A stretch of DNA of 64,000 nt from Prochlorococcus marinus CUG1438. Lineage in GTDB: Bacteria; Cyanobacteriota; Cyanobacteriia; PCC-6307; Cyanobiaceae. The stretch is taken from NCBI GenBank assembly GCA_017644325.1, contig JAEPLS010000001.1:372001-436000 (forward strand). The letters are read 5' to 3'. The notes under the pieces were generated by a model. It had not been told where the DNA came from, did not search any database, and was given only the letters and a program-made list of their open reading frames with translations. Shown in pieces: positions 1-64,000 of the stretch (position 1 is the first letter of the stretch; every line of letters begins with the position of its first letter). Position numbers and translations under genes: made by a program.

Positions 1-119
1 CACATCTTGTTGAAGATGATTAGTTATCTTTCTTTCGGAATTATTCAATTGTATCAATAACCTAATTCAAGATTATCTTTTATTTAAAATTTTTCCAGGG
101 ATAAAAAATTTTATGATTA

Positions 120-833
120 TTAAGTTTTTGATAATTCCCAACGCTTCTTTAGATAATTACAGTATTCACAGTTCAATGAAGGTTTTGGAAAAGAATCTGA
201 ACGTAATAGATTTACAGTCTCAATGATCTTGGGTTCGACCCAATTTGTGGAGCACTCTATTCTAATTAAATGTACATCAAAATTTAATTGATTATTAAAG
301 AACTCTTCATTTTTCTTTCCATTAAAATATAAAAGATAAGCTTCTTTTGCGACTTTAAAGCCGTTTTTCCTAAAAAGCCACTGATACATTTCCAATTGTC
401 TCTTGTAAGCTTTTGCATATTCGTATTTATTAAAAGTCTCTCTCCAATTAAAGTTATTTCTTGACGTTGCTTTTACATCAACAATAATAAGATCCCCGTT
501 TTTTTTCTGCCAGACATCATCTATGGCACCCCCAAAATCATAATTATGTTCGATTGACTTGTATCTTATTCCTTGAAAATTACTTCTCCAAATTTCTAAA
601 TCATCATGTTTGAAAGGAACAGCATCAATATCATTTTTTATAAATAAAGGATGTGGATCTTGAACTCCTCTATAGTAATCAAATTCATTTTTACATAAAT
701 TATCTACAGCTATATTCAGGGTAAATGGCAACGAGGGAGGTTTAATTTTATATTTTTTATCAAGAACACAACATCTTGGACAAGTAAGATATTTTTCGAC
801 AGTAGATCGACTTAGTTTAATAATCTGACTCAT
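120..833 (-). CDS. PD-(D/E)XK superfamily nuclease, Cas4/RecB-like, stand-alone
   Basis: This 237-residue protein has the core of a RecB/Cas4-type nuclease. Visible are an acidic motif GGAIDD (about residues 101-106), the D-x-K motif VDVKAT (D119, K121) and a Q-x3-Y motif (Q146, Y150). Cysteines at both ends (C18 and C21/C22; C222 and C225, as C-x2-C) could hold an iron-sulfur cluster, as in Cas4 and AddB. The probable activity is single-strand DNA exonuclease or end processing. No cas1, cas2 or helicase gene lies nearby, so a CRISPR role is not supported. The ATG at 833 gives a full domain. The family call is fairly secure; the biological role is unknown. Confidence 0.75.
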   Translation of the reverse strand: MSQIIKLSRSTVEKYLTCPRCCVLDKKYKIKPPSLPFTLNIAVDNLCKNEFDYYRGVQDPHPLFIKNDIDAVPFKHDDLEIWRSNFQGIRYKSIEHNYDFGGAIDDVWQKKNGDLIIVDVKATSRNNFNWRETFNKYEYAKAYKRQLEMYQWLFRKNGFKVAKEAYLLYFNGKKNEEFFNNQLNFDVHLIRIECSTNWVEPKIIETVNLLRSDSFPKPSLNCEYCNYLKKRWELSKT

Positions 834-1132
834 TAAATTTTAAATCTCATTTAAAAATTTCTTTCGTAGTAGGCTCTGATTTTTAAAAACTTGCATATGG
901 TTTGCTTGAGAGGGTTAAAAAATTGGGAACTAGGGATTTACTTCATTTTAGCTATTAATCTTTGATAATTCTAATCTTTTTTTGCATAGATTTAATCTTT
1001 AACTTTATCATTATCTTTTTATCTCAACTCTCTTCTTTCCATTATTTGTGAACTGAAAACAACAATCTGTTTTTTTATTTTGTATCAGATATTGAGTTAC
1101 TATTAATAAAAGATTAATAATTGTTTGTCAAA

Positions 1133-2989
1133 ATGAAAGGTTTTGGAAATCATTACAAACCTAAAAAGAAAAGCAATAGAAAAAATGATATTTCTCTAGA
1201 ACATAAAATAAATCAGGCAATTAATTTCCACATAAAAGGAAACATAAAAGAAGCAATAAAATATTATCAACACTTAATCAGTCAAGGATGTATTAATGAC
1301 AGAGTTTTTTCTAATTATGGAATGATATTGAGAGATCAAGGCAAATTAAAAGATGCTGAACTTTATACTCGCAAAGCAATTGAAATTAGTCCTAACTTCG
1401 CAAATGCTCATTCTAATTATGGAATGATATTGAGAGATCAAGGCAAATTAAAAGATGCTGAATTGTCATACCGTAAAGCAATTGAAATTAATCCTAACTT
1501 TTCAAAAGCATATTATAATCTTGGAGTCATATTGAAAAATATTGATAATTTAAAAGATGCTGAATTGTCATACCGAAAATCAATTGAAATTAATCCTAAC
1601 TATGCAAATGCTCATTACAATCTTGGAAATATATTAAAAGATATTGGGAACTTAAAAGATGCTGAATTGTCATACCGCAAAGCAATTGAAATTAATCCTA
1701 ATATGCCAGAAGCACATTCAAATCTGGGTAATATTTTCAGAGATATTGGGAACTTAAAAGATGCTGAATTGTCATACCGCAAAGCAATTGAAATTAATCC
1801 TAATTTCGCATATGCCTATTTCAATCTATTCCACCACTATGAACAAATAAATAATTTAGATAAATTAAAAGAGTCATTAGAAGAATTCAAAAAAATAGAT
1901 GGTATTAAAAATGAACAAATCCTCTTTCGCGCTAGATTAAAGTTTAGAAACAAGGAGCATGACACTGCTAAAGAGTTAATAGATAAAATCTCTTCTGAAT
2001 GGATAGAGAAAATTAATAATAGTCAAAAAGCAATATTTTGGAATTTTAAAGCATTCATAAACGATAAAGTCGGAAATTATGATCATGCTTACGCATGTTT
2101 TGAAAAAAGTCAAAAAGTCCAATCATTCAAGAGTTTAAGTAAAGATTTATACCTTAACTATATAAGTACTTATAAAGAAAACATCAAAAATAAAAAAATA
2201 ATTTTTTATAAATTTAATGATGAAATTGAAGATTCTAATCTTGCTTTCCTAATAGGATTTCCAAGATCTGGCACTACTCTGTTAGATACCATACTTAGAA
2301 GTCATAGAGATATTGAAGTTATAGAAGAAAAACCTCTAATTTCTAGTATTGAATGTTTAATTAGAGAAAAATTTAATATAGAGCTCAATAATCTATGCAA
2401 TATTTCTGAGGAAAATCTAATTTTACTTAGAAAAAAGTACTTTGAATTACTTAGACAATACAAGACCAAAAATGCAAATTTATTTATAGATAAATTGCCG
2501 TTAAATACAGTTTCTCTTCCTCTAATAAATCTTATTTTTCCTAAAGCCAAAATAATTTTTACGCATAGACATCCCTATGACACAGTTCTTTCCTGCTTCC
2601 AACAATCTTTCAAGCCAAATTTAGCAATGGCTAACTTAGTAAGTCTTCAATCAGGATCGAGAATGTATGATCAAGTGATGAATGCGTGGGATATATATAA
2701 GACAAATCTTCATCTAGATTTTATAACATCTAAGTACGAGGATCTTATTGAGAGCTTTGATTCGCATACTCTAAAAATATTAGACTTTTTAGGCAATGAA
2801 TGGGATGAAAATGTAAAAAAATATAGAGAAACAGCAATAGAAAGAGGCAAAATAAATACACCTTCTTCTTCTCAAGTGGTTCAGCCTCTATATAAATCAT
2901 CGATAAAAAAATGGAAGAACTATGAAAGATACTTTGAAAATTGTCACCAATATTTAGAGAAATGGGTTTCTTATTTTGATTATGAATAA
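1133..2989 (+). CDS. TPR-repeat sulfotransferase
   Basis: The product is about 618 residues. A basic N-terminus is followed by at least five tandem 34-residue TPR units (about residues 60-230) and a C-terminal sulfotransferase domain. The PAPS-binding loop is visible as GFPRSGTTLLD near residue 375, and the 3'-phosphate motif as THRHPYDTVLSC downstream. It resembles tyrosyl-protein-sulfotransferase-like enzymes; the acceptor could be a protein or a surface glycan and is not shown. I start at the ATG at 1133 (MKGFGN); an upstream in-frame TTG at 1121 would add four residues. It stands alone between long AT-rich spacers, as variable-region genes often do. Confidence 0.85.
   Translation: MKGFGNHYKPKKKSNRKNDISLEHKINQAINFHIKGNIKEAIKYYQHLISQGCINDRVFSNYGMILRDQGKLKDAELYTRKAIEISPNFANAHSNYGMILRDQGKLKDAELSYRKAIEINPNFSKAYYNLGVILKNIDNLKDAELSYRKSIEINPNYANAHYNLGNILKDIGNLKDAELSYRKAIEINPNMPEAHSNLGNIFRDIGNLKDAELSYRKAIEINPNFAYAYFNLFHHYEQINNLDKLKESLEEFKKIDGIKNEQILFRARLKFRNKEHDTAKELIDKISSEWIEKINNSQKAIFWNFKAFINDKVGNYDHAYACFEKSQKVQSFKSLSKDLYLNYISTYKENIKNKKIIFYKFNDEIEDSNLAFLIGFPRSGTTLLDTILRSHRDIEVIEEKPLISSIECLIREKFNIELNNLCNISEENLILLRKKYFELLRQYKTKNANLFIDKLPLNTVSLPLINLIFPKAKIIFTHRHPYDTVLSCFQQSFKPNLAMANLVSLQSGSRMYDQVMNAWDIYKTNLHLDFITSKYEDLIESFDSHTLKILDFLGNEWDENVKKYRETAIERGKINTPSSSQVVQPLYKSSIKKWKNYERYFENCHQYLEKWVSYFDYE
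1313..1822 (+). repeat. Five tandem 102-bp TPR-coding units
   Basis: Five consecutive 34-codon units repeat within the sulfotransferase gene. Long stretches are near-identical at the DNA level, notably the segment encoding KDAELSYRKAIEINPN. Such high DNA identity suggests recent expansion or gene conversion and predicts copy-number variation between strains. Confidence 0.9.
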
Positions 2990-3290
2990 AATCTCAATTA
3001 AAGTATTGAAATAAAAGCTTGAACGTTAAAGGGATAAAAAAATTTTCTAAAAAAGTTTTCTTGTATTATTTTGTACACAAAATTATTTATTAAATGAACT
3101 AAATTTTAAAAGACAAGAATACAGGCTATTGCATTTGATATAATAATCTGAAATATTTCCATCTAGTGAATCGCTTATTTGTCGCTAACGAAAAAAACAA
3201 TATCGAAATAAAATATTGTTGGGAAGAAGTTAATTTAGGCCATCAAAAAATATTTTCAATTTGCATAAAATTTTTTAATAAATTTTAAAA
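2990..3290. other. AT-rich spacer before murA
   Basis: No gene is visible in these 301 bases. A TGATATAAT sequence (3137-3145) looks like an extended -10 element that could drive murA about 150 bases downstream, but no clear -35 is present. An 8-bp AT-only hairpin (3196-3220) lacks a U-tract and is not a convincing terminator. Confidence 0.4.
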
Positions 3291-4913
3291 ATGAATATAA
3301 AAAAAAGTAAAAACAAAATTTTTAGGAAAGTTTTTTTTAATACGAAATATTTAGAAATAGAAGGTGGTGAATTACTTGAAGGAAAAGTTAAAATAAGTGG
3401 CGCAAAAAACTCTGCTTTAGTTTTAATGGCAGCTTCAATTCTATCTGAGGGTCAAATTAATCTTTTTAATGTTCCTGAAATTGCAGATGTTCTAATTATG
3501 TCTAAAATTTTAACTGCAATGGGTATTAATGTTAAATCACATGCTAATCAATTAAACATAAATACTAAAGAAATTAGCCCACCAAAACAGGATTTATTTT
3601 TGAATTTATTTCATGCTCTTAGAGGTAGTTTCTTTTGCATAGGACCGATCCTTGCTAGATTTGGAGAAGCTAACATACCTTTACCAGGAGGATGCTTAAT
3701 AGGATCTAGACCAATAGATGAACATATTAATTCACTCAAAAAATTAGGAGTTACCTTTAAATTCAACAAAAGACACCTAAGTGCTAAAGTAATTACCCCT
3801 AATAAGAGATTGGTTGGATCATCGATCAATTTTGAGTGCAAAAGTGTAGGTGCCACAGAGACATTATTAATGGCGGCATCCTTAGCAGAGGGAATAACTA
3901 CATTAAACAACGCAGCACAGGAACCAGAAATTATAGATTTAGCAAACATGTTAAATCTAATGGGTGCAAAAATAAAAGGTGCAGGATCAGAATGCATAAC
4001 AATTGAAGGAGTTGAATCCTTGAAAGGATGTGATTACACCGTCATTCCTGACAGAATTGAAGCAGGGACTTTTTTAATTGCCGCTGCAGTAACAAGATCT
4101 ACTTTAAGTCTTTTCCCATGCGACACATATCATTTAAAAGCCATAATTGAAAAACTAGAACTTTGTGGATGTAGTTTTAATTATTCAAAACAAGTTTTAA
4201 CAATAATTCCAGATAAAATTTTAAATTCTGTTGATATTACCACTAATCCATTCCCAGGATTTCCAACTGATCTACAAGCTCCTTTTATGGCTTTAATGGC
4301 GACAGCAAATGGAACTTCAAAAATCAAAGAAACAGTATTTGAAAATAGGATGCATCATGTTAAGGAACTAAATCTTATGGGAGCTAATATTACTGTCAAA
4401 GATAATATTGCAACTATTGTTGGGGTCAAAAAGTTACAAGGGAGAGTAGTTATGGGATATGATTTAAGAGGTACAGCAGCATTGGCCCTTGCAGGTCTAT
4501 CTGCAAATGGCATAACAATAGTGCGAGGACTAAATCATTTAGAAAGAGGATATGAAGAATTTTCTAAAAAATTTCAAGAAATTGGAGCAAACATAGTTAA
4601 AAGAAAAGTAAACCTTATGATTAAAATGAATAATTTCTCTATACATAACAGTCTTGAAATTCACTTGAAGAATTACAAATCAGCACTGCAATATTCATTT
4701 TTGATTGGATTATTTATTGGTTCTGTACCTTTTATTTTTAAATCTATCGAAAGCTTCAGGATTCAAAAATTGATTCAAAAAGAAAGAAAAATACAAATTC
4801 AAAACAAAGAAAAAATATGCAAAGGAGACAATAGTAATTATAAAAAGTTTATGAGTCTTGGATTTCCAAAAACAGCTATTGATAAATTTAATATTTGCAT
4901 GAAAGAACAATGA
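3291..4913 (+). CDS. murA: UDP-N-acetylglucosamine 1-carboxyvinyltransferase with a membrane-tail extension
   Basis: MurA transfers enolpyruvate from PEP to UDP-GlcNAc, the first committed step of peptidoglycan synthesis. The catalytic loop PLPGGCLIGSRP carries the cysteine (C135) that corresponds to E. coli Cys115. The substrate-binding SGAKNSAL and the PGFPTDLQAP aspartate motif are intact. The enzyme domain should finish near residue 450, at EIGANIVKRK. This ORF instead continues for about 90 residues, with one strongly hydrophobic segment (about 464-483) and a basic lysine-rich tail. A read-through fusion with a small membrane gene is possible. The next gene overlaps by four bases (ATGA), suggesting co-transcription. 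Confidence 0.95.
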   Translation: MNIKKSKNKIFRKVFFNTKYLEIEGGELLEGKVKISGAKNSALVLMAASILSEGQINLFNVPEIADVLIMSKILTAMGINVKSHANQLNINTKEISPPKQDLFLNLFHALRGSFFCIGPILARFGEANIPLPGGCLIGSRPIDEHINSLKKLGVTFKFNKRHLSAKVITPNKRLVGSSINFECKSVGATETLLMAASLAEGITTLNNAAQEPEIIDLANMLNLMGAKIKGAGSECITIEGVESLKGCDYTVIPDRIEAGTFLIAAAVTRSTLSLFPCDTYHLKAIIEKLELCGCSFNYSKQVLTIIPDKILNSVDITTNPFPGFPTDLQAPFMALMATANGTSKIKETVFENRMHHVKELNLMGANITVKDNIATIVGVKKLQGRVVMGYDLRGTAALALAGLSANGITIVRGLNHLERGYEEFSKKFQEIGANIVKRKVNLMIKMNNFSIHNSLEIHLKNYKSALQYSFLIGLFIGSVPFIFKSIESFRIQKLIQKERKIQIQNKEKICKGDNSNYKKFMSLGFPKTAIDKFNICMKEQ

Positions 4914-5221
4914 AAATCAATAACAAATTTATTTACATTTTTATGATCTTCTTTTTGGTTAGCGGATGCAAAGCACCAGAAAAACAAGTTAAAGAAAGCG
5001 AAAATAGCATTGAAATTATTATTTCGTGTGACGAAGATAGTAATCTCTCACAATACATCAATGATGGGTGGAAAATTAAACAAGAATATTCAGAAGAGAA
5101 GATTTGTTCATGGAAAACAATCGCTGCTTCAAAAGATTGCGATTTAGAAAAAGATAAAGGATGTAAAATAATCCGGCCCGACAAAATAGGGGAAGAAAAA
5201 ATTTATTTATTAGAAAAATAA
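4910..5221 (+). CDS. Small predicted lipoprotein
   Basis: This 103-residue protein has a lipoprotein signal: Met-Lys start, a hydrophobic stretch and a lipobox ending in SGC near residue 20. The mature part is acidic and contains four more cysteines, which could form disulfides outside the membrane. The ATG at 4910 overlaps the murA stop codon (ATGA), so translational coupling is likely. An upstream in-frame TTG at 4895 is less likely. I do not recognise the family; the link with murA only hints at an envelope role. Confidence 0.7.
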   Translation: MKINNKFIYIFMIFFLVSGCKAPEKQVKESENSIEIIISCDEDSNLSQYINDGWKIKQEYSEEKICSWKTIAASKDCDLEKDKGCKIIRPDKIGEEKIYLLEK

Positions 5222-5292
5222 CAAATAATTTTGTCTCAAACTAATTATTCTATTATTAAATCTTTATAACTAAAAGTTAATCTAATTATTAT

Positions 5293-6360
5293 TTAATTTC
5301 TAATTGAACTTGTTCCTAAATCAACTGTGTCGACAATTTTTCTAAGTTTTCTAAAATCATCAAGTATTTCTCCACAACCATTGACTACGCATAATAAAGG
5401 TTCGTCTGCTATGTGCGTAAAAATGCCGGTCTCTTGAGTAATTAAATCATTAATTCCTCTTATTAAAGCTCCTCCTCCTGCCAGCATAATACCTCTTTCA
5501 ACGATATCTGCAGCCAATTCAGGGGGGGTTCTCTCTAAAGTTCTTTTAATAGCTTCAACAATTTTGTTAAGTGGATCTGCCATTGCTTCTCTAACTTCTT
5601 CAGCAGTTAAAGTTATAGATCTTGGCAACCCAGAGGATAAATGCAAACCACGAACTTCAAAAGTTGTATTATCAAAATTATTATCAGGGAAAGCAGAGCC
5701 TATTTTAATTTTGATCTTTTCTGAAGTTCTCTCACCCACAGCCATACTATGCTTCTTTTTAAGGTAGCTGGTAATTGATTCATTTATTTCATCACCCGCT
5801 ATTCGGAGAGACTCACTGACAACAGTTCCACCAAGACTTAATACTGCAACTTCTGTAGTACCTCCACCAATATCAACAATCATTGTTCCAACCGGTTCAG
5901 TTACAGGTAAGGAAGCACCAATTGCGGCAGCTACAGGTTCATCAATTAGATAAACCTCTCTAGCCCCAGCTAATCCAGCCTCTCTGACTGCTCGTCGTTC
6001 AACGCTGGTAATTCCACTTGGAATGCCAATAACTATTCTTGGAGCTAAAATCCCTTTACCTTCATTGCACTTTTGAATAAATGTTTGTATCATTTTTTCT
6101 GCAGCATCAAAATCAGCAATAACTCCATCCCTCAAAGGTCTAACTGCTTTTATGTTGCCGGGAGTTCTTCCTAACATTAGTTTTGCTTCTTCACCAACTG
6201 CCAAGGGAACTCCTTCTTCTAGATCCATCGCAACCACTGAAGGCTCTTCAAGAATCACTCCCTTACCAGAGACATGAATGAGTGTATTAGCAGTCCCTAA
6301 ATCTATACCTATATCTTTAGAAAATTGAAACTTATTCCAAAACTTTTTTAAAAAATTCAC
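5293..6360 (-). CDS. mreB: Rod-shape-determining actin homologue MreB
   Basis: This 355-residue protein is of full MreB length and has the actin-fold nucleotide-binding motifs. These are phosphate-1 GIDLGTANTLI at residues 18-28, phosphate-2 IVDIGGGTTEVAV in the middle and the adenosine motif IMLAGGGALIRG near residue 290. MreB filaments lie under the inner membrane and organise lateral wall synthesis. mreC and mreD do not follow immediately: the downstream neighbours are convergent (murA and the lipoprotein). Upstream lies the guaA-associated accessory block, so its promoter region adjoins a decayed cassette end. Confidence 0.95.
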   Translation of the reverse strand: MNFLKKFWNKFQFSKDIGIDLGTANTLIHVSGKGVILEEPSVVAMDLEEGVPLAVGEEAKLMLGRTPGNIKAVRPLRDGVIADFDAAEKMIQTFIQKCNEGKGILAPRIVIGIPSGITSVERRAVREAGLAGAREVYLIDEPVAAAIGASLPVTEPVGTMIVDIGGGTTEVAVLSLGGTVVSESLRIAGDEINESITSYLKKKHSMAVGERTSEKIKIKIGSAFPDNNFDNTTFEVRGLHLSSGLPRSITLTAEEVREAMADPLNKIVEAIKRTLERTPPELAADIVERGIMLAGGGALIRGINDLITQETGIFTHIADEPLLCVVNGCGEILDDFRKLRKIVDTVDLGTSSIRN

Positions 6361-6677
6361 TTACTAAAAAAAAACTTCAACTAATAGTATCATAACCGTA
6401 CACACATGCGATATAACTTTAATTTTCAAGATAAAGAGATTAAAAATTATATTCTTTATAGAAAGAATACTTTTATTCTAAAAAAAGCAAAATAAAATCG
6501 ATTAAATCCTTTCTTTATACATTTCTCTTGAGAGAGCGGAACGGTGCTATGTAAAACTAAAAGAAAACCACAGAAGATTTTTTCGCCCAAAAAGACTGCT
6601 ATAACTTAACCACTATTTTGCATATATCTCACTGAAAACCGATTAATTTAAGCTATGACTGAGTCCCTATAATCTAT
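6361..6677. other. Decayed cassette right end between mreB and guaA-end copy A
   Basis: There is no gene here. The right half (about 6525-6677) aligns by eye with the segment left of guaA-end copy C (about 8187-8343). Shared features are a TTTCTCTT-type leader piece, an outer doublet at 6546, the TTTTGCATATATCT inner arm at 6615 and an ACTTAACCA stretch. This looks like the right end of a fifth cassette whose gene and left end have been lost. The left part contains the mreB upstream region. Confidence 0.55.
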
Positions 6678-6694
6678 TTATTCCCACTCAATAG
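6678..6694 (-). repeat. guaA 3'-end copy A (att-core-like)
   Basis: On the minus strand this reads CTATTGAGTGGGAATAA, encoding Ile-Glu-Trp-Glu-stop as at the end of guaA. It is the leftmost of four displaced copies and is flanked by arm-like doublets on both sides. Confidence 0.85.
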
Positions 6695-6755
6695 AACTAC
6701 TTGACTTTGAACATTGTAACCTTTTGGTACCATTGACTTCTTCAAAAGGGTAATT

Positions 6756-6780
6756 CTCGTGACAAACTCGTGACAAACCG
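6756..6780. repeat. Left arm doublet of cassette A-B
   Basis: A perfect tandem repeat of the 11-mer CTCGTGACAAA (6756-6766 and 6767-6777) is followed by CCG. It starts 75 bp from the guaA-end core at 6681, the same distance as the corresponding doublets right of cores B and C. Confidence 0.8.
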
Positions 6781-6841
6781 AAAAATTCCATTCTTTATAT
6801 TTTTCTTTGTAATTATTATGAACTAATTGTAGAGAAACAAT

Positions 6842-7219
6842 TTAGTCAGAAACTATACAAGTTCCCATTGTAGGCATACTTTCTTTACTCCCTTCAGTAA
6901 TTGATAAATATCTTTCATACAGAGTCCCTTTTTGCTTATCTAATATGGTAATAAAAACATCAGGATAATCATAAGTTTCTGCTAAAACAATAAATTTACT
7001 TGTTTCTTTTAATATTGAAAATTTGAATTTTCCATTTTTAGAAGTCTGCACAAAATAATTTCCAATTCTTTGATATTTTCCTAATTCAACCTCTCCTGGT
7101 CTACCCAAAGCAGAAAGTTCTGAAGAGCAAATATACTCTTCACTCTTTACATTTCCAGTAAAAAAAATAATTGAAGCAAATGATAATAATGCTCCAATAA
7201 AAGCAGTTCGTCTTTTCAT
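6842..7219 (-). CDS. Small exported protein, cassette cargo
   Basis: From the ATG at 7219 this is a 125-residue protein with a signal peptide (MKRRTAF, then a hydrophobic run ending near VKSEE). The mature domain has two cysteines, one near each end (YICSS and GTCIVSD), possibly a disulfide pair. I do not recognise the family. A longer ORF starting at TTG 7321 would run into the arm repeats and is rejected. The leader and first 13 codons closely match those of the gene in the next cassette (start 8129), while the mature parts are unrelated. Confidence 0.65.
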   Translation of the reverse strand: MKRRTAFIGALLSFASIIFFTGNVKSEEYICSSELSALGRPGEVELGKYQRIGNYFVQTSKNGKFKFSILKETSKFIVLAETYDYPDVFITILDKQKGTLYERYLSITEGSKESMPTMGTCIVSD

Positions 7220-7300
7220 ATCAAAAATACTTTTAATTAATATACCAACTGTAGAGAAAATGAACTTTTTGCTATTTCTCTTAAGAGATGAGCAATTAGG

Positions 7301-7325
7301 TCTATGACAAATCCGTGACAAACCG
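7301..7325. repeat. Right arm doublet of cassette A-B
   Basis: TCTATGACAAA (7301-7311) and TCCGTGACAAA (7312-7322) lie head to tail and are followed by CCG. They match the left-end doublet of the same cassette and end 41 bp before the core at 7366. Confidence 0.8.
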
Positions 7326-7362
7326 CAAGAATCAGGATATAAGTAAACTTTTACGCTATAAC

Positions 7363-7379
7363 TTATTCCTACTCAATAG
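7363..7379 (-). repeat. guaA 3'-end copy B (att-core-like)
   Basis: The minus strand reads CTATTGAGTAGGAATAA, preceded by GGAA as in guaA. One base change turns the Trp codon into TAG, so this copy could not serve as a normal guaA end. It separates two cassettes. Confidence 0.85.
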
Positions 7380-7440
7380 TTCCAAGTGTTTTTGATGTTT
7401 CAAAAGCATTGGTATGAATGACTTAAGTGATAGCACCATT

Positions 7441-7465
7441 ATCACGTCAACCCCACGTAAAACCG
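7441..7465. repeat. Left arm doublet of cassette B-C
   Basis: ATCACGTCAAC (7441-7451) and CCCACGTAAAA (7452-7462) are followed by CCG. They start 75 bp from the core at 7366. Confidence 0.75.
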
Positions 7466-7532
7466 ATTACTTCCATTATGTATACTTTGCGTTATGAGTA
7501 TATGAACTAATTTTAAAGAATACTTTTTATTT

Positions 7533-8129
7533 TCAACATTGATTTTCATACCACTTTTGTGAATCTTGATCTCCAAATTTAGATGCTTGTCTCCAATCTA
7601 AACAAGCATCTTTTAAATCCCCTATTTTCTCTTTAGCAATTCCACGATTCCTATAAGCAAGTCCATCCTTACTATCTAATTTTATTGCCTTATTACAATC
7701 AGAAATTGCTCCATAATTATCTCCCAAATTAGTTTTTGCTCCACATAAATTAGTGAATGCTGTTTGCTTGTCAACGTAAATAGAATTATCTAAAGTATTT
7801 ATTGCTATTCCTTTTTCACAATCTTCAACTGCTCCTTGATTAATCTGAAGGTTTAATTTTGCCCCGCATCTTGCAATATAAGCATTAGCGAAATCTGAAT
7901 CTATTTCTATTGCCTTATTAAAATTAGAAACAGCACCATAAAAATCACCGTTATTAAAATCTTTCCTTCCGAGTTTATAGTAACTTCTTGCAGTGTCTGC
8001 ATTTACTTTTTGAGAACTAAGAATAGTTATTCCTGAAGTGGATAAAAATATTCCTGTCTTAATTAATAATGGTTGCCCTAATGGAATTAAAGATAATATT
8101 GCACCAATAAAAGCGGTTCGTTTTTTCAT
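7533..8129 (-). CDS. Exported TPR/Sel1-like repeat protein, cassette cargo
   Basis: This 198-residue protein starts with a signal-type N-terminus (MKKRTAFIGAILS and a long hydrophobic stretch to about residue 42, VNA-D). Three to four TPR units follow, such as YYKLGRKDFNNGDFYGAVSN. Paired cysteines recur at the repeats (ARCGAK, VEDCEKG, NLCGAK, SDCNKA), and it ends in WYENQC. It probably acts as a protein-protein scaffold in the periplasm or thylakoid lumen. Leader DNA and the first codons are nearly shared with the gene starting at 7219. Confidence 0.75.
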   Translation of the reverse strand: MKKRTAFIGAILSLIPLGQPLLIKTGIFLSTSGITILSSQKVNADTARSYYKLGRKDFNNGDFYGAVSNFNKAIEIDSDFANAYIARCGAKLNLQINQGAVEDCEKGIAINTLDNSIYVDKQTAFTNLCGAKTNLGDNYGAISDCNKAIKLDSKDGLAYRNRGIAKEKIGDLKDACLDWRQASKFGDQDSQKWYENQC

Positions 8130-8211
8130 ATCAAAATTTACTTTTAATCAATATACCAACTGTAGAGAAAACAGACTTTATAAGATTTCTCTTTAGAATC
8201 GATCAATTAGG

Positions 8212-8236
8212 TCAAAGTAAAACCCACGTAAAACTG
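8212..8236. repeat. Right outer arm doublet of cassette B-C
   Basis: TCAAAGTAAAA (8212-8222) and CCCACGTAAAA (8223-8233) are followed by CTG. The second 11-mer is identical to the left-end copy of this cassette at 7452. The doublet starts 135 bp before core C, the same distance as the outer doublet of core A. Confidence 0.75.
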
Positions 8237-8282
8237 CACTAGAGTTTATCGCTCAAGGGCAAAACTATGACTTAACCATTAT

Positions 8283-8307
8283 TTTGCATATATCTAACGT
8301 AAAGCCG
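8283..8307. repeat. Right inner arm pair of cassette B-C
   Basis: TTTGCATATAT (8283-8293) and CTAACGTAAAG (8294-8304) are followed by CCG, 40 bp before the core at 8347. An almost identical pair (TTTGCATATAT, CTCACTGAAAA, CCG; 6617-6641) precedes core A at the same distance. Confidence 0.7.
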
Positions 8308-8343
8308 ATAATTTTAAGTTATAACTGGGTTCTTAAAATCCGT

Positions 8344-8360
8344 TTATTCCCACTCAATAG
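8344..8360 (-). repeat. guaA 3'-end copy C (att-core-like)
   Basis: The minus strand reads CTATTGAGTGGGAATAA, encoding Ile-Glu-Trp-Glu-stop. Similarity to the guaA locus continues downstream: the sequence TATAACTGGGTT occurs at the same relative position beside this copy and beside guaA itself. Confidence 0.85.
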
Positions 8361-8421
8361 AACCATCGTAAAAGACCCCTCAACTTCTATTGGTATGATT
8401 GACATGTGTAAAATCATAAGT

Positions 8422-8443
8422 TTCGCAACAAACCAGCAACAAA
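8422..8443. repeat. Left arm doublet of cassette C-D
   Basis: TTCGCAACAAA (8422-8432) and CCAGCAACAAA (8433-8443) start 75 bp from the core at 8347. Confidence 0.8.
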
Positions 8444-8514
8444 GTTAAACCAATAATTCTTTATACTTTTGAACGATATTTATTTAAGTATGTAGAAAGT
8501 CAATAATAAAAAAT

Positions 8515-8985
8515 CTACTTTTGAAAGCATGTTCCGTAATGAAGAGAAAAAGAATACCCACGATTATCTTGCATATGATTTGCGGTAGAAATTTTCATTG
8601 AATTTAAATCTAGTGTCATAGTTGTTGAAGCAAGACCACCATTTAATGTTTCCATTTCCTCTTTCCTAAAAGCAACTATCTTATTATTTTTATCATTCAT
8701 AATATTAAAATAATAAATTAGATCATAATTTTTCCCTTCAAAAAAAAGGGTCTCTCTTTTAACTACTATCTTATTTATTTGATTAACTTCCAAATCCCAA
8801 TTCATATTTTTAATATTTTCCCAAACCTCTCCTTCCCATCTTTGAATATGTGTTTTAACATCACAGTTTAATTTAATAGTTTGAGCATTTAATTTTTCAG
8901 AAAACATAAAAAGAAAAAGTGGATTTATTAAAAAACTTATCGGTATTAAAAATTTACAAAAATATTTTCTGAATTGAATAGACAA
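8515..8985 (-). CDS. Small exported protein, cassette cargo
   Basis: This 156-residue protein starts at TTG 8985, the only start that retains the signal peptide. A hydrophobic segment spans about residues 10-28, with probable cleavage after LNAQ. The mature part has two cysteines (LNCDVK and GTCFQK), again one near each end. I do not recognise the family, but size, export signal and terminal cysteine pair resemble the cargo at 6842-7219. It lies entirely between the arms of one cassette. Confidence 0.6.
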   Translation of the reverse strand: MSIQFRKYFCKFLIPISFLINPLFLFMFSEKLNAQTIKLNCDVKTHIQRWEGEVWENIKNMNWDLEVNQINKIVVKRETLFFEGKNYDLIYYFNIMNDKNNKIVAFRKEEMETLNGGLASTTMTLDLNSMKISTANHMQDNRGYSFSLHYGTCFQK

Positions 8986-9058
8986 AACCTTAAGAACAAA
9001 AATTACTCTTAAAAGAAATTTAATAATAATTGATTTCTACATGAAGAGAAAAAAATAT

Positions 9059-9080
9059 TTTGCAATAAACTTGCAACAAA
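9059..9080. repeat. Right outer arm doublet of cassette C-D
   Basis: TTTGCAATAAA (9059-9069) and CTTGCAACAAA (9070-9080) share the GCAACAAA signature with the left end at 8422. They start 136 bp before the core at 9195. Confidence 0.75.
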
Positions 9081-9129
9081 TATAAGTATTAATATCTTAG
9101 TTATATTCAAATTTTATCTTTAAAGATTT

Positions 9130-9154
9130 AGTAAAACAAACTCCCAACAAACCG
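9130..9154. repeat. Right inner arm doublet of cassette C-D
   Basis: AGTAAAACAAA (9130-9140) and CTCCCAACAAA (9141-9151) are followed by CCG, ending 41 bp before the core at 9195. Confidence 0.75.
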
Positions 9155-9191
9155 CAAGAATGGCGATATGACTACACTTTAACCCTATGGT

Positions 9192-9208
9192 TTATTCCCA
9201 CTCAATAA
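9192..9208 (-). repeat. guaA 3'-end copy D (att-core-like)
   Basis: The minus strand reads TTATTGAGTGGGAATAA after GGAGGTA, encoding Ile-Ile-Glu-Trp-Glu-stop. It is the closest displaced copy to the real guaA end and bounds the three-gene cassette. Confidence 0.85.
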
Positions 9209-9277
9209 TACCTCCAAAAAGGTGAATAAAAAGGACAGTTATATCAAGGGGTTTGAGCTAATTATAACACAAATTTT

Positions 9278-9301
9278 TCTACGGGAAACCCTCGGGAAAC
9301 C
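9278..9301. repeat. Left arm doublet of cassette D-guaA
   Basis: TCTACGGGAAA (9278-9288) and CCCTCGGGAAA (9289-9299) are followed by CC. They start 83 bp from the core at 9195, slightly farther than the 75 bp in the other three cassettes. Confidence 0.8.
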
Positions 9302-9365
9302 TATAGTTTGAGGCGCAATATTTGTCATATTGACAGGATAATTAAAATTAATATAAAAAATCATT

Positions 9366-9716
9366 TTGAAAAAACTATTTCTTCTATTATTAATATTTGG
9401 TTTTAATACCCCTGCTAATACAGAACAATATAAAAGGCACAAATATACCTGCCCAGAATCGCAAGGTGAATGTACTGAAGGCGAAAGAGCAGCAATTAAA
9501 TTAGTTAATAACAACTATTGGAAAATGCTTACAAAAAGGATTGAACGTAATACTCATTACAAATATCCTTGGTATTGGATTTATAAAAGGGGAGAATGCA
9601 AATATGCAGTCGGAGCAAAAGAGGATATGTCTACTCATACAGTCACTATGGAATGGATAGATGTTGATATTTGCGAGAAGACCACTAAGTTAATAGATCT
9701 TAGTCGTCGTAGGTAA
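9366..9716 (+). CDS. Small exported protein, first gene of cassette operon
   Basis: This 116-residue protein begins at TTG with MKKLFLLLLIFGFN, a clear signal peptide probably cleaved after ANT-E. The mature part has four cysteines (TCPES, GECTE, GECKY, DICEK) and many aromatic and charged residues, so a disulfide-stabilised periplasmic protein is plausible. I do not recognise the family. Its TAA shares one base with the ATG of the next gene (TAATG), indicating coupled translation. Confidence 0.65.
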   Translation: MKKLFLLLLIFGFNTPANTEQYKRHKYTCPESQGECTEGERAAIKLVNNNYWKMLTKRIERNTHYKYPWYWIYKRGECKYAVGAKEDMSTHTVTMEWIDVDICEKTTKLIDLSRRR

Positions 9717-10279
9717 TGAAACTCTTACTCCTTTTGCCACTTTTATTAGGTTTTATTCCTTCAGTTAAAGCAGATTCATTTTGCACTCTCATAAGTGAAT
9801 CAGAACCAAATGTCTCGCTTAAAATGCATAAACCATATGGAGGTTGGGGTGTTGGAACTTTAAGTTATAAAAATGACCCAGAATATCTCTTAAAAATTGG
9901 AATCTCAAATGGTTATGGAGGTCAATATTATCACTTGAAAAATTATTTACCCAATTCAATATCTTATGATCCGAAACTTAAATATCACTACCTAAAACAT
10001 GAAAAACTAGAAACAATAGGTTATGGACCCTTCGTTAATTTTGTTGGAAACCAGTTAGCAAGATCAACCCCGGAAGCACATAGAAAATCAGGAAAACTTA
10101 AAGCATTTATGCCAAATTTAGCGTCTCTTTATTACTATTCTCTCTCAGGTAATACAAAAAAAGGAGAATATGGGAGATTTAATCTTTCAACAAAGATGGA
10201 ATCAATCTTGAATGCATCGGAAGGATTTTTTATTGACTCTGGTGGATGTAGAAAATATTTTGCTTATGGATGGGATTAG
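9716..10279 (+). CDS. Small exported protein, second gene of cassette operon
   Basis: This 187-residue protein has the signal peptide MKLLLLLPLLLGFIPSVKA-D. The mature domain is rich in glycine, tyrosine and lysine (KPYGGWGVGTLSYKND, ISNGYGGQYYHL), with one cysteine near each end (SFCTL, GGCRK). I do not recognise a family. Start codon and upstream stop overlap by one base, and the gene's own stop overlaps the next start, so the three genes form a tight operon. Confidence 0.65.
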   Translation: MKLLLLLPLLLGFIPSVKADSFCTLISESEPNVSLKMHKPYGGWGVGTLSYKNDPEYLLKIGISNGYGGQYYHLKNYLPNSISYDPKLKYHYLKHEKLETIGYGPFVNFVGNQLARSTPEAHRKSGKLKAFMPNLASLYYYSLSGNTKKGEYGRFNLSTKMESILNASEGFFIDSGGCRKYFAYGWD

Positions 10280-10674
10280 TGAATAAATTTAGTTTATTGT
10301 CCTTGTTTTTTTTAACTTTCTTATCTCCAATAAAATCCGAAATGCAGGAAAATAAAGAATATTCGAAGTATTCTTTTTATTCACAATGTTTAGACAAATC
10401 AGAACTAAAAATGAATAACGGATTAGTTATTGGATGTTCTTTGCAAGCACAAGAAAAACTTGATGCTCTCATCAAAATAAGAATCAATTCAAAAGGAAAA
10501 TGTTATGGGATATATGCATCTCATGCTTGCACATTAAAAAAAAGTCAAGAGGCATTTGAGAAATATGTTAATGCTACATGTAAAGAAAATAGATATGGTG
10601 GGCATTACGAATATTGCGAAATGATGCTCAAAAAAGATAGGTTAAAATGGTTAGATAAGACCTTAGGCACTTAA
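10279..10674 (+). CDS. Small exported cysteine-rich protein, third gene of cassette operon
   Basis: Starting at GTG 10279 (TAGTG overlap, like the TAATG upstream) the protein has about 131 residues; an in-frame ATG at 10270 would add three. The N-terminus is a signal peptide ending near IKSE. Six cysteines lie in the mature part (SQCLD, IGCSL, GKCYG, HACTL, ATCKE, EYCEM). The pattern recalls small cysteine-rich periplasmic proteins such as LprI/DUF1311, but only faintly. Function unknown. Confidence 0.6.
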   Translation: MNKFSLLSLFFLTFLSPIKSEMQENKEYSKYSFYSQCLDKSELKMNNGLVIGCSLQAQEKLDALIKIRINSKGKCYGIYASHACTLKKSQEAFEKYVNATCKENRYGGHYEYCEMMLKKDRLKWLDKTLGT

Positions 10675-10755
10675 TAAAGCATATTTTGAAAGATTTTGGC
10701 AACCTTTAATGAATTTTTGCTTCCTTAGATCCATTGGAAATAGGTTTATAAAATT

Positions 10756-10779
10756 TCCACGGGAAAGCCAGGGAAACCA
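10756..10779. repeat. Right arm doublet beside guaA
   Basis: TCCACGGGAAA (10756-10766) and GCCAGGGAAA (10767-10776) are followed by CCA. They match the left end of the same cassette at 9278. The doublet ends 41 bp before the guaA-end core (10820), the same spacing as at cores B and D. Confidence 0.8.
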
Positions 10780-10816
10780 TGTTTTTGAATCTATAACTGG
10801 GTTTATACCCTACGCT

Positions 10817-10833
10817 TCACTCCCACTCAATAG
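10817..10833 (-). repeat. guaA 3' end serving as att core (copy E)
   Basis: The minus strand reads CTATTGAGTGGGAGTGA, the authentic end of guaA. Copies A to D repeat it with TAA or a point change. Bacterial guaA 3' ends are known insertion hotspots for tyrosine-recombinase elements. Confidence 0.8.
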
Positions 10834-12403
10834 TTCCAGGAGGCTTGCTTGTAATATCATAAACAACTCTATTCACTGAATTTACTTCATTAACGATTCT
10901 ATTTGAAATTCTCTCTAAAATTTGAAAAGGTATTTTTGACCAGTCTGCAGTCATCCCATCTTCACTAGATACGCAACGTAAAACTATTGGCCAAGCATAT
11001 GTTCTTTTATCCCCCATAACTCCTACAGTTTTTACGGGTAATAATACTGCAAAAGCCTGCCATATATCATCATAAAGACCTGACTTCTTAATTTCATCTC
11101 TAACTATCCAATCTGCATCTCTCAAACATTCAAGTTTTTCGTTGGTAACCTCTCCCAGAATTCTTATAGCCAACCCTGGTCCTGGGAAAGGATGTCTTTT
11201 TATGATTTGATCAGGCAAACCCAAAGCAGTACCTAATTTTCTGACTTCATCCTTAAAAAGCGTTCTCAATGGCTCGACTAATTTAAATTGTAAATCTTTG
11301 GGTAATCCGCCCACATTATGATGACTCTTTATTTTTACAGCTATTCTCTCACCTGTATTTGGATCAATATTAGTACCAGCACTTTCGATAACATCGGGAT
11401 ATAGAGTACCTTGTGCAAGGTACTGAAAAGGGCCTAGTCTATTACTTTCTTCTTCAAATACTCTAATAAATTCTTCACCAATAATTTTCCTTTTTTGTTC
11501 TGGATCAGTAATCCCCTTTAATTTTGCAATAAACCTTTCCCTTGCATTGATATATTCAACCTTAATATGAAATTTCTTATCAAAAAAATCCATTAAAAAT
11601 TCAGGTTCACCTTTTCTCATAAAACCTTGATCTATAAACATACAAGTCAGATTATTTCCAATCGCTTTATTGAGAAGAAAAGCAAGAGTTGAAGAGTCAA
11701 CTCCTCCTGACAATGCGAGTAAAACTTTCTTATTGCAAACTTGCTCTCTTATGGTCGGAATAGTTTCCTCTAAAAAAGTCTCAGTTGTCCAATCCGCTGA
11801 ACAACTAGATATTTTGTAAACGAAATTTTTAATTACTGCCATTCCATACTCTGAATGAATGACTTCAGGATGAAATTGAACACCATATAATTTCCTTCTA
11901 TCATTTGCAATTGCCGCATGAATTGTGTTCTCAGTATGCGCAATTTTATTAAATCCATCAGGCAAAGAATTTATTGAATCGCCATGACTCATCCACATTA
12001 TGGATTTATCCATTACATCAGAGAGAAGGTCGCATTCTAAATCTATATTTAATGGTGCTCTGCCGTACTCAGCTTTTTTATTTGCAGAAATTACAGTTCC
12101 TCCAAGTTCTTTGACCATTAATTGCATTCCATAGCATATACCAAAAATAGGAATGCCTAAATCAAAAATTTTTTCATCACACTTGGGAGCATTTTGTTCA
12201 TAAACAGAATTCGGTCCCCCACTTAAAATGATCCCTTGTGGATTAATATTATTAATATCTTGGATTGAAATACGATTACTAACAACAAGAGAATAAACAT
12301 TAATTTCTCTAATTCTTCTAGCAATCAACTCAGAATATTGAGATCCGAAATCTAAAATTAATATTGAGGGATCTCTTTCTTTTTTTAAAGATTTTTGACT
12401 CAT
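10817..12403 (-). CDS. guaA: GMP synthase (glutamine-hydrolysing)
   Basis: GuaA converts XMP to GMP using glutamine and ATP. The 528-residue protein has the class I amidotransferase domain first (nucleophile in GICYGMQLM near residue 87; FHPEVIHSE histidine and glutamate near 176). The ATP-pyrophosphatase domain follows with P-loop ALSGGVDSS near residue 229, then the dimerisation domain ending PGTIEWE. The length is normal. It follows cbiD on the same strand with a 48-base gap. The last codons are the sequence repeated through the downstream cassette array. Confidence 0.97.
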
Positions 12404-12451
12404 GTATAAAAGTTAGCTCAATTTATTTGCAAAAGCATAATCAATAAAAAA

Positions 12452-13600
12452 TTAATCGTATCGAAATTTTGAAATATAGTCCTTACCATTAACTCCGGAC
12501 CACCTTATTTTTCTTTTTCTATCAAAAATAATTGCGGCAATTTTCATATCGGTTTTTGTATATCTCTTAACATATTCCAAAGAACGACTTTCAATGGTAT
12601 TTGATAAATTTTTAAATAATCTATCAGCTACTGATTTATTAAAACCTTCGAGAAATAGTAAAGCATCCTCAAGTGTATTTGATTTAGATAGATTGACTAT
12701 TACTTCAAATGGAATTTTTTCTTTCACTGCTAAATAAACAAGAATCTCTATCCTCCCATCAGCCAAATGATTATGAGTATGAAAAATTCCTCCTGCTAAT
12801 TTAATTAATTTTCCATGATAACCAAAAAGGATAACAGTTCTGAAATTTTTTACTGCAGCATCAACTAGTAATGGTCCTATCCAGTTACCAACTTTTATAA
12901 TTGGCAATTTAACATTAGACATTTTGGCCAAATTAAAACCATTTTCCCCGATAACAAAAACAACTTGTCCATTAAAATCATTTTTAATTAAATTTGCTAG
13001 CTCATTTTTAGCTTTTTCTAATTGATCAGGTGAAGCACTTGAATAAGTTTCAGCAGATGTACCAATAATTGATAATCCATCAACGATACCAAATGACTTA
13101 TTACTAGTTCTTTCAGCCAAGAACTCTCCATTTGGAAAAATGATTTCTAAATTCAAATTAAAACCTGCTGGAATTGTATCCATTAAATTTTCATTTAAAA
13201 CCTCTTTTGCAAAATCAGAAATACATATTTCTGACGTCTTCTCATTAACACCGACACCAGATCCAGCAATAATATTTATTTTATTTGTATTAACAAAGCT
13301 TTTTAATGAAGTTTTTTCTAAAGAAACTATTGTCCAAATTTCTAAATTTTGAGTAATATCAAGATCTAATCCAGAGTTAGCAAAAGAAATTCCTAATACA
13401 TGAGACTTTTCTTTAAGAAAGCCAACAGAATGTACCTCTATTTTTATTTGTTTTTTTTCATTAGGAATTTTAATTAGTTCATAATTCTCAAATGAAAATC
13501 CTACCAATTTTTTTAAAGCAGCTTTAGAAGCGCCAGCAACCCACAAAGGTAAAGAAAATCCTTTTTTCAAATCAAGTAATTGAAAAATATTTAATGACAA
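12452..13600 (-). CDS. cbiD: Cobalt-precorrin-5B (C1)-methyltransferase
   Basis: CbiD methylates C1 in the anaerobic cobalamin pathway, here leading to pseudocobalamin as known for marine cyanobacteria. The 382-residue protein matches the family in length. Family-like stretches are the N-terminal LPLWVAGASKAALKKL, the central IAGSGVGVN and the conserved SFGIVDGLSIIGTSAE. It is divergent from the aminotransferase gene, with 30 bases between them, and is followed by guaA on the same strand. Confidence 0.9.
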   Translation of the reverse strand: MSLNIFQLLDLKKGFSLPLWVAGASKAALKKLVGFSFENYELIKIPNEKKQIKIEVHSVGFLKEKSHVLGISFANSGLDLDITQNLEIWTIVSLEKTSLKSFVNTNKINIIAGSGVGVNEKTSEICISDFAKEVLNENLMDTIPAGFNLNLEIIFPNGEFLAERTSNKSFGIVDGLSIIGTSAETYSSASPDQLEKAKNELANLIKNDFNGQVVFVIGENGFNLAKMSNVKLPIIKVGNWIGPLLVDAAVKNFRTVILFGYHGKLIKLAGGIFHTHNHLADGRIEILVYLAVKEKIPFEVIVNLSKSNTLEDALLFLEGFNKSVADRLFKNLSNTIESRSLEYVKRYTKTDMKIAAIIFDRKRKIRWSGVNGKDYISKFRYD

Positions 13601-13630
13601 CTAATCTAAGAATGACCTATTTAATAAAAA

Positions 13631-14794
13631 GTGGCCATACAACAAAAATTATCATTGATGATTCCAGGACCCACACCAGTTCCAGAAAAAGTTTTACAAG
13701 CATTAAGTAAGCATCCCATTGGCCATCGAAGTAAAGAGTTTCAAGAGCTTGTAGAAAGCACTACAAGAAATTTACAATGGCTCCATCAAACTAAAAATGA
13801 CGTATTAACAATTACTGGTAGTGGAACTGCCGCAATGGAAGCAGGAATAATAAATACGTTAAGTAAAGGAGATAAGGTAATTTGTGGAGAAAATGGAAAA
13901 TTTGGTGAAAGATGGGTAAAAGTTGCTACTGAATATGGATTAGATGTAATAAAGATTACTTCTGAATGGGGTAATCCCCTTAACCCTGAGGAATTCAAAA
14001 AAGTATTAAGAGAAGATATCCAAAAGGAAATAAAGGCTGTTATTTTAACTCATTCTGAAACTTCAACAGGTGTAATTAATGATCTAAAAACTATTAGCTC
14101 ATATATTCATGAACACAAAGAAGCATTATCTATCGTTGACTGCGTAACAAGTCTCGGGGCCTGTAATGTTCCAATAGATGAATGGAAATTAGATATCGTT
14201 GCTTCAGGATCACAAAAGGGATATATGATTCCTCCAGGCCTTAGTTTTGTAGCAGTAAGCCAAAAAGCATGGAACGCTGCAGAAAAAGCAAACTTACCAA
14301 AATTCTATTTAAATTTAAAATCCTACAAAAAAAGTCTTTTAAATAACAGTAATCCATTCACTCCCGCAGTAAATTTAGTTTTTGCTTTAGATGAAGCTCT
14401 AAAAATGATGAAAGAAGAAGGTTTAGACAATATTTTTCTTAGACACAGTAAACATAAACTAGCAATAAGCAAGGCTGTAAAAGCTTTAAATCTAAAATTA
14501 TTTGCTGATGAAAAATATTTAAGTCCTTCAATTACTGCTATAGAAACTGGAGAACTGGATGCTGAAGTATTTAGAAAAATAATAAAAAACAAATACGATA
14601 TTTTACTTGCTGGCGGTCAAGATCACCTGAAAGGGAAAATATTTAGAGTTGGGCACTTAGGATATGTAAACGATAGAGATATAATTACTGTCATTTCTGC
14701 GATTAGTAATACACTTCTTGAATTAGGTAAAATAACAGCTGAGGAAGTTGGTGCAGCATTAGTAACTGTATCTAAACATCTTGAATCAAATTAA
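13631..14794 (+). CDS. Class V aminotransferase, serine/alanine-glyoxylate type
   Basis: This 387-residue PLP enzyme belongs to the alanine-glyoxylate / serine-pyruvate aminotransferase group, used by cyanobacteria in photorespiratory glycolate metabolism. The N-terminal MIPGPTPVPEKV, the TGSGTAAMEA phosphate-binding turn and the ASGSQKGYMIPPG segment with the PLP lysine near residue 197 are visible. GTG at 13631 is the start. The substrate cannot be fixed from sequence alone. Confidence 0.9.
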   Translation: MAIQQKLSLMIPGPTPVPEKVLQALSKHPIGHRSKEFQELVESTTRNLQWLHQTKNDVLTITGSGTAAMEAGIINTLSKGDKVICGENGKFGERWVKVATEYGLDVIKITSEWGNPLNPEEFKKVLREDIQKEIKAVILTHSETSTGVINDLKTISSYIHEHKEALSIVDCVTSLGACNVPIDEWKLDIVASGSQKGYMIPPGLSFVAVSQKAWNAAEKANLPKFYLNLKSYKKSLLNNSNPFTPAVNLVFALDEALKMMKEEGLDNIFLRHSKHKLAISKAVKALNLKLFADEKYLSPSITAIETGELDAEVFRKIIKNKYDILLAGGQDHLKGKIFRVGHLGYVNDRDIITVISAISNTLLELGKITAEEVGAALVTVSKHLESN

Positions 14795-14795
14795 G

Positions 14796-15002
14796 TTAAG
14801 TACCTGGCTCTTCTACATTTCCTCCTAATTCAACAATCTTTTTTCTAAGAATGATTGATCTTTTTTCATCTCCTTTAGTTTGAGCAATTGCGAGAGCAAA
14901 TTCTAATTTTTCAAGCTGGTGACCACCCTCAAAAAAAGATAGTTTTTTCTTTATGCGGCTTTTATTAGCTGTGTATGAAATTTGTGAAGACATAAAATTC
15001 AT
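14796..15002 (-). CDS. Small conserved-looking hypothetical protein
   Basis: Up to 68 residues; the second Met (MSSQIS, 14990) may be the real start. The protein is charged and probably helical (LEKLEFALAIAQTKGDEKRSIILRKKIVELGG). It has no signal peptide and ends one base after the convergent aminotransferase stop. I recognise no domain. The lack of a larger competing ORF and the close packing support it as a real gene. Confidence 0.6.
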   Translation of the reverse strand: MNFMSSQISYTANKSRIKKKLSFFEGGHQLEKLEFALAIAQTKGDEKRSIILRKKIVELGGNVEEPGT

Positions 15003-15124
15003 GCTTTAAGTATTATTATGCCAATAAAAGGGGACATTACGAGAGGAAAACAAAATATAGTTAGACCATAAACCCAAGAAAAATAAATTTCTTCTAATAT
15101 TATGTCCAAACATCCCTAAAATTT

Positions 15125-15637
15125 ATGCCAAACATAAATCTAATTTATTACCTAATTGCTGGTGGAATTTTTGGCGCTTTAGCTCTAAAAACGGGCATCC
15201 CTGCCGCTCCTCTTGCGGGGGCTTTAATTGGCGCGAGTATAGTCAGTATTAGTGGCAAAGTTGATGTAGCAAATTGGCCAGTTGGCACTAGAACAATATT
15301 GGAAATCGGAATTGGGACCGTTATTGGTACATCATTAACTAAAGATTCTTTATTAGATCTTCAAAGCTTATGGAAACCTGCAATATTAATAACTTTTACT
15401 TTAGTTACTACGGGATTAGCAATTGGATTATGGACAAGTCGATTACTAAATATAGATGTTATAACAACAATTCTAGGAGCTGCACCAGGAGGTATTAGTG
15501 GAATGAGTCTTGCTGGATCAGAATATGGAGTGGGAGCTGCAGTCGCAACTCTTCACGCAGTAAGATTAATTACTGTGCTTTTAATTATTCCTTTAGTCGT
15601 GAAATGCTTAAATCTATTTGGAATAATTAAATCTTAA
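15125..15637 (+). CDS. AbrB-family (COG3180-like) membrane protein
   Basis: This 170-residue, highly hydrophobic protein has about four to five membrane segments. It contains small-residue-rich loops typical of the AbrB duplication membrane family, including TGIPAAPLAGALIGAS and ILGAAPGGISGMSLAGSEYG. Full members carry two such modules in about 350 residues; this has one, the common single-module form in marine cyanobacteria. This is not the AbrB transcription factor. Its substrate or role is unknown. Confidence 0.75.
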   Translation: MPNINLIYYLIAGGIFGALALKTGIPAAPLAGALIGASIVSISGKVDVANWPVGTRTILEIGIGTVIGTSLTKDSLLDLQSLWKPAILITFTLVTTGLAIGLWTSRLLNIDVITTILGAAPGGISGMSLAGSEYGVGAAVATLHAVRLITVLLIIPLVVKCLNLFGIIKS

Positions 15638-15693
15638 ATTTCTATAGACATATTTCCAATAAAAGATATTTTTAAATAGATGAAATAAATCTA

Positions 15694-16146
15694 ATGCAAA
15701 GATTTAAACAACAAAAAATAATATTATTAACTTTGGGAATATTTACTCCTCTAGCTTTTACGACATCAAAAGTAAATGCAAGCTCATTCGGTGCAGAAAT
15801 TTTTTGTACCATGCGAGAGGGTGGAAATGATCATGAAAGCAGTTGGGAAGCAGCATATTCATATATAAAAAAACAAAAAGGAGGAATTTTTAAAGTCTCA
15901 CCTAAGCAAGCCGCATCTCAAATTACTGAGACAGTTATAAGAGAAAGTGAAAAATTTAGATATTGCATTGAATACTTAGATAATCTTCATCCAAATAGAA
16001 AATTAATAAGAGATTTAGAAAAAGAAAAAGAAAGAAAAGAGAAAGAATTACAAGATAGAGAAACCAAAAGAAAAAAATTAGAAAAAGAATTAGAAGAAAC
16101 TAATGAGGAATTTTCTGAAGAAACTATTGATAGATATAGTTACTAG
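15694..16146 (+). CDS. Exported small protein with coiled-coil tail (DUF6554-like)
   Basis: This 150-residue protein has a signal peptide ending near VNAS. A mature domain with two cysteines (IFCTMREGG, FRYCIEYL) follows, then a long charged coiled coil from about residue 105 (LEKEKERKEKELQDRE). I associate it with a family common in marine picocyanobacteria, possibly DUF6554, from memory only. The function is unknown. Confidence 0.65.
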   Translation: MQRFKQQKIILLTLGIFTPLAFTTSKVNASSFGAEIFCTMREGGNDHESSWEAAYSYIKKQKGGIFKVSPKQAASQITETVIRESEKFRYCIEYLDNLHPNRKLIRDLEKEKERKEKELQDRETKRKKLEKELEETNEEFSEETIDRYSY

Positions 16147-16318
16147 AAAAGAACTTTAAACAAGAAATCAAATTTTTAAATAAAATATTAAATAAATTAT
16201 ATTTTGTATCTTTCAACACCAAAATATATTTTTATACACAATTTTCGAAATAATTATGAAAAATTAATATTGACTTTTGATATTTTCAAGCCATTATTTA
16301 TTTAATTAAAAAGTCTGA

Positions 16319-16720
16319 ATGCATATTAATGATGCTGTGTTTTTAGAGGATTTATGTCCGAAATTCAGATTAAGACAATGGCGAAAGTCAATTCATAGAT
16401 TTACAGGAAAAAGTTGTATATATTGCGGTAAACCGTCTGAATCCATTGACCATGTCTTACCACAGAGTCAGGGTGGCTTAAGTACAACAGAAAATTGTGT
16501 ACCTGCATGTCTTGCATGTAATGGAGATAAATCAGATGAGAATGCTTTGTATTGGTATAGAAGGCAAAAATTTTACGATCCTAGAAGAGCAATGGCAATC
16601 AGAGCTTGGCTAGATGGAGATTTAAGACTAGCAATAAGGCTATTACAATGGGCGAATCCTAATTTTAAAGTTAATAAAAACAATAGCGAAAAAGATGAAC
16701 CAAAATTTAAAGTAGCCTAA
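16319..16720 (+). CDS. HNH endonuclease family protein
   Basis: This 133-residue protein shows a complete HNH module: CIYCG, then SIDHVLPQSQGG with the catalytic histidine, ENCVPACLACNGDKSD supplying the second zinc C-x2-C, and the downstream N/H position. The C-terminal part is helical and basic. It belongs to the small cyanobacterial HNH proteins found as single core genes; no restriction methylase or phage gene is adjacent. It probably binds or nicks DNA, but its physiological role is not known. Confidence 0.85.
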   Translation: MHINDAVFLEDLCPKFRLRQWRKSIHRFTGKSCIYCGKPSESIDHVLPQSQGGLSTTENCVPACLACNGDKSDENALYWYRRQKFYDPRRAMAIRAWLDGDLRLAIRLLQWANPNFKVNKNNSEKDEPKFKVA

Positions 16721-16951
16721 TTACCAAACATTACACATTTTTATAGAGTTATAACTCTGACATATATTCTCTAAATCTTTTGGAGATTCAGTGAATATTA
16801 AAATTGCAGACAATGAAATGAGAACAACAAATAATTTTTGATAGAATTTATAACCTACAGAAGTTAATTCTTTTTCTCCAAGAAAAGAATAACTTTTACT
16901 AATGCAAAAAGTTTTTGATTTCAAATCAGACTTAACAACTAAACTCATCAT
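16721..16951 (-). CDS. Small putative membrane protein
   Basis: This 76-residue ORF starts MMSLVVKSDLKSK. It has one hydrophobic segment (KLFVVLISLSAILIF) near residues 40-55 and two cysteines after it. It ends exactly at the base following the convergent HNH gene. No family is recognised. Tight packing and plausible composition favour a real gene, but the evidence is modest. Confidence 0.5.
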   Translation of the reverse strand: MMSLVVKSDLKSKTFCISKSYSFLGEKELTSVGYKFYQKLFVVLISLSAILIFTESPKDLENICQSYNSIKMCNVW

Positions 16952-16982
16952 TAATAATACATATGTACTATATTAATACCTT

Positions 16983-17861
16983 ATGAATAATCTCGCAAGT
17001 TTCTCAAATAAAAAAATTAAATTTTTAATCTTCGGATGTGGTTATACTGGTAGCTTCTTTGCAAAAACCATCAGAAAACTTGGTTATACCGCATTAACAA
17101 GTACAAGATCTGAGAAGATAGATCCATCTAGTTTTATTTTTGATAGTGAAAAAAATATAATCCCAAACGAAAACATTTTTGATGGTGTGACACATATTCT
17201 AAGTTGCATACCTCCTGATAAAAATGGGGAAGATCCAGTATTAAAATGTCTAAAAAGTAAGCTAGAAAGTTTATCACTTAAATGGATTGGATATTTATCG
17301 ACCACAGGAGTGTATGGAAATACTAGGGGTGATTGGGTATCTGAGATAGACCAACCTAATCCTTCTCAAAAAAGAAGTCAAAAAAGATTAAATTGCGAAC
17401 AAGAATGGATTAAATCGGCTTTACCCGTGCAAATTTTTAGGTTGCCTGGTATTTATGGACCAGGAAGATCCACTTTTGAAGCGATCAAAAATAAAAAAAT
17501 TCGAGTTATCGTCAAAAAAGATCAAGTATTTTCGAGAATTCATGTTGCTGATATTACAAATGCAATCATCTATCTTTTAAAGAATAAAGATTCTTTAAAT
17601 TTTCACCAAATCATCAATATTGCAGACGATGAACCCTGTTCTCAAATAGAAGTAACTCAATATTGCTATGATTTACTTGATTTAAAAATGCCAGAACCGA
17701 AATTTTTTGAGGATACAAAAAACGAGTTATCTCAAATAGCTCAATCTTTTTGGATGGAGAATAGAAGAGTTTCTAACAAATTATTATGCAAAACACTTGG
17801 ATACAAACTAATTTATAAAAACTACAAATTAGGTCTAAAAGATTGTTTATTGAATATTTAA
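16983..17861 (+). CDS. NAD(P)-binding SDR-like epimerase/reductase
   Basis: This 292-residue protein starts with a Rossmann motif FGCGYTGSFFAKTI (about residues 18-31). It also has the extended-SDR features YLSTTGVYGNTRGDWVSE and FRLPGIYGPGRS, followed by RIHVADI. It resembles YeeZ-type atypical SDR proteins. No catalytic YxxxK is obvious, so the substrate and activity are open. It precedes pdxA with a 25-base gap, suggesting co-transcription. Confidence 0.75.
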   Translation: MNNLASFSNKKIKFLIFGCGYTGSFFAKTIRKLGYTALTSTRSEKIDPSSFIFDSEKNIIPNENIFDGVTHILSCIPPDKNGEDPVLKCLKSKLESLSLKWIGYLSTTGVYGNTRGDWVSEIDQPNPSQKRSQKRLNCEQEWIKSALPVQIFRLPGIYGPGRSTFEAIKNKKIRVIVKKDQVFSRIHVADITNAIIYLLKNKDSLNFHQIINIADDEPCSQIEVTQYCYDLLDLKMPEPKFFEDTKNELSQIAQSFWMENRRVSNKLLCKTLGYKLIYKNYKLGLKDCLLNI

Positions 17862-17886
17862 AAAACAATAAATTAAAAATCTGATT

Positions 17887-18921
17887 ATGACCTTTCAAAA
17901 TTCAAACAATAGATTAAAAGTTGTAATAACTCTAGGCGATGAATCTGGTGTAGGACCAGAAATCATTTTAAAAGCGTTATTTTCTAAAGAAATACCTGAT
18001 AATGTTGACTATATATTAGTTGGTTCAAAAAGAAATCTACAAAATACATACGTAAACCTTAGATCATTAGGTTTAAAAAACATTGCAAATCCAAATAATT
18101 TACAAATTTACGATCTCGAAATCTCTTCATCTAATGATGTGTCTAAATCAAGTTATGGAAATTCAAGTTTCAAATACCTAACGAAAGCAATTGAAATTGT
18201 ACAACAATATCCCAATTCAGCGCTAGTAACTGCCCCAATTTGCAAGAAATCATGGTCATTAGCAGGTCATAATTTCTCTGGCCAGACGGAGGTACTAGCA
18301 AAATTATGCGGAATAAAAAAAGTTGGAATGCTATTCACAGCTAAATCACCAATTACAGGTTGGAGATTTAATACTTTACTTGCCACAACTCACATAGCTC
18401 TTCGCGATGTGCCAAAGGTATTAACTGTAGAATTAATTCATTCTAAATTAGATCTTTTGAGAGATTATTGTGGTACTTATATTGAACAACCCACTTTAAA
18501 GGTCGCTGGTTTAAATCCTCATGCTGGCGAAGAAGGTATTTTAGGTAATGAAGAAAAAGATTGGCTAAATGATGCATTGATTACTTGGAATGAAAAAAAT
18601 AGAAATATTAAATTACTAGGTCCCGTATCACCTGATAGTTGTTGGAATTCTTCTGCAAAAGCTTGGAGACAAAAAGATGTTGAAACTCATAATGGCATTC
18701 TTGCTATGTATCATGATCAAGGTTTAATACCAATGAAAGTTATTGCTCTTAATTACTCAGTCAATACTACAATAGGTTTACCTTTTATAAGAACATCTCC
18801 AGATCATGGAACAGCGTTTGATATTGCTGGCAAAGGTAAATCTCAATGTCAAAGTATGATTGAGGCAATAAAAACTGCAGTTGAATTTACCAAAAATTCA
18901 AGACTGTTTAACTCGCATTAG
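17887..18921 (+). CDS. pdxA: 4-hydroxythreonine-4-phosphate dehydrogenase
   Basis: PdxA oxidises 4-phosphohydroxy-L-threonine in pyridoxal-phosphate synthesis. The 344-residue protein has GDESGVGPEIILKAL at the N-terminus. Three metal-binding histidine motifs are intact: ATTHIALRDVP near 165, GLNPHAGEEG near 210 and MYHDQGLIPMK near 277. The C-terminus RTSPDHGTAFDIAGKG is typical. Its 3' end overlaps the convergent accB by 24 bases. Confidence 0.95.
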   Translation: MTFQNSNNRLKVVITLGDESGVGPEIILKALFSKEIPDNVDYILVGSKRNLQNTYVNLRSLGLKNIANPNNLQIYDLEISSSNDVSKSSYGNSSFKYLTKAIEIVQQYPNSALVTAPICKKSWSLAGHNFSGQTEVLAKLCGIKKVGMLFTAKSPITGWRFNTLLATTHIALRDVPKVLTVELIHSKLDLLRDYCGTYIEQPTLKVAGLNPHAGEEGILGNEEKDWLNDALITWNEKNRNIKLLGPVSPDSCWNSSAKAWRQKDVETHNGILAMYHDQGLIPMKVIALNYSVNTTIGLPFIRTSPDHGTAFDIAGKGKSQCQSMIEAIKTAVEFTKNSRLFNSH

Positions 18922-19419
18922 TACTTGACCAAATTCAACCGGCGTTCCATTTTCAACAAGAATTTCTACTATCTCAGCATTAAATTCAGATTCAATTTCG
19001 TTCATCAATTTCATTGCTTCCAAAATACAGATAGTTTGACCAACCTTAATAATATTTCCAATTTCTACGAATGGCTCCTCTCCGGGCGCTGCTGCCCTAT
19101 AAAAAGTCCCAACCATAGGAGATGTAATTTCAATAAGATCTGAGCGCCCAGGAGGGGGTATCTGAGCAGAATCCGGCTCATTAGCAATTGGAGTGTTAGT
19201 AATTGGAGCATTATCACTTATAGATTTTTGATTCGCATTTGTTTGCTTATCAAATAAATTATTGGAAACTAAATTATGAGTGGATTGACTCTGATCAAAC
19301 AAGTTTCGCTTTATTTCAAGTTTAAAGTCTTCTCCTTCTAGGGAGAATTCTTGAATATCGCTTTTTGAGATTTTCTCTATTAAACGATTTAAGTCTTCAT
19401 GATCTAATTTCATGGCCAT
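18898..19419 (-). CDS. accB: Biotin carboxyl carrier protein of acetyl-CoA carboxylase
   Basis: AccB carries biotin for malonyl-CoA formation. The C-terminal biotinyl domain shows EAMKLMNEIE with the modified lysine near residue 134. A flexible Asn/Ser/Pro linker precedes it and the N-terminal helix LDHEDLNRLIEKISKSD opens the protein. At 173 residues the length is normal. It starts one base into the efp stop (TAATG on the minus strand), so efp and accB are co-transcribed; a Met two codons in is an alternative start. Confidence 0.95.
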   Translation of the reverse strand: MAMKLDHEDLNRLIEKISKSDIQEFSLEGEDFKLEIKRNLFDQSQSTHNLVSNNLFDKQTNANQKSISDNAPITNTPIANEPDSAQIPPPGRSDLIEITSPMVGTFYRAAAPGEEPFVEIGNIIKVGQTICILEAMKLMNEIESEFNAEIVEILVENGTPVEFGQVLMRVKQS

Positions 19420-19979
19420 TAATTTTCACGTCCAAGATAACTATCGTTACGAGTATCAACCTTAATCATTTCTCCAACAGAGATGAATAAAGGAACCATA
19501 ACTTGAGCACCTGTCTCTAGAATAGCTGGTTTAGTGCCCCCACTAGCAGTATCGCCTTTAACACCAGGATCAGTTTCTGTAACTTTTAAGGTAATTGATA
19601 TAGGAAGTTCAACTTCTAAAACCTTGCCATTGTGAAAAATAACATTAACCTCCATCCCCTCTTTCAAGTACTTTGAGCCTTTACCAATTTGTTCAGCAGA
19701 AAGTCTTGTTTCTTCAAAACTTGTCATATCCATAAAAACATAATCTCCTGACTCCACATAAGTGTGTTGCAGGTTAGACTTCTCTAGGATAGCCTGCTGT
19801 ACCGATTCTCCGGCTCGAAAAGTTTTTTCAACAACGTTGCCGCTTTGAACTGATTTTAATTTTGTTCGCACGAAAGCAGAACCCTTACCAGGCTTGACAT
19901 GTAGAAACTCTACAACACGCCAAACTTGTCCATCCAATTCAATGGTGGTACCTGTGCGAAAATCGTTACTGGAAATCAT
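19419..19979 (-). CDS. efp: Translation elongation factor P
   Basis: EF-P relieves ribosome stalling at polyproline. Starting at [10 protein letters not shown] gives 186 residues, the usual length; an upstream in-frame start at 20015 would add 12 residues and is unlikely. Three domains are present: KOW-like with the modification loop [13 protein letters not shown], a central OB fold, and the C-terminal OB ending [12 protein letters not shown]. The lysine at the loop tip (KPGKGSA) is the usual modified position. The efp-accB pair is a conserved cyanobacterial arrangement. Confidence 0.97.
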
Positions 19980-20022
19980 TCCTGTATTACATCCCCAAGG
20001 ATCATAAACCTGCAAGAGTGCT

Positions 20023-21114
20023 ATGCAAAAATTCTTATCAAATCAGAACAAACTTTTCTTAATTCTATCAATCACTATTTTTCAGGTTTTTCTCTTTCAA
20101 CCAGTTGAAGTTCTAGCTGATTTGCCTACTGGAAATGCCGTAAAAGACCCGAATGCAATCCTTCGAAACGCACTCCCCATAAAGCAATTTGAGTTACAAG
20201 AAATACAACATAAATTGGAAGACACAAGTGACCTTGTAAGGGGAGGAAGATGGCCCGCCCTAACAAAAACTGTTACAAAATGTCAATCTTTACTAAAAAA
20301 ATACCAAAATCAAATTATTCAAGAATTACCAAACGATAAAAAGAAAATTGCTGAAAAAACGTTTTTAGAGCTCAAAGAAAATTTTGATACACTCCAAGAT
20401 CTTTCTAAATCAAAAGATAAGTACTTATTTGTTTCGACTAGAAAAGAGGCTTTAGATAAAATAGGTGGTTTAGAAGAATTTTTTCTTCCAAAGGAATTTC
20501 CTTACGATATTCCGGACGAATTTGATAATTTACCAAGATTATTAGGTAGAGCAAAAGTAAATATAAAGACCTCCAAAGGAGACATGAAAGCTTTAATAGA
20601 TGGATTTAACGCTCCACTTACAGCAGGAGCATTTGTAGATTTATCTTCAAAAAATTTCTATAAAGATTTACCTATTAATAGAGCAGAAGAATTTTTTGTT
20701 TTACAAACAGGTGATCCAATTGGCGAAGCAATTGGTTATGTCGATCCCGAAACGAATGAAGAACGTCATGTTCCTCTTGAAATAAGAATTCCTGATGAAA
20801 AGGATACTTTTTATAATCAAACTTTTGAAGACTTGGGTTTTTACACTGAGACACCAACATTACCTTTCGCTACACTTGGAACTCTTGGATGGTCCCACTC
20901 AAATACAGCAGTTGATGATGGTTCATCTCAATTTTTCTTCTTTTTATATGAAGCAGAACTCAATCCAGCAGGTCGTAATTTAATTGATGGAAGAAATGCT
21001 GCATTTGGATATGTTGTAGAAGGTTTTGATGTATTAGAAGAACTAACCAAAGACGACACAATTATCTCAATTGATGTTTTAGAAGGAATTGAAAACCTAA
21101 AATTAAATGCGTAA
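20023..21114 (+). CDS. Exported cyclophilin-type peptidyl-prolyl isomerase, CYP38-like
   Basis: This 363-residue protein has a signal peptide (to about residue 32, VLA-D), a helical N-terminal domain of about 130 residues and a C-terminal cyclophilin domain (about 180-360; [35 protein letters not shown]). The layout matches plant CYP38/TLP40 and its cyanobacterial homologues, thylakoid-lumen proteins linked to photosystem II assembly. The cyclophilin core is divergent: the usual RVI.GFMIQGGD is FFVLQTGD, so isomerase activity may be weak. It overlaps thiL by eight bases. Confidence 0.85.
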
Positions 21115-22093
21115 AGAATTATTAGAAGATATTGGAGAAAAAGAATTAATAAATAGGCTTGGAAAATTTATGCCTAAAAATCAAGCTTCTGATGATTGCG
21201 CTTTAATCAAAACTAAAAATGAAAAATTACTTGTTAATACTGATTCTTTGGTAGAAAATGTTCATTTCAATGACATCACTATTTGCCCTCAAGATCTTGG
21301 TTGGAAAGCGGTTGTCAGTAATATCTCTGACTTATTATCCAGTGGTAGCAAAAAAACCATAGGAATTATGATAAGTCTTACTTTACCCGCTAAAACTGAG
21401 TGGGTTTGGGTCGAAGAATTATATAAAGGAATAAAAAAAGCTTTAAAAGTATATGGTGGAATAATACTTGGAGGTGATTGCTCAAAAGGAAATCAAAAGA
21501 TTATATCAATTACAGCACTTGGCATTCAGGGAGAACTTAAATTACGAAGAAATGCATGTAGCCCAGGTGAAATCATCCTAACCACAGGTGTTCATGGTCT
21601 TAGCAAACTAGGCTTTTTAATGCAAAATAAAAATAACTTCGATAATGATGTTGTTCTCAATAAAAGGTTAATCAAACAGTCCATTGAACATTTCTGTCGC
21701 CCTAAAGTTTACCCACATTTCCTAACAAATCTCCTTAAAACTCGCTCAAATAAAAAAATAACGAGAATAGGTTGTACTGATAGCAGTGATGGACTATTTC
21801 AAGCAATTCAAGATTTAACAATTGCAAGCAACTGTAAAGCAATAATGAACTATGAAAAAATACCAAAGGATAAAGATTGGCCAAAAGGAGATGAATGGGA
21901 TGAGTATTATTTTTTTGGAGGTGAAGACTACGAATTAGTTTTTTCATTGCCTAAAAAATGGGCAAAGAAATTATCCAACCTCGACAGAAATATTACCGAA
22001 ATTGGGTTTTTTGTCGAAGGAAAACCTTCAATAGAATTTAGTAATAATACAAAAAATAAATTATTGAACAATACACCTTTCAAACACTTTTAA
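21107..22093 (+). CDS. thiL: Thiamine-monophosphate kinase
   Basis: ThiL phosphorylates TMP to the cofactor TPP. The 328-residue protein has the family motifs DDCAL near residue 26, NTDSLVENVHF, the SDLLSSGSKK helix, LGGDCSKG and the ATP/Mg segment TDSSDGLFQAI near 224. The C-terminus FFGGEDYELVFSLP is typical. It overlaps the cyclophilin gene by eight bases and ends directly beside the convergent gap2 stop. Confidence 0.93.
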   Translation: MRKELLEDIGEKELINRLGKFMPKNQASDDCALIKTKNEKLLVNTDSLVENVHFNDITICPQDLGWKAVVSNISDLLSSGSKKTIGIMISLTLPAKTEWVWVEELYKGIKKALKVYGGIILGGDCSKGNQKIISITALGIQGELKLRRNACSPGEIILTTGVHGLSKLGFLMQNKNNFDNDVVLNKRLIKQSIEHFCRPKVYPHFLTNLLKTRSNKKITRIGCTDSSDGLFQAIQDLTIASNCKAIMNYEKIPKDKDWPKGDEWDEYYFFGGEDYELVFSLPKKWAKKLSNLDRNITEIGFFVEGKPSIEFSNNTKNKLLNNTPFKHF

Positions 22094-23116
22094 TTACTCC
22101 CAATTTTCAGCAACAATCTCTGCTAAATCTACCACTCTCTGACTATACCCCCACTCGTTGTCGTACCATGCAAGTACCTTAACAAGGTTGTCTCCGATAC
22201 ACATAGTAAGATCACTATCTACGATTGATGATTCATTAGTCCCAGCATAATCGCTGGACACTAATGGTTCATCACCGTACTTAATAATTCCCTTCATTGA
22301 ACCTAAGGAAGCTTCTTTGAGAGCATTATTAACTTCCTCGCTTGTGACATTTTTAGAAGACTCAAAAACAAAATCCACCGCTGAAACGTTAGGTGTAGGA
22401 ACTCTCATTGCAATACCTGTAAGTTTACCTTTCATTCCTGGATAGACGAGTGCTACAGCTTTAGCAGCACCTGTAGAAGTGGGAACTATATTTGTGGCAG
22501 CTGCTCTAGCCCTTCTTAAATCTCTATGACTATTATCTAGAATTCTCTGATCACCAGTATAACTATGAATTGTAGTCATCAATCCTTTGTTGATTCCAAA
22601 AGTTTGATCTAAAACTTTAACTACAGGGGCTAAGCAGTTTGTAGTACAACTAGCATTACTCAAGATATCATAATCTTTGTGGTTGTATGTATCAGCATTA
22701 ACTCCAACTACATAAGTACCAACCCCAGCACCTTTACCTGGTGCCGTTAAGATAACTTTTTTTGCTCCTACCTCTAAGTGCTTGCTTGCCCCAACATCTG
22801 TATTAAAAACTCCAGTTGATTCAATAACTAAGTCTACCCCCCAATCCTTCCAGGGAAGATTCATTGGATTTCTGTCAGAGAAACACTTTATCGTTTTGTT
22901 ATTAATTACAAAAGTATCATCAGTATATTTAATATCAACACCATCCAGCTGACCAAGAACTGAATCGTATTTTAATAAATGAGCATTAGTCTTTGGATCT
23001 GAGGTTACATTAATACCAACTACTTCGATATTGGTGTAAGCACCTCTACTAAGCCAACAACGCATAAAGTTTCGACCAATTCTGCCAAACCCGTTAATTG
23101 CAACACGCAAAGTCAT
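22094..23116 (-). CDS. gap2: Glyceraldehyde-3-phosphate dehydrogenase, Calvin-cycle type
   Basis: This 340-residue GAPDH has the Rossmann start [14 protein letters not shown], the active-site [12 protein letters not shown] (cysteine near 156) and the C-terminal [15 protein letters not shown]. Residues after the second beta strand and the overall style resemble the dual NAD(P)H Gap2 of photosynthetic carbon reduction rather than glycolytic Gap1; this assignment is by resemblance. It is divergent from murC with about 170 AT-rich bases between. Confidence 0.93.
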
Positions 23117-23289
23117 AACTAATAATTTCTAAATGATTAACCTAAGTTGCTGATCATACTGAATTTTGTGCAATAAAGTAAGGTTTTTTTAATTTATTAA
23201 GCAAATAAGTCTAGTTTTGTATTAATTCCCAAAGAAAAAATACCAAAATTTTACTTTAAAGTTATTTTAATTTAAGTAAAAGATAAACA

Positions 23290-24711
23290 TTGAATAAAAA
23301 GCTAATACCTAAAAATCATTTTCATTTTATTGGAGTGGGAGGTATTGGAATGTCAGCAATTGCAATGGGTTTACTAAAAAAAGGTTATTCAATTTCGGGA
23401 TCTGATTTAGTTAAAAACAATGAAACTAAAAAGCTAGAAAAACTTGGTGCAATCATCTTTAATTCTCAAATTAGACAAAATATTGAATTTGTAACTTCAA
23501 AATTTAACAACAAATTGATTAATTTTGTTGTAAGCACAGCTATCAAGCCAGACAATGATGAATTGAGATACTGTAGAGAAAAAAATTTACCAGTAAAACA
23601 TCGCTCAGAGATTCTTGCACTGTTAATGCAGTCTTATACTTCATTAGCGGTAGCAGGTAGCCATGGCAAAACATCAACAAGTACATTTCTTTCCACGCTG
23701 CTTGAATTATGTACGCATAATTCTTCTTCTATAACTGGGGGGATAATTCCTATTTACAATTCTAATTGTCATTTGGAAAATACAAAATTCTTAGTTGCTG
23801 AAGTTGATGAGTCTGATGGAACAATAAATAAATACAAATCTGATATTGGAATAATCAACAACATTGATTTTGATCATTGCGATCATTTCTCTGATTTAGA
23901 GGAAGTTTTATCCACTTTTAAAGAATTTGCTTCTAATTCTAATAAATTATTAATTAATTATGATTGTGCTATCACGCGGAAAAATTTTTATTCTGAATAC
24001 AAATGGTCAAACACTACACCAATCAACGTTGCTTATGCCTTAATCCCAACTGAAGTAAATAAAAATCAAACAATTGGAAAATATTATGAAAATGAAAATT
24101 TCATAGGTAGTATAAATATTCCAATTCCAGGATTACACAATTTATCTAATGTCACTGCTGCAATAGCAGCTTCAAGGATGATAGGTGTAGATTTTTTAAA
24201 AATTAAAAAAAATATAAAATACCTTAAACTTCCAAAAAAAAGATTTGAATTCAGAGGTCAAATAGATGAAAGACTTTTATTTGATGATTATGCACATCAC
24301 CCTAATGAAATAAAAGAGACGATTAAATTAGCAAGATTATTTGTTAGGCAAACAAATAAAAATGAATTTCATAAAAGTAGATTAATAGCTATATTTCAAC
24401 CTCATAGATACTCTCGAGTAAAGCAATTTAGCAAAGAATTCGCTGAAGAATTATCAAAAGCAGATGTTATTTTTGTGACTAGTATTTATGGAGCAGGAGA
24501 AGAAAACGTAGAAAAAATTACTTCAAAAATTATTACTGATCTGGTTTATAAAAAAAACAAAAATGTAAGTTATATAAATAATTATCATGAAATTATAAAG
24601 CATTTTCAAGAATTAACTAAAAAAGGGGATTTAATTTTGAATATGGGAGCTGGTGATTGTCATAATTTCTGGTCAATTTTAAATGAAAAAAAAATTAAAA
24701 AGCTTAACTAA
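23290..24711 (+). CDS. murC: UDP-N-acetylmuramate-L-alanine ligase
   Basis: MurC adds L-alanine to UDP-MurNAc in the cytoplasmic stage of wall synthesis. The 473-residue protein begins at TTG. The N-terminal HFIGVGGIGMSAIA loop, the ATP-binding AGSHGKTSTSTF near residue 119, the central NNIDFDHCDHF and the C-terminal DDYAHHPNEIK are all present. murB follows after three bases, forming a murCB pair. Confidence 0.95.
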   Translation: MNKKLIPKNHFHFIGVGGIGMSAIAMGLLKKGYSISGSDLVKNNETKKLEKLGAIIFNSQIRQNIEFVTSKFNNKLINFVVSTAIKPDNDELRYCREKNLPVKHRSEILALLMQSYTSLAVAGSHGKTSTSTFLSTLLELCTHNSSSITGGIIPIYNSNCHLENTKFLVAEVDESDGTINKYKSDIGIINNIDFDHCDHFSDLEEVLSTFKEFASNSNKLLINYDCAITRKNFYSEYKWSNTTPINVAYALIPTEVNKNQTIGKYYENENFIGSINIPIPGLHNLSNVTAAIAASRMIGVDFLKIKKNIKYLKLPKKRFEFRGQIDERLLFDDYAHHPNEIKETIKLARLFVRQTNKNEFHKSRLIAIFQPHRYSRVKQFSKEFAEELSKADVIFVTSIYGAGEENVEKITSKIITDLVYKKNKNVSYINNYHEIIKHFQELTKKGDLILNMGAGDCHNFWSILNEKKIKKLN

Positions 24712-24714
24712 TTT

Positions 24715-25608
24715 ATGAATAAAATGATTTTTTCTGAGAACTGTAATCTAAGTAGTTATACAACTATCAGAGTGGGCGGAGTGGCTGAATATTTTGCTGA
24801 GCCAAAAAATTTAGACGAATTTTTAAATCTAATAAAGTGGGCTAATTTAAACAAACAAAGATGCCAAATAATCGGTGCAGGTTCAAATCTTTTAATCAAT
24901 AATATTTTTATAAAAGGTTTAGTTATATGTACAAAAAAAATGAAGTCATTAAGAATAGACCCTTATTCAGGGATTGTTGAAGCTGAAACAGGTGTAATGC
25001 TTCCAAAATTATCTAATTCTCTCGCCAAAAATGGATTACAAGGAGGTGAATGGGCTGTCGGAATTCCAGGAACATTAGGGGGAGCAATTTATATGAATGC
25101 TGGAATCGGTAATATATCACTAGCAAAAAATCTCATATCGGTAAAAGTCATAAACAATAAAACTAAAGAAAAACTTGAAATTCAAAAAAAAGATATCAAG
25201 TTTGAATATAGATTTAGCTCTTTTCAAAAAAATGATTTAACAATTATTAGTGCAAAACTATTGTTTGAGCCTAATGGCAATATCGAACAATTAATTCAAA
25301 CAACCAAAAATAACCTTAAATTAAAAACAGAAACACAGCCATATCATGAACCAAGTTTTGGCAGTGTTTTTAAAAATCCTGAAAATAATTATGCAGCAAA
25401 ATTGATTGATGATTTGGGCTTAAAGGGATATAAAATTGGCGGTGCAGAAATTTCTACTATGCATTCAAACTTCATAATTAATAATTCCTCAGCAAGTCCA
25501 AAAGATATTTATAAACTAATAACTGTAATTCAACAAAAAGTACTACAAAAAAAAGGGATTTATCTACAACCTGAAGTAAGAATGATTGGTTTTGACTATC
25601 CTAATTAA
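24715..25608 (+). CDS. murB: UDP-N-acetylenolpyruvoylglucosamine reductase
   Basis: MurB reduces the MurA product with NADPH and FAD. The 297-residue protein shows the FAD-binding [10 protein letters not shown] near residue 60, [15 protein letters not shown] near 120 with the type II loop arrangement, the proton-donor region [10 protein letters not shown] (serine near 220) and the terminal QPEVRMIG glutamate. It directly follows murC. Confidence 0.95.
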
Positions 25609-25625
25609 AGAAACTTTTTTACAAA

Positions 25626-25976
25626 ATGGCGGGTTTTGGACTTCCTAACTTTGGACAACTTACAGAAGCTTTTAAAAAAGCTAAACAAATTCAGCAAGAT
25701 GCTCAAAAATTACAAGATGAACTTGAAAATATGGAGATTGAGGGAAAAAGTGATGATGAAATGATAAAAGTCTGGATAAGCGGCAACCAAATTCCTTTAA
25801 AGGTAGAAGTGCAAGGCAATATCATAAATTCAGATAAAGCAAAAATAGAGCAGAACATTTTACAAGCTATGCAAAAAGCCCATGAATTATCAACCTCAAC
25901 TATGAAAGAAAGGATGAATGATTTGACTGGCGGATTAAATCTTAATCTTCCTGGTTTTGATAATAGTGATTCTTAG
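25626..25976 (+). CDS. YbaB/EbfC-family nucleoid-associated protein
   Basis: This 116-residue protein has the family pattern: a helical N-terminus ([31 protein letters not shown] in two parts), a central beta sheet VKVWISGN-like region ([19 protein letters not shown]), and a C-terminal helix. YbaB dimers bind DNA non-specifically. It lies after murCB, and its 3' end overlaps the convergent rsgA by 35 bases. Confidence 0.9.
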
Positions 25977-26859
25977 AAGACTCGATCATCTCTTTATAAA
26001 AAAGATATCTTTCGAAGGATTTATTTAAATTACAGCCTTCGTCATTGATGTGTAAGCAGTTACGAAATTTACACTTAATTCCTTCATCGATTACTTGTTT
26101 ATATATTTCTGAATAAAGATTTGGTAACAAGCTAATATCAACCTCAAGAGGTTGCATATTAAAACCAGGGGTGTCCACGATATAACTTTGATTTGATAAG
26201 GAAAATAACTCTACATTTCGAGTAGTGTTTTTACCTCTCTTTATTTTGTTGGAAACTGGTGCAGTACTATTTTGAAGACCTGGAATAATCATATTCAGCA
26301 AAGTAGTTTTACCAACACCAGAAGGACCCATAAAAATTGAACACTTATTTTGCTTTAACTCAGCTAATAAATTTTTAAAGCAATCAGATTTCTGGAAATT
26401 TAGAGTTATTGCTTGATAACCCCATGTCCGAAATTTATCAAGTAAAAATTTTCTTCTCTTAGCTGAAATTAAATCACACTTTGTCAAAACTAAAGAAACT
26501 TCAACTCCCATCGATTCTGCTGATATCAAAAATCTATTAACTTGAGACAAATTTAACTCTGGCTCTTCAACGGAAAAAGTAATGTATATGTTAGAAATGT
26601 TTGCAACGGATGGTCTAGATAATAAATTTTTTCTTTTTTTTAAACTTCTTATTACTGCGCGTTTGCTATTTAAATCAATATTTTCAATTACTACTTCGTC
26701 TCCAACAAAAATCAATTGATCTTTAAAATTTATGGACTTTCTTACCTTACATAAAAATTTCTCACTATTTTCAAAATTTTCTTGATTTATTAAGTCAACT
26801 AAATAAAAGTCACTAAATTTTTTCGTAACTAAACCTAAGTTTTCACAATTATTTTTCAT
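25942..26859 (-). CDS. rsgA: Ribosome small-subunit maturation GTPase RsgA
   Basis: RsgA helps late 30S maturation. The 305-residue protein shows the circularly permuted GTPase order: G4 TKCD near residue 125, G1 [12 protein letters not shown] near 178, G3 DTPGFN near 230. A C-terminal zinc knuckle follows ([14 protein letters not shown]), preceded by an OB fold. It overlaps the tusA-like gene by 11 bases in the dnaJ-tusA-rsgA transcript. Confidence 0.95.
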
Positions 26860-27079
26860 TCAATATTTTTATTTTTATAAATTGTTCATTTCCTTTGATT
26901 TGTTTAAACAAACATCCCATCTCTCTTAAATTGGTTAATACCATTTCTTCTGGTTCACCTTTATCTAGTTCAACTATAAGTTGTTCATTTTTGGATAACT
27001 TCTCTAAAGCCAATTTAATTTTGACTACATTTAAAGGACATGGAACAGATTTAAGATCCAAACGCTTTAAAGTGGTCAT
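26849..27079 (-). CDS. TusA/SirA-family small sulfur-carrier-like protein
   Basis: This 76-residue protein has the TusA fold signature, LDLKSVPCPLNVVKIKLALEKL split around the single key cysteine (CPLN in place of the E. coli CPEP). It lacks partner tusBCDE genes here. The role in cyanobacteria is uncertain; sulfur transfer is inferred. The start overlaps the dnaJ stop by one base and the end overlaps rsgA. Confidence 0.85.
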   Translation of the reverse strand: MTTLKRLDLKSVPCPLNVVKIKLALEKLSKNEQLIVELDKGEPEEMVLTNLREMGCLFKQIKGNEQFIKIKILNEK

Positions 27080-28203
27080 TAGGATTCTTTACCAAATAAT
27101 TTACTAAAAAGTCCAGTACTAGAATTGATATTTTTATCCGAGTATTGAGAAGCTAAACCCTCTAAAAGCTTTCGTTCTTCGTCATTTATACGAGTTGGTA
27201 ATTTTACTTTTACGAGAACTTCATGATTTCCTCTCGCTACTGGATTACCAAGTCTAGGTACACCCTTATTCTCAAGTGAAAGAGTAGTATTCGGTTGAGT
27301 ACCACTTGGAATTTTTAAATTAACATTTCCATCAACTGTAGTAATTTCAACAGTGTCACCTAAAATAGCCTGTAAATAACTCACAGCTATTTCTGAGTAA
27401 ATAGTTATTCCATCTCTTTTAAGTTTTGAATCATCCTTAACCTTAATAAAAACATAAAGATCTCCAGGTGGACCCCCTTTTAAACCAACATTTCCCTCTC
27501 CGGAAACTCTTAATTTAGTACCAGTATCAACTCCAGCAGGGATATTAATTCTTAGTTTTTTTCTGACTTGCTTTACTCCGTTACCGCCACAACTTAAACA
27601 TGGATCCGCAATTATCTGACCAGCTCCATTACATGAAGGGCATTCTGCTACTTGTGTGAAATTACCAAAAGGTGTTCTAGTAGCTCTTCTAACTTGTCCA
27701 CTACCTCCACATGTTGAGCAAGTTTTTGGACCGGTTCCTGGTTTGGCACCTGTCCCCTTACAGACTTCACATGTCTCAAGGTGAGGAATTTTAATTTCTC
27801 TTTGTTGTCCAAATATTGCATCTTTAAAATCAACATTAAGGTCATACCTTAAATCATCTCCTTGTTGAGGGCCTCTTCTTTGAGTTCTTCCTCCCTGTGG
27901 ATTTTGTCCACCAAAGCCATTAAAAAAGGTTTCAAATAAATCTGCAAATCCCCCCATATCACCCATATCAGGCATTCCAGCCGCACCTCCTAAGCCTGCC
28001 TCTCCAAACTGATCATATCTAGCTCTCTTTTCAGGATCAGCTAATGCTTCATAAGCCCTACCAATTTCTTTAAATTTGTCTTCAGCACCTGGTTCTTTAT
28101 TTACATCAGGATGATATTGCCTTGCTAATTTTCTATAAGCCCTTTTTAAGGTATCCGCATCAGCATCTCTTGAAACTCCTAGTATCTGGTAAAAATCAGC
28201 CAT
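27079..28203 (-). CDS. dnaJ: Chaperone protein DnaJ
   Basis: This full-length type I DnaJ of 374 residues has the J domain with YHPDVNK (HPD near residues 31-33), a Gly/Phe-rich linker, four CxxCxGxG zinc motifs ([32 protein letters not shown]) and the C-terminal peptide-binding domain. It stimulates DnaK ATPase. It follows grpE on the same strand with a 29-base gap. Confidence 0.97.
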
Positions 28204-28232
28204 CAGATAATACTCAAGTAAAAATTTGGAAT

Positions 28233-28952
28233 TTATACATCTTCAGAAGTATTCTCCTCTGAATGAATATCCTCTTCAACTGTATCCTTTTCTTCTTCCT
28301 GTTGTGAATTTTGTTTACCAGGTCCCATAGAAACTTTAACCAAAGCATGTCTCAAAACCTTACCTTCCAGGTGATATCCTCGTTGCAGTTCTTCTACAAT
28401 AAAATCTTCATTAAACTCTTCACTGGGCTCTCTTAAGACAGCTTCATGTAAATTAGGATCAAATTGCTGACCAACAACTCTCATTGGTGCAACTCCTTGT
28501 TGTTTTAAAACCTCTACTAATTGTTTATATAATCCTTGATAACTTCTATGAAGAGCTTGAGCTTCTTCACTTTCTGGTTTAAGTTGTTGTCTTGCTCTTT
28601 CAAAATTATCAACAATAGGAAGTATGGCCGTTAGAGTTTTAGATACAAGTTGAATTTTTAAATCATCCTGATCTCTAGACTGCCTTTTTCTAAAATTATC
28701 AAAATCAGCTGAAATTCTTACATATTGATTTTTTAATGTTTCATGCTCCTTTTCTAACTGTTCTAACCTTGCATCATTATTAGAAATAGTATTTTTTAAT
28801 TCTTCAGTATTTATTTCTTCTGTTTTTTGAGGAGATGATTCATCATTTTTATTTACTAGATCTTCTGTTGATGATGCATCTTCAGAACAATTTTCCTGTT
28901 CAGAAATATCATTATCTTTATTATCAATATTGTCTGATTGATTTTCAATCAT
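28233..28952 (-). CDS. grpE: DnaK nucleotide-exchange factor GrpE
   Basis: This 239-residue GrpE has an acidic low-complexity N-terminus, a long coiled coil (about 55-100) and the conserved beta domain ([37 protein letters not shown]). An acidic tail extends past the family core. It forms an operon with dnaJ. A dnaK gene is also in this window but about 33 kb away. Confidence 0.95.
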
Positions 28953-29027
28953 TTTTTTAGAAATTTAATAAGACTATTTTCCATTAAAATGATGCACAAA
29001 ACAAGTTGCGGAAGCCCGCACAAAAAT

Positions 29028-29522
29028 TTAAGAAGGAACAAACCTTAATGCTAAACCGTTATTACAGTATCTTTTACCTGTAGGAGCTGGGCCATCATTA
29101 AAAACATGGCCTTGATGACCCCCACATCTAGAACAATGATATTCAGTTCTTGGAACAATTAACTTGAAGTCAACCTTTGTTTCAATCGAACCTTGAATCG
29201 AGTCCCAAAAGCTTGGCCAACCTGTGCCACTATCGTACTTTTTATCTGAAAGGAAAAGCGGTAAATCACAACCAGCACAGTGAAAAATCCCACTTCTTTT
29301 CTCGTTATTTAATTGACTGCTGAAAGCTCTTTCAGTTCCTTCCTCCCTCAAAATATAATAGGATTCTGGGCTAAGCCTAGTTTTCCATTCATTATTAGAT
29401 AAATTCCACTCCTCTTTTGAAGCAAGTGAAGAGGCTAATACTTTCATTGGCTTAAAAATTTTTTTTAAAATTGACATAGTAGGAATTAAAATAAAAGTTC
29501 TTCTAGATAGCAATTGATTCAT
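29028..29522 (-). CDS. msrB: Peptide methionine-R-sulfoxide reductase
   Basis: MsrB repairs the R-form of methionine sulfoxide. The zinc cysteines CAGC and CSRC, the substrate motif GTGWPSFWD, HCSRCGGHQGHVF and the catalytic RYCNNGLALRF are visible. At 164 residues it has an N-terminal extension of about 30 residues with a basic-hydrophobic start (SRRTFILIPTM), possibly a signal sequence or membrane anchor. It is divergent from the dihydrouridine synthase gene with 23 bases between. Confidence 0.93.
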   Translation of the reverse strand: MNQLLSRRTFILIPTMSILKKIFKPMKVLASSLASKEEWNLSNNEWKTRLSPESYYILREEGTERAFSSQLNNEKRSGIFHCAGCDLPLFLSDKKYDSGTGWPSFWDSIQGSIETKVDFKLIVPRTEYHCSRCGGHQGHVFNDGPAPTGKRYCNNGLALRFVPS

Positions 29523-29545
29523 ATACTTAAATCACATAAAAAATA

Positions 29546-30550
29546 ATGAATTTCATTAAAACCAATTCTATTAAAAATATTCATAAATTAAGTATTGCTC
29601 CAATGATGGATTGTACTGATAAACACTTCAGAATGATAATGAGAAAAATAAGTAGTGAAGCTCTCCTATATACAGAAATGATTGTGGCCCAAAGTTTAGT
29701 TTATACCAATAAAAAAGAAAAACTTTTGGATTTTAATTATGAAGAACACCCTATATCAATTCAATTTGGTGGAGATAATCCTGAAATGCTTAAAGAAGCT
29801 GCACGAATGGCTGAAGATTGGGGTTATGACGAAATAAATTTTAATGTTGGTTGTCCAAGTCCAAGAGTCTGTTCTGGGAATTTTGGCGCTTCACTAATGA
29901 AAGATCCCCCAAAAGTAGCAAAATGCATAGAATCATTAAAAAACAGCTGTAACTTACCGATTACAATTAAACACAGAATAGGTGTAGACGATGATGATAG
30001 TTTCAAAAATTTGAATAATTTTGTGAGGGAAATAGCAAATGCTGGTGCAGACAGATTTACAGTTCATGCTAGAAAAGCCATTTTAAAAGGTCTAAATCCA
30101 AAACAAAACAGAACTATACCTCCCCTTAAGTATGATGTAGTAAAAGAATTAAAAAAATCAAATCCAGAATTATTGATAGAAATCAATGGAGGTTTCACAA
30201 ATATCGATGAATCACTAAACGCCTTAATTGATTTTGATGGTGTAATGGTTGGAAGATCAGTATATAAACACCCCTTGAGGTGGTCCGAAATTGATCAAAA
30301 GGTTTACGGTATCAATAAAAAACCAATTTCTGCTTCAAATATTATTTTCTCCTTAGTTCCATACTTAGAAGATCATTTAAGTAATGGAGGAAAATCATGG
30401 GATATTTGTAAACATCTTATAAATCTTGTAGAAGGTATTCCAACAGCAAAAATTTGGAGGAATCAAATTTCAAAAAAATCTATAACAAAAGAATTGGATA
30501 TCAAATACCTTATTGAATTAACTTCCAAACTTGAAGAAATGGGTTACTAA
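29546..30550 (+). CDS. dusA: tRNA-dihydrouridine synthase, DusA type
   Basis: This 334-residue flavoenzyme reduces uridines in the tRNA D-loop. Visible are the FMN-barrel start LSIAPMMDCTDKHFR, the catalytic segment NFNVGCPSPRVCSGNFGASLM with its cysteine near residue 106, the KHRIG motif and the GVMVGRSVYKHP phosphate-binding turn. The GCPSxRV pattern fits DusA best. The 3' end overlaps the convergent RNA-binding protein gene by four bases. Confidence 0.9.
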   Translation: MNFIKTNSIKNIHKLSIAPMMDCTDKHFRMIMRKISSEALLYTEMIVAQSLVYTNKKEKLLDFNYEEHPISIQFGGDNPEMLKEAARMAEDWGYDEINFNVGCPSPRVCSGNFGASLMKDPPKVAKCIESLKNSCNLPITIKHRIGVDDDDSFKNLNNFVREIANAGADRFTVHARKAILKGLNPKQNRTIPPLKYDVVKELKKSNPELLIEINGGFTNIDESLNALIDFDGVMVGRSVYKHPLRWSEIDQKVYGINKKPISASNIIFSLVPYLEDHLSNGGKSWDICKHLINLVEGIPTAKIWRNQISKKSITKELDIKYLIELTSKLEEMGY

Positions 30551-31161
30551 TTATCTTCGTTTGAAGAATTCCCTTCAGTAGAAACTCCTCTTTTTCTTCT
30601 AATTCGACCACTTTCATATTCTGAGTTTTCAGAAGTATTTCCATAACTTCTATCTTCCCAACCTTCTGCACCAGAAGATTTATTAGTATAAGAAGTATTA
30701 GGTTCAGAATTACCGCCACCGCCGTAACCGCCACCGCCATTGTTACCGCCACCGCCGTAACCGCCACCGCCATAACCGCCATTGTTACCGCCACCGCCGT
30801 AACCGCCACCGCCATAACCGCCATTGTTACCGCCACCGCCGTAACCGCCACCGCCATAACCGCCATTGTTACCGCCACCGCCGTAACCACCTCTACCTCC
30901 TCTGCGAGATCCTCCAGATCCTCTTGGTTCTGCTTTATTAATTCTTAGTGGTCTTCCCATAAGTTCTGTGCCTTGTAAGGCATCAATAGCTTTTGACTCA
31001 ATAGTTTCATCAGACATCTCAACAAATGCGAAACCTCTCTTTCTGCCAGTATCTCTTTCAAGGGGGAGAGAGCAATTTAAAACTTCCCCAAAAGGAGCAA
31101 ACAACTGTAAAACATCTTCGCGCTCTGCACGGAAAGGCAAATTGCCAACAAAAATACTCAC
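30547..31161 (-). CDS. RRM RNA-binding protein with glycine-rich tail
   Basis: This 204-residue protein has one RRM at residues 1-80 (RNP2 IFVGNLPF, RNP1 RKRGFAFVEM). A Gly/Tyr/Asn-rich tail made from repeated NNGGYGGGGYGGGG units and a charged C-terminus follow. It belongs to the cyanobacterial Rbp family linked to cold response and mRNA localisation. The tail probably drives weak multivalent interactions. Its gene carries a minisatellite and overlaps dusA by four bases. Confidence 0.93.
   Translation of the reverse strand: MSIFVGNLPFRAEREDVLQLFAPFGEVLNCSLPLERDTGRKRGFAFVEMSDETIESKAIDALQGTELMGRPLRINKAEPRGSGGSRRGGRGGYGGGGNNGGYGGGGYGGGGNNGGYGGGGYGGGGNNGGYGGGGYGGGGNNGGGGYGGGGNSEPNTSYTNKSSGAEGWEDRSYGNTSENSEYESGRIRRKRGVSTEGNSSNEDN
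30739..30890 (-). repeat. 42-bp in-frame minisatellite in the rbp tail
   Basis: Three perfect 42-bp copies (30739-30780, 30781-30822, 30823-30864) and a partial fourth encode NNGGYGGGGYGGGG. The repeat is far more GC-rich than its surroundings because of GGN/CCN codons. Copy number probably varies between strains. Confidence 0.95.
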
Positions 31162-31278
31162 TTTAAACTCAACAAATAAAAATTACCTAATTAAAAAAAC
31201 TATCCTAGGGTAGTTTTAAAACATTACTTCTTTATTCTACTTCAAAGGTTACCCTTGTTGTAGAAAAAAACTTGAGAT

Positions 31279-32658
31279 TCAAAGTATCAATTTTTTCTGC
31301 CAACTAATTACTTGCTTTTCTACTTGAGTAAAACTTGTTCCACCTTCACTAGTTCTTGACTGAACGACATTAAAAGGTTCAAGATCCACGAAAAGATCCT
31401 CATCAAAATCAGGATGAAATTTTTTAAATTCATCAATCTTAAGATTTTTAAATAACATTTTTCTCTCCAAGCAATATTTAACAATTTCTCCAACAACTTG
31501 ATAAGCCGTTCTGAAGGGAACCTGCTTGGCTACTAAGTAATCTGCCAAATCTGTAGCATTAGAAAAATCATTTTCTACCGACGCAGTTAAGTTTTTAATA
31601 TTAAATTCTATTCCCTCATTAATCAAAATAGTCATTGCTTTTATGCAAGAAGATAAAGTCTCTGCAGTATCAAATATTGGCTCTTTATCCTCTTGAAAAT
31701 CTTTATTGTAGGCAAGTGGTACCCCTTTGACCATAGTTAACAATGCTTGAAGGTGTCCATATACTCTTCCTGTTTTACCTCTTATCAATTCGGGAACATC
31801 TGGATTTTTTTTCTGCGGCATTAAGCTACTGCCAGTTGCGCATTTGTCTGTTAATTTTGCAAAAGAAAATTCATCAGTTACCCATAAAATTATTTCCTCT
31901 GAAATCTTACTCAAATGGGACATTGCTAAAGCCGATGCAGAAACAAACTCTATAGAAAAATCTCTATCACTTACGGCATCAATACTATTTTTATAAATCT
32001 TCTCAAAACCCAATTCCGAAGCCGTAAAGTTCCTGTCAATTTTTATTTTTGTACCAGCTAACGCTGCAGCTCCTAAGGGGGAAGTATTGACTCTTGATCT
32101 TACTTCTTTAAACCTATCGCGATCTCTCTGAAACATTTCTAAATAAGCCAACAAATGATGAGCCAAAGACAGCGGTTGTGCTCTTTGCATATGAGTGTAT
32201 CCAGGAATCAAAGTATAAATATTAGATTTTGCAAGATTTAAAAAAGACTTTTGCATTTCAGTTATTAAAATATCAAGATTATCAATCTCCTTTCTTAGCC
32301 ACAATCTTATATCTGTACCAACTTGATCATTTCTGCTTCTACCTGTATGTAATTTTTTTCCAGTTTCACCTATTAAACTAATTAGTTTTTCCTCGATACA
32401 ATAATGAATATCTTCAGAAGGGAGACTTGGCAAAAATTTACCCTCCAAAAACTCAACTTTTATTGATTCAAGACCATTAATAATCTTTAGACTTTCAGTA
32501 TTAGATAAAACTTGCGTTTTGCCAAGCATTTTTGCATGGGCTATGGAACAATCTAAATCTTCTAATATAAGTTTTTTGTCAAAACCAATTGAAGCATTAA
32601 ATTCTTCAATAAAAGGGTTAAGTGTATTATCAAATCTTTTACTCCAAACTTTTGCCAT
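31279..32658 (-). CDS. argH: Argininosuccinate lyase
   Basis: ArgH cleaves argininosuccinate to arginine and fumarate. The 459-residue protein has the fumarase/ASL signature [15 protein letters not shown] near residue 278, the catalytic-histidine region [16 protein letters not shown] near 155 and the N-terminal TGRSRNDQV. Its substrate is made by ArgG, whose gene lies at 59 kb in this window. Confidence 0.97.
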
Positions 32659-32719
32659 ATGAATTAGTAACTTTTTATATCTCTAATAAAGCATTTTTTT
32701 TTATAGGTGACAAAAATAC

Positions 32720-34063
32720 TTATTTCAATTGAAATACAACCATAGATGCATCATCTTCAAGATGTCTATTTTGTCCTGTAAAATCATCCAATTTTTTAAA
32801 TAGTTTATTCAAAATTTCTTGGGAAGTATAAGATTGCTTACATAATTTTGTAAGGGTTTTTATTAACCTTTCCTCTTCAAATCTTTCACCTAAAGAATTA
32901 GAAGTATCTATCACTCCATCAGTGTAATAAAGCAATAGATCATTTTCTTTAAGTTTGATTTCACCACAACAATATTCGGCTTCTTTCTGCAATCCAAGAA
33001 CAAAACCTTCTGCATCCAATTTTATAATTTCCTGATTTGAGTTTTTCCACAGCAAAGGCGGATTATGTGCTGCATTGGCAAATCTCAATTTTCTAGTTCT
33101 AGGGTCATAATCAGAATAAAATAATGTCACAAATCTATGTGATTGGTCTAAATCGTTTATGGCTAGTTGATTCAGATCATGCAAAATTCGATCTGGAGGT
33201 AACCCAGTCAGAACCTCGGCGCGTAACATTCCTCTTAACATAGTCATTAGAAGACCCGCTGGAATCCCTTTACCCATAACATCACCTATTACTAAAGCCC
33301 ATCTAGCTTTCTCTTTTCTTTTTTCAGAGATATTTGTCTTTAAACACATAAAATCATAGTAATCTCCGCCTAACTGAAGTGCTGGTCTACAATGTGCCGC
33401 AACATCAACACCGTAAATAATTGGACAATATTCTGGAAGTAATTGAGATTGTATTTCGGCTCCAGTAGAAATTTCTCTATCTACATTTTCATGCTTTTTC
33501 TTTGTTTTAATTAAACAATAATTTTCTAATCCAACAGCAAGACAATTTTGAATAAAAGTAAAGTTACTATCATCAGTAATAGATTTCCCTGATGAGTTAT
33601 TACTAAAAATATAAATAAATCCTCTACATTTTCCTCTAGATATAATTTTTTCTGTTTCGATTTTATAATCTCTAAAATTATTTTTTAAATTATTTTCAAA
33701 AATTTGAATTTCCTTTATTTTAAAATTTTTGGAAAAATTAAATTGATTAAAAAAACAATTAATTTCTTCTTGTATTTTTATAAATTCAGTACTGGCAGAA
33801 ATTTTTATATTTTCATGCCATATATCACCCTCGGAATTTAAGGGGATAATTAATATTATTTTTTCATTAAAAACATGTTTCAATATTAGGCAAACATAAT
33901 CCAATAATTTATTTATGTTGGAAAAAGATTTTAAATAATATGCTAGCGAGGATGCAATTTCAGAAAATTTATTAATTTTTTTTGGAGATAGCGAAGATTC
34001 TTTATCTAAAAATTGTTGGATAAATTTGTTTGAAAAAATTTTTTCTTTATGATTATTTTTCAC
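32720..34063 (-). CDS. SpoIIE/RsbU-type serine phosphatase
   Basis: This 447-residue protein has an N-terminal GAF-like region (about 40-180) and a C-terminal PP2C-like SpoIIE domain (about 200-445). Metal-binding motifs are VIGDVMGKGIPAGLLM, YYTDGVID and EDDASMVVFQL. Such enzymes dephosphorylate anti-anti-sigma proteins. No anti-sigma kinase or STAS partner lies beside it, so the target is not evident here. Confidence 0.88.
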   Translation of the reverse strand: MKNNHKEKIFSNKFIQQFLDKESSLSPKKINKFSEIASSLAYYLKSFSNINKLLDYVCLILKHVFNEKIILIIPLNSEGDIWHENIKISASTEFIKIQEEINCFFNQFNFSKNFKIKEIQIFENNLKNNFRDYKIETEKIISRGKCRGFIYIFSNNSSGKSITDDSNFTFIQNCLAVGLENYCLIKTKKKHENVDREISTGAEIQSQLLPEYCPIIYGVDVAAHCRPALQLGGDYYDFMCLKTNISEKRKEKARWALVIGDVMGKGIPAGLLMTMLRGMLRAEVLTGLPPDRILHDLNQLAINDLDQSHRFVTLFYSDYDPRTRKLRFANAAHNPPLLWKNSNQEIIKLDAEGFVLGLQKEAEYCCGEIKLKENDLLLYYTDGVIDTSNSLGERFEEERLIKTLTKLCKQSYTSQEILNKLFKKLDDFTGQNRHLEDDASMVVFQLK

Positions 34064-34130
34064 AACAAATTAAATAGATAAATATGTTTTAACATTAAAT
34101 TTAAATATTTAAAAAAATTTAATTAAATAT

Positions 34131-35435
34131 TTATTTATCTGCAAGCATAGCCTCCACAAATTCATAACTATTAAAAGGTCTCAAGTCTTTAATTCCCTCT
34201 CCGGCTCCAATAAATCTTATAGGTAAATTAACTTCTTCAGATACAGCTAAAGAAACACCACCTCTTGAAGTACCATCTAATTTTGTAATAATTGCTCCAC
34301 TTAAATTTGCTGATTTAGCAAAACTTTTAGCTTGTTTTAAGCCATTTTGACCTTGACTCGCATCTAATACAAGTAATGATTCAACAATAGCATCTGGAAC
34401 CTTCTTATCAATTATTTTTTTTATTTTTGTTAGTTCATCCATCAAATTATTTTTTGTTTGCAGTCTACCTGCTGTATCAACTAACAATAAATCAACGTTT
34501 CTTGTTTTTGCAGAATTAATTGCATCAAAGACTACGGCAGCCGGATCAGCATTTTTTGATTGATTAGATATAACATCAACATTACTTCTCTCACCCCATA
34601 TTTTTAGTTGCTCTACTGCAGCAGCTCTAAAAGTATCTGCGGCAGCTATCAAAGTTTTATAGTTACTTCTTGATGACAAATATGCTAATTTTCCTAATGT
34701 AGTAGTTTTACCAACTCCATTAACTCCTACCAATAACCACACATTTAACTTACCTTTTTGAGGAACTAAAAGATCAGTACCTGAATTTTTTATTGGTTTA
34801 TCAATAATTAATTTTAATTCTTTCTTTAAAAATTTTATTCCTGCTTCCCCACCTACAACTTCTTCGTTTAATTTTTTTCTAAGAGAACCAATAACTTTAT
34901 CAGTTGAATCAATACCAACATCTGCTCTTATTAATAAGGTCTCCAAATCATCAAGAGATTCAGCAGTAAGAGGATCATCTCCCAATTTATCCAACAATTC
35001 AGTGACAAATCCTTTTCGTGTTTCTTCTAAACCTTTCCTTAATTTAGTTAACCAATCAATTTCATCTATGGTAATTTGATTTACTTTTTTTCCTTGAGCC
35101 GCTAATACCATTGCTGACCAAGTGAAATTATCATCAAATTCTCCCAATTGAGCTTGATTAATGGTTTCAGGTGATCTAGTAATTTTTTCTGTACTAGAAC
35201 TATCAATTGATTCTTGCTTCTGTAATTCTTGTTTTTTTTCTTCTTGCTTCTGTAATTCTTGTTTTTTTTCTTCTTGCTTCTGTAATTCTTGTTTTTTTTC
35301 TTCTTGCTTCTGTAATTCTTGTTTTTTTTCTTCTTGCTTCTGTAATTCTTGTTTTTTTTCTTCTTGTCGTTTTTTTAAAAGTGCATAGGCTTGCTCGGCC
35401 CACTCTTTAGAATTATTTGAATCAGCATTAGTCAT
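34131..35435 (-). CDS. ftsY: Signal recognition particle receptor FtsY
   Basis: FtsY docks SRP-ribosome complexes at the membrane. The 434-residue protein has the NG domain at about 130-434: P-loop GVNGVGKTTTLGKLA, DTFRAAA, DTAGR, TKLDGTSRGG and GAGEGIKDLRPF. Before it lies a Lys/Glu/Gln coiled segment (about 16-75) formed by five copies of the decapeptide EEKKQELQKQ. FtsY acidic N-domains vary in length; here that variability is a DNA minisatellite. Confidence 0.96.
   Translation of the reverse strand: MTNADSNNSKEWAEQAYALLKKRQEEKKQELQKQEEKKQELQKQEEKKQELQKQEEKKQELQKQEEKKQELQKQESIDSSSTEKITRSPETINQAQLGEFDDNFTWSAMVLAAQGKKVNQITIDEIDWLTKLRKGLEETRKGFVTELLDKLGDDPLTAESLDDLETLLIRADVGIDSTDKVIGSLRKKLNEEVVGGEAGIKFLKKELKLIIDKPIKNSGTDLLVPQKGKLNVWLLVGVNGVGKTTTLGKLAYLSSRSNYKTLIAAADTFRAAAVEQLKIWGERSNVDVISNQSKNADPAAVVFDAINSAKTRNVDLLLVDTAGRLQTKNNLMDELTKIKKIIDKKVPDAIVESLLVLDASQGQNGLKQAKSFAKSANLSGAIITKLDGTSRGGVSLAVSEEVNLPIRFIGAGEGIKDLRPFNSYEFVEAMLADK
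35211..35370 (-). repeat. 30-bp in-frame minisatellite in ftsY
   Basis: Five head-to-tail 30-bp units begin at 35221, 35251, 35281, 35311 and 35341; the first four are identical and the fifth diverges only at its end. They encode EEKKQELQKQ in the FtsY N-domain. The unit contains an 8-T run (poly-A on the coding strand), a slippage-prone sequence. Confidence 0.95.
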
Positions 35436-35492
35436 TGATATTTTTAATACGTATTTATTAATTTTAAAATATTATTTATTTATATCAAATAA

Positions 35493-36125
35493 TCATTGCG
35501 ATTTAACTGTTTGTAATCTCCTTAGAACTCCATTAATAAATTTTCTTCCTTGCATATCACTATATTTATTAGCTAAATTTACAGCCTCGTCACAAGCAAC
35601 AGAAACAGGTGTACTGAGAAAATTAATATCCACGTATGCTAAACGCAGAATATCTCGATCAATTCTTGGTAATCTTTTTAATCTCCACCCATCCATTGCT
35701 TTATCAATATCAGAATCAATGATTGTGAGATTATTGATAATATTAATTATTCTTTGATTCACATCCTCTCTAATATCAATTCGTCCACTAGAAACTATTA
35801 ATTTTGGAAAATCTAATGTTACTGAAAGCGTATTCATAACAGTTTCAATTTTTTTTAAAGACTTTTTTAACTCATCTCTAACATTTGAAAAAGAGGAATC
35901 GATTCCTTCATGCAATTCACTTTCTAATATTTTTTGCGATGCGTTTTCTAACTCTGATTCACAATTATCTAATTCATCTCTGCAATGATGTATTAAGGAA
36001 TCTAAAGCAGATTCAAAAATTTCATCTATTTGAAATTTATTTAATTTAAAATCGCCTTTATCTTTTATTAGACCTAGAGAAATTAAAGATAATTCTCTAG
36101 ACAAAGATTTATTATTATGCATCAA
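35493..36125 (-). CDS. nusB: Transcription antitermination factor NusB
   Basis: NusB joins the rRNA antitermination complex. The 210-residue protein has an N-terminal SRELSLISLGLI helix, a central extension typical of cyanobacterial NusB, and the conserved C-terminal IDRDILRLAYVDI...VACDEAVNLANKYSD...FINGVLRRL pattern. It abuts the DUF502 gene (stop and start adjacent) and precedes ftsY. Confidence 0.92.
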   Translation of the reverse strand: MMHNNKSLSRELSLISLGLIKDKGDFKLNKFQIDEIFESALDSLIHHCRDELDNCESELENASQKILESELHEGIDSSFSNVRDELKKSLKKIETVMNTLSVTLDFPKLIVSSGRIDIREDVNQRIINIINNLTIIDSDIDKAMDGWRLKRLPRIDRDILRLAYVDINFLSTPVSVACDEAVNLANKYSDMQGRKFINGVLRRLQTVKSQ

Positions 36126-36860
36126 TTAAGAAGAAGTATTAGTGGACGCACGTAATTGAGAAAATAATTTTGAAAATGTAGGATTAGTAGTATTATTTTT
36201 CTCATCTGGATTAACTATTCCTGCAGAAATTATTGTTCTAAAAGCATCTTCAACAGAAATATCCAAATCCCTTACGGAAGACTCTGGAACTAATGTATAC
36301 CAGCCTGTAGTTGGATTAGGTGCAGTAGGAATAAAAATACTTAGCAATTTTTCTTCCAAATCTGGTTGCAAAGAGGGGCCTACATCACCAGTGACAAAAC
36401 CAACGCTATATAGTCCCTCTCGAGGATATTCAACTAAAACAACTCTTCTAAATCGATTAGATTTATTACTTAAGAATGTTTCAAGCAATTGTTTAAGAGT
36501 TTTATAAACTGCCCCTGCAACTGGAATTTTTGATAATGTGCCTTCACCAAATTCTAACAACCATCTTCCTACAAAATTTCTAGCCATTAATCCTATAAGC
36601 AAGATAGCTAATAAGGGGACAGTTAGACCCAAAGTAAGATTAATTAAATCTTGTAATAATGGATTTAAAGTAATGAAAGGATTTAACTGCTTAGGAACAG
36701 AAGTAACTAACGTTAAAACAAATTTACTAACTAATGATGACAACCAGATAGTTGTTGCTAAAGGTATTACAACCAATAATCCAGCTATAAGGTCATTTTT
36801 TAGATCCTGTTGAAGCCTAGATCCTAGGTTCGAATCTTGATTTTGATTAGATTCAACCAA
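36126..36860 (-). CDS. DUF502 family membrane protein
   Basis: This 244-residue protein starts at TTG. It has two membrane segments (about 24-48, LIAGLLVVIPLATTIWLSSLV, and about 70-95) followed by a soluble domain with the family-like VLVEYPREGLYSVGFVTGD and IPTAPNPTTGWYTLVPES. DUF502 proteins are widespread in bacteria and plants (COV family); the molecular function is unresolved. It is followed directly by nusB. Confidence 0.88.
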   Translation of the reverse strand: MVESNQNQDSNLGSRLQQDLKNDLIAGLLVVIPLATTIWLSSLVSKFVLTLVTSVPKQLNPFITLNPLLQDLINLTLGLTVPLLAILLIGLMARNFVGRWLLEFGEGTLSKIPVAGAVYKTLKQLLETFLSNKSNRFRRVVLVEYPREGLYSVGFVTGDVGPSLQPDLEEKLLSIFIPTAPNPTTGWYTLVPESSVRDLDISVEDAFRTIISAGIVNPDEKNNTTNPTFSKLFSQLRASTNTSS

Positions 36861-37005
36861 AATAACGTTTTTATCTAAACTAATTTTACTAACAATTTAA
36901 CTGTTTTTACTTAGTTAGGATATATTTTTCTTTAATAATTTAAATTATTTATTAGTTTCTCTCGAAAAAATAAACTTTCAACAAAATAATATACATAATA
37001 AGGAA

Positions 37006-37953
37006 ATGATCAATACTCTTAAAAACAAAAAAGAAATAAGTAAAAAATTAAAAGAAAAAGCAATTAATGAAGGTTTTACAATATCTAGAATTGCATCTAT
37101 ACCAGGAAGTTCGCGATTAAAATTAAGAACTAATGCATTAGACAGATGGTTATCAAATAACTACCATGGTGAAATGAAATGGATGGAAACAGAAAAAAGG
37201 AAAGATGTTGGCTTACTGCTTGATGGAGCAAAGAGTGTTCTATGTGTTGGATTTACATATATTAATTCACAAAACAATAACAAAGACACAACATTCAAAG
37301 TAGGCAAGTTTGGTCAAGGCGAAGATTACCATAAAGTAATTTCCAAAAAATTAAAAAATATTGGTAAATGGATTAGTATTGCAATTCCTAATTGCAAATG
37401 GAAAATATGTGTTGATACATCTCCGCTACTTGAAAAAGCATGGGCTGAAGAATCAGGTCTTGGGTGGATAGGTAAAAATAGCAATTTAATAAGCAAAAAA
37501 TATGGCTCTTGGCTTTCTTTAGGTTTTATGATCCTTACAGAAGATTTAATACCAGATAAACCTCATCAATCACTTTGCGGAAAATGTGATAAGTGTATCG
37601 AACATTGTCCGACAAAAGCAATAGTAGAACCATTCGTAATACAATCAAACCTATGCATTGCGTATCACACTATAGAGAATAGAGAAAAAGCTTTTCCAAA
37701 GAAAATAGAAAAAAATTTAAATGGATGGGTTGCAGGATGTGATATCTGTCAAGATGTTTGCCCTTGGAATAAATCAGTGCCCTATAACAATACTTTTGAA
37801 ACTGCTCCAAAAGAATGGATTAAAAATCTTACAAGAGATTCTGTAAATTGGGATGATAAAACGTGGAAAGAAAATCTTAAAGGAACCACACTAAAAAGAA
37901 TCAAACCATGGATGTGGAGAAGAAATATAAAAGCAAATTTAGGAAATCAATAA
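37006..37953 (+). CDS. queG: Epoxyqueuosine reductase
   Basis: QueG, a cobalamin and iron-sulfur enzyme, performs the last step of tRNA queuosine synthesis. The 315-residue protein has two 4Fe-4S motifs, CGKCDKCIEHCP near residue 190 and CDICQDVCPWN near 248. The N-terminal substrate/B12 region includes DTSPLLEKAWAEESGLGWIGKN. B12 dependence fits the nearby cbiD pathway gene. A TPR protein gene follows after four bases. Confidence 0.93.
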   Translation: MINTLKNKKEISKKLKEKAINEGFTISRIASIPGSSRLKLRTNALDRWLSNNYHGEMKWMETEKRKDVGLLLDGAKSVLCVGFTYINSQNNNKDTTFKVGKFGQGEDYHKVISKKLKNIGKWISIAIPNCKWKICVDTSPLLEKAWAEESGLGWIGKNSNLISKKYGSWLSLGFMILTEDLIPDKPHQSLCGKCDKCIEHCPTKAIVEPFVIQSNLCIAYHTIENREKAFPKKIEKNLNGWVAGCDICQDVCPWNKSVPYNNTFETAPKEWIKNLTRDSVNWDDKTWKENLKGTTLKRIKPWMWRRNIKANLGNQ

Positions 37954-37957
37954 AACT

Positions 37958-38827
37958 ATGTATTTCAATAATTTTTTAAAAAAGATAATATGCATTTCTC
38001 TAATCGGTTTTTACTTTTTTAAGGTAAATCAAGTGCAATCAGTAGTCCCGTATTATTACTTACCAACAATAAAAAATTTAGAAAAGGATAGCTTGTCTAT
38101 TGGTACAAATGCATATCAACTTTTATATCTTGGACAAATTGAACAGAGTCTTGGTTTGGCAAGATTAGCAGTGCAAATTAATAAAAAAGATGAAAAACTA
38201 TGGTTAATTTTATCTGAAGCAGAAGTGGCTAATAAACTATATAAGAACGCATTATTATCTCTAAATAAAGCGCAAGAACTAAATTCAAAAAATAGCGAAA
38301 TATACTTTGCAATAAGTAATATTTATCTCAAAATTACACATTTACAAAAAGCTAAAACTGCTTTAGAAAAGGGATTAAAACTTGAACCAAATAACCAAAA
38401 TGCTATTTTTCAATTAGGAAATATCTTATTGATGGAAAAAAATTACTCAGAAGCGATCAAGGTATTTGATAAAGCCATAAAAATTAAACCTGATTTCTGG
38501 CAAGCAATGAATAATAAAGCCTTAGCTTATTTTGAGAAAAACAATATTAATTTATCCATAAAATTTTTTGAACAAGCAATCTCAATTGAAGAAAATGCTG
38601 AACCATTACTAGGACTTGCTTCTTGTTTAAAAACTGAAGATATTACAAAGGCACTTGAACTAGCAAAAAAAGCTTTATCTAAAAATCATAATTACGTTAA
38701 CTATGATTATAGAAAAGAACAATTATGGGGAGAAAAATTACAAAAAGCTACAGAAATCCTACTTGAAAATGATCAGCTTCAAGTAGATAAAATGTTGGCA
38801 AAATCTAAAATAAATGCTTCTTCTTAA
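37958..38827 (+). CDS. Exported TPR-repeat protein
   Basis: This 289-residue protein has an N-terminal signal or anchor segment (about 8-25, IICISLIGFYFFKVNQV) and about six TPR units from residue 45 to 240, for example AIFQLGNILLMEKNYSEAIKVFDKAIKIKPD. It is probably a lumenal or periplasmic scaffold. It sits between queG and the topoisomerase gene in the conserved block downstream of purF. The partner is unknown. Confidence 0.85.
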   Translation: MYFNNFLKKIICISLIGFYFFKVNQVQSVVPYYYLPTIKNLEKDSLSIGTNAYQLLYLGQIEQSLGLARLAVQINKKDEKLWLILSEAEVANKLYKNALLSLNKAQELNSKNSEIYFAISNIYLKITHLQKAKTALEKGLKLEPNNQNAIFQLGNILLMEKNYSEAIKVFDKAIKIKPDFWQAMNNKALAYFEKNNINLSIKFFEQAISIEENAEPLLGLASCLKTEDITKALELAKKALSKNHNYVNYDYRKEQLWGEKLQKATEILLENDQLQVDKMLAKSKINASS

Positions 38828-38904
38828 TTTTCAATACTGGTAAATATTTGTTTACCTATTAGTCTTAATTTAGTTAATCAATACATGTCTAATTTTACGC
38901 TCTG

Positions 38905-41349
38905 ATGGATAAGAAAAATTTTACTTCTATCTCTCTCCATAAAGAAATGAAACGTTCTTATCTGGAGTATGCAATGAGTGTAATAGTTGGTCGTGCCCTT
39001 CCTGATGCAAGAGACGGCCTTAAACCTGTCCAGAGAAGAATACTATTCGCGATGTACGAATTAGGCTTGACACCTGATAAACCCTTTAGGAAGTGTGCAA
39101 GAGTTGTCGGTGATGTACTTGGAAAATACCATCCTCATGGAGATCAAGCAGTATATGATGCATTAGTTAGGTTAGTGCAAGATTTTTCGACCAAATATCC
39201 TACTCTTGACGGCCATGGCAATTTTGGATCTGTAGATAATGATCCACCGGCAGCAATGAGATATACGGAAACCAGATTGGCACCGATAGCTCACACAGGA
39301 TTCCTTGAAGAAATAGGATCAGACACTGTTAGTTTCTCAAATAACTTTGATGGTTCTCAAAAAGAGCCAGATGTTCTTCCCGCCCAACTTCCATTCTTAT
39401 TATTGAACGGATCGTCAGGAATTGCAGTAGGAATGGCAACAAATATACCACCACACAATTTGGGGGAAGTAGTTGATGGTTTAATTGCGCTCACAAAAAA
39501 TAAAGAGATAAGTAATAAAAAACTTTCTAATATTATTAAAGGACCTGATTTTCCTACCGGTGGAGAATTATTATATAGTCGAGCTATTGAAGAACTTTAT
39601 GAAACAGGAAAGGGTTCAATAACAATAAGAGGAGTTATTAATACAGAAGAAATAAACTTAGGTAAAGGTAAACATAAAAAGAATGCCTTAATTATTACTG
39701 AACTGCCATATCAAATTAGCAAAGCAGGATGGATTGAAAAACTAGCAGAACTTGTTAATACTAATAAAATCAATGGAATTTCTGATATTCGAGATGAAAG
39801 CGATAGAGAAGGAATGAGAATTGTAATAGAGTTAAAAAAAGATTCGAATGCTGAACTCGTTATCTCTAATTTATATAAAAAAACAACTCTTCAAACAAAT
39901 TTTGGCGCGATATTTTTGACCTTAATTGAAGGGAAGCCAGTCCAACTAAGCCTAAAAGAATATTTAAACTATTTTCTTAAATTTAGAGAAGAAACGATTA
40001 GAAAAAGGACTAATTATATTCTAAAAAATACTATTGAAAGACTTGAGATTTTGGAGGGATTATCTAAAGCAACAAAAGATATAAAAAAAGTTATTGAAAT
40101 TATTGAAAATTCAGAAAACACTTCAGAAGCTAAATCAAAGTTAATTGATTATTTTTTCTTAAGTGAAAAACAAGCAAACTCAGTTTTAGATATGCCTCTA
40201 AAAAAATTAACAACTCTGGAAAAAAATCAAATAGATAATGATATTAAAAAATTAAAGGATGAAAGGAATTATTTTCAAAAATTACTAGACGAGAGAGAAT
40301 TGTTACTCAAATTACTAATAGAAGAATTATTAATATTAAAGAAAAAATATAATGTTAAAAGAAAAACAAAACTTCTTAAGAATATAGATCAAAATGAAGA
40401 ATTAGAAACAATTAATAATCAAATATTAAAAGACTTTATCACTAAAAAAACAAAATTATACATTGATAATAGACTTTATTTAAGAAAGATGATTTTGAGT
40501 AACTATAAGAAATCTTTTGAAGATGTAAATAAAATTATAGATAATAAAAATATTCAAAAATTTGTTTGTAATATAGATAAAAATTTAAAAATAATTGGAA
40601 TAACTTCTACTGGAAAAGTTTTTCATATTGATTGGGAATCTAATATTAACAATGACTTTAAATTAGATAACAAAGCCTTTGGAAATATTAATCCAAATCA
40701 AATAATTAACTTTCATTTAATTAAAAAAGGAATTAAAAACTATATTTGTATTTTAAATTCAGACGGAAGATTTAAAAAAGTTTTATTTGATGAAGATATG
40801 AGTAAAAGTAATAGATCTTTTGCAATAACAAAATTAAAAAATAATTTAAAAACAATTGATTCATTTATATATGATGATGAGAAAAAAAATTTAGTAATTT
40901 TAACCTCAATTGGTAGAATTTTTAATTTTAATTTATCTAATAAATTTATAAATCCAACTACAAAACAATCTCAAGGATTAATGCTTGTTAAACTTTTGCC
41001 ATCAGAAAAGATTGTATCTTGTTGTACATATCAAAATGGAGAAAATATTTATTTAGTCTCTAGGCTAGGAGGAATTTTTTGTATAAATAGTGATGAAATT
41101 TATTTTGCAAGTGAATATAGTTTGGGTTATTTAAATGAAAGAACACATCTTAAAAACGACTACTTTCTAAAAATCATGCCGAGCAAGCATTACCTTGATA
41201 TTGAAACAAATAAAGATAGATCTGTTAGGTTGGAATTGGATAAATTAAATTTCAAGTCTAATAAAACAAGTTTTTTAATTGACTATTTAAAGTTAGACAA
41301 AGGCGAATATCTTGAGAATTGTTTTCGACTAGAAAGCTTACTTGACTAA
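38905..41349 (+). CDS. Type IIA topoisomerase subunit A (GyrA/ParC-like)
   Basis: This 814-residue protein has the breakage-reunion domain with [17 protein letters not shown] and the catalytic tyrosine in [14 protein letters not shown] near residue 126, then a long coiled coil and a beta-pinwheel C-terminus. I see no GyrA box (QRRGGxG) in the C-terminal domain, so wrapping and supercoiling activity may be reduced. This could be the second GyrA-like paralogue of cyanobacteria, closer to ParC in role. Its end overlaps the convergent purF by four bases. Confidence 0.88.
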
Positions 41350-42806
41350 GATTTATATTCGTTTTCAACCCAATTTAAGTACTCTTGATTTACTGTTCCT
41401 GTTATATAAGAACCAGTAAAGCAACTCATCTCCAAATCTTCAATACTAGAATTACTTATTATAGATTTCCGTAAATTTTCAACACTTTGATAAACAAGGT
41501 TATCAATATTAAGTTGACTAGCAATTTCGGTTATTGTCCTATCATGAGCTATTAATTCATCTCTATTGGGCATATTAATTCCATAAACATGGGGAAAACG
41601 TACAGGAGGAGCGGCGGATGTAAAAAAGACTTTATTCGCTCCTGCGTCTTTAGCCATCTGAACAATTTCTTTTGAAGTTGTACCTCTGACTATCGAGTCA
41701 TCAACAATTAATACATTTTTATTTTTAAATTCTGCACTCATAGCATTTAATTTTTGTCTTACAGATTTCTTACGTTGCTGCTGACCAGGCATTATAAACG
41801 TTCTACCAACATATCTATTTTTAAAAAATCCTTCTCTATATTCTATACCTAACTGTCGTGCAACTTGCATAGCCGCAGGTCGAGAAGAATCAGGAATAGG
41901 CATTACAACATCAACATCTCCAGCATTTATTGTATGCTTTATAGTTTCAGACAAATAATCACCCATTTTTAAACGAGCTTTATAAACAGAAACTCCATTC
42001 ATAATTGAATCTGGCCTAGCTAAGTAAACATATTCAAAAGCACAAGGACATAAAATTGGATTATCTGAACATTGCTTAGAAAAAAACTCGCCATTGAAGT
42101 TTATAAAAATAGCTTCTCCAGGATCTACATCTCTTACTACTTGATAATCATTATTCTCAAGAACTAAAGATTCACTAGCAACCATCCACTCTTCTTTATT
42201 TGACATAGATGATAGTCTTTTGCCAATTACTAAAGGTCTTATACCAAATGGATCCCTGAAGGCTAATAAACCATGTCCTGAAATAAGTGCGATTGAAGCA
42301 TATGATCCCTGAATTCTTTTATGTAAAGATTTAACAGCATCAAAAATAATATCAGGCTCTAATTCCTGATTATGAATTTGTTCCTGCAATTCTGTCGCGA
42401 ACACATTTAATAGCATCTCAGTATCACTTGAAGAATTTGTATGCCTTTTATCGATATTAAATAATTGTTTTTCTAAATCTCTAGTATTAGTCAGGTTGCC
42501 ATTATGTACCAAAACAATTCCATAAGGAGCATTAACGTAAAAAGGCTGAGCTTCCTCTACACTTTCTGCTGATCCTTTTGTTGCATACCTAACATGGCCC
42601 AGTCCAATTTTTCCGATTAAGTTCCTCATATCTCTAGTTCTATAAGCAGAATTAACTTGACCTTTAGCCTTATGTATATGGAAAATAGTATCTTCCATTG
42701 TTGCTATACCTGTGGAGTCCTGACCTCTGTGCTGTAGGAGCAAAAGACTATCGTAAATTTGTTGATTTACGTCATCAGAAGAAACGATTCCAACTATTCC
42801 ACACAT
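41346..42806 (-). CDS. purF: Amidophosphoribosyltransferase
   Basis: PurF begins purine synthesis by making phosphoribosylamine from PRPP and glutamine. The 486-residue protein starts [10 protein letters not shown], exposing the nucleophilic Cys2. [11 protein letters not shown] and the C-terminal PRPP loop [18 protein letters not shown] are intact. A short propeptide is absent, since Cys directly follows the initiator Met. It follows purL on the same strand with a 41-base gap. Confidence 0.97.
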
Positions 42807-42847
42807 AACTTAATTACTAAAGGATTTTAATAATTGAAAAATATTTT

Positions 42848-45193
42848 TCATTTTTTAAAGAAACTTGAAATACCATTATTAAATTTTTCGGCTAATTCCT
42901 CAACCCCAATATTGCATATATTTTTATTTTGAATTTTTATATTAAGTGTTTCACCAGAAACATACCCTATTTTTTTAACAAATACGCTTGATTGAGAATT
43001 TACTTGATTTCTTTTTAGATAATTAAGCCATTCTTTTTCTTTCATTTTATCTATTGAAAAGATAATTCTTGAACCGCCTTCTGCGAACAACAATTTATCA
43101 TTTCTATTAAAATCCTCGTCTAATTCTACAGTTACGCCTTTTGATGACATGATAGAACACTCCGCTAAAGCTATTGCTAAACCCCCATCACTAATATCAT
43201 GCGAAGAAACTACAAAACTTTTAAAAATCGCCTCTCTTAAAAAACTCTGGCAAAACTTTTCATCACACAAATCTATTTTGGGAGGCCGACCTGTGATTTC
43301 TCCATGAATATATTCCAAATAAGAACTGGCTGAAATTGTTGTCTCTGATTTGTAAGAACCAATTAACCAGATTTGGTCATTAATATTTTTCCATTCACTA
43401 CTTATTGCTTTTTCAACATTATCAATTTTTCCAACCATTCCAATGACTGGAGTAGGACTAATAGGAGTAACTTCATTATCTTTATTTTTTGATTCATTAT
43501 ATAAAGAAACATTTCCTCCAGTTACAGGAGTTTCTAAAGCTTTACAAGCTTCAGTAATCGCATTACATGAAGAATAAAGTTGCCAATATCCTATTTCATT
43601 TTCAGGAGAAGAAAAATTCAAGTTATTTGTAATTGCTACTGGTTGGGCCCCAACACAACTAACGTTTCTTGAAGATTCAGCAACTGCAGCAATAGCTCCT
43701 CTGAAAGGATCAAGAGAAACCCATCTGCTGTTACAGTCAACTGAAGCTGCAACCCCAGAAAATACTTTATTTTTGTTTTTTTCATTTTGTTCTCTTAGTC
43801 TTATTACAGCTGCATCTGCTTTTCCAGGTTTAAAAACTGTATTTGACTGCACTTGAGAATCATATTGTTCATAAATCCATCGTTTAGATGCTATTGATGG
43901 ATTAGCAAGAAGTTTTAAGATAATTTCTGAATAAGAAAAACTTTTATTATCCTTTAATGAAAATATTCTTTGCTCTTTAATTTCTGGTAAATTATTTTCT
44001 TTCCATTCCCATTTCTTTAATAAATACTCAGGCGGGGTGCTAATAACATTATGAAAATTAACAGGAGTATCATCTGATAAAGCAGAAGTAGGAATTTGAG
44101 CAACAATTTTACTTTTATGCGAGATAATTACCTCATTAGTTTCAATCACTTCACCAATTACTTTGGCATATAATCCCCATTTATTAAATTTTTCAATAAG
44201 GTTATCTACTTTTTCTTCTTTTACGACAAATAACATTCTCTCCTGTGATTCCGATAATAAATATTGATATGAAGACATGTTATCTTCCCTGGAGGGAACC
44301 AAATCTAAATCAATAGAAATACCTAAGTCACCATTTGAAGCCATTTCTGCACTACTGCAAGTTAAACCTGCTGCACCCATATCTTGAGCTGCAATGACAT
44401 CTCCTGTCTTAAAAGCATCTAGACAAGCTTCAATAAGACTTTTCTCAAGAAATGGATCACCCACTTGAACAGCAGGTCTATCATCTAATGAAGAAGTAGT
44501 TAATTCTGAACTTGCGAAACTAGCGCCGCCAACTCCATCTCTACCAGTAGTATTTCCAACATATAGTACTGGTGATCCAACATGTTTAGCTCCAGAACAA
44601 ACAATTTCCTCAGTCTCTAGAAGCCCTAAAGCCATAACATTAACTAGAGGATTTCCAGAATAACTATCATCAAACTCAATTTCACCTCCAACAGTTGGCA
44701 CGCCTACACAATTACCATAATGCGCGATACCTGATACGACTCCTCGAAGCAAATCAACATTTGATGATTTATTAAGATTTCCAAATCTTAACGAATTCAA
44801 GACAGCAATTGGACGAGCTCCCATTGTAAAAATATCTCTTAATATTCCTCCTACACCTGTTGCCGCCCCTTGAAAAGGTTCAATTGCTGAAGGATGATTA
44901 TGACTTTCTATTTTAAAAACTAGTTTTTGATTATTCCCAACATCGATAACTCCTGCATTTTCTCCTGGACCAACTAAAACATTTTTTCCTTGAGTAGGAA
45001 ACTTAGATAGTAAAGGTTTTGAATTTCTATAGCAACAGTGTTCAGACCACATAACTCCAAACATTCCTAGTTCAGTTCTATTGGGTTTTCTCTTTAATCT
45101 CTTACAAATTTCTTCGTAATCGTTAATTGTTAAATTTTCAATCTTGAGTGCTTTATTAAGATCATAAAGATCATTATTGTCTAGATTTATCAT
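42848..45193 (-). CDS. purL: Phosphoribosylformylglycinamidine synthase, large subunit
   Basis: PurL makes FGAM in purine synthesis. The 781-residue protein is the small-type PurL that works with PurS and PurQ. Visible are MWSEHCCYRNSKPLL, the ATP/Mg motif KIESHNHPSAIEPFQGAATGVGG split across residues 90-115, QDMGAAGLTCSSAEMA and the second half SSHDISDGGLAIALAE. purF follows and a PRC-barrel gene precedes it by three bases. Confidence 0.97.
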   Translation of the reverse strand: MINLDNNDLYDLNKALKIENLTINDYEEICKRLKRKPNRTELGMFGVMWSEHCCYRNSKPLLSKFPTQGKNVLVGPGENAGVIDVGNNQKLVFKIESHNHPSAIEPFQGAATGVGGILRDIFTMGARPIAVLNSLRFGNLNKSSNVDLLRGVVSGIAHYGNCVGVPTVGGEIEFDDSYSGNPLVNVMALGLLETEEIVCSGAKHVGSPVLYVGNTTGRDGVGGASFASSELTTSSLDDRPAVQVGDPFLEKSLIEACLDAFKTGDVIAAQDMGAAGLTCSSAEMASNGDLGISIDLDLVPSREDNMSSYQYLLSESQERMLFVVKEEKVDNLIEKFNKWGLYAKVIGEVIETNEVIISHKSKIVAQIPTSALSDDTPVNFHNVISTPPEYLLKKWEWKENNLPEIKEQRIFSLKDNKSFSYSEIILKLLANPSIASKRWIYEQYDSQVQSNTVFKPGKADAAVIRLREQNEKNKNKVFSGVAASVDCNSRWVSLDPFRGAIAAVAESSRNVSCVGAQPVAITNNLNFSSPENEIGYWQLYSSCNAITEACKALETPVTGGNVSLYNESKNKDNEVTPISPTPVIGMVGKIDNVEKAISSEWKNINDQIWLIGSYKSETTISASSYLEYIHGEITGRPPKIDLCDEKFCQSFLREAIFKSFVVSSHDISDGGLAIALAECSIMSSKGVTVELDEDFNRNDKLLFAEGGSRIIFSIDKMKEKEWLNYLKRNQVNSQSSVFVKKIGYVSGETLNIKIQNKNICNIGVEELAEKFNNGISSFFKK

Positions 45194-45196
45194 TCT

Positions 45197-45904
45197 TTAG
45201 ATCCAAGGGTCATCATCTTTTTTGTCACCTAGAGATCTTGATGATTTGTCACTATTATAAAAACTTTTTTGTTTAAAATCTAAGTTTTGGTTTAAATCTT
45301 CATTTTCTTCAAGCCATTCTTCTAATCTATTTGAAGCTAAATTTTTCATATCATCAAATTTATTAATTATTTTTTTTCCTTTTTGAAAGAATTCATTTTT
45401 AATACTTGATTTTATCAAAGATAAATCATTTAAAGAATTATTTTCACAAAATACTAAACCTGGTTGCTGATCGGTAATATTTTCAATATTTAGTTGCCAT
45501 CTACTAGAGCCAGGTATTTTAGGATTTGATCGAGAAACTAAATAATATTTAATTTTACCCGTTTTCAATTCAAATAAAAAATCTGCAATAACTCCTATTT
45601 TTGAGCCATTGATATTTATTAAATTTGCTTCAATTAAAGTCGGAAATCTATTTAATGTTGCTAAATCAGAAATAGCAGGATCACCTTTCACATAAATTTC
45701 GTTATCAATTATTTGACTAATTTGATTTAATCTCCAAACATTTCGTTTTAAATCAAAATTTGAAGGCCGAGAGTACCATCCTAAAATACGATGAACTGGA
45801 GGATGCATCCAAGCATTTTCACCATTTCCGTAATTAAGGATATTGTTACCCTTAACGAAATAATTAAGTAATTCACTCAATAAAATTTCTTTAGGTAGTT
45901 TCAA
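45197..45904 (-). CDS. PRC-barrel domain protein
   Basis: This 235-residue protein has two PRC-barrel-like modules: residues about 5-75 (KEILLSELLNYFVKGN) and about 85-140 (LIEANLININGSKIGVIADFLFELKTGKIKYYLVSRSNP). A charged, disordered C-terminus follows. PRC barrels occur in RNA-processing and photosynthetic reaction-centre proteins. Its position between dnaN and purL is conserved in Prochlorococcus as I remember it. Function unknown. Confidence 0.85.
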   Translation of the reverse strand: MKLPKEILLSELLNYFVKGNNILNYGNGENAWMHPPVHRILGWYSRPSNFDLKRNVWRLNQISQIIDNEIYVKGDPAISDLATLNRFPTLIEANLININGSKIGVIADFLFELKTGKIKYYLVSRSNPKIPGSSRWQLNIENITDQQPGLVFCENNSLNDLSLIKSSIKNEFFQKGKKIINKFDDMKNLASNRLEEWLEENEDLNQNLDFKQKSFYNSDKSSRSLGDKKDDDPWI

Positions 45905-45905
45905 C

Positions 45906-47063
45906 TTAGGAACGAACCTGAACAGGCATGACTAAATAAGTAAAAGAATTCAGATTATCTTCTGGAACAAGTACAGCAGGAGTAGTTGCTAGATTACACT
46001 TCAAAAGAACGCTTTCAGAATTAATAACTTTTAAACCCTCTAAAAGATATCTGACATTAAATGCAATTTCAAAATCTTCTCCAGAATAATCAACAGGTAT
46101 TGACTCATTTGCATTTCCAATATCTTGTGCATCTGCACTTATTGAAGCTAGTTCTGTATTATCCAATTTAATTTTTACAACACTACTTTGCTGATCAGCT
46201 AAAACAGCAGTTCTCTCTAAAGCATCAATTAATTTTTTTGTATTAAAATTAAAAGTTTTAGAAAAAGTATCTGGAATTAATTGTGAATAATTCGGATAAG
46301 TACCCTCTAGTGTTCTTGTTGTAATAATTTGATTTGAAGAAATAAATACTACTTGACCCTTATCGTAAAAAAGCTTTATTGAACTTTCTGAGCTTTTTAA
46401 AGTTACTAGTTTTTCAATTTCCCTTAATGATCTAGTAGGAATAGTTACTGATAAATCATCTTCGTGTGAATTTAAGTTGTCTTTACTTTGAATATTTTCT
46501 TCTTTTCCAATTAATGAAACAGCTAATCTATGACCATCTGTAGAAGCAGATTCTAAATAATTTTGTTTAAAGGTAAAATTGACTCCAGTAAGCAACTGCT
46601 TTGAATCATCGCTACTACTTGCAAAAATTGTAGATTTCAAAGCTTTTAAAAAAGAACTAGGGTCAATATTTAATGAAGTACCACTTTCAACAAATGGTAA
46701 ATTGGGATAATCGTCTGAAGGTATGCCTTTAAGATTAAAAGAACCTCTATCACTTTTTATTAGAATATTATCTGAATTCTCATCTACATCTAAAGATACA
46801 GGTGTTTCGTTTGGTAACTTATTAACTATTTCAGATAAAAGTTTTGAAGGTATTGTAATAGCACCACTATTTTTTACAGTCCCATCAAAAGAAGTTTGAA
46901 TTCCTAAATTAAGGTCAAAACCTGTCAAACTAATTTTATTTGTTCCTTGATCTGCTGTTAAAAGTATATTTGCAAGAATTGGATGAGTTGGTCTAGATGC
47001 AACTGCTTTACTTACTAACTGAATAGCATTATTTAACTCATTTTGATTACAAATAATCTCCAT
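45906..47063 (-). CDS. dnaN: DNA polymerase III sliding clamp
   Basis: DnaN is the ring-shaped processivity clamp of the replisome. The 385-residue protein shows the three-domain clamp pattern, starting MEIICNQNELNNAIQLVSKAVASRPTHPILANIL in part, with TDGHRLAVS near residue 175 and the terminal YLVMPVQVR. Marine picocyanobacterial genomes are conventionally numbered from dnaN, and its upstream spacer is the best oriC candidate here. Confidence 0.97.
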   Translation of the reverse strand: MEIICNQNELNNAIQLVSKAVASRPTHPILANILLTADQGTNKISLTGFDLNLGIQTSFDGTVKNSGAITIPSKLLSEIVNKLPNETPVSLDVDENSDNILIKSDRGSFNLKGIPSDDYPNLPFVESGTSLNIDPSSFLKALKSTIFASSSDDSKQLLTGVNFTFKQNYLESASTDGHRLAVSLIGKEENIQSKDNLNSHEDDLSVTIPTRSLREIEKLVTLKSSESSIKLFYDKGQVVFISSNQIITTRTLEGTYPNYSQLIPDTFSKTFNFNTKKLIDALERTAVLADQQSSVVKIKLDNTELASISADAQDIGNANESIPVDYSGEDFEIAFNVRYLLEGLKVINSESVLLKCNLATTPAVLVPEDNLNSFTYLVMPVQVRS

Positions 47064-47400
47064 TGTATTTTGGATTTCCTTTACACACTAAATATACTTT
47101 TTTAGTTAATTAAATTCAATAAAGTAATTTTTTTCTTTCTTTCTAATATAAAAAATTAATATTAAAAAAAATTTAGTAGTAGTAGTTGCTGTTAAATCTG
47201 TGGAAATTTTTAAATTTAAATTTGTATCACTTGCTTTTTGAAGATTTAAAAATGTGAAAAAAATTTTTTATTTGTTGAATAATTTTTAAAGTTTACAAAA
47301 AATTTTTCTTTATTTAACAAATAGAATTACTTTTAAAGTTTTTTTCAACAGGAAAGATTAGTTTTTAATTTATTTCCACAGACACTAAATATTTTGGTTT
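47064..47400. other. Candidate replication origin upstream of dnaN
   Basis: This 337-base AT-rich spacer has no gene but several DnaA-box-like 9-mers. An 11-bp inverted pair consists of TCTGTGGAAAT (47197-47207) and ATTTCCACAGA (47372-47382). TGTGAAAAA (47253-47261) and TTTTCAACA (about 47342-47350) are single-mismatch versions of the cyanobacterial box TTTTCCACA. Long A/T tracts between them could be the unwinding element. In Synechococcus elongatus the origin is also upstream of dnaN. Origin function is inferred, not shown. Confidence 0.6.
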
Positions 47401-48504
47401 TTAATATCCTAAGATTTTTGTTATATCTTTTAACGAAGGTTCAATATTTTTTCTAAAAATAGCATCGTTGTTTTTAATAGCGCAATCAGGGTCTTTTAAT
47501 CCATTTCCTGTAAGTACACAAACAATTGTTGACTCTTTTTGAATTCTATTTTTATTTTTAATTAGTCCAGCAACTGATGCAGCACTTGCTGGTTCACAAA
47601 AAACCCCCTCTTTCGCCAAAACTTTATAAGCATTAATGATCTCTTCATCTGTTACTGACTGAAAATCTCCGTTACTTTCTTTTTTTACCTCTTTCGCTTT
47701 TTCTCTATTTACAGGATTCCCAATTCTTATAGCAGTTGCTATTGTTTCTGGATTCTTAACTATTATATTTTTTACTAACGGGGCAGACCCTTCAGATTGA
47801 AAACCCATCATCAATGGTAATTTTAAATTTCTTTTTATTTTTGAATATTCTTTAAATCCTAACCAATATGCAGTTATGTTTCCTGCATTACCCATTGGAA
47901 TACAAAGCCAGTCAGGCATAAAACCCAAGTCATCTACAATTTCAAAAGCGGCTGTTTTTTGGCCTTGAATACGATAAGGATTTACAGAATTAACAAGTTC
48001 TATTGGATGTTCAGAAGATAAATCCCTTACAATTTCTAGAGCTTTATCAAAGTTACCATTAATAGATATTATCTCAGCTCCATACATTAAAGCTTGCGCA
48101 AGCTTTCCTTGAGCAACGAACCCTTCAGGGATTAAAACATATGGTTTTAATCTTCCTCTTGAGGCATATGCAGCAGCAGCAGCAGAAGTATTTCCAGTAC
48201 TTGCACAAATAACTGCTTCTCGACCATCTTCTTTTGCTTTGCTAATCGCCATTGTCATACCACGATCTTTAAAAGATCCTGTAGGATTTAAACCATCATA
48301 TTTTAAAAAGACCTTTGTTCCATTACCTATTAATTTGCTAATTGATTCGCTGAGAATTAGAGGAGTGTTTCCTTCATTTAGGGAAATAATTGGCGTTTTA
48401 TTTGTAACTGGAAGATATTGTTTGTAAGCTTCGATTAAACCTGGCCATCTTTTTTTTCTGTAATTTATATGTAGTTTATTTTTAATCTTATTTAAAAAAC
48501 CCAT
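47401..48504 (-). CDS. thrC: Threonine synthase
   Basis: ThrC converts O-phosphohomoserine to threonine with PLP. The 367-residue protein has the PLP lysine in [11 protein letters not shown] near residue 60, the phosphate-binding [12 protein letters not shown] and [12 protein letters not shown]. The length fits the short bacterial type. Its start lies six bases from the upstream DUF1400-like gene, so they may be co-transcribed. Confidence 0.96.
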
Positions 48505-48510
48505 AGCTGT

Positions 48511-49083
48511 TTAGTTTGTTTTAATTTTATCTAAAGGTGAATTTGAAAAAAAATCTAGCAATTCCGATATTGATTCTACTTTATTCATAACTTTGCTTAA
48601 AGCGTTGACATTTAAAATAACAGTTTTGGTTGGATAACCTTCAAAAAAATTTATTAGATTAATTTTCCCATCTCCTATCTTAATACCTTGAATTACACTT
48701 GATCTTAGGGCTAACATGCCTGTTTTTTTATCAACTGCTTTCGTAGGATGAATTATTGAAGAAAGTCTTGTTAAAAAAACATCTCCTATTTCAGAATATA
48801 CTAATTTGCTTGCAATAGTAATAGGGACCTCAAAATCTTTGTTTAATACTGATCTAATTTCTTGGTCAGAGGAACCTGTTGTTTTTAAAATTCTTTTTAA
48901 TTTTTTAGTTGAGTAACCCTCTTCAGCAAATGTTTTTAATGAATCAACTTTTACCGTTCTAGAAAAAATGTTATATATGATTTTAATCTCTTCGGCAGCT
49001 TTGACTTTTGAAATATTAAAAATTAATTGACTACTTAAAAAAATAAAAAATACTTTAAGTATCGAAAATTTTCTTAACTTCAT
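48511..49083 (-). CDS. Exported protein with a DUF1400-like domain
   Basis: Starting at MKLRKFS the protein has 190 residues and a signal peptide ending KVKA-A. The mature domain (EEIKIIYNIFSRTVKVDSLKTFAEEG) resembles the N-terminal module of cyanobacterial alpha/beta-hydrolase DUF1400 proteins. The hydrolase domain itself is absent. The ABC1 kinase gene ends one base upstream, suggesting co-transcription. Function unknown. Confidence 0.7.
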   Translation of the reverse strand: MKLRKFSILKVFFIFLSSQLIFNISKVKAAEEIKIIYNIFSRTVKVDSLKTFAEEGYSTKKLKRILKTTGSSDQEIRSVLNKDFEVPITIASKLVYSEIGDVFLTRLSSIIHPTKAVDKKTGMLALRSSVIQGIKIGDGKINLINFFEGYPTKTVILNVNALSKVMNKVESISELLDFFSNSPLDKIKTN

Positions 49084-49084
49084 T

Positions 49085-50941
49085 CTAGATATTCGCACCA
49101 GCTGCAATTTTTACGATTCTCACCACTCCTTTTTCTGTAACTTTTTTTGCAATTTTTATGCCCATTTCCTTTGTATAAGGTTCGTTTATGAGTCGAGGAA
49201 CTCTTTTTAGAAAAATATTAATCGAATAACCTGGTATTTTTTCTAAAATTGCCAAAAAGTTTCTTAAGGGTTCAATATACATTATAAGATCATTCAAATT
49301 GTTATTTTCATTTGTCACATTTAATTTGATCGAGTTTGGGAGGTACTTATTCAAATTTTTTAGTATTTTTAAACTTAATGAATCAATTTGATTTGTTAAG
49401 CTTTCAATTATTTCATTCCTAAGAAAACCACCTTTTTGGGAAAAAAGAAGATTAATTACTTCATCTAAAAGCTTTTCCAAGTCGAGGTTTGTCTGTTTTG
49501 CAGCGTTAGAAAGTAGGTCTTCCAAACGGTCCCATTTGAATTTTTTATCATCAAAAAGCATTTCTTTCAAGCTTTCTCTTAGTTGTGGATCAGAATCTTC
49601 CATCAATCGCCTGGCAAAATATGGATAAGCTGCGCCTAATATTTTAAAGTTTGGGTCTACACTTAGTGCAATTCCCTCTAGTGTCAGTAGTGATCTAATT
49701 ATGAGAGCATAATATGGAGGCAATCTAAATGGAAATTTATACATTACTCCTGACATGTCATCTGTGACACTTTTGAAATCCATTTTTGAAACTCCTTGTT
49801 CAACAGCATTAATAAAAACTTCTTGAAACGCTGGAACAATAGGTTCAAGGTTAACCTCTTCGGATAAGAATCCTAGTTTTACAAAATCTTGAGACAACTT
49901 ATCGAAATTTTTATTTACTAAATGTACTACTGCTTGTATTAAACCTGATCTAGAGTCTCTTGACACTTCACTCATCATTCCAAAATCTAAATAACATAAC
50001 CTGCCATCTTTTAAGGCTAATAAATTACCTGGATGTGGATCAGCATGAAAAAAACCATGCTCTAAAAGTTGTTCTAAACTGCACTGCACTCCTATATCAA
50101 TCATTTTATCTGGGTCAATGCCTAATTTTTTTACATCTTCTAAATTTGTCAATTTTGTCCCTTCGATCCATTCCATTGTTAAAACTCTTCTAGATGTTAT
50201 TTTTTTGTAAATCTTTGGTACAGCGATCATTTGATTATGTTTATGCATATTTCTAAACTTTTCTGCATTTTCAGCTTCGTTTAAATAATCCATTTCTTCA
50301 AAGACTCTTTTGCCTAATTCATCAATTAATGCCACCAAATCGCTCCTTATTAATCCAATATTATTTTTTAACCAATAAGCAATATTTCTTACTATGTACA
50401 GATCTAAAGTTATTTGTTCTCTTAAGCCTGGTCTTTGGACTTTAACTGCAACAACCTCTCCATTTTTTAATTTAGCTTTGTGCACTTGTCCTAAAGAAGC
50501 AGCCGAAATTGGCTCTTTGTCAATTTCTAAATAAATTTCATCTACTTTGGAACCTAAATCTTCTTCTATTAATTCCATAGCCTTATCTCCATCAAATCCT
50601 GGCAATTGATCTTGTAATTCAGATAATTCCTCCAGAAGAATTCCTGGAATAATATCTGGTCTTGTAGATAAAGCTTGACCTGCTTTAACAAATGCAGGTC
50701 CAAGTTCTACTAATAATTTTGTCAATTCTTTAGCTCTATATCTTGCTTGTTTTTTATTCTTTAATCTTCCTGTTAATTTATCCCATCCAATAGAAAAAAT
50801 ATATGCAAAAATTGGAATAAGTGTTTGCCAGAGTCTTTTCAGCAGTCTATTTGGATTTTTTTTATAAATCTTAGAAATTGCTTCTGGATCATAATCAAGT
50901 AGTCCAGATATTTCTATAAAATCGGTAAAATCTTCATTCAT
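49085..50941 (-). CDS. ABC1/AarF/UbiB-family atypical kinase
   Basis: This 618-residue protein has the family KxGQ motif (FVKAGQALSTRPD near residue 88), the A-rich loop AASLGQVHKA, the catalytic HADPHPGNL near residue 295 and the DFGMMS metal-binding segment. C-terminal hydrophobic helices suggest membrane association. Family members support quinone (plastoquinone, ubiquinone) metabolism and stress response; the exact target here is unknown. It is divergent from recN with 68 bases between. Confidence 0.92.
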   Translation of the reverse strand: MNEDFTDFIEISGLLDYDPEAISKIYKKNPNRLLKRLWQTLIPIFAYIFSIGWDKLTGRLKNKKQARYRAKELTKLLVELGPAFVKAGQALSTRPDIIPGILLEELSELQDQLPGFDGDKAMELIEEDLGSKVDEIYLEIDKEPISAASLGQVHKAKLKNGEVVAVKVQRPGLREQITLDLYIVRNIAYWLKNNIGLIRSDLVALIDELGKRVFEEMDYLNEAENAEKFRNMHKHNQMIAVPKIYKKITSRRVLTMEWIEGTKLTNLEDVKKLGIDPDKMIDIGVQCSLEQLLEHGFFHADPHPGNLLALKDGRLCYLDFGMMSEVSRDSRSGLIQAVVHLVNKNFDKLSQDFVKLGFLSEEVNLEPIVPAFQEVFINAVEQGVSKMDFKSVTDDMSGVMYKFPFRLPPYYALIIRSLLTLEGIALSVDPNFKILGAAYPYFARRLMEDSDPQLRESLKEMLFDDKKFKWDRLEDLLSNAAKQTNLDLEKLLDEVINLLFSQKGGFLRNEIIESLTNQIDSLSLKILKNLNKYLPNSIKLNVTNENNNLNDLIMYIEPLRNFLAILEKIPGYSINIFLKRVPRLINEPYTKEMGIKIAKKVTEKGVVRIVKIAAGANI

Positions 50942-51009
50942 AACTTTATATATTAAAAACCTTTATTTTTTTAAAAAAGAAGTTAATTTCTTTATATGGA
51001 AGATTTATC

Positions 51010-52689
51010 ATGTTAATACAATTAAAGATAGAAAATATTGCCTTAATTGAAATTATAGAAATTAATTTCGAAAAAGGTTTGAATATCATCACTGGTGATT
51101 CAGGTTCTGGTAAATCACTAATCTTAGATTCATTAAACGTTTTGTTTGGTGGAACTAATATACCTCTTAAACATTTAATACGTCCAGGAAAAGATAATTG
51201 TGTTATTGAGGCAAAATTTTCTTCTTCTTTGCAAATTAATTCATGGTTAATAAGTAATGGATTTGAAGGAGTTTTCTCAGAATTAAAGATTAAAAGGAAA
51301 TCTTATAAAAAAAATAATAAAATCTTATCCAAATATACTCTTAACAATTTATCGATTAATAAACAATCTCTAGAAGAACTAGGGCGCTTGTTGATAGATT
51401 TTGCTGGACAATCAGATACTTTTATTTTCAATTCTCAAGACAAGAGAAGATTAATTATTGATGATTTATGTTCGCAAGAATTGAGAGATACTAATCTTAA
51501 GATTCTAAATACATGGGCGGAATGTGAAAATCTAAAAGGATTATTGAATGAAAAAAGAGAAGCTTCTAGGAAACAAGAAGAAAATAATTTAGCAATTGCA
51601 GAAATGTTAAATATTTTAGAGCAAGCTAATTTAAACGCTAAAAATGAAATTTTAGAATTAGAGTCAATACAAAATAAACTCGTCAATAATCTCGAAATTA
51701 GTAATTCAATTCAATCTTCTTTAGACAACTTAAATAATTTTAGTCATGATCAACCATCAATAGCCTTTTTGATAAATCAATCGATTAAAAGTTTAAATAA
51801 AACTGCGGATTTTGATCTAAAGATTCAAACTTTTAGGGAAAAGTTATTAAGTATTCAATCTGATGTTGAAAATTTAATTTTTGATTTAAACTCATATATC
51901 CAAGATGTAGAGAATCATGAATCTAATCTTCCAGAAATACAAAAAAGATTATTTTTTTTAAAAAATCTTGAAAGAACTTTTTCCTTAGATCTACCTCAAT
52001 TAATTGAAAAGCGAGATCAATTTAGGACATTTTTGAATAAAAATGATCATGATATTGAGATTCTTAAGGTAGAAGATCAAATTAAAAAATTACAAAGTAG
52101 TTTAGATTCTTTCTTTGATATTCAGTCCTCTGAAAGAAAAATAATTGCTAATCAGCTTCAAAATTCAGTAATGTCTATTTTGCGAAATTTAGGATTAGAG
52201 AATGCTAATTTTTCTATTCAATTTTCTGAATGTAATCCTTCTTGTTATGGAATTGATAATATAAATTTCTTATTTTCTGCCAATCCTGATCAGGATCTTG
52301 CGCCTTTATCAACAGTTATTTCTGGTGGAGAAATGTCGAGATTCTTATTAGCAATTAAATCTAGTATTTCTAAAAAACCAAACACTTTCTTTTTAGATGA
52401 AATAGATAATGGTTTGAGCGGTAAATCTCTGTTTGCCTTGGTGGAGCTTATAAAGGAAATAGCAAAAAATCAACAGGTTTTATGTATTACACATCAACCT
52501 TTCCTTGCTGCCGGAGGATCTGCACATTTTAAAGTGCAAAAAAATGTAATCGAGGGAATAACTTATACTTCAATATCAAAATTAAATTCAAAAATACAAA
52601 GAAAACAAGAATTAATAGAACTTATTGGAGGTCGTTCTGGCGAGGCAAATGATTACGCTTCTAGACTTCTTGATAGGGAAGCTGCATAA
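51010..52689 (+). CDS. recN: DNA repair ATPase RecN
   Basis: RecN is an SMC-like protein acting in double-strand-break repair. The 559-residue protein has Walker A GDSGSGKSLIL near residue 30, a long coiled coil (about 150-370), the ABC signature VISGGEMSRFLLA and Walker B TFFLDEIDNGLSG. The length is typical. I see no LexA-type palindrome in its short leader. uvrA follows after 54 bases on the same strand. Confidence 0.95.
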   Translation: MLIQLKIENIALIEIIEINFEKGLNIITGDSGSGKSLILDSLNVLFGGTNIPLKHLIRPGKDNCVIEAKFSSSLQINSWLISNGFEGVFSELKIKRKSYKKNNKILSKYTLNNLSINKQSLEELGRLLIDFAGQSDTFIFNSQDKRRLIIDDLCSQELRDTNLKILNTWAECENLKGLLNEKREASRKQEENNLAIAEMLNILEQANLNAKNEILELESIQNKLVNNLEISNSIQSSLDNLNNFSHDQPSIAFLINQSIKSLNKTADFDLKIQTFREKLLSIQSDVENLIFDLNSYIQDVENHESNLPEIQKRLFFLKNLERTFSLDLPQLIEKRDQFRTFLNKNDHDIEILKVEDQIKKLQSSLDSFFDIQSSERKIIANQLQNSVMSILRNLGLENANFSIQFSECNPSCYGIDNINFLFSANPDQDLAPLSTVISGGEMSRFLLAIKSSISKKPNTFFLDEIDNGLSGKSLFALVELIKEIAKNQQVLCITHQPFLAAGGSAHFKVQKNVIEGITYTSISKLNSKIQRKQELIELIGGRSGEANDYASRLLDREAA

Positions 52690-52743
52690 AATAAAAAAAA
52701 TTCCACTATAATAACCTTTTTAAATCATAAACTAGATTTAAAC

Positions 52744-55644
52744 ATGGTTAATAAAATTGATAATAGTTTTGAAGAAGATAATGCAATTAATATCCGAGGA
52801 GCTCGTCAGCATAATTTAAAAAATATTGATCTTTCTTTACCAAGAAATAAATTTATAGTTTTTACAGGCGTTAGTGGAAGCGGCAAGAGTTCTTTAGCAT
52901 TCGATACAATTTTTGCTGAAGGTCAAAGAAGATATGTTGAAAGTCTTTCGGCATATGCAAGGCAATTTTTGGGTCAAGTAGATAAGCCAGATGTTGACAA
53001 CATTGAGGGTTTATCACCTGCTATTTCAATAGATCAAAAATCAACAAGTCATAATCCTCGATCAACAGTTGGTACAGTAACAGAGATACAAGACTATTTA
53101 AGGTTATTGTTTGGTCGGGCTGGTGAGCCACATTGCCATCATTGTGGTATTCCAATAGCACCTCAAACTATTGATGAAATGGTTGATCAAATTCTTTTAC
53201 TACCTGAAGGTACAAGATATCAATTGTTGGCTCCTGTTGTCAGAGGTAAAAAAGGAACTCATGTAAAATTAATCAGTGGATTAGCTGCGGAGGGTTTCGC
53301 GAGAGTAAGAATTAATGGCGAGGTTAGAGAACTTGCCGATAGTATTGAATTAGATAAAAATCAAATTCATAATATTGAGGTTGTTGTTGATCGATTAATT
53401 GCAAGAGATGGAATACAAGAAAGGTTGAATGATTCTTTACAAACTTGTCTCAAAAGAGGTGATGGTCTAGCAATAGTAGAAGTTGTTCCAAAAAAGGGAG
53501 AAAAATTACCTTCTACTCTAGAGAGAGAAAAACTATACTCAGAAAATTATGCATGTCCTGAACATGGTTCTATTGTTGAGGAACTTTCTCCAAGATTATT
53601 TTCCTTTAATAGCCCATATGGTGCATGTCCAGATTGTCATGGGATTGGTTTTTTAAAAAAATTTACTGCCGATAGAGTCATACCAGATAAAACATTACCT
53701 GTTTATGCTGCTATAGCGCCTTGGAGCGAAAAAGATAATACTTATTATTTTTCTTTACTGTACTCTGTAGGGCAAGCTTATGGTTTTGAATTAAAAACTC
53801 CCTGGAAAGATTTAACTGATTTGCAAAAAAAAGTTTTACTTCTCGGTTCAGATAAACCAATACTAATTCAAGCTGATAGCCGTTTTAAAACTTCTAGTGG
53901 TTTTGAAAGACCTTTTGAGGGAATTTTGCCAATATTAGAAAGACAATTGAATGAAGCTAATGGAGAATCAGTTAAGCAAAAATTAGAAAAGTATTTAGAG
54001 TTAGTTCCTTGTAAGACGTGCAATGGAAAAAGATTAAGACCTGAGGCTCTTGCAGTTAAAATTGGGCCATATAACATAACTGACTTAACTTCTATAAGCG
54101 TTTCTGAAACCTTAACTCATGTAGAGCGCATTATGGGTATAAGCAAGACTAAGAAGGAAAATATATCGTTGTCAGAAAAACAAAAGCAGATAGGTGAATT
54201 AGTTTTAAAAGAGATTCGTTTACGTTTGAAATTTTTAATTAATGTTGGTTTAGATTATCTAACTTTAGATAGACCCGCCATGACTTTATCTGGCGGAGAG
54301 GCTCAGCGTATTAGGTTAGCTACTCAAATAGGTGCAGGCCTGACTGGTGTTTTATATGTATTAGATGAACCAAGTATTGGTTTACATCAGAGAGATAATG
54401 ACAGATTATTAGAAACTTTAAAAAGTTTAAGAGACTTGGGAAATACTCTAGTTGTTGTTGAACATGATGAAGATACTATGAAATCCGCAGATTATTTAGT
54501 AGATATTGGTCCAGGGGCGGGTGTTTATGGTGGTGAAATTATTGCTAAAGGATCATATCAAGATGTCTTGCAATCTGAGAAGTCATTAACTGGGGCTTAT
54601 CTCAGTGGCAGGAGGTCTATTCCTACCCCTAAAGAACGCAGATCATCTGTTAAAAAGAGTTTAATTTTAAATAATTGTTCAAAAAATAATTTAAAGGATA
54701 TATCTGTAGAGTTTCCTTTAGGAAGACTAATTTCTGTAACTGGTGTTAGTGGTAGTGGGAAAAGTACCTTGATAAATGAGTTGCTTCACCCTGCATTGTG
54801 TCATTCTTTAGGTTTAAAAGTTCCTTTTCCCCAAGGTGTAAAGGAGTTAAAGGGTATAAAGGCAATTGATAAAGTTATCGTTATTGATCAATCTCCAATA
54901 GGACGAACACCAAGATCAAATCCTGCTACCTACACAGGTGCTTTTGATCCTATAAGGCAGATATTTACTGCCACAGTGGAAGCCAAAGCAAGAGGTTATC
55001 AGGCTGGTCAGTTTAGCTTTAATGTGAAAGGTGGAAGATGTGAAGCGTGTAAAGGTCAGGGAGTTAATGTTATCGAAATGAATTTTTTACCTGATGTATA
55101 TGTTCAATGTGAAGTTTGCAAAGGAGCTCGCTTTAATAGGGAAACTCTTCAAGTTAAATATAAAGGTTTTAATATATCTGACGTTTTAGAAATGACTGTT
55201 GAACAAGCGGCAGAAACTTTTTCTGCTATACCTGCAGCTGCTGATAGATTATCTACATTAGTAGATGTGGGCTTAGGATATGTCAAATTAGGTCAACCTG
55301 CTCCTACATTATCTGGCGGAGAGGCCCAAAGAGTTAAGTTAGCTACAGAATTATCGAAAAGGGCGACTGGCAAAACTTTATATTTGATTGATGAACCAAC
55401 TACAGGTCTAAGTTTTTATGACGTCCATAAATTAATGGATGTAATACAACGTTTGGTAGATAAAGGTAATTCTGTAATTGTTATCGAACATAACTTAGAT
55501 GTAATTAGATGCTCTGATTGGATTATTGACCTAGGGCCTGATGGAGGAGATAAAGGTGGCGAGATTATTGTCGAAGGTATTCCTGAAGACGTAGCTAAAC
55601 ATCCCGCTAGTCATACCGCTAAATATCTTAAAAAAGTTCTTTAA
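52744..55644 (+). CDS. uvrA: Excinuclease ABC subunit A
   Basis: UvrA recognises DNA damage in nucleotide excision repair. The 966-residue protein has two ABC ATPase halves (Walker A GVSGSGKSSLAF and GVSGSGKSTLIN), two signature motifs (LSGGEAQRIRLA, LSGGEAQRVKLA) and zinc fingers including CEACKGQGVNVIE...CEVCKG. A CTATAAT sequence (52706-52712) about 30 bases before the ATG may be a -10 element. Confidence 0.97.
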   Translation: MVNKIDNSFEEDNAINIRGARQHNLKNIDLSLPRNKFIVFTGVSGSGKSSLAFDTIFAEGQRRYVESLSAYARQFLGQVDKPDVDNIEGLSPAISIDQKSTSHNPRSTVGTVTEIQDYLRLLFGRAGEPHCHHCGIPIAPQTIDEMVDQILLLPEGTRYQLLAPVVRGKKGTHVKLISGLAAEGFARVRINGEVRELADSIELDKNQIHNIEVVVDRLIARDGIQERLNDSLQTCLKRGDGLAIVEVVPKKGEKLPSTLEREKLYSENYACPEHGSIVEELSPRLFSFNSPYGACPDCHGIGFLKKFTADRVIPDKTLPVYAAIAPWSEKDNTYYFSLLYSVGQAYGFELKTPWKDLTDLQKKVLLLGSDKPILIQADSRFKTSSGFERPFEGILPILERQLNEANGESVKQKLEKYLELVPCKTCNGKRLRPEALAVKIGPYNITDLTSISVSETLTHVERIMGISKTKKENISLSEKQKQIGELVLKEIRLRLKFLINVGLDYLTLDRPAMTLSGGEAQRIRLATQIGAGLTGVLYVLDEPSIGLHQRDNDRLLETLKSLRDLGNTLVVVEHDEDTMKSADYLVDIGPGAGVYGGEIIAKGSYQDVLQSEKSLTGAYLSGRRSIPTPKERRSSVKKSLILNNCSKNNLKDISVEFPLGRLISVTGVSGSGKSTLINELLHPALCHSLGLKVPFPQGVKELKGIKAIDKVIVIDQSPIGRTPRSNPATYTGAFDPIRQIFTATVEAKARGYQAGQFSFNVKGGRCEACKGQGVNVIEMNFLPDVYVQCEVCKGARFNRETLQVKYKGFNISDVLEMTVEQAAETFSAIPAAADRLSTLVDVGLGYVKLGQPAPTLSGGEAQRVKLATELSKRATGKTLYLIDEPTTGLSFYDVHKLMDVIQRLVDKGNSVIVIEHNLDVIRCSDWIIDLGPDGGDKGGEIIVEGIPEDVAKHPASHTAKYLKKVL

Positions 55645-55848
55645 TAAAAATTTTTTTGTTGTATTTCTTTGTAATTTTAATTATCCTCTAAAAATAAGAG
55701 TTCTCTTTAAATGAGTACTATATCAGTCTGTACCTGCTTTTTAAAAAACTTTTGGATTAAAAACATTTAAAATCATAATCCTTTCTTAATATTTCCTTAG
55801 AAAATTCAGCTTATTTGTATTAAAGGCGTTGATCTGAGGATTTGCTGA

Positions 55849-57258
55849 ATGAGGTTTAAATTTTTACATTTACATTTACATGGTCTTATACGCTCTAAAA
55901 ATCTTGAATTAGGTAAAGATGCAGATACAGGAGGGCAAACACAATACGTTTTAGAGTTAGTTAAAAGTTTGGCTAATACTTCAGATGTTGATCAAGTAGA
56001 TTTAGTTACTCGCTTAATCAACGACCCTAAAGTAGACGATGAATATTCACAAGAAGAGGAGTTTGTAGAGCCTGGAGTGAAAATTTTAAGATTTAAATTT
56101 GGACCTAATAAATATATAAGAAAGGAATTGCTTTGGCCGTATTTAGATTTTTTATCTGAAAGTCTTATCTCTTACTATAAAAAAAATGAAAAGCCTAATT
56201 TTATTCATGCACATTATGCAGATGCTGGATATGTCGGAGTTAAACTGAGTAAATCTTTAAAAGTACCACTTATTTTTACGGGGCATTCTTTAGGAAGAGA
56301 AAAAAAGAGGAAATTGCTTGATACTGGCCTAAAAACTAATCAAATAGAAAAGCTTTATTTCATAAGTCAAAGAATTGAGGCAGAAGAAAAAGCGTTAAAG
56401 TCCGCAGATATTGTTGTTACCAGCACTAAACAAGAGTCAATTTATCAATATTCCCAATATTCTTCTTTTTCACCACATAAAGCTAAAGTAATTCCTCCTG
56501 GAGTAGATCATAAAAAGTTTCATCATATTCACTCAACAACAGAGACAGCTGAAATAGACAATATGATGAAACCTTTCCTAATGGATTCTTCAAAACCTCC
56601 ATTATTGGCAATTTCTAGAGCCGTAAGAAGAAAAAATATTCCTTCTTTAATCGAGGCATACGGAAAATCTGAAAAATTAAAACGAAAAACTAATTTAATT
56701 TTGATTTTGGGTTGTCGAGATAATACTTCAAAACTTGACCTTCAACAAAAAGATGTCTTCCATAATATTTTTGAAATGATTGATAAATATAATTTATACG
56801 GAAAGGTAGCCTATCCAAAAAAACATCTTCCAAGTCAGATTCCTTCTATTTATCGGTGGGCTGCCAGCAGAGGTGGTGTATTTGTAAATCCAGCTTTAAC
56901 AGAGCCTTTTGGTTTAACTCTTCTTGAGGCTTCTTCATGTGGATTGCCAATAATATCAACAAATGATGGAGGACCAAAAGAAATTCGCTCGAAATGTGAA
57001 AATGGACTTTTAGTAGACGTTACTGACATTAATAAGTTGAAAGTTATTCTTGAACAGGGAATTTCAAATAATGATCAGTGGAAATTATGGAGTAGAAATG
57101 GAATTGAGGGTGTCAATAGACATTTTAGTTGGAACACTCACGTAAGCAGTTATTTATCAATACTTAAAGAAAAGTTCTCAAACTCAAATAGTTATTCTTC
57201 GTCAGATATTAAACAGAGTTGCTTAAAAGGAAGTTCTTCACTAATAAAACCCCATTGA
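55849..57258 (+). CDS. sps: Sucrose-phosphate synthase, glycosyltransferase domain only
   Basis: This 469-residue GT4 retaining glycosyltransferase has SPS hallmarks: HLHLHGLIRS, KDADTGGQTQYVLEL near residue 25, TGHSLGREKKRKLLD near 145 and the E-x7-E donor site ALTEPFGLTLLEA near 355. It makes sucrose-6-phosphate, used with glucosylglycerate as osmolyte in Prochlorococcus. The C-terminal phosphatase-like domain of larger cyanobacterial SPS proteins is missing, so a separate sucrose phosphatase is needed. The last 67 bases overlap an antisense gene. Confidence 0.9.
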   Translation: MRFKFLHLHLHGLIRSKNLELGKDADTGGQTQYVLELVKSLANTSDVDQVDLVTRLINDPKVDDEYSQEEEFVEPGVKILRFKFGPNKYIRKELLWPYLDFLSESLISYYKKNEKPNFIHAHYADAGYVGVKLSKSLKVPLIFTGHSLGREKKRKLLDTGLKTNQIEKLYFISQRIEAEEKALKSADIVVTSTKQESIYQYSQYSSFSPHKAKVIPPGVDHKKFHHIHSTTETAEIDNMMKPFLMDSSKPPLLAISRAVRRKNIPSLIEAYGKSEKLKRKTNLILILGCRDNTSKLDLQQKDVFHNIFEMIDKYNLYGKVAYPKKHLPSQIPSIYRWAASRGGVFVNPALTEPFGLTLLEASSCGLPIISTNDGGPKEIRSKCENGLLVDVTDINKLKVILEQGISNNDQWKLWSRNGIEGVNRHFSWNTHVSSYLSILKEKFSNSNSYSSSDIKQSCLKGSSSLIKPH

Positions 57259-57437
57259 TCAAATACTTTAGGGTCATGGTGCAGAATAAGCTGGTTGTTA
57301 TGTTTTTTCTTAAGCTTGAAGCCTTTTTGAGATAGTTTTTTCATTAAGTTAGCGGTTTCTTCAAATCTTGATGCCATTGCATCTAGACTTGAGCAATCAC
57401 TTGTTAGTCCATTATCTTTCCATGTAAAAAAACTCAT
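57192..57437 (-). CDS. Small conserved-looking hypothetical protein overlapping sps
   Basis: This 81-residue protein (MSFFTWKDNGLTSD) has a predicted amphipathic helix, MASRFEETANLMKKLSQKGFKL, followed by a short beta-like region (NNQLILHHDPKVFDQWGF). It overlaps the 3' end of sps by 67 bases on the opposite strand. Its codon use and composition look like a real protein, and I recall similar small proteins in this genus. Function unknown. Confidence 0.7.
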   Translation of the reverse strand: MSFFTWKDNGLTSDCSSLDAMASRFEETANLMKKLSQKGFKLKKKHNNQLILHHDPKVFDQWGFISEELPFKQLCLISDEE

Positions 57438-57446
57438 GGCAAATTT

Positions 57447-58523
57447 TTAAAGATTGATTTTTAAAACTATACCTAAAATTATAAGTAAAATGTTGATTTT
57501 CCAAAAATTTTCAACTATCTTTTCTTCTTTTACTCCCTTAAGTTCAAAATGGTGATGTAGTGGTGTCATCAAAAATATACGTTTACCTTTGAGAAATAAT
57601 TTTTTTGTAATTTTAAAAAATCCCACTTGAATCATTACTGATAAAGATTCAATAATAAAGATTCCTGAGAAAATAGATAAGCTAAAAATGCTATTAGTTA
57701 TTAACGCTATAGAAGCTAGAATTGCGCCAATACTTAATGATCCGGTGTCACCCATAAATATTTTTGCAGGGTAACTATTGTATTTGAGAAATCCTAAGCA
57801 TATGCCAGACATTGAATAGCATAAGATACTAAAAACAATAAGTTCCTGTTGCTCTTTCAATAAAATTTCTGTCCCTAATCCAAAAAAGATAATCCCACTG
57901 CATCCAGCCGCTAAACCATCTAGTCCATCAGTCAAATTCACTGAATTACTTATTCCAACAAGCACTAGAAAAGAAATGGGCAATATGAAAATATTCATAT
58001 TTATTCCCCATGAGTCTGATATTAAAATTAGTGGATTTATTAAATTCTTTTCATAGGCTAAAAATATAAAAATTATTGAAATAATGCTTTGTAAGATAAA
58101 TTTTTCTTTTGTTTTTAACCCCGTGTTCTCTTTGTTTTTAAAGCTTAAAAAATCATCCCAAAAACCTATCATAAAGTAACCTAAAGTAGCTAGAAATAGG
58201 AGGAATAAATTAAGGGAATTTAAATTTATAGTTAATATTAATAGAAAAATTAAAAAAGGAACTATCATTAAGATTCCTCCCATTGTAGGGGTGTCACGCT
58301 TTTTAAAGTGATTAGAAGGGCCTTCAGTCCTAATATTTTGAAGTAAATTTAGTTTTTTGATTATTTTTAAACCATTCTTTGTTGTATATAAAGAAATAAA
58401 AAAAAATAAAGTATAAACTCCAAAAAAAATAAAATTTTTGAAAAAATAGGATGTTACTATTAAAGCAAAAGTATTTATTATTAATAACGATTTATAGTTA
58501 AATTCTTTAATCTTCCCAATCAT
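57447..58523 (-). CDS. mraY: Phospho-N-acetylmuramoyl-pentapeptide transferase
   Basis: MraY makes lipid I at the inner membrane. The 358-residue protein has about ten membrane segments and the conserved cytosolic motifs RDTPTMGGILM near residue 75, NLTDGLDGLAAG near 198 and FLMTPLHHHFEL near 320. It overlaps the DUF3134 gene by 17 bases. With murA, murB and murC it covers part of the wall pathway in this window. Confidence 0.96.
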   Translation of the reverse strand: MIGKIKEFNYKSLLIINTFALIVTSYFFKNFIFFGVYTLFFFISLYTTKNGLKIIKKLNLLQNIRTEGPSNHFKKRDTPTMGGILMIVPFLIFLLILTINLNSLNLFLLFLATLGYFMIGFWDDFLSFKNKENTGLKTKEKFILQSIISIIFIFLAYEKNLINPLILISDSWGINMNIFILPISFLVLVGISNSVNLTDGLDGLAAGCSGIIFFGLGTEILLKEQQELIVFSILCYSMSGICLGFLKYNSYPAKIFMGDTGSLSIGAILASIALITNSIFSLSIFSGIFIIESLSVMIQVGFFKITKKLFLKGKRIFLMTPLHHHFELKGVKEEKIVENFWKINILLIILGIVLKINL

Positions 58524-58785
58524 CTTCTGAAGGGTCTTCTTCAGTTTTGTAGTCTTCTTTTTCTCCCATAAGTGCGGAAAGTTCTTCCTCTTCTATTGTA
58601 CTAATTTCTTGAGAATCTCCTGCATTTTCAGCAATAAGCCTTCCTGTATTTTCAAGCCAAGATAATAGATCTGGTTCGTCTCTTAATGGCAAAACTGGAG
58701 CCGGATCATCTCTGTGGTAACAAGTTAATGCGGGATTAACTTCAGAAATATCGTCTAATCTAATTTTTAGTTTATTTGAATCCAT
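58507..58785 (-). CDS. DUF3134-like small protein
   Basis: Starting at MDSNKLKIRL the protein has 92 residues. The conserved-looking core NPALTCYHRDDPAPVLPLRDEPDLLSWLENTGRL (in parts) matches the cyanobacterial DUF3134 family as I remember it. The C-terminus is very acidic (DPSEDDWED). A longer ORF from 58818 adds an unlikely extension. The family is cyanobacteria-specific and of unknown function. It overlaps the mraY start. Confidence 0.8.
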   Translation of the reverse strand: MDSNKLKIRLDDISEVNPALTCYHRDDPAPVLPLRDEPDLLSWLENTGRLIAENAGDSQEISTIEEEELSALMGEKEDYKTEEDPSEDDWED

Positions 58786-58838
58786 TAAAGTAAGTGTCCT
58801 ACATATAAGATAATACATAATGATGCACTCGAAAAACT

Positions 58839-59033
58839 TTGTTTTATAAAGGAAATTTAGAATTCTTATTTATTTGGTCAATTTCATTATTTTTGTCTGG
58901 ATTATTTAAGATTATTGGATATTTAAATCCCAATATTTTGTTAATTAATAACTTTCTTATATTATTTCTAGTTTTTGGTCCAGCTCTTTTAGTTACAATA
59001 ATATTAGTTTTTAATAAGCTTTCAAATTCTTAA
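58839..59033 (+). CDS. Small putative membrane protein
   Basis: This 64-residue ORF starts at TTG and has two hydrophobic segments (LFIWSISLFLSGLFKIIGYL and LILFLVFGPALLVTIILVF). There is a short leader before argG. No family is recognised; the TTG start and small size limit confidence. It may be co-transcribed with argG 36 bases downstream. Confidence 0.45.
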   Translation: MFYKGNLEFLFIWSISLFLSGLFKIIGYLNPNILLINNFLILFLVFGPALLVTIILVFNKLSNS

Positions 59034-59069
59034 TTACGTCAAAAATTTAAATTTATGGAGCAAATTTAA

Positions 59070-60284
59070 ATGCAGCAGGTAAAAAAAGTTGTACTAGCAT
59101 ATTCTGGGGGCGTTGATACGAGCGTTTGTATTCCATATCTAAAGAATGAGTATGGCATCTCAGAAGTAGTAACTTTTGTTGCAGATCTTGGACAAGGCGA
59201 GAATTTGGATCTTATTAGGCAAAAAGCTTTAGATTCGGGTGCATCTCAATCAATCGTTGGTAATTTAGTTAATAGTTTTGTTGAAAGATTCGCTTTCCCA
59301 GCTATTAGAGCAAATGCATTATATTTAGATAAATATCCTTTATCTACAGCTCTTGCTAGGCCTTTAATTGCTGAAAATTTAGTAGATATTGCCCGACAGA
59401 TTAATGCTGATGCAGTAGCTCATGGTTGTACTGGTAAAGGCAATGATCAAGTTCGATTTGATTTGGCAATTAATGCTTTAGGGCCTGATTTGAAAATAAT
59501 TACTCCTGCAAGGGAGTGGAATATGAGTAGGGAAGAGGCCATAGTTTATGGAGAAAAATTTGGTATTCCTGCACCAGTATCTAAAAAATCACCATATTCA
59601 ATAGATGTCAACTTGCTTGGTAGAAGCATTGAGGCGGGGATTTTAGAAGATCCAATGCAAGAAGTGCCTGAAGATATATTTGCTATGACATCATCAATTG
59701 ATAATTCACCTGATTCCCCTCAAGATATCGAGATTCGCTTTAAAAATGGTTTTCCAGTTGGAATTAATGATGAATTTTTAACTCCAGTAGAGATTATTCA
59801 AAAAGCAAACGATCTTGCAGGTGCTCATGGTTTTGGAAGAATAGATATGATTGAAGATCGAGTAGTAGGTATTAAAAGTAGAGAGATTTACGAAACACCA
59901 GGTCTTTTACTTTTAATCAAAGCTCACAAAGAATTAGAGAGTATTACATTAAATCCAGATGTCGTTGATTTTAAAGGAATAGTAGAAAAGAAATGGGGTC
60001 AATTAGTCTATCAAGGTTTTTGGTTTGGACCCCTTAAGGATAGTTTAGACGCCTTTATTTCATCGACTCAAACTTCAGTTAATGGAAAAGTGAAGATTAG
60101 ACTTTATAAAGGGAACGCAATAGTAATTGGTAGAATGTCGGAAAATAATTCACTTTACAGGGAAGATTTGGCAACTTATAGCAAAGACGATGTTTTTAAT
60201 CATTCTCTAGCTGAAGGTTTTATCTATATGTGGGGTATGTCTAATAAAATTTGGGCTGAGTTAAATTCAAAAACGAAAAATTAA
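59070..60284 (+). CDS. argG: Argininosuccinate synthase
   Basis: ArgG joins citrulline and aspartate using ATP. The 404-residue protein begins with the PP-loop [18 protein letters not shown], followed by [15 protein letters not shown] near residue 115 and [17 protein letters not shown] near 170. Its product feeds ArgH, encoded at 31 kb in this window. The length is normal. Confidence 0.97.
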
Positions 60285-60287
60285 TAT

Positions 60288-60761
60288 TTAAGATTCTGCA
60301 TTCTCTTTGGTTTCAGTCTCATCTTTTACCGAAGTTGAAGTATTTGCGCTTACTACTGTTTCTTTTTCCTTAGATTCAATTTTCGATTCTGGATTCTCTT
60401 TATTATCTGCTTGAGCTGAATTCTTTGTAGAAGATCTTGGAGTTGGCAAAGGACCTTCTTGTTTTACGGTCATATATCTAATGACATCTTCACTAAGTCT
60501 CATAGCTTTTTCGATTTTGAAAATATGTTGTCCATCACCTTGATGACTGAGTTGGACGTAAATACCTTCTCTATGTTTTGATATTTGATAGGCTAATCTT
60601 CTTTTCCCCCTCATTTGACTGTCGAGAATTGTTCCGCCGAATTCTTCTAAAAGCTTATTGTACTTATCAATGTGGTTAGTTACTTCATCTTCCGCAATAT
60701 CAGGGCGGAGGATGTACATGGTTTCGTAATAAGATTGCTGTTCGTTCATTGTTTCAGACAA
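60288..60761 (-). CDS. rpsF: 30S ribosomal protein S6 with an extended tail
   Basis: S6 lies on the 30S platform. Residues 8-105 carry the S6 fold ([50 protein letters not shown]). The C-terminus continues about 50 residues as a Ser/Lys/Glu-rich, probably disordered tail, giving 157 residues against about 100-135 in most bacteria. It ends four bases from the convergent argG. Confidence 0.95.
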
Positions 60762-60845
60762 GGTCTTTGGCTCATAAATTGATGTGATGAGCGTCTGTTC
60801 ATATTTAACGATACATCATGATGTGCAATTCCTTGAAAATTACAA

Positions 60846-61706
60846 TCAAATATACTTTTTAAGTGCGTCATTCATAATATGAAAAGGTACTTCTAAGCCA
60901 TTTGTCCAAAATGATAATGATTTCATTCCTTGAGCAACGAGCATTTGCAAACCATCGATAGTCATGCATCCTTTGTTGGCACTAAATTTCAATAGATGAG
61001 TTGGAGCTGGGTTGTAAATTAAATCATAAACAATTGTTTTTGAGTTAAGAGATCTCCAAAAAGACTCCCCATACGGCATTACATTTATTTCATGATTAGC
61101 TGTTTTCATGCCTACTGGTGTTGTATTGACAAGTAAATCTGCTTCTTCAATCAATTTTTGAGCTTGATTATCATTATTTAACAAACCCTGAATTTTAATT
61201 TGATTTTCAAAATTTTTTATTAATTCATTTAGTGATGATTTGTTCCTTGATACTACTGAAATTCCAGAAAGTTTTAAATTTATTAATCCTTGAATAACAG
61301 ATCGTGCTGCACCACCTGAGCCAAGGACAATCGCTTGTTTTTTGTTTAAGTTTAAATTCTTTAATGGATAAATAAATCCTTCTACATCTGTATTTGTTCC
61401 GCTCCATTCTTTTTCAGAGTTCAATTTAAGAGTATTAATTGCTTTCAGCTTGCTTGCAATAGGTGAAATTTCACTACAGAGGTTAAATACTTTTTCTTTA
61501 TGAGGAATTGTAATATTTAAACCTTTGCAGTTAATTTTTTTTAAAGAATTCAGAACCAATTCTAGATCTTCATCTTTGCAAGGTATAGCAATATAAATTA
61601 AATCTAAGCCTAAATGTTGAAGGGCAGCATTTTGCATAATTGGTGACAGGGAATGCCTTACTGGATTGCCGATTAATGCAATAAAAGATGTCTTACTTGA
61701 AATCAT
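60846..61706 (-). CDS. aroE: Shikimate dehydrogenase
   Basis: AroE reduces 3-dehydroshikimate with NADPH. The 286-residue protein has the substrate-binding NPVRHSLSPIMQNAAL, the catalytic lysine segment GLNITIPHKEKV near residue 80, the nucleotide loop VLGSGGAARSVIQGL near 130 and the C-terminal GLQMLVAQG. The length is typical. It is divergent from dnaK. Confidence 0.95.
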   Translation of the reverse strand: MISSKTSFIALIGNPVRHSLSPIMQNAALQHLGLDLIYIAIPCKDEDLELVLNSLKKINCKGLNITIPHKEKVFNLCSEISPIASKLKAINTLKLNSEKEWSGTNTDVEGFIYPLKNLNLNKKQAIVLGSGGAARSVIQGLINLKLSGISVVSRNKSSLNELIKNFENQIKIQGLLNNDNQAQKLIEEADLLVNTTPVGMKTANHEINVMPYGESFWRSLNSKTIVYDLIYNPAPTHLLKFSANKGCMTIDGLQMLVAQGMKSLSFWTNGLEVPFHIMNDALKKYI

Positions 61707-61822
61707 GTTTAGAATTTTTTCTTAAAAAATAACAATCTGTTCGGGAACCACACCCCGTCTTTGAGTAACAATAATGACGCTGATGACCGATTATGGAGAA
61801 TATCAAATATGAGAATTTACCC

Positions 61823-63730
61823 ATGGGTAAGGTTGTAGGAATCGATTTAGGAACAACTAACAGTTGTGTCGCAGTAATGGAAGGTGGTAAACCTACTGTA
61901 ATAGCAAATGCTGAAGGTTTCAGAACTACTCCATCAGTTGTTGCATATACAAAAAACCAAGATCAGCTTGTTGGACAAATCGCAAAAAGACAAGCTGTCA
62001 TGAACCCTGAAAACACTTTTTATTCCGCAAAGCGTTTTGTTGGTAGAAGAGTTGATGAGGTAAATGAAGAATCTAAGGAAGTCAGTTATTCAGTAGAAAA
62101 ATCTGGTTCTAGTGTCAAATTAAAGTGTCCTATTTTGGACAAGCAGTTTTCACCTGAAGAGGTAAGTTCTCAAGTTTTAAGAAAGTTAGCAGATGATGCA
62201 GGTAAATACCTCGGTGAAAAAGTTACACAGGCTGTAATTACTGTTCCAGCTTATTTTAATGACTCTCAAAGACAGGCTACAAAAGATGCAGGAAAGATTG
62301 CAGGTTTAGAAGTTCTAAGAATTGTTAATGAGCCAACGGCTGCAGCCCTTGCATATGGTTTGGATAAAGAAAATGAAAAAATTCTTGTTTTTGATTTAGG
62401 AGGAGGAACTTTTGACGTTTCAGTTATTGAAGCTGGTGATGGAGTAACTGAAGTTCTATCTACATCTGGAGATACACATTTAGGTGGTGATGATTTTGAT
62501 AGATGTATCGTAGATCATTTAGCAAGTACTTTTAAATCAAACGAAGGAATTGATCTTAGACAAGATAAGCAGGCTTTACAACGACTTACTGAAGCGGCAG
62601 AAAAAGCAAAAATTGAGCTTTCAAATGCCACTCAAAGCGAAATAAATTTACCGTTTATCACGGCTACCCCTGAAGGTCCAAAACATTTAGATTTGAACCT
62701 AACTAGAGCAAAATTTGAGGAATTAGCAGCTTCTTTAATAGATAGGTGTAAAACACCAGTTGAGAGAGCTATTAGTGATGCAAAAATCTCTACTAGTGAA
62801 ATTGATGAAGTTGTTATGGTCGGAGGTTCATCCAGGATACCTGCTGTTTTAGACTTAGTAAAAAAAATAATAGGTAAGGAACCAAATCAAACTGTTAATC
62901 CTGATGAAGTAGTTGCTGTTGGAGCAGCTATTCAAGGTGGTGTTTTAGCAGGTGAAGTTAAAGATATATTATTGCTTGATGTCACTCCACTTTCTTTAGG
63001 GGTAGAAACTTTAGGTGGGGTTATGACAAAAATGATAAATAGAAATACTACAGTTCCTACAAAGAAATCAGAGACATATTCAACTGCTGTAGACGGTCAA
63101 ACCAACGTTGAAATACATGTATTACAGGGTGAAAGAGAAATGGCATCTGATAACAAAAGCTTAGGAACTTTTAGATTAGATGGTATACCATCAGCACCAA
63201 GAGGTGTCCCCCAAATTGAAGTGACATTTGATATAGATGCTAACGGTATCCTTAGTGTTACAGCTAAAGATAAAGGAAGTGGTAAAGAGCAAAGCATTTC
63301 TATTACTGGTGCTTCTACTTTGTCTGATAATGAGGTAGAAAAAATGGTTAAAGATGCAGAATCAAATGCATCGGCAGATAAAGAAAAAAGAGAAAAAATT
63401 GATTTAAAGAACCAATCTGAGACACTTGTTTATCAGACAGAAAAGCAACTTGGTGAATTGGGAGATAAAATTGATGCTGCAGCAAAATCTAAAGTTGAAG
63501 AAAAAAGTAATGCTCTAAAAGAAGCAACCTCAAAAGAGGACTATGAATCAATGAAAAAACTTCTTGAAGAACTTCAACAAGAACTATATGCCGTTGGCTC
63601 ATCCGTTTATCAGCAACCAGGTAACCAGCCTCCAACACCTGGTTCCGCAAGCGGCCCTGATCAGACTGATTCAAGTGATAAAGGTGGTGATGATGTAATT
63701 GATGCAGACTTTACTGAATCAAAAGATTAG
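61823..63730 (+). CDS. dnaK: Hsp70 chaperone DnaK (DnaK2-like)
   Basis: This Hsp70 starts at [15 protein letters not shown], giving 635 residues; an in-frame ATG at 61793 would add ten residues. The ATPase motifs ([40 protein letters not shown]) and the substrate domain with the DVTPLSLG linker region are complete. The tail ends [14 protein letters not shown]. It partners DnaJ and GrpE, encoded about 33 kb away, and resembles the essential stress-inducible DnaK2 of cyanobacteria. No CIRCE element was seen in its leader. Confidence 0.96.
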
Positions 63731-64000
63731 GAAAAGTAATTTTTAATTTCATTAGCAACCCATTTAGAACAAGCTGGCGCAAGTAAAATCCCATTTTTAT
63801 AGAAACCTGTACAAATAATTAGCCCCTTTCCTAAATTTTTCATTATTGGTGAAGGCTCACCTTCAGGTCTAGACCTTACTCCAAACCATGTTTTTGTGAC
63901 TTGACCATTGATAAGCCAAGTTGGCTTTTTATCTAGACAATTTGTAAGTTTCTCAAAAATATTTTTTTCTGGCTTTGTATTATATTCGTCCGTTGAACCA
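63727..64000 (-). CDS. FAD-dependent glycine/D-amino-acid-oxidase-like protein, C-terminal part
   Basis: Only the last roughly 90 codons lie in the window; the gene continues to the right. The minus-strand reading gives [17 protein letters not shown] and [18 protein letters not shown], the C-terminal FAD-binding pattern of the DAO family (ThiO, DadA). The stop TAA (63727-63729) overlaps the convergent dnaK stop by two bases. The substrate cannot be told from this part; ThiO-like glycine oxidase is one option. Confidence 0.75.

Follow-up and report, generated by a model that had tools for sequence, protein, structure and literature searches.

In streptococcal ICE/IME islands, CIMEs and microCIMEs lack an integrase, keep attL and attR, form tandem arrays where housekeeping genes have their 3' ends, and are very common; they measure 1.2-13 kb with cargo and 130-220 bp without genes (PMC7563491). 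Integrations of the GIsul2 and epsilon15 type use the 3' end of guaA, with the core GAGTGGGA (PMC9376610; PMC8138268). GIsul2 forms tandem attL/attLR/attR arrangements, and its integrase also moves one island unit alone (PMC9376610). Recombinases of mobile elements are marked by N-terminal arm-binding domains, with which they read accessory arm sites (PMC8138268). Within Prochlorococcus, tycheposons are described as tyrosine-recombinase cargo islands that use tRNA genes (PMC10872708).

We analysed a 64,000-nucleotide window of Prochlorococcus marinus CUG1438 that carries a tandem array at guaA, and found no account of a guaA array in Prochlorococcus in the open-access literature. The array is best read as a stack of integrase-less, CIME-like units. 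Its 11-bp doublets are very probably the arm-binding sites of lambda/Tn916-like att sites, belonging to integrative elements that enter the guaA 3' end through a shared core and carry private arms.

The guaA array and its arm doublets

The core at the guaA 3' end, TCCCACTCAATAG, has five copies in the window (Table 1), and CCCACTCAATA, allowing at most one mismatch, gives seven matches against 0.62 expected. The window cassettes have the flanking attL and attR of a CIME, in the form of cores and paired arm doublets at both ends, and hold only small cargo ORFs, with no recombination or transfer genes of their own. The DNA beyond core 5 resembles the guaA-side arm of a TTTTAC-type cassette, and a fifth, decayed cassette therefore appears to lie between core 5 and mreB.

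All three cargo ORFs of cassette 4 have signal-peptide-like N-termini by eye. Neither these nor the cassette 1 ORF gave a Pfam match; two of the three have homologues in elements of other strains, and the cassette 3 ORF has homologues in cassettes of L081 and L122. Cargo across elements includes restriction-modification genes, other methyltransferases and TPR proteins.

Doublets occupy fixed positions. The guaA-side end carries up to two, A about 42 bp (+42) and B about 103 bp (+103) past the core, and the far end carries C alone (-93, before the far core). Cassettes 1 and 2 are of the TTTGTCA and TTTTAC types, and two window sites are partly degenerate (cassette 2 site A and cassette 3 doublet A). 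The original prediction had quoted 11-mers from both ends of each cassette, and all are present where it placed them; its guaA-side copies are real but mix two sites, those of cassettes 1 and 4 being A and those of cassettes 2 and 3 being B. It had also put two 11-mers beside every core. Doublets are indeed general, with a period of strictly 11 bp and no excess at 10 or 12, but cassette 2 site A is a single degenerate copy, and the CCG said to follow usually did not prove general.

Table 1. Features of the guaA array in the window.
Feature	Position	Strand	Basis
guaA (GMP synthase), host target gene; 3' end = attB	10817..12403	-	ORF; 3'-end core conserved in relatives
Core 1, within guaA 3' end (CTATTGAGTGGGA in guaA sense)	10821..10833	-	core search
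Cassette 4 doublet A, guaA side: GTTTCCCTGGC/TTTCCCGTGGA, TTTCCC type	10756..10777	-	
Cassette 4 cargo: 3 small ORFs (116, 187, 134 aa)	9366..10674	+	
Cassette 4 doublet C, far end: GTTTCCCGAGG then GTTTCCCGTAGA, TTTCCC type	9278..9299	-	
Core 2 (TTATTGAGTGGGA)	9196..9208	-	core search
Cassette 3 doublet A: GTTTGTTGGGA/GTTTGTTTTAC, TTTGTTG type	9131..9152	-	
Cassette 3 doublet B: TTTGTTGCAAG/TTTATTGCAAA, copy quoted in the original prediction	9059..9080	-	
Cassette 3 cargo ORF, 156 aa, looks secreted	8515..8985	-	
Cassette 3 doublet C, far end: TTTGTTGCTGG/TTTGTTGCGAA	8422..8443	-	
Core 3	8348..8360	-	core search
Cassette 2 site A: one degenerate copy (GGCTTTACGTTAG)	8294..8308	-	
Cassette 2 doublet B: TTTTACGTGGG/TTTTACTTTGA	8212..8233	-	
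Cassette 2 cargo ORF, 198 aa, signal-like N-terminus then TPR repeats	7533..8129	-	
Cassette 2 doublet C, far end: TTTTACGTGGG/GTTGACGTGAT	7441..7462	-	
Core 4 (CTATTGAGTAGGA)	7367..7379	-	core search
Cassette 1 doublet A: TTTGTCACGGA/TTTGTCATAGA	7301..7322	-	
Cassette 1 cargo ORF, starts MKRRTAFIGA, looks secreted	6842..7219	-	
Cassette 1 doublet C, far end: TTTGTCACGAG x2, exact tandem	6756..6777	-	
Core 5	6682..6694	-	core search
mreB	5293-6360		

Pairing of cassette ends across Prochlorococcus

The survey covered 70 cassettes longer than 400 bp at 46 loci of the genus. The mean best 20-nt identity between the left and right ends of one cassette was 16.11, against 13.53 (sd 0.20) under permutation (0/10000), and control windows, both core-proximal and inner, were flat and lacked the pairing signal. 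Mismatched end pairs within one locus scored 13.08, and doublets either side of one core, which belong to different cassettes, 13.17. In the window itself the true left/right pairing scored highest among all 24 pairings of the four cassettes. When types were assigned by regular expression, both ends agreed in 39 of 53 cassettes against 10.2 expected and a permutation maximum of 22 (10000 permutations); roughly a quarter of the cassettes typed at both ends were mismatched, some of which are misclassified, while others look composite or decayed. Doublets occurred in 36/70 left and 47/70 right end windows (51-67%), compared with 26/2463 interior windows (1.1%) and 2.1% of shuffles. The claim that the two ends of a cassette match while cassettes differ thus extends to related strains, and the doublets are not equally common in random DNA. 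Neighbouring cassettes shared a type in 1 of 15 pairs against 19% expected, too small a sample to show that neighbours avoid like types.

In cassettes 1 and 2 doublets sit close to gene starts in AT-rich intergenic sequence, and doublets could in principle be regulatory, as promoter or repressor boxes that were duplicated together with the cargo genes. We regard this as highly improbable, given that their place and single orientation relative to the cores are constant at both ends regardless of cargo, that gene-less units of about 140 bp also carry them, and that pairing is absent from the control windows.

A further explanation is that recombination between the short end repeats homogenises them and generates gene-less remnants, with no need for distinct recombinases. 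We found 21 remnants of 112-162 bp, and remnants do look like exact left-end/right-end fusions at the doublet, as deletion between end doublets would give. However, a 22-bp repeat offers very little length for homologous recombination, the flanks of the doublets do not match between ends on either side, and the same type system recurs in integrase-bearing elements, so that homogenisation of this kind seems unlikely.

The far ends of cassette 4 and L061 align closely over 193 bp, including the core and the start of the cargo. Within this alignment TTTCCC is exchanged for TTTCAC in both doublet copies, and each version matches its own other end, which reads as a switch of arm type on one background.

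Empty sites were taken from a strict list. Among 63 loci with cassettes, 28 have after their last core a sequence that matches, at 85-99% identity across 200 bp or more, what lies immediately 3' of guaA in empty strains. In 0/63 does this sequence come straight after guaA. The empty-site strains thus show that insertion is precise. An arm doublet occupies the guaA-proximal site at 57 of 103 guaA loci sampled; guaA is a widespread non-tRNA insertion hotspot in Prochlorococcus, which is among the most abundant photosynthesizers on Earth.

Integrase-bearing elements and the possible mobility of orphan cassettes

Tyrosine-recombinase elements were found at guaA in seven cases, six in Prochlorococcus and one in Synechococcus. 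Every one of these driver elements begins at the guaA core, with its integrase gene downstream, behind same-type doublets A and B. A secure far end was available for five, and in these the type is equal at both ends (TTTCCCGTG, TTTGTTGCG, TTTCACACG, TCACACACA and CTCACCC). Two driver types recur in the window, TTTCCC (the type of the AH-716-K03 integrase) in cassette 4 and TTTGTTG (that of AG-402-M15) in cassette 3; for the types of cassettes 1 and 2 no driver was found. A guaA-type integrase is present in just 5 of 266 genomes of the genus, and driver counts are lower bounds since they derive from assembled genomes, including several from single cells. The drivers also encode an HUH-Rep-like candidate, a 320-aa partner, a serine recombinase and sometimes a primase-helicase; no recognised conjugation genes were seen among the proteins scanned. 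The original prediction had each cassette arriving whole, through recombinases that are related but differ in specificity, and expected the driver to be recognisable as a tyrosine recombinase gene with one of the doublet types and a guaA core on its flanks. Seven such elements and precise insertion lend support to this proposal. The enzyme that inserts the cassettes is probably encoded by these rare, larger elements, which share the tag types.

Public phage and plasmid records yielded no relatives of the guaA integrase. In viral contigs, single-protein scans were empty, an alignment scan gave only partial matches of 23% identity, and no core-plus-doublet pattern was found. The pattern scan of the window's own genome was likewise empty because the doublets there are too degenerate for the pattern.

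The AlphaFold model of the AH-716-K03 integrase places a strand-rich N-domain (strands 11-16, 30-34, 48-52 and 60-63, helix 69-89; pLDDT blocks 80-90) before a helical core-binding domain and a catalytic domain. Among the solved structures that match it best, at 12-19% identity, are Tn1549 Int and full-length lambda Int, and its sequence profile also matches Tn1549 Int. Together with the PF00589 match, these results predict a three-domain recombinase with arm-binding, core-binding and catalytic domains. In the joined attP the arm sites flank the core at fixed distances, A and B on one side and C on the other, and we infer that the N-domain binds them. Among the seven integrases, arm similarity tracked the whole protein (core-binding domain rho 0.55, catalytic domain rho 0.61) and not the N-domain in particular (rho 0.36, p 0.11); with seven proteins, covariation of arm type specifically with the N-domain is unsupported.

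The window genome has no guaA-type integrase, and its cassettes are therefore orphans. Its sole PF00589 protein is a conserved 389-aa recombinase near a cobO-like gene, present in most genomes of the genus, which might be thought to move all cassettes. This is very unlikely, as one protein does not account for several address types in one genome, cognate integrases are known for several types, and the resident enzyme is not near guaA and has only a short catalytic-domain match to the guaA integrases.

The orphan state of the window cassettes, the scarcity of guaA integrases in the genus, the partly degenerate window doublets and the small remnants would also be expected of pure debris, that is, decayed and immobile insertion relics kept by chance or host benefit, whose paired arms are a fossil of the inserting recombinase. 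Against this, many orphan cassettes retain doublets that do not differ between the two ends, several agreeing at 20/20 nt, and related cargo is found in elements that differ in arm type and strain, which suggests continuing exchange. We give debris a real chance, a little short of even. It accepts the att-site reading and differs on present mobility.

Under our preferred att-site reading, a tyrosine recombinase with an N-terminal arm-binding domain would insert each element at the 3' end of guaA, a cassette being such an integrative element or a derivative of one. One core would be common to all recombinases, with GAGTGGG the likely overlap. Each integrase lineage would have its own 11-bp arm address, set out as head-to-tail pairs at A, B and C, and the same address would therefore stand at both ends of an element. 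Repeated insertion at the cores, in an order that we infer, would stack elements into an array. Most members would have lost, or never had, an integrase and remain as orphan cargo cassettes, down to the gene-less remnants, and an arriving integrase of matching address could mobilise them in trans.

We tentatively suggest, as a possibility that we rate at roughly one in three, that this amounts to an address code: the shared core gives access to guaA, private arms let each integrase excise or exchange its own cassettes only, and orphans form a pool served in trans by rare drivers. If true, orphan cassettes would be an integron-like gene-sharing pool, addressed by arm sites and not by folded sites. 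The analysis names a candidate integrase family together with its arm types, and the types make it possible to trace the driver with which a given orphan island could move. The many arm types on one core offer a natural test of arm-based element-level specificity in tandem arrays.

Comparison with known systems

Like CIMEs and microCIMEs, the guaA cassettes are integrase-less, form a tandem series where a housekeeping gene has its 3' end, and have small gene-less forms. They differ in their target, in the explicit pairing of arm type, and in that their putative parents are small elements in which the proteins scanned include no recognised conjugation genes. With GIsul2 and epsilon15 they share insertion at the guaA 3' end with GAGTGGGA. 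However, epsilon15 Int contains PF13356, which is absent from the cyanobacterial integrases, and had no significant BLASTP match to the cyanobacterial integrase (best E=1.5).

Tycheposons are likewise cargo islands with tyrosine recombinases in Prochlorococcus, but they target tRNA genes; here the target is guaA in 7/7 drivers, no tRNA lies within the window, and the integrases form a family of their own. An integron cassette array was rejected: the tested junctions have no long inverted repeats suitable as folded attC sites, and no IntI is adjacent, the genome's only integrase-like gene lying away from the array. Tn916/Tn1549 and lambda share with the guaA system arm sites that flank the core and a three-domain recombinase with an N-terminal arm-binding domain, here predicted. 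The guaA integrase differs in its low identity to the solved structures and in being site-specific at guaA, and its arm sites are head-to-tail doublets with a strict period of 11 bp, placed at A, B and C.

Layout of the cassette array

The Prochlorococcus genome holding the window is assembled into four contigs and rated complete, and its cassette array occupies the interval between guaA and mreB. A search of the window found the 13-bp guaA end, CTATTGAGTGGGA, repeated at five positions, and these cores divide the interval into four cassettes, numbered from the mreB side, plus a fifth, decayed unit adjoining mreB. Past the last core, this unit retains a decayed guaA-side arm of the TTTTAC type (arm types are named by sequence), implying that the array once held at least five units. 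The cargo ORFs are small and secreted-looking, and only cassette 2 gave a Pfam match, to TPR. Cassettes 1 and 2 have gene starts that are 76-90% identical and share an MKxRTAFIGA signal-like peptide, despite different doublets.

Features of the guaA-mreB interval (window positions)
Feature	Position	Strand
guaA	12403-10817	minus
Core repeats	10821, 9196, 8348, 7367, 6682	
Cassette 2 gene start	8089-8238	
Cassette 1 gene start	7179-7327	
Decayed TTTTAC-type arm	6382-6682	
mreB	6360-5293	

Of the 63 loci that bear cassettes, 28 have, past the last core, a stretch of at least 200 bp with 85-99% identity to the DNA that follows guaA in cassette-free strains; in none of the 63 does such DNA directly follow guaA itself. 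This pattern marks precise insertion at the core, with the guaA end restored. At three loci (L119, L120 and L121, in genomes G173, G213 and G120) chromosomal mreB and murA are flanked on either side by guaA cores, which stand about 7 kb from each other. The L121 segment is bordered by matching TTTCAC doublets, as if core chromosomal genes had been enclosed in a cassette.

Pairing of arm doublets within cassettes

The original prediction held that both ends of a cassette carry the same private doublet of head-to-tail 11-mers, and all of its 11-mers were found where it placed them. The guaA downstream regions from about 100 same-genus genomes were cut at the core repeats into 91 units. For every large cassette, the end window on the guaA side was compared with the far-end windows of all large cassettes. 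Doublets match within cassettes (16.11/20, versus a permuted 13.53, sd 0.20; 0/10000 permutations), and the pairing persists within single loci (16.24 versus 13.08), while control windows immediately outside and inside the doublets show no excess similarity. Doublets of different cassettes facing each other across one core score 13.17, so the pairing is not a junction property. Both ends carry the same type in 39 of 53 cassettes (10.2 expected). Nor are doublets equally common elsewhere, being present in 36/70 and 47/70 end windows versus 26/2463 interior windows. The observation is confirmed, and its interpretation, that cassettes entered as units under related but differently specific recombinases, is supported.

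The doublet period is exactly 11 bp. Site A begins about 42 bp past the core, site B lies about 61 bp further inward, and site C begins about 93 bp ahead of the far core. The four predicted pairs do match, but not as one uniform pair: they are A-C in cassettes 1 and 4 and B-C in cassettes 2 and 3. If the cassette ends were joined, the order would be C-core-A-B, a lambda/Tn916-like attP layout. Several arm types have in common a spacer between A and B that resembles CCTATTTGCAATGGAT / CCTATTTGCAATGGATTTGAGCATGG (L148-L154); our guess is a candidate DNA-bending, accessory-protein or excisionase site.

The far ends of cassette 4 and of a cassette at another locus, L061, align closely over 193 bp. 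The aligned stretch takes in the core and the beginning of a cargo gene, the two versions of which encode products with 78% identity. The doublets of the two far ends differ at one position in both copies (TTTCCC versus TTTCAC), each consistent with its own guaA-side end. Against this common background, the address has changed jointly at the two ends.

Putative driver elements and orphan cassettes

PF00589 matches near guaA in two genomes (G009 and G042) defined an integrase family of 454-491 aa, found by profile search in 5/266 genus genomes, a lower bound given that assemblies are partly single-cell. A scan of GTDB genomes added two, in AG-409-O23 and Synechococcus AG-679-A04. As predicted for a driver, all seven genes lie downstream of a guaA core behind A and B doublets of the same type (GTTTCCCGTGA, GTCTCACCCAA, GTTTGTTGCGA, GTTTCACACGA, ACTACCCCGTG, GATCACACACA, GATCACACATA; B is single-copy in some). 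All five securely assigned far ends carry the type of the guaA-side end; the Synechococcus contig stops short of its far core. The AG-321-E21 element, in which a TTTCCC-type site precedes the next core, looks composite. Neither the profile search nor the GTDB scan found drivers for the arm types that cassettes 1 and 2 of the window carry.

Four of the annotated elements share a 314-327 aa protein and a protein of 216-266 aa whose H-x-H motif is HUH Rep-like by eye, although it lacks a Pfam match. Towards the far end these four also have a serine-recombinase-like gene, which Pfam confirmed in two of them. Two elements encode a primase-helicase-like protein (631-663 aa), and none of the driver-element proteins scanned was recognisable as a capsid or conjugation protein. 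In appearance the drivers are small integrative plasmids.

Among the 70 large cassettes in the analysis, an integrase is present in only 5. The window genome has a single PF00589 protein, of 389 aa, away from guaA; this tyrosine-recombinase-like protein adjoins a cobO-like gene (G000:C3:54763-55191, L026), occurs in most genus genomes and shows no signs of mobility. A separate integrase family (330-359 aa), which many genus genomes have at a comparable chromosomal position, near 370 kb in complete genomes (L034 and similar loci), is possibly of the tRNA-targeting (tycheposon) type. Larger cassettes carry, among other cargo, restriction-modification genes of types I and IIG, along with methyltransferases and TPR proteins. 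The largest cargo cluster (20 cassette ORFs, e.g. at L017, L019, L071, L085, L119, L124) contains TPR repeats and recurs in many cassettes; in one member the repeats are joined to a methyltransferase domain. At the small end of the range, 21 units of 112-162 bp are for the most part a single shared doublet between two cores, with no gene.

Relation to known integrative systems

The modelled AH-716-K03 integrase begins with a strand-rich N-terminal domain and a helix; a helical domain for core binding comes next, and then the catalytic domain. Foldseek placed the Tn1549 integrase top and also listed XerH, XerA and full-length lambda integrase; TM-scores were modest and the full-length rmsd large, probably owing to a different domain arrangement. 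Recombinases of mobile elements typically have arm-binding domains with which they read arm sites (PMC8138268). Across the seven integrases, the N-domain covaries with arm type no more closely than other parts of the protein do. That arm types serve as addresses, each integrase acting on its own cassettes through a shared core, is an idea we entertain while leaning somewhat against it.

The gene-less units are close in size to microCIMEs (130-220 bp), whose cargo-bearing counterparts span 1.2-13 kb (PMC7563491), and the system would appear to comprise CIME-like arrays in which integrative elements target guaA and carry private arm types. GIsul2 also inserts at GAGTGGGA (PMC9376610). The epsilon15 integrase has the same guaA target, but BLASTP found no relationship between it and the AH-716-K03 sequence; the common site therefore probably reflects convergent choice of a good target.

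Follow-up and report, generated by a model that had tools for sequence, protein, structure and literature searches.

A candidate DnaA-box and DnaA-trio unwinding module in the thrC-dnaN spacer, the probable replication origin of a Prochlorococcus chromosome

Many cyanobacteria either show no clear GC skew or do not need DnaA, and a signature that marks the site at which DnaA opens the chromosome would therefore be useful. The AT-rich spacer upstream of dnaN in a Prochlorococcus genome raises this question directly: is it the origin of replication (oriC), and if so, which of its bases would DnaA engage? Prochlorococcus origins were placed in 2010 between the genes for threonine synthase and the polymerase III beta-subunit, using GC skew together with DnaA-boxes (PMC2836286), so the site itself is not new. 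Cyanobacterial origins in general have been listed beside dnaN with TTTTCCACA boxes (PMC4674748).

The stretch of DNA analysed here (the window; 64 kb, C1:372001-436000) belongs to a genome of 1.63 Mb in 4 contigs with a computed completeness of 100%, which encodes an intact DnaA (a 464-aa frame matching PF00308 and PF08299). By dnaN, its nearest named relatives are Prochlorococcus genomes (best identity 94%). The spacer has a GC content of 17.2% versus 31.2% for the whole window, and no open reading frame of at least 60 aa was found between 47064 and 47400, in agreement with the first-pass annotation, which called this stretch ahead of dnaN AT-rich and free of genes. The gene on its other side (47401-48504) is presumably threonine synthase, a name based on gene order. 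Neither the dnaN region (L001) nor the DUF2811 locus discussed below (L151) matched an Rfam family at an E-value cutoff of 1. Among the loci compared, several separate assemblies seem to break at almost equal distances downstream of dnaN, one group at approximately 10.5 kb (L010, L048, L054, L082, L085) and a second at approximately 5.2 kb (L016, L028, L045, L053, L084). The features of the region are as follows.

45906-47063, minus strand: dnaN, sliding clamp, with three beta-clamp Pfam domains
47064-47400, no strand: thrC-dnaN spacer, the candidate oriC; 337 bp (329-347 bp in 77 named loci)
47091-47119, minus strand: TTGAAT-17-TATATT, probable promoter of dnaN, lying between the trios and the gene; -35 without variation in the 78 aligned spacers
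47130-47173, minus strand: AT-tract beyond the trios, presumably the first stretch to open; far end placed by eye
47174-47185, minus strand: putative DnaA-trio run CTACTACTACTA, i.e. (CTA)4, with 3'-GAT-5' on the opposite strand
47190-47198, minus strand: position of a second tandem box, apparently decayed to GATTTAACA, placed by anchored comparison
47199-47207, minus strand: DnaA-box ATTTCCACA of the putative unwinding module, pointing to dnaN
47253-47261, minus strand: weak box TTTTTCACA, on the upstream side of the box at 47199-47207 at a distance of 54 bp
47342-47350, plus strand: weak box TTTTCAACA; mean column conservation 0.981
47372-47382, plus strand: distal DnaA-box ATTTCCACAGA, head-to-head with the proximal box; mean column conservation 0.986
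47401-48504, minus strand: thrC-like PLP enzyme (PF00291), bordering the candidate origin

The 11-bp sequence ATTTCCACAGA is present as an exact inverted pair (47207-47197 on the minus strand and 47372-47382 on the plus strand), just as the first-pass annotation had stated for 47197 and 47372. When the spacer was shuffled 2000 times with dinucleotides preserved, two strict boxes, [AT]TTTCCACA, never arose; in 24 of the 2000 some 11-mer with four or more G/C recurred in inverted orientation. Across the whole genome there are 36 such strict sites (22 + 14), and adjacent strict boxes lie no more than 200 bp apart at three places versus 0.15 expected (P about 0.0005), one of the three being the spacer. 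The one-mismatch boxes reported at 47253 and 47342 are likewise there, TTTTTCACA and TTTTCAACA each differing from TTTTCCACA at one base, and the spacer holds no perfect TTTTCCACA. Loose boxes of the form TTWTNCACA are not enriched in the window (10 versus 11.5 expected), so the one-mismatch boxes count solely through their conserved position. The arrangement is that sought in an oriC, a cluster of DnaA-boxes in an AT-rich intergenic spacer adjoining a replication gene.

What the first-pass annotation had overlooked is the run of CTA repeats. The genome of 1.63 Mb has a single (CTA)4, the 12 bp at 47174-47185, and 2000 shuffled versions of the spacer produced none. Read on the dnaN strand, it follows the box at 47199-47207 after a gap of 13 bp and is itself followed by the AT-tract. 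This order is that of the basal origin unwinding system (BUS) of Bacillus subtilis, which combines DnaA-boxes with DnaA-trios; given its native box and trio sequences, Synechococcus elongatus DnaA opens the strands in vitro and needs both elements to do so (PMC8287927). BUS modules have been predicted in 1755 of 2070 origins, with a box-trio gap that peaks at 10-13 bp and was searched up to 16 bp; the commonest published arrangement (57%) places a second, tandem box before the trios, which is not obligatory (PMC8287927). By the definition of at least three trios, in the right polarity and no more than 16 bp from a box, the spacer qualifies with its four CTA repeats and 13-bp gap. A second tandem box is missing here, its position reading GATTTAACA; it is box-like in most relatives, which often read GTTCCCACA or GTTTCCACA.

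Conservation was followed through Prochlorococcus-type spacers. A thrC-dnaN spacer was obtained from 77 of 80 named loci (L040 and L046 were dropped as too short, and L068 for want of a thrC match), and the alignment comprised 78 distinct spacers including that of the window, with motifs counted anywhere in the spacer. A scored box-trio search was run with the template CTACTACTA, which was picked after viewing the window and the BUS literature; a match is a score above those of all 100 shuffles, and the opposite strand served as control. The window matched (1/1), as did 74 of 77 named loci, with 0/1 and 0/77 on the opposite strand. Within the 78 spacers, (CTA)4 is present in 65 and (CTA)3 in 73, the distal box core TGTGGAAA in 73 and TGTGGAAAT in 68, and TGTTGAAAA, belonging to the weak box at 47342, in 70. 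Of the 73 spacers that have (CTA)3, 67 carry, 53-54 bp ahead of the BUS box, a 9-mer no more than one mismatch from TTTTCCACA (best 9-mer at 50-57 bp). Conservation of the boxes, which the first-pass annotation had proposed as a check, is seen in form though not in every letter: the box-trio match recurs in nearly all named loci and the form [AT][AT]TTCCACA on the dnaN strand in 76 of 78 spacers, but the exact letters ATTTCCACA stand on that strand in 16 of 78, AATTCCACA being the commonest form at that position. Judged by letter conservation, same-size windows do as well as or better than the trio run in 5.2% of cases, the distal box in 6.1% and the dnaN -35 in 3.9%; the BUS box is matched or beaten by 20% of windows and the 47253 box by 46%, neither being outstanding.

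Beyond the genus, 40 upstream regions were selected from 146 other dnaN-matching genomes of the family, across genera and including three of the window's own genus, on condition of enough upstream sequence. For the class, 30 genomes were chosen, comprising 29 of a 146-genome class sample and the family genome G018; G265 yielded no dnaN and L290, a second G253 domain hit, was left unused, leaving 26 genomes with and 3 without dnaA. Box-trio matches were found in 35 of the 40 chosen family genomes (opposite strand, 4/40) and in 15 of the 26 chosen dnaA-bearing class genomes (opposite strand, 1/26). An anchored view, in which every sequence is shown at its best box-trio position (not a test in its own right), displays in the family a box, a second box and CTA/CGA/CGG repeats, approximately 120-225 bp before dnaN where the sequence matches. 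Many class matches have two tandem boxes, a GCCC-like gap, three to four CTA repeats and inverted box arrays further up; where an upstream box is readable in other class families, its distance to the BUS box is 53-56 bp. The module lies as far as approximately 520 bp from dnaN in class genomes, its internal spacing unchanged.

A strict tandem-box-plus-trio motif proved too narrow, failing the window itself because its second box has decayed. It was found in 27 of 78 spacers, 29 of 40 family genomes, 12 of 26 dnaA-bearing class genomes and 0 of 3 lacking dnaA, with reversed and opposite-strand controls at 0; the scored search was chosen afterwards, and the two should be read together.

The remaining 11 of the 26 dnaA-bearing class genomes had no match at dnaN (three with boxes but no trios, eight with no strict or near-strict box), so the site is not universal. 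The eight loci (L271, L272, L274, L278, L281, L284, L285, L289), three of them from genus g64, have no strict or near-strict box within 900 bp upstream of dnaN; in class genomes of this kind the origin may lie elsewhere.

Genomes that lack dnaA offer a further comparison. In the family, 124 genomes have a completeness of 90% or more and a contamination of 5% or less; one of these, G018, lacks the DnaA C-terminal domain, as do three less complete family genomes. In the class sample dnaA is absent from 3 of 146 genomes, two of which have a detectable dnaN and neither of these a box-trio match. Counting G018, the matches among dnaA-lacking genomes with dnaN come to 0 of 3, which is in the direction predicted for a DnaA-dependent site and suggests, for three genomes only, that the module goes with DnaA. 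The thrC-dnaN spacer of G018 measures 150 bp versus 336-605 bp in the 38 others measured (1 of 40 had no thrC match), and the one perfect box that it has falls outside the spacer, at -209. This genome (L115, L267), 95% complete, has neither dnaA nor a box-trio match and gave no hit for DUF2811, and may have lost the entire set naturally. In G265, a single contig rated 99% complete, dnaA, DUF2811 and the beta-clamp N-terminal domain were not found; its lack of dnaA and dnaN may be a matter of assembly or masking.

GC skew was computed over sampled stretches. On contig 1 its mean is -0.044 to the left of the site (dnaN side) and +0.018 to the right (thrC side; p 0.03). G070, from the same genus, is assembled as one contig starting at dnaN; its two halves average +0.045 and -0.027 (p 0.008), and the samples flanking dnaN, approximately 108 kb apart, read -0.09 and +0.11. 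The skew check suggested by the first-pass annotation came out mixed: there is a weak sign change at dnaN, but fourfold degenerate sites show no difference in either genome (p 0.45 in both), and the cumulative minimum within the window falls at 50788, 3.4 kb away. Given the null at fourfold sites, the total skew signal may stem from gene content. We assume that Prochlorococcus falls within clades C-G. A V-shaped skew is described for most species of those clades (PMC7198777), and in HL strains synonymous codon use is without perceivable strand asymmetry (PMC2836286), in agreement with the fourfold result.

The thrC-dnaN spacer is very probably the oriC of this Prochlorococcus chromosome, as the first-pass annotation had proposed on fewer elements; the box-trio matches in 74 of 77 named loci support this reading, which is drawn from sequence comparison, and the weak change of sign in total skew agrees with it. 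We infer the biochemical steps, i.e. DnaA binding, unwinding and firing at the spacer, to run as follows. DnaA would bind the scattered boxes, some of them inverted, in double-stranded form, and from the box at 47199-47207 a DnaA filament would be guided onto the CTA repeats 13 bp on, gripping the complementary 3'-GAT-5' strand as a single strand. The adjoining AT-tract would then be opened for helicase loading, and forks would depart both ways.

The same spacer could instead be a regulatory region of dnaN at which DnaA acts as a transcription factor, with replication starting elsewhere. A promoter-like TTGAAT-17-TATATT does lie between the trios and dnaN, its -35 is invariant and its conservation equals that of the boxes in the 78 spacers; the region has 2 promoter-like sites versus 3.6 in shuffles, so no excess. 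However, a distance of approximately 55 bp separates the end of the trios from the -35 downstream and the order of elements suits strand opening, the skew changes sign at the site, and in the class the module keeps its internal spacing even when far removed from dnaN. We consider this alternative improbable. The position of the promoter downstream of the box-trio module implies that the two functions would be spatially separate.

The other two close strict-box pairs of the genome, both outside the window, lie upstream of its two DUF2811 genes.

C1:708052-708115 (L009 1490-1553): box pair upstream of DUF2811
C3:176783-176911 (L181): box pair upstream of the DUF2811 paralogue

The first of these has two perfect inverted TTTTCCACA 44 bp apart as well as TTTTTCACA, nearer to consensus than the boxes at dnaN, and might for that reason be taken for the true origin. 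Against this, the tandem-box-plus-trio motif is found upstream of DUF2811 at none of the 50 loci of the family and at 2 of the 40 of the class (it also fails in the spacer of the window), sampled skew averages +0.015 between 419 and 708 kb and +0.022 beyond with no change at 708 kb, and a second such box pair stands at the paralogue. That replication starts at the DUF2811 locus is accordingly a very remote prospect. As for the reading that the spacer holds nothing but unselected short matches in AT-rich DNA, loose boxes are indeed no commoner than expected in the window, but neither the two strict boxes nor (CTA)4 arose in any of the 2000 shuffles and the elements recur in genera with spacers of 26-66% GC, leaving chance a negligible explanation.

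With the spacer kept as the probable origin, the DUF2811 boxes are of interest in themselves. A family set of 50 loci (30 best matches and 20 chosen) was searched within 450 bp upstream, and a class set of 40 loci, chosen across families among the matches listed, over a longer stretch of approximately 750-860 bp. Perfect TTTTCCACA boxes were present at 37 of the 50 family loci, with no hit for the reversed pattern, and at 36 of the 40 class loci, which have 91 boxes versus 0.27 expected and 3 reversed-pattern hits; the boxes are most often 21-22 bp apart. The class loci without boxes are those of G162, G157 and G207, which have dnaA, and of G271, which lacks it. Among the matches listed, DUF2811 is absent from 2 of 3 dnaA-lacking class genomes (G265, G277) and from 2 of 143 dnaA-bearing ones (G173 and G272, assemblies of 380 and 460 contigs), a co-absence with p 0.0017 that becomes 0.04 if G265, a doubtful case, is left out, both values without correction for kinship. 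In a family subset (n = 61) it is absent from G018, which has no dnaA, and from three dnaA-bearing g8 genomes. DUF2811 had no match among PDB sequences or phages, and a full-text literature search found no paper on it. Homologues of seqA, dam and hda are reported absent from Prochlorococcus PCC9511 (PMC2921402). From the pattern of boxes, the three pairs could conceivably form one circuit in which DUF2811 is a DnaA-controlled or DnaA-titrating partner in initiation that fills the seqA/dam/hda gap, a proposal that we hold tentatively, at somewhat less than an even chance. The association is a lead rather than a result about the window; if real, it would be a candidate DnaA control circuit in cyanobacteria.

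What is added here to the known site is the predicted BUS module in the spacer, which recurs widely and is missing from three genomes that lack dnaA. The box-trio module together with a box approximately 54 bp upstream would provide, for much of the class sample, a signature of the kind called for at the outset, and its absence from the three genomes suggests that dependence on DnaA may be readable from sequence. For Prochlorococcus, in which replication follows the day, the module names the bases to test.

Compared with the 2010 prediction (PMC2836286), the place is the same, whereas the available part of that report does not name a trio or BUS and gives no box positions. Prochlorococcus is unmentioned in the accessible main text of the DnaA-trio papers PMC8287927 and PMC10225481, whose supplements may list it. 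With the BUS of B. subtilis (PMC8287927) the spacer shares a box, a short gap that is likewise 13 bp, 5'-CTA repeats, an AT-tract and their polarity; it differs in that the second tandem box has decayed. The gap itself has 4 of 13 positions G/C, in contrast to the GC-rich gap of most relatives. Relative to the origins of Cyanothece, Anabaena and S. elongatus (PMC4674748), there are fewer and weaker boxes, none a perfect TTTTCCACA, but the position adjacent to dnaN and the box family are the same, and the distance of 54 bp between the upstream box and the BUS box falls within the 53-56 bp seen in other class families. The spacer looks like a reduced oriC homologous to the dnaN-linked origin of other cyanobacteria.
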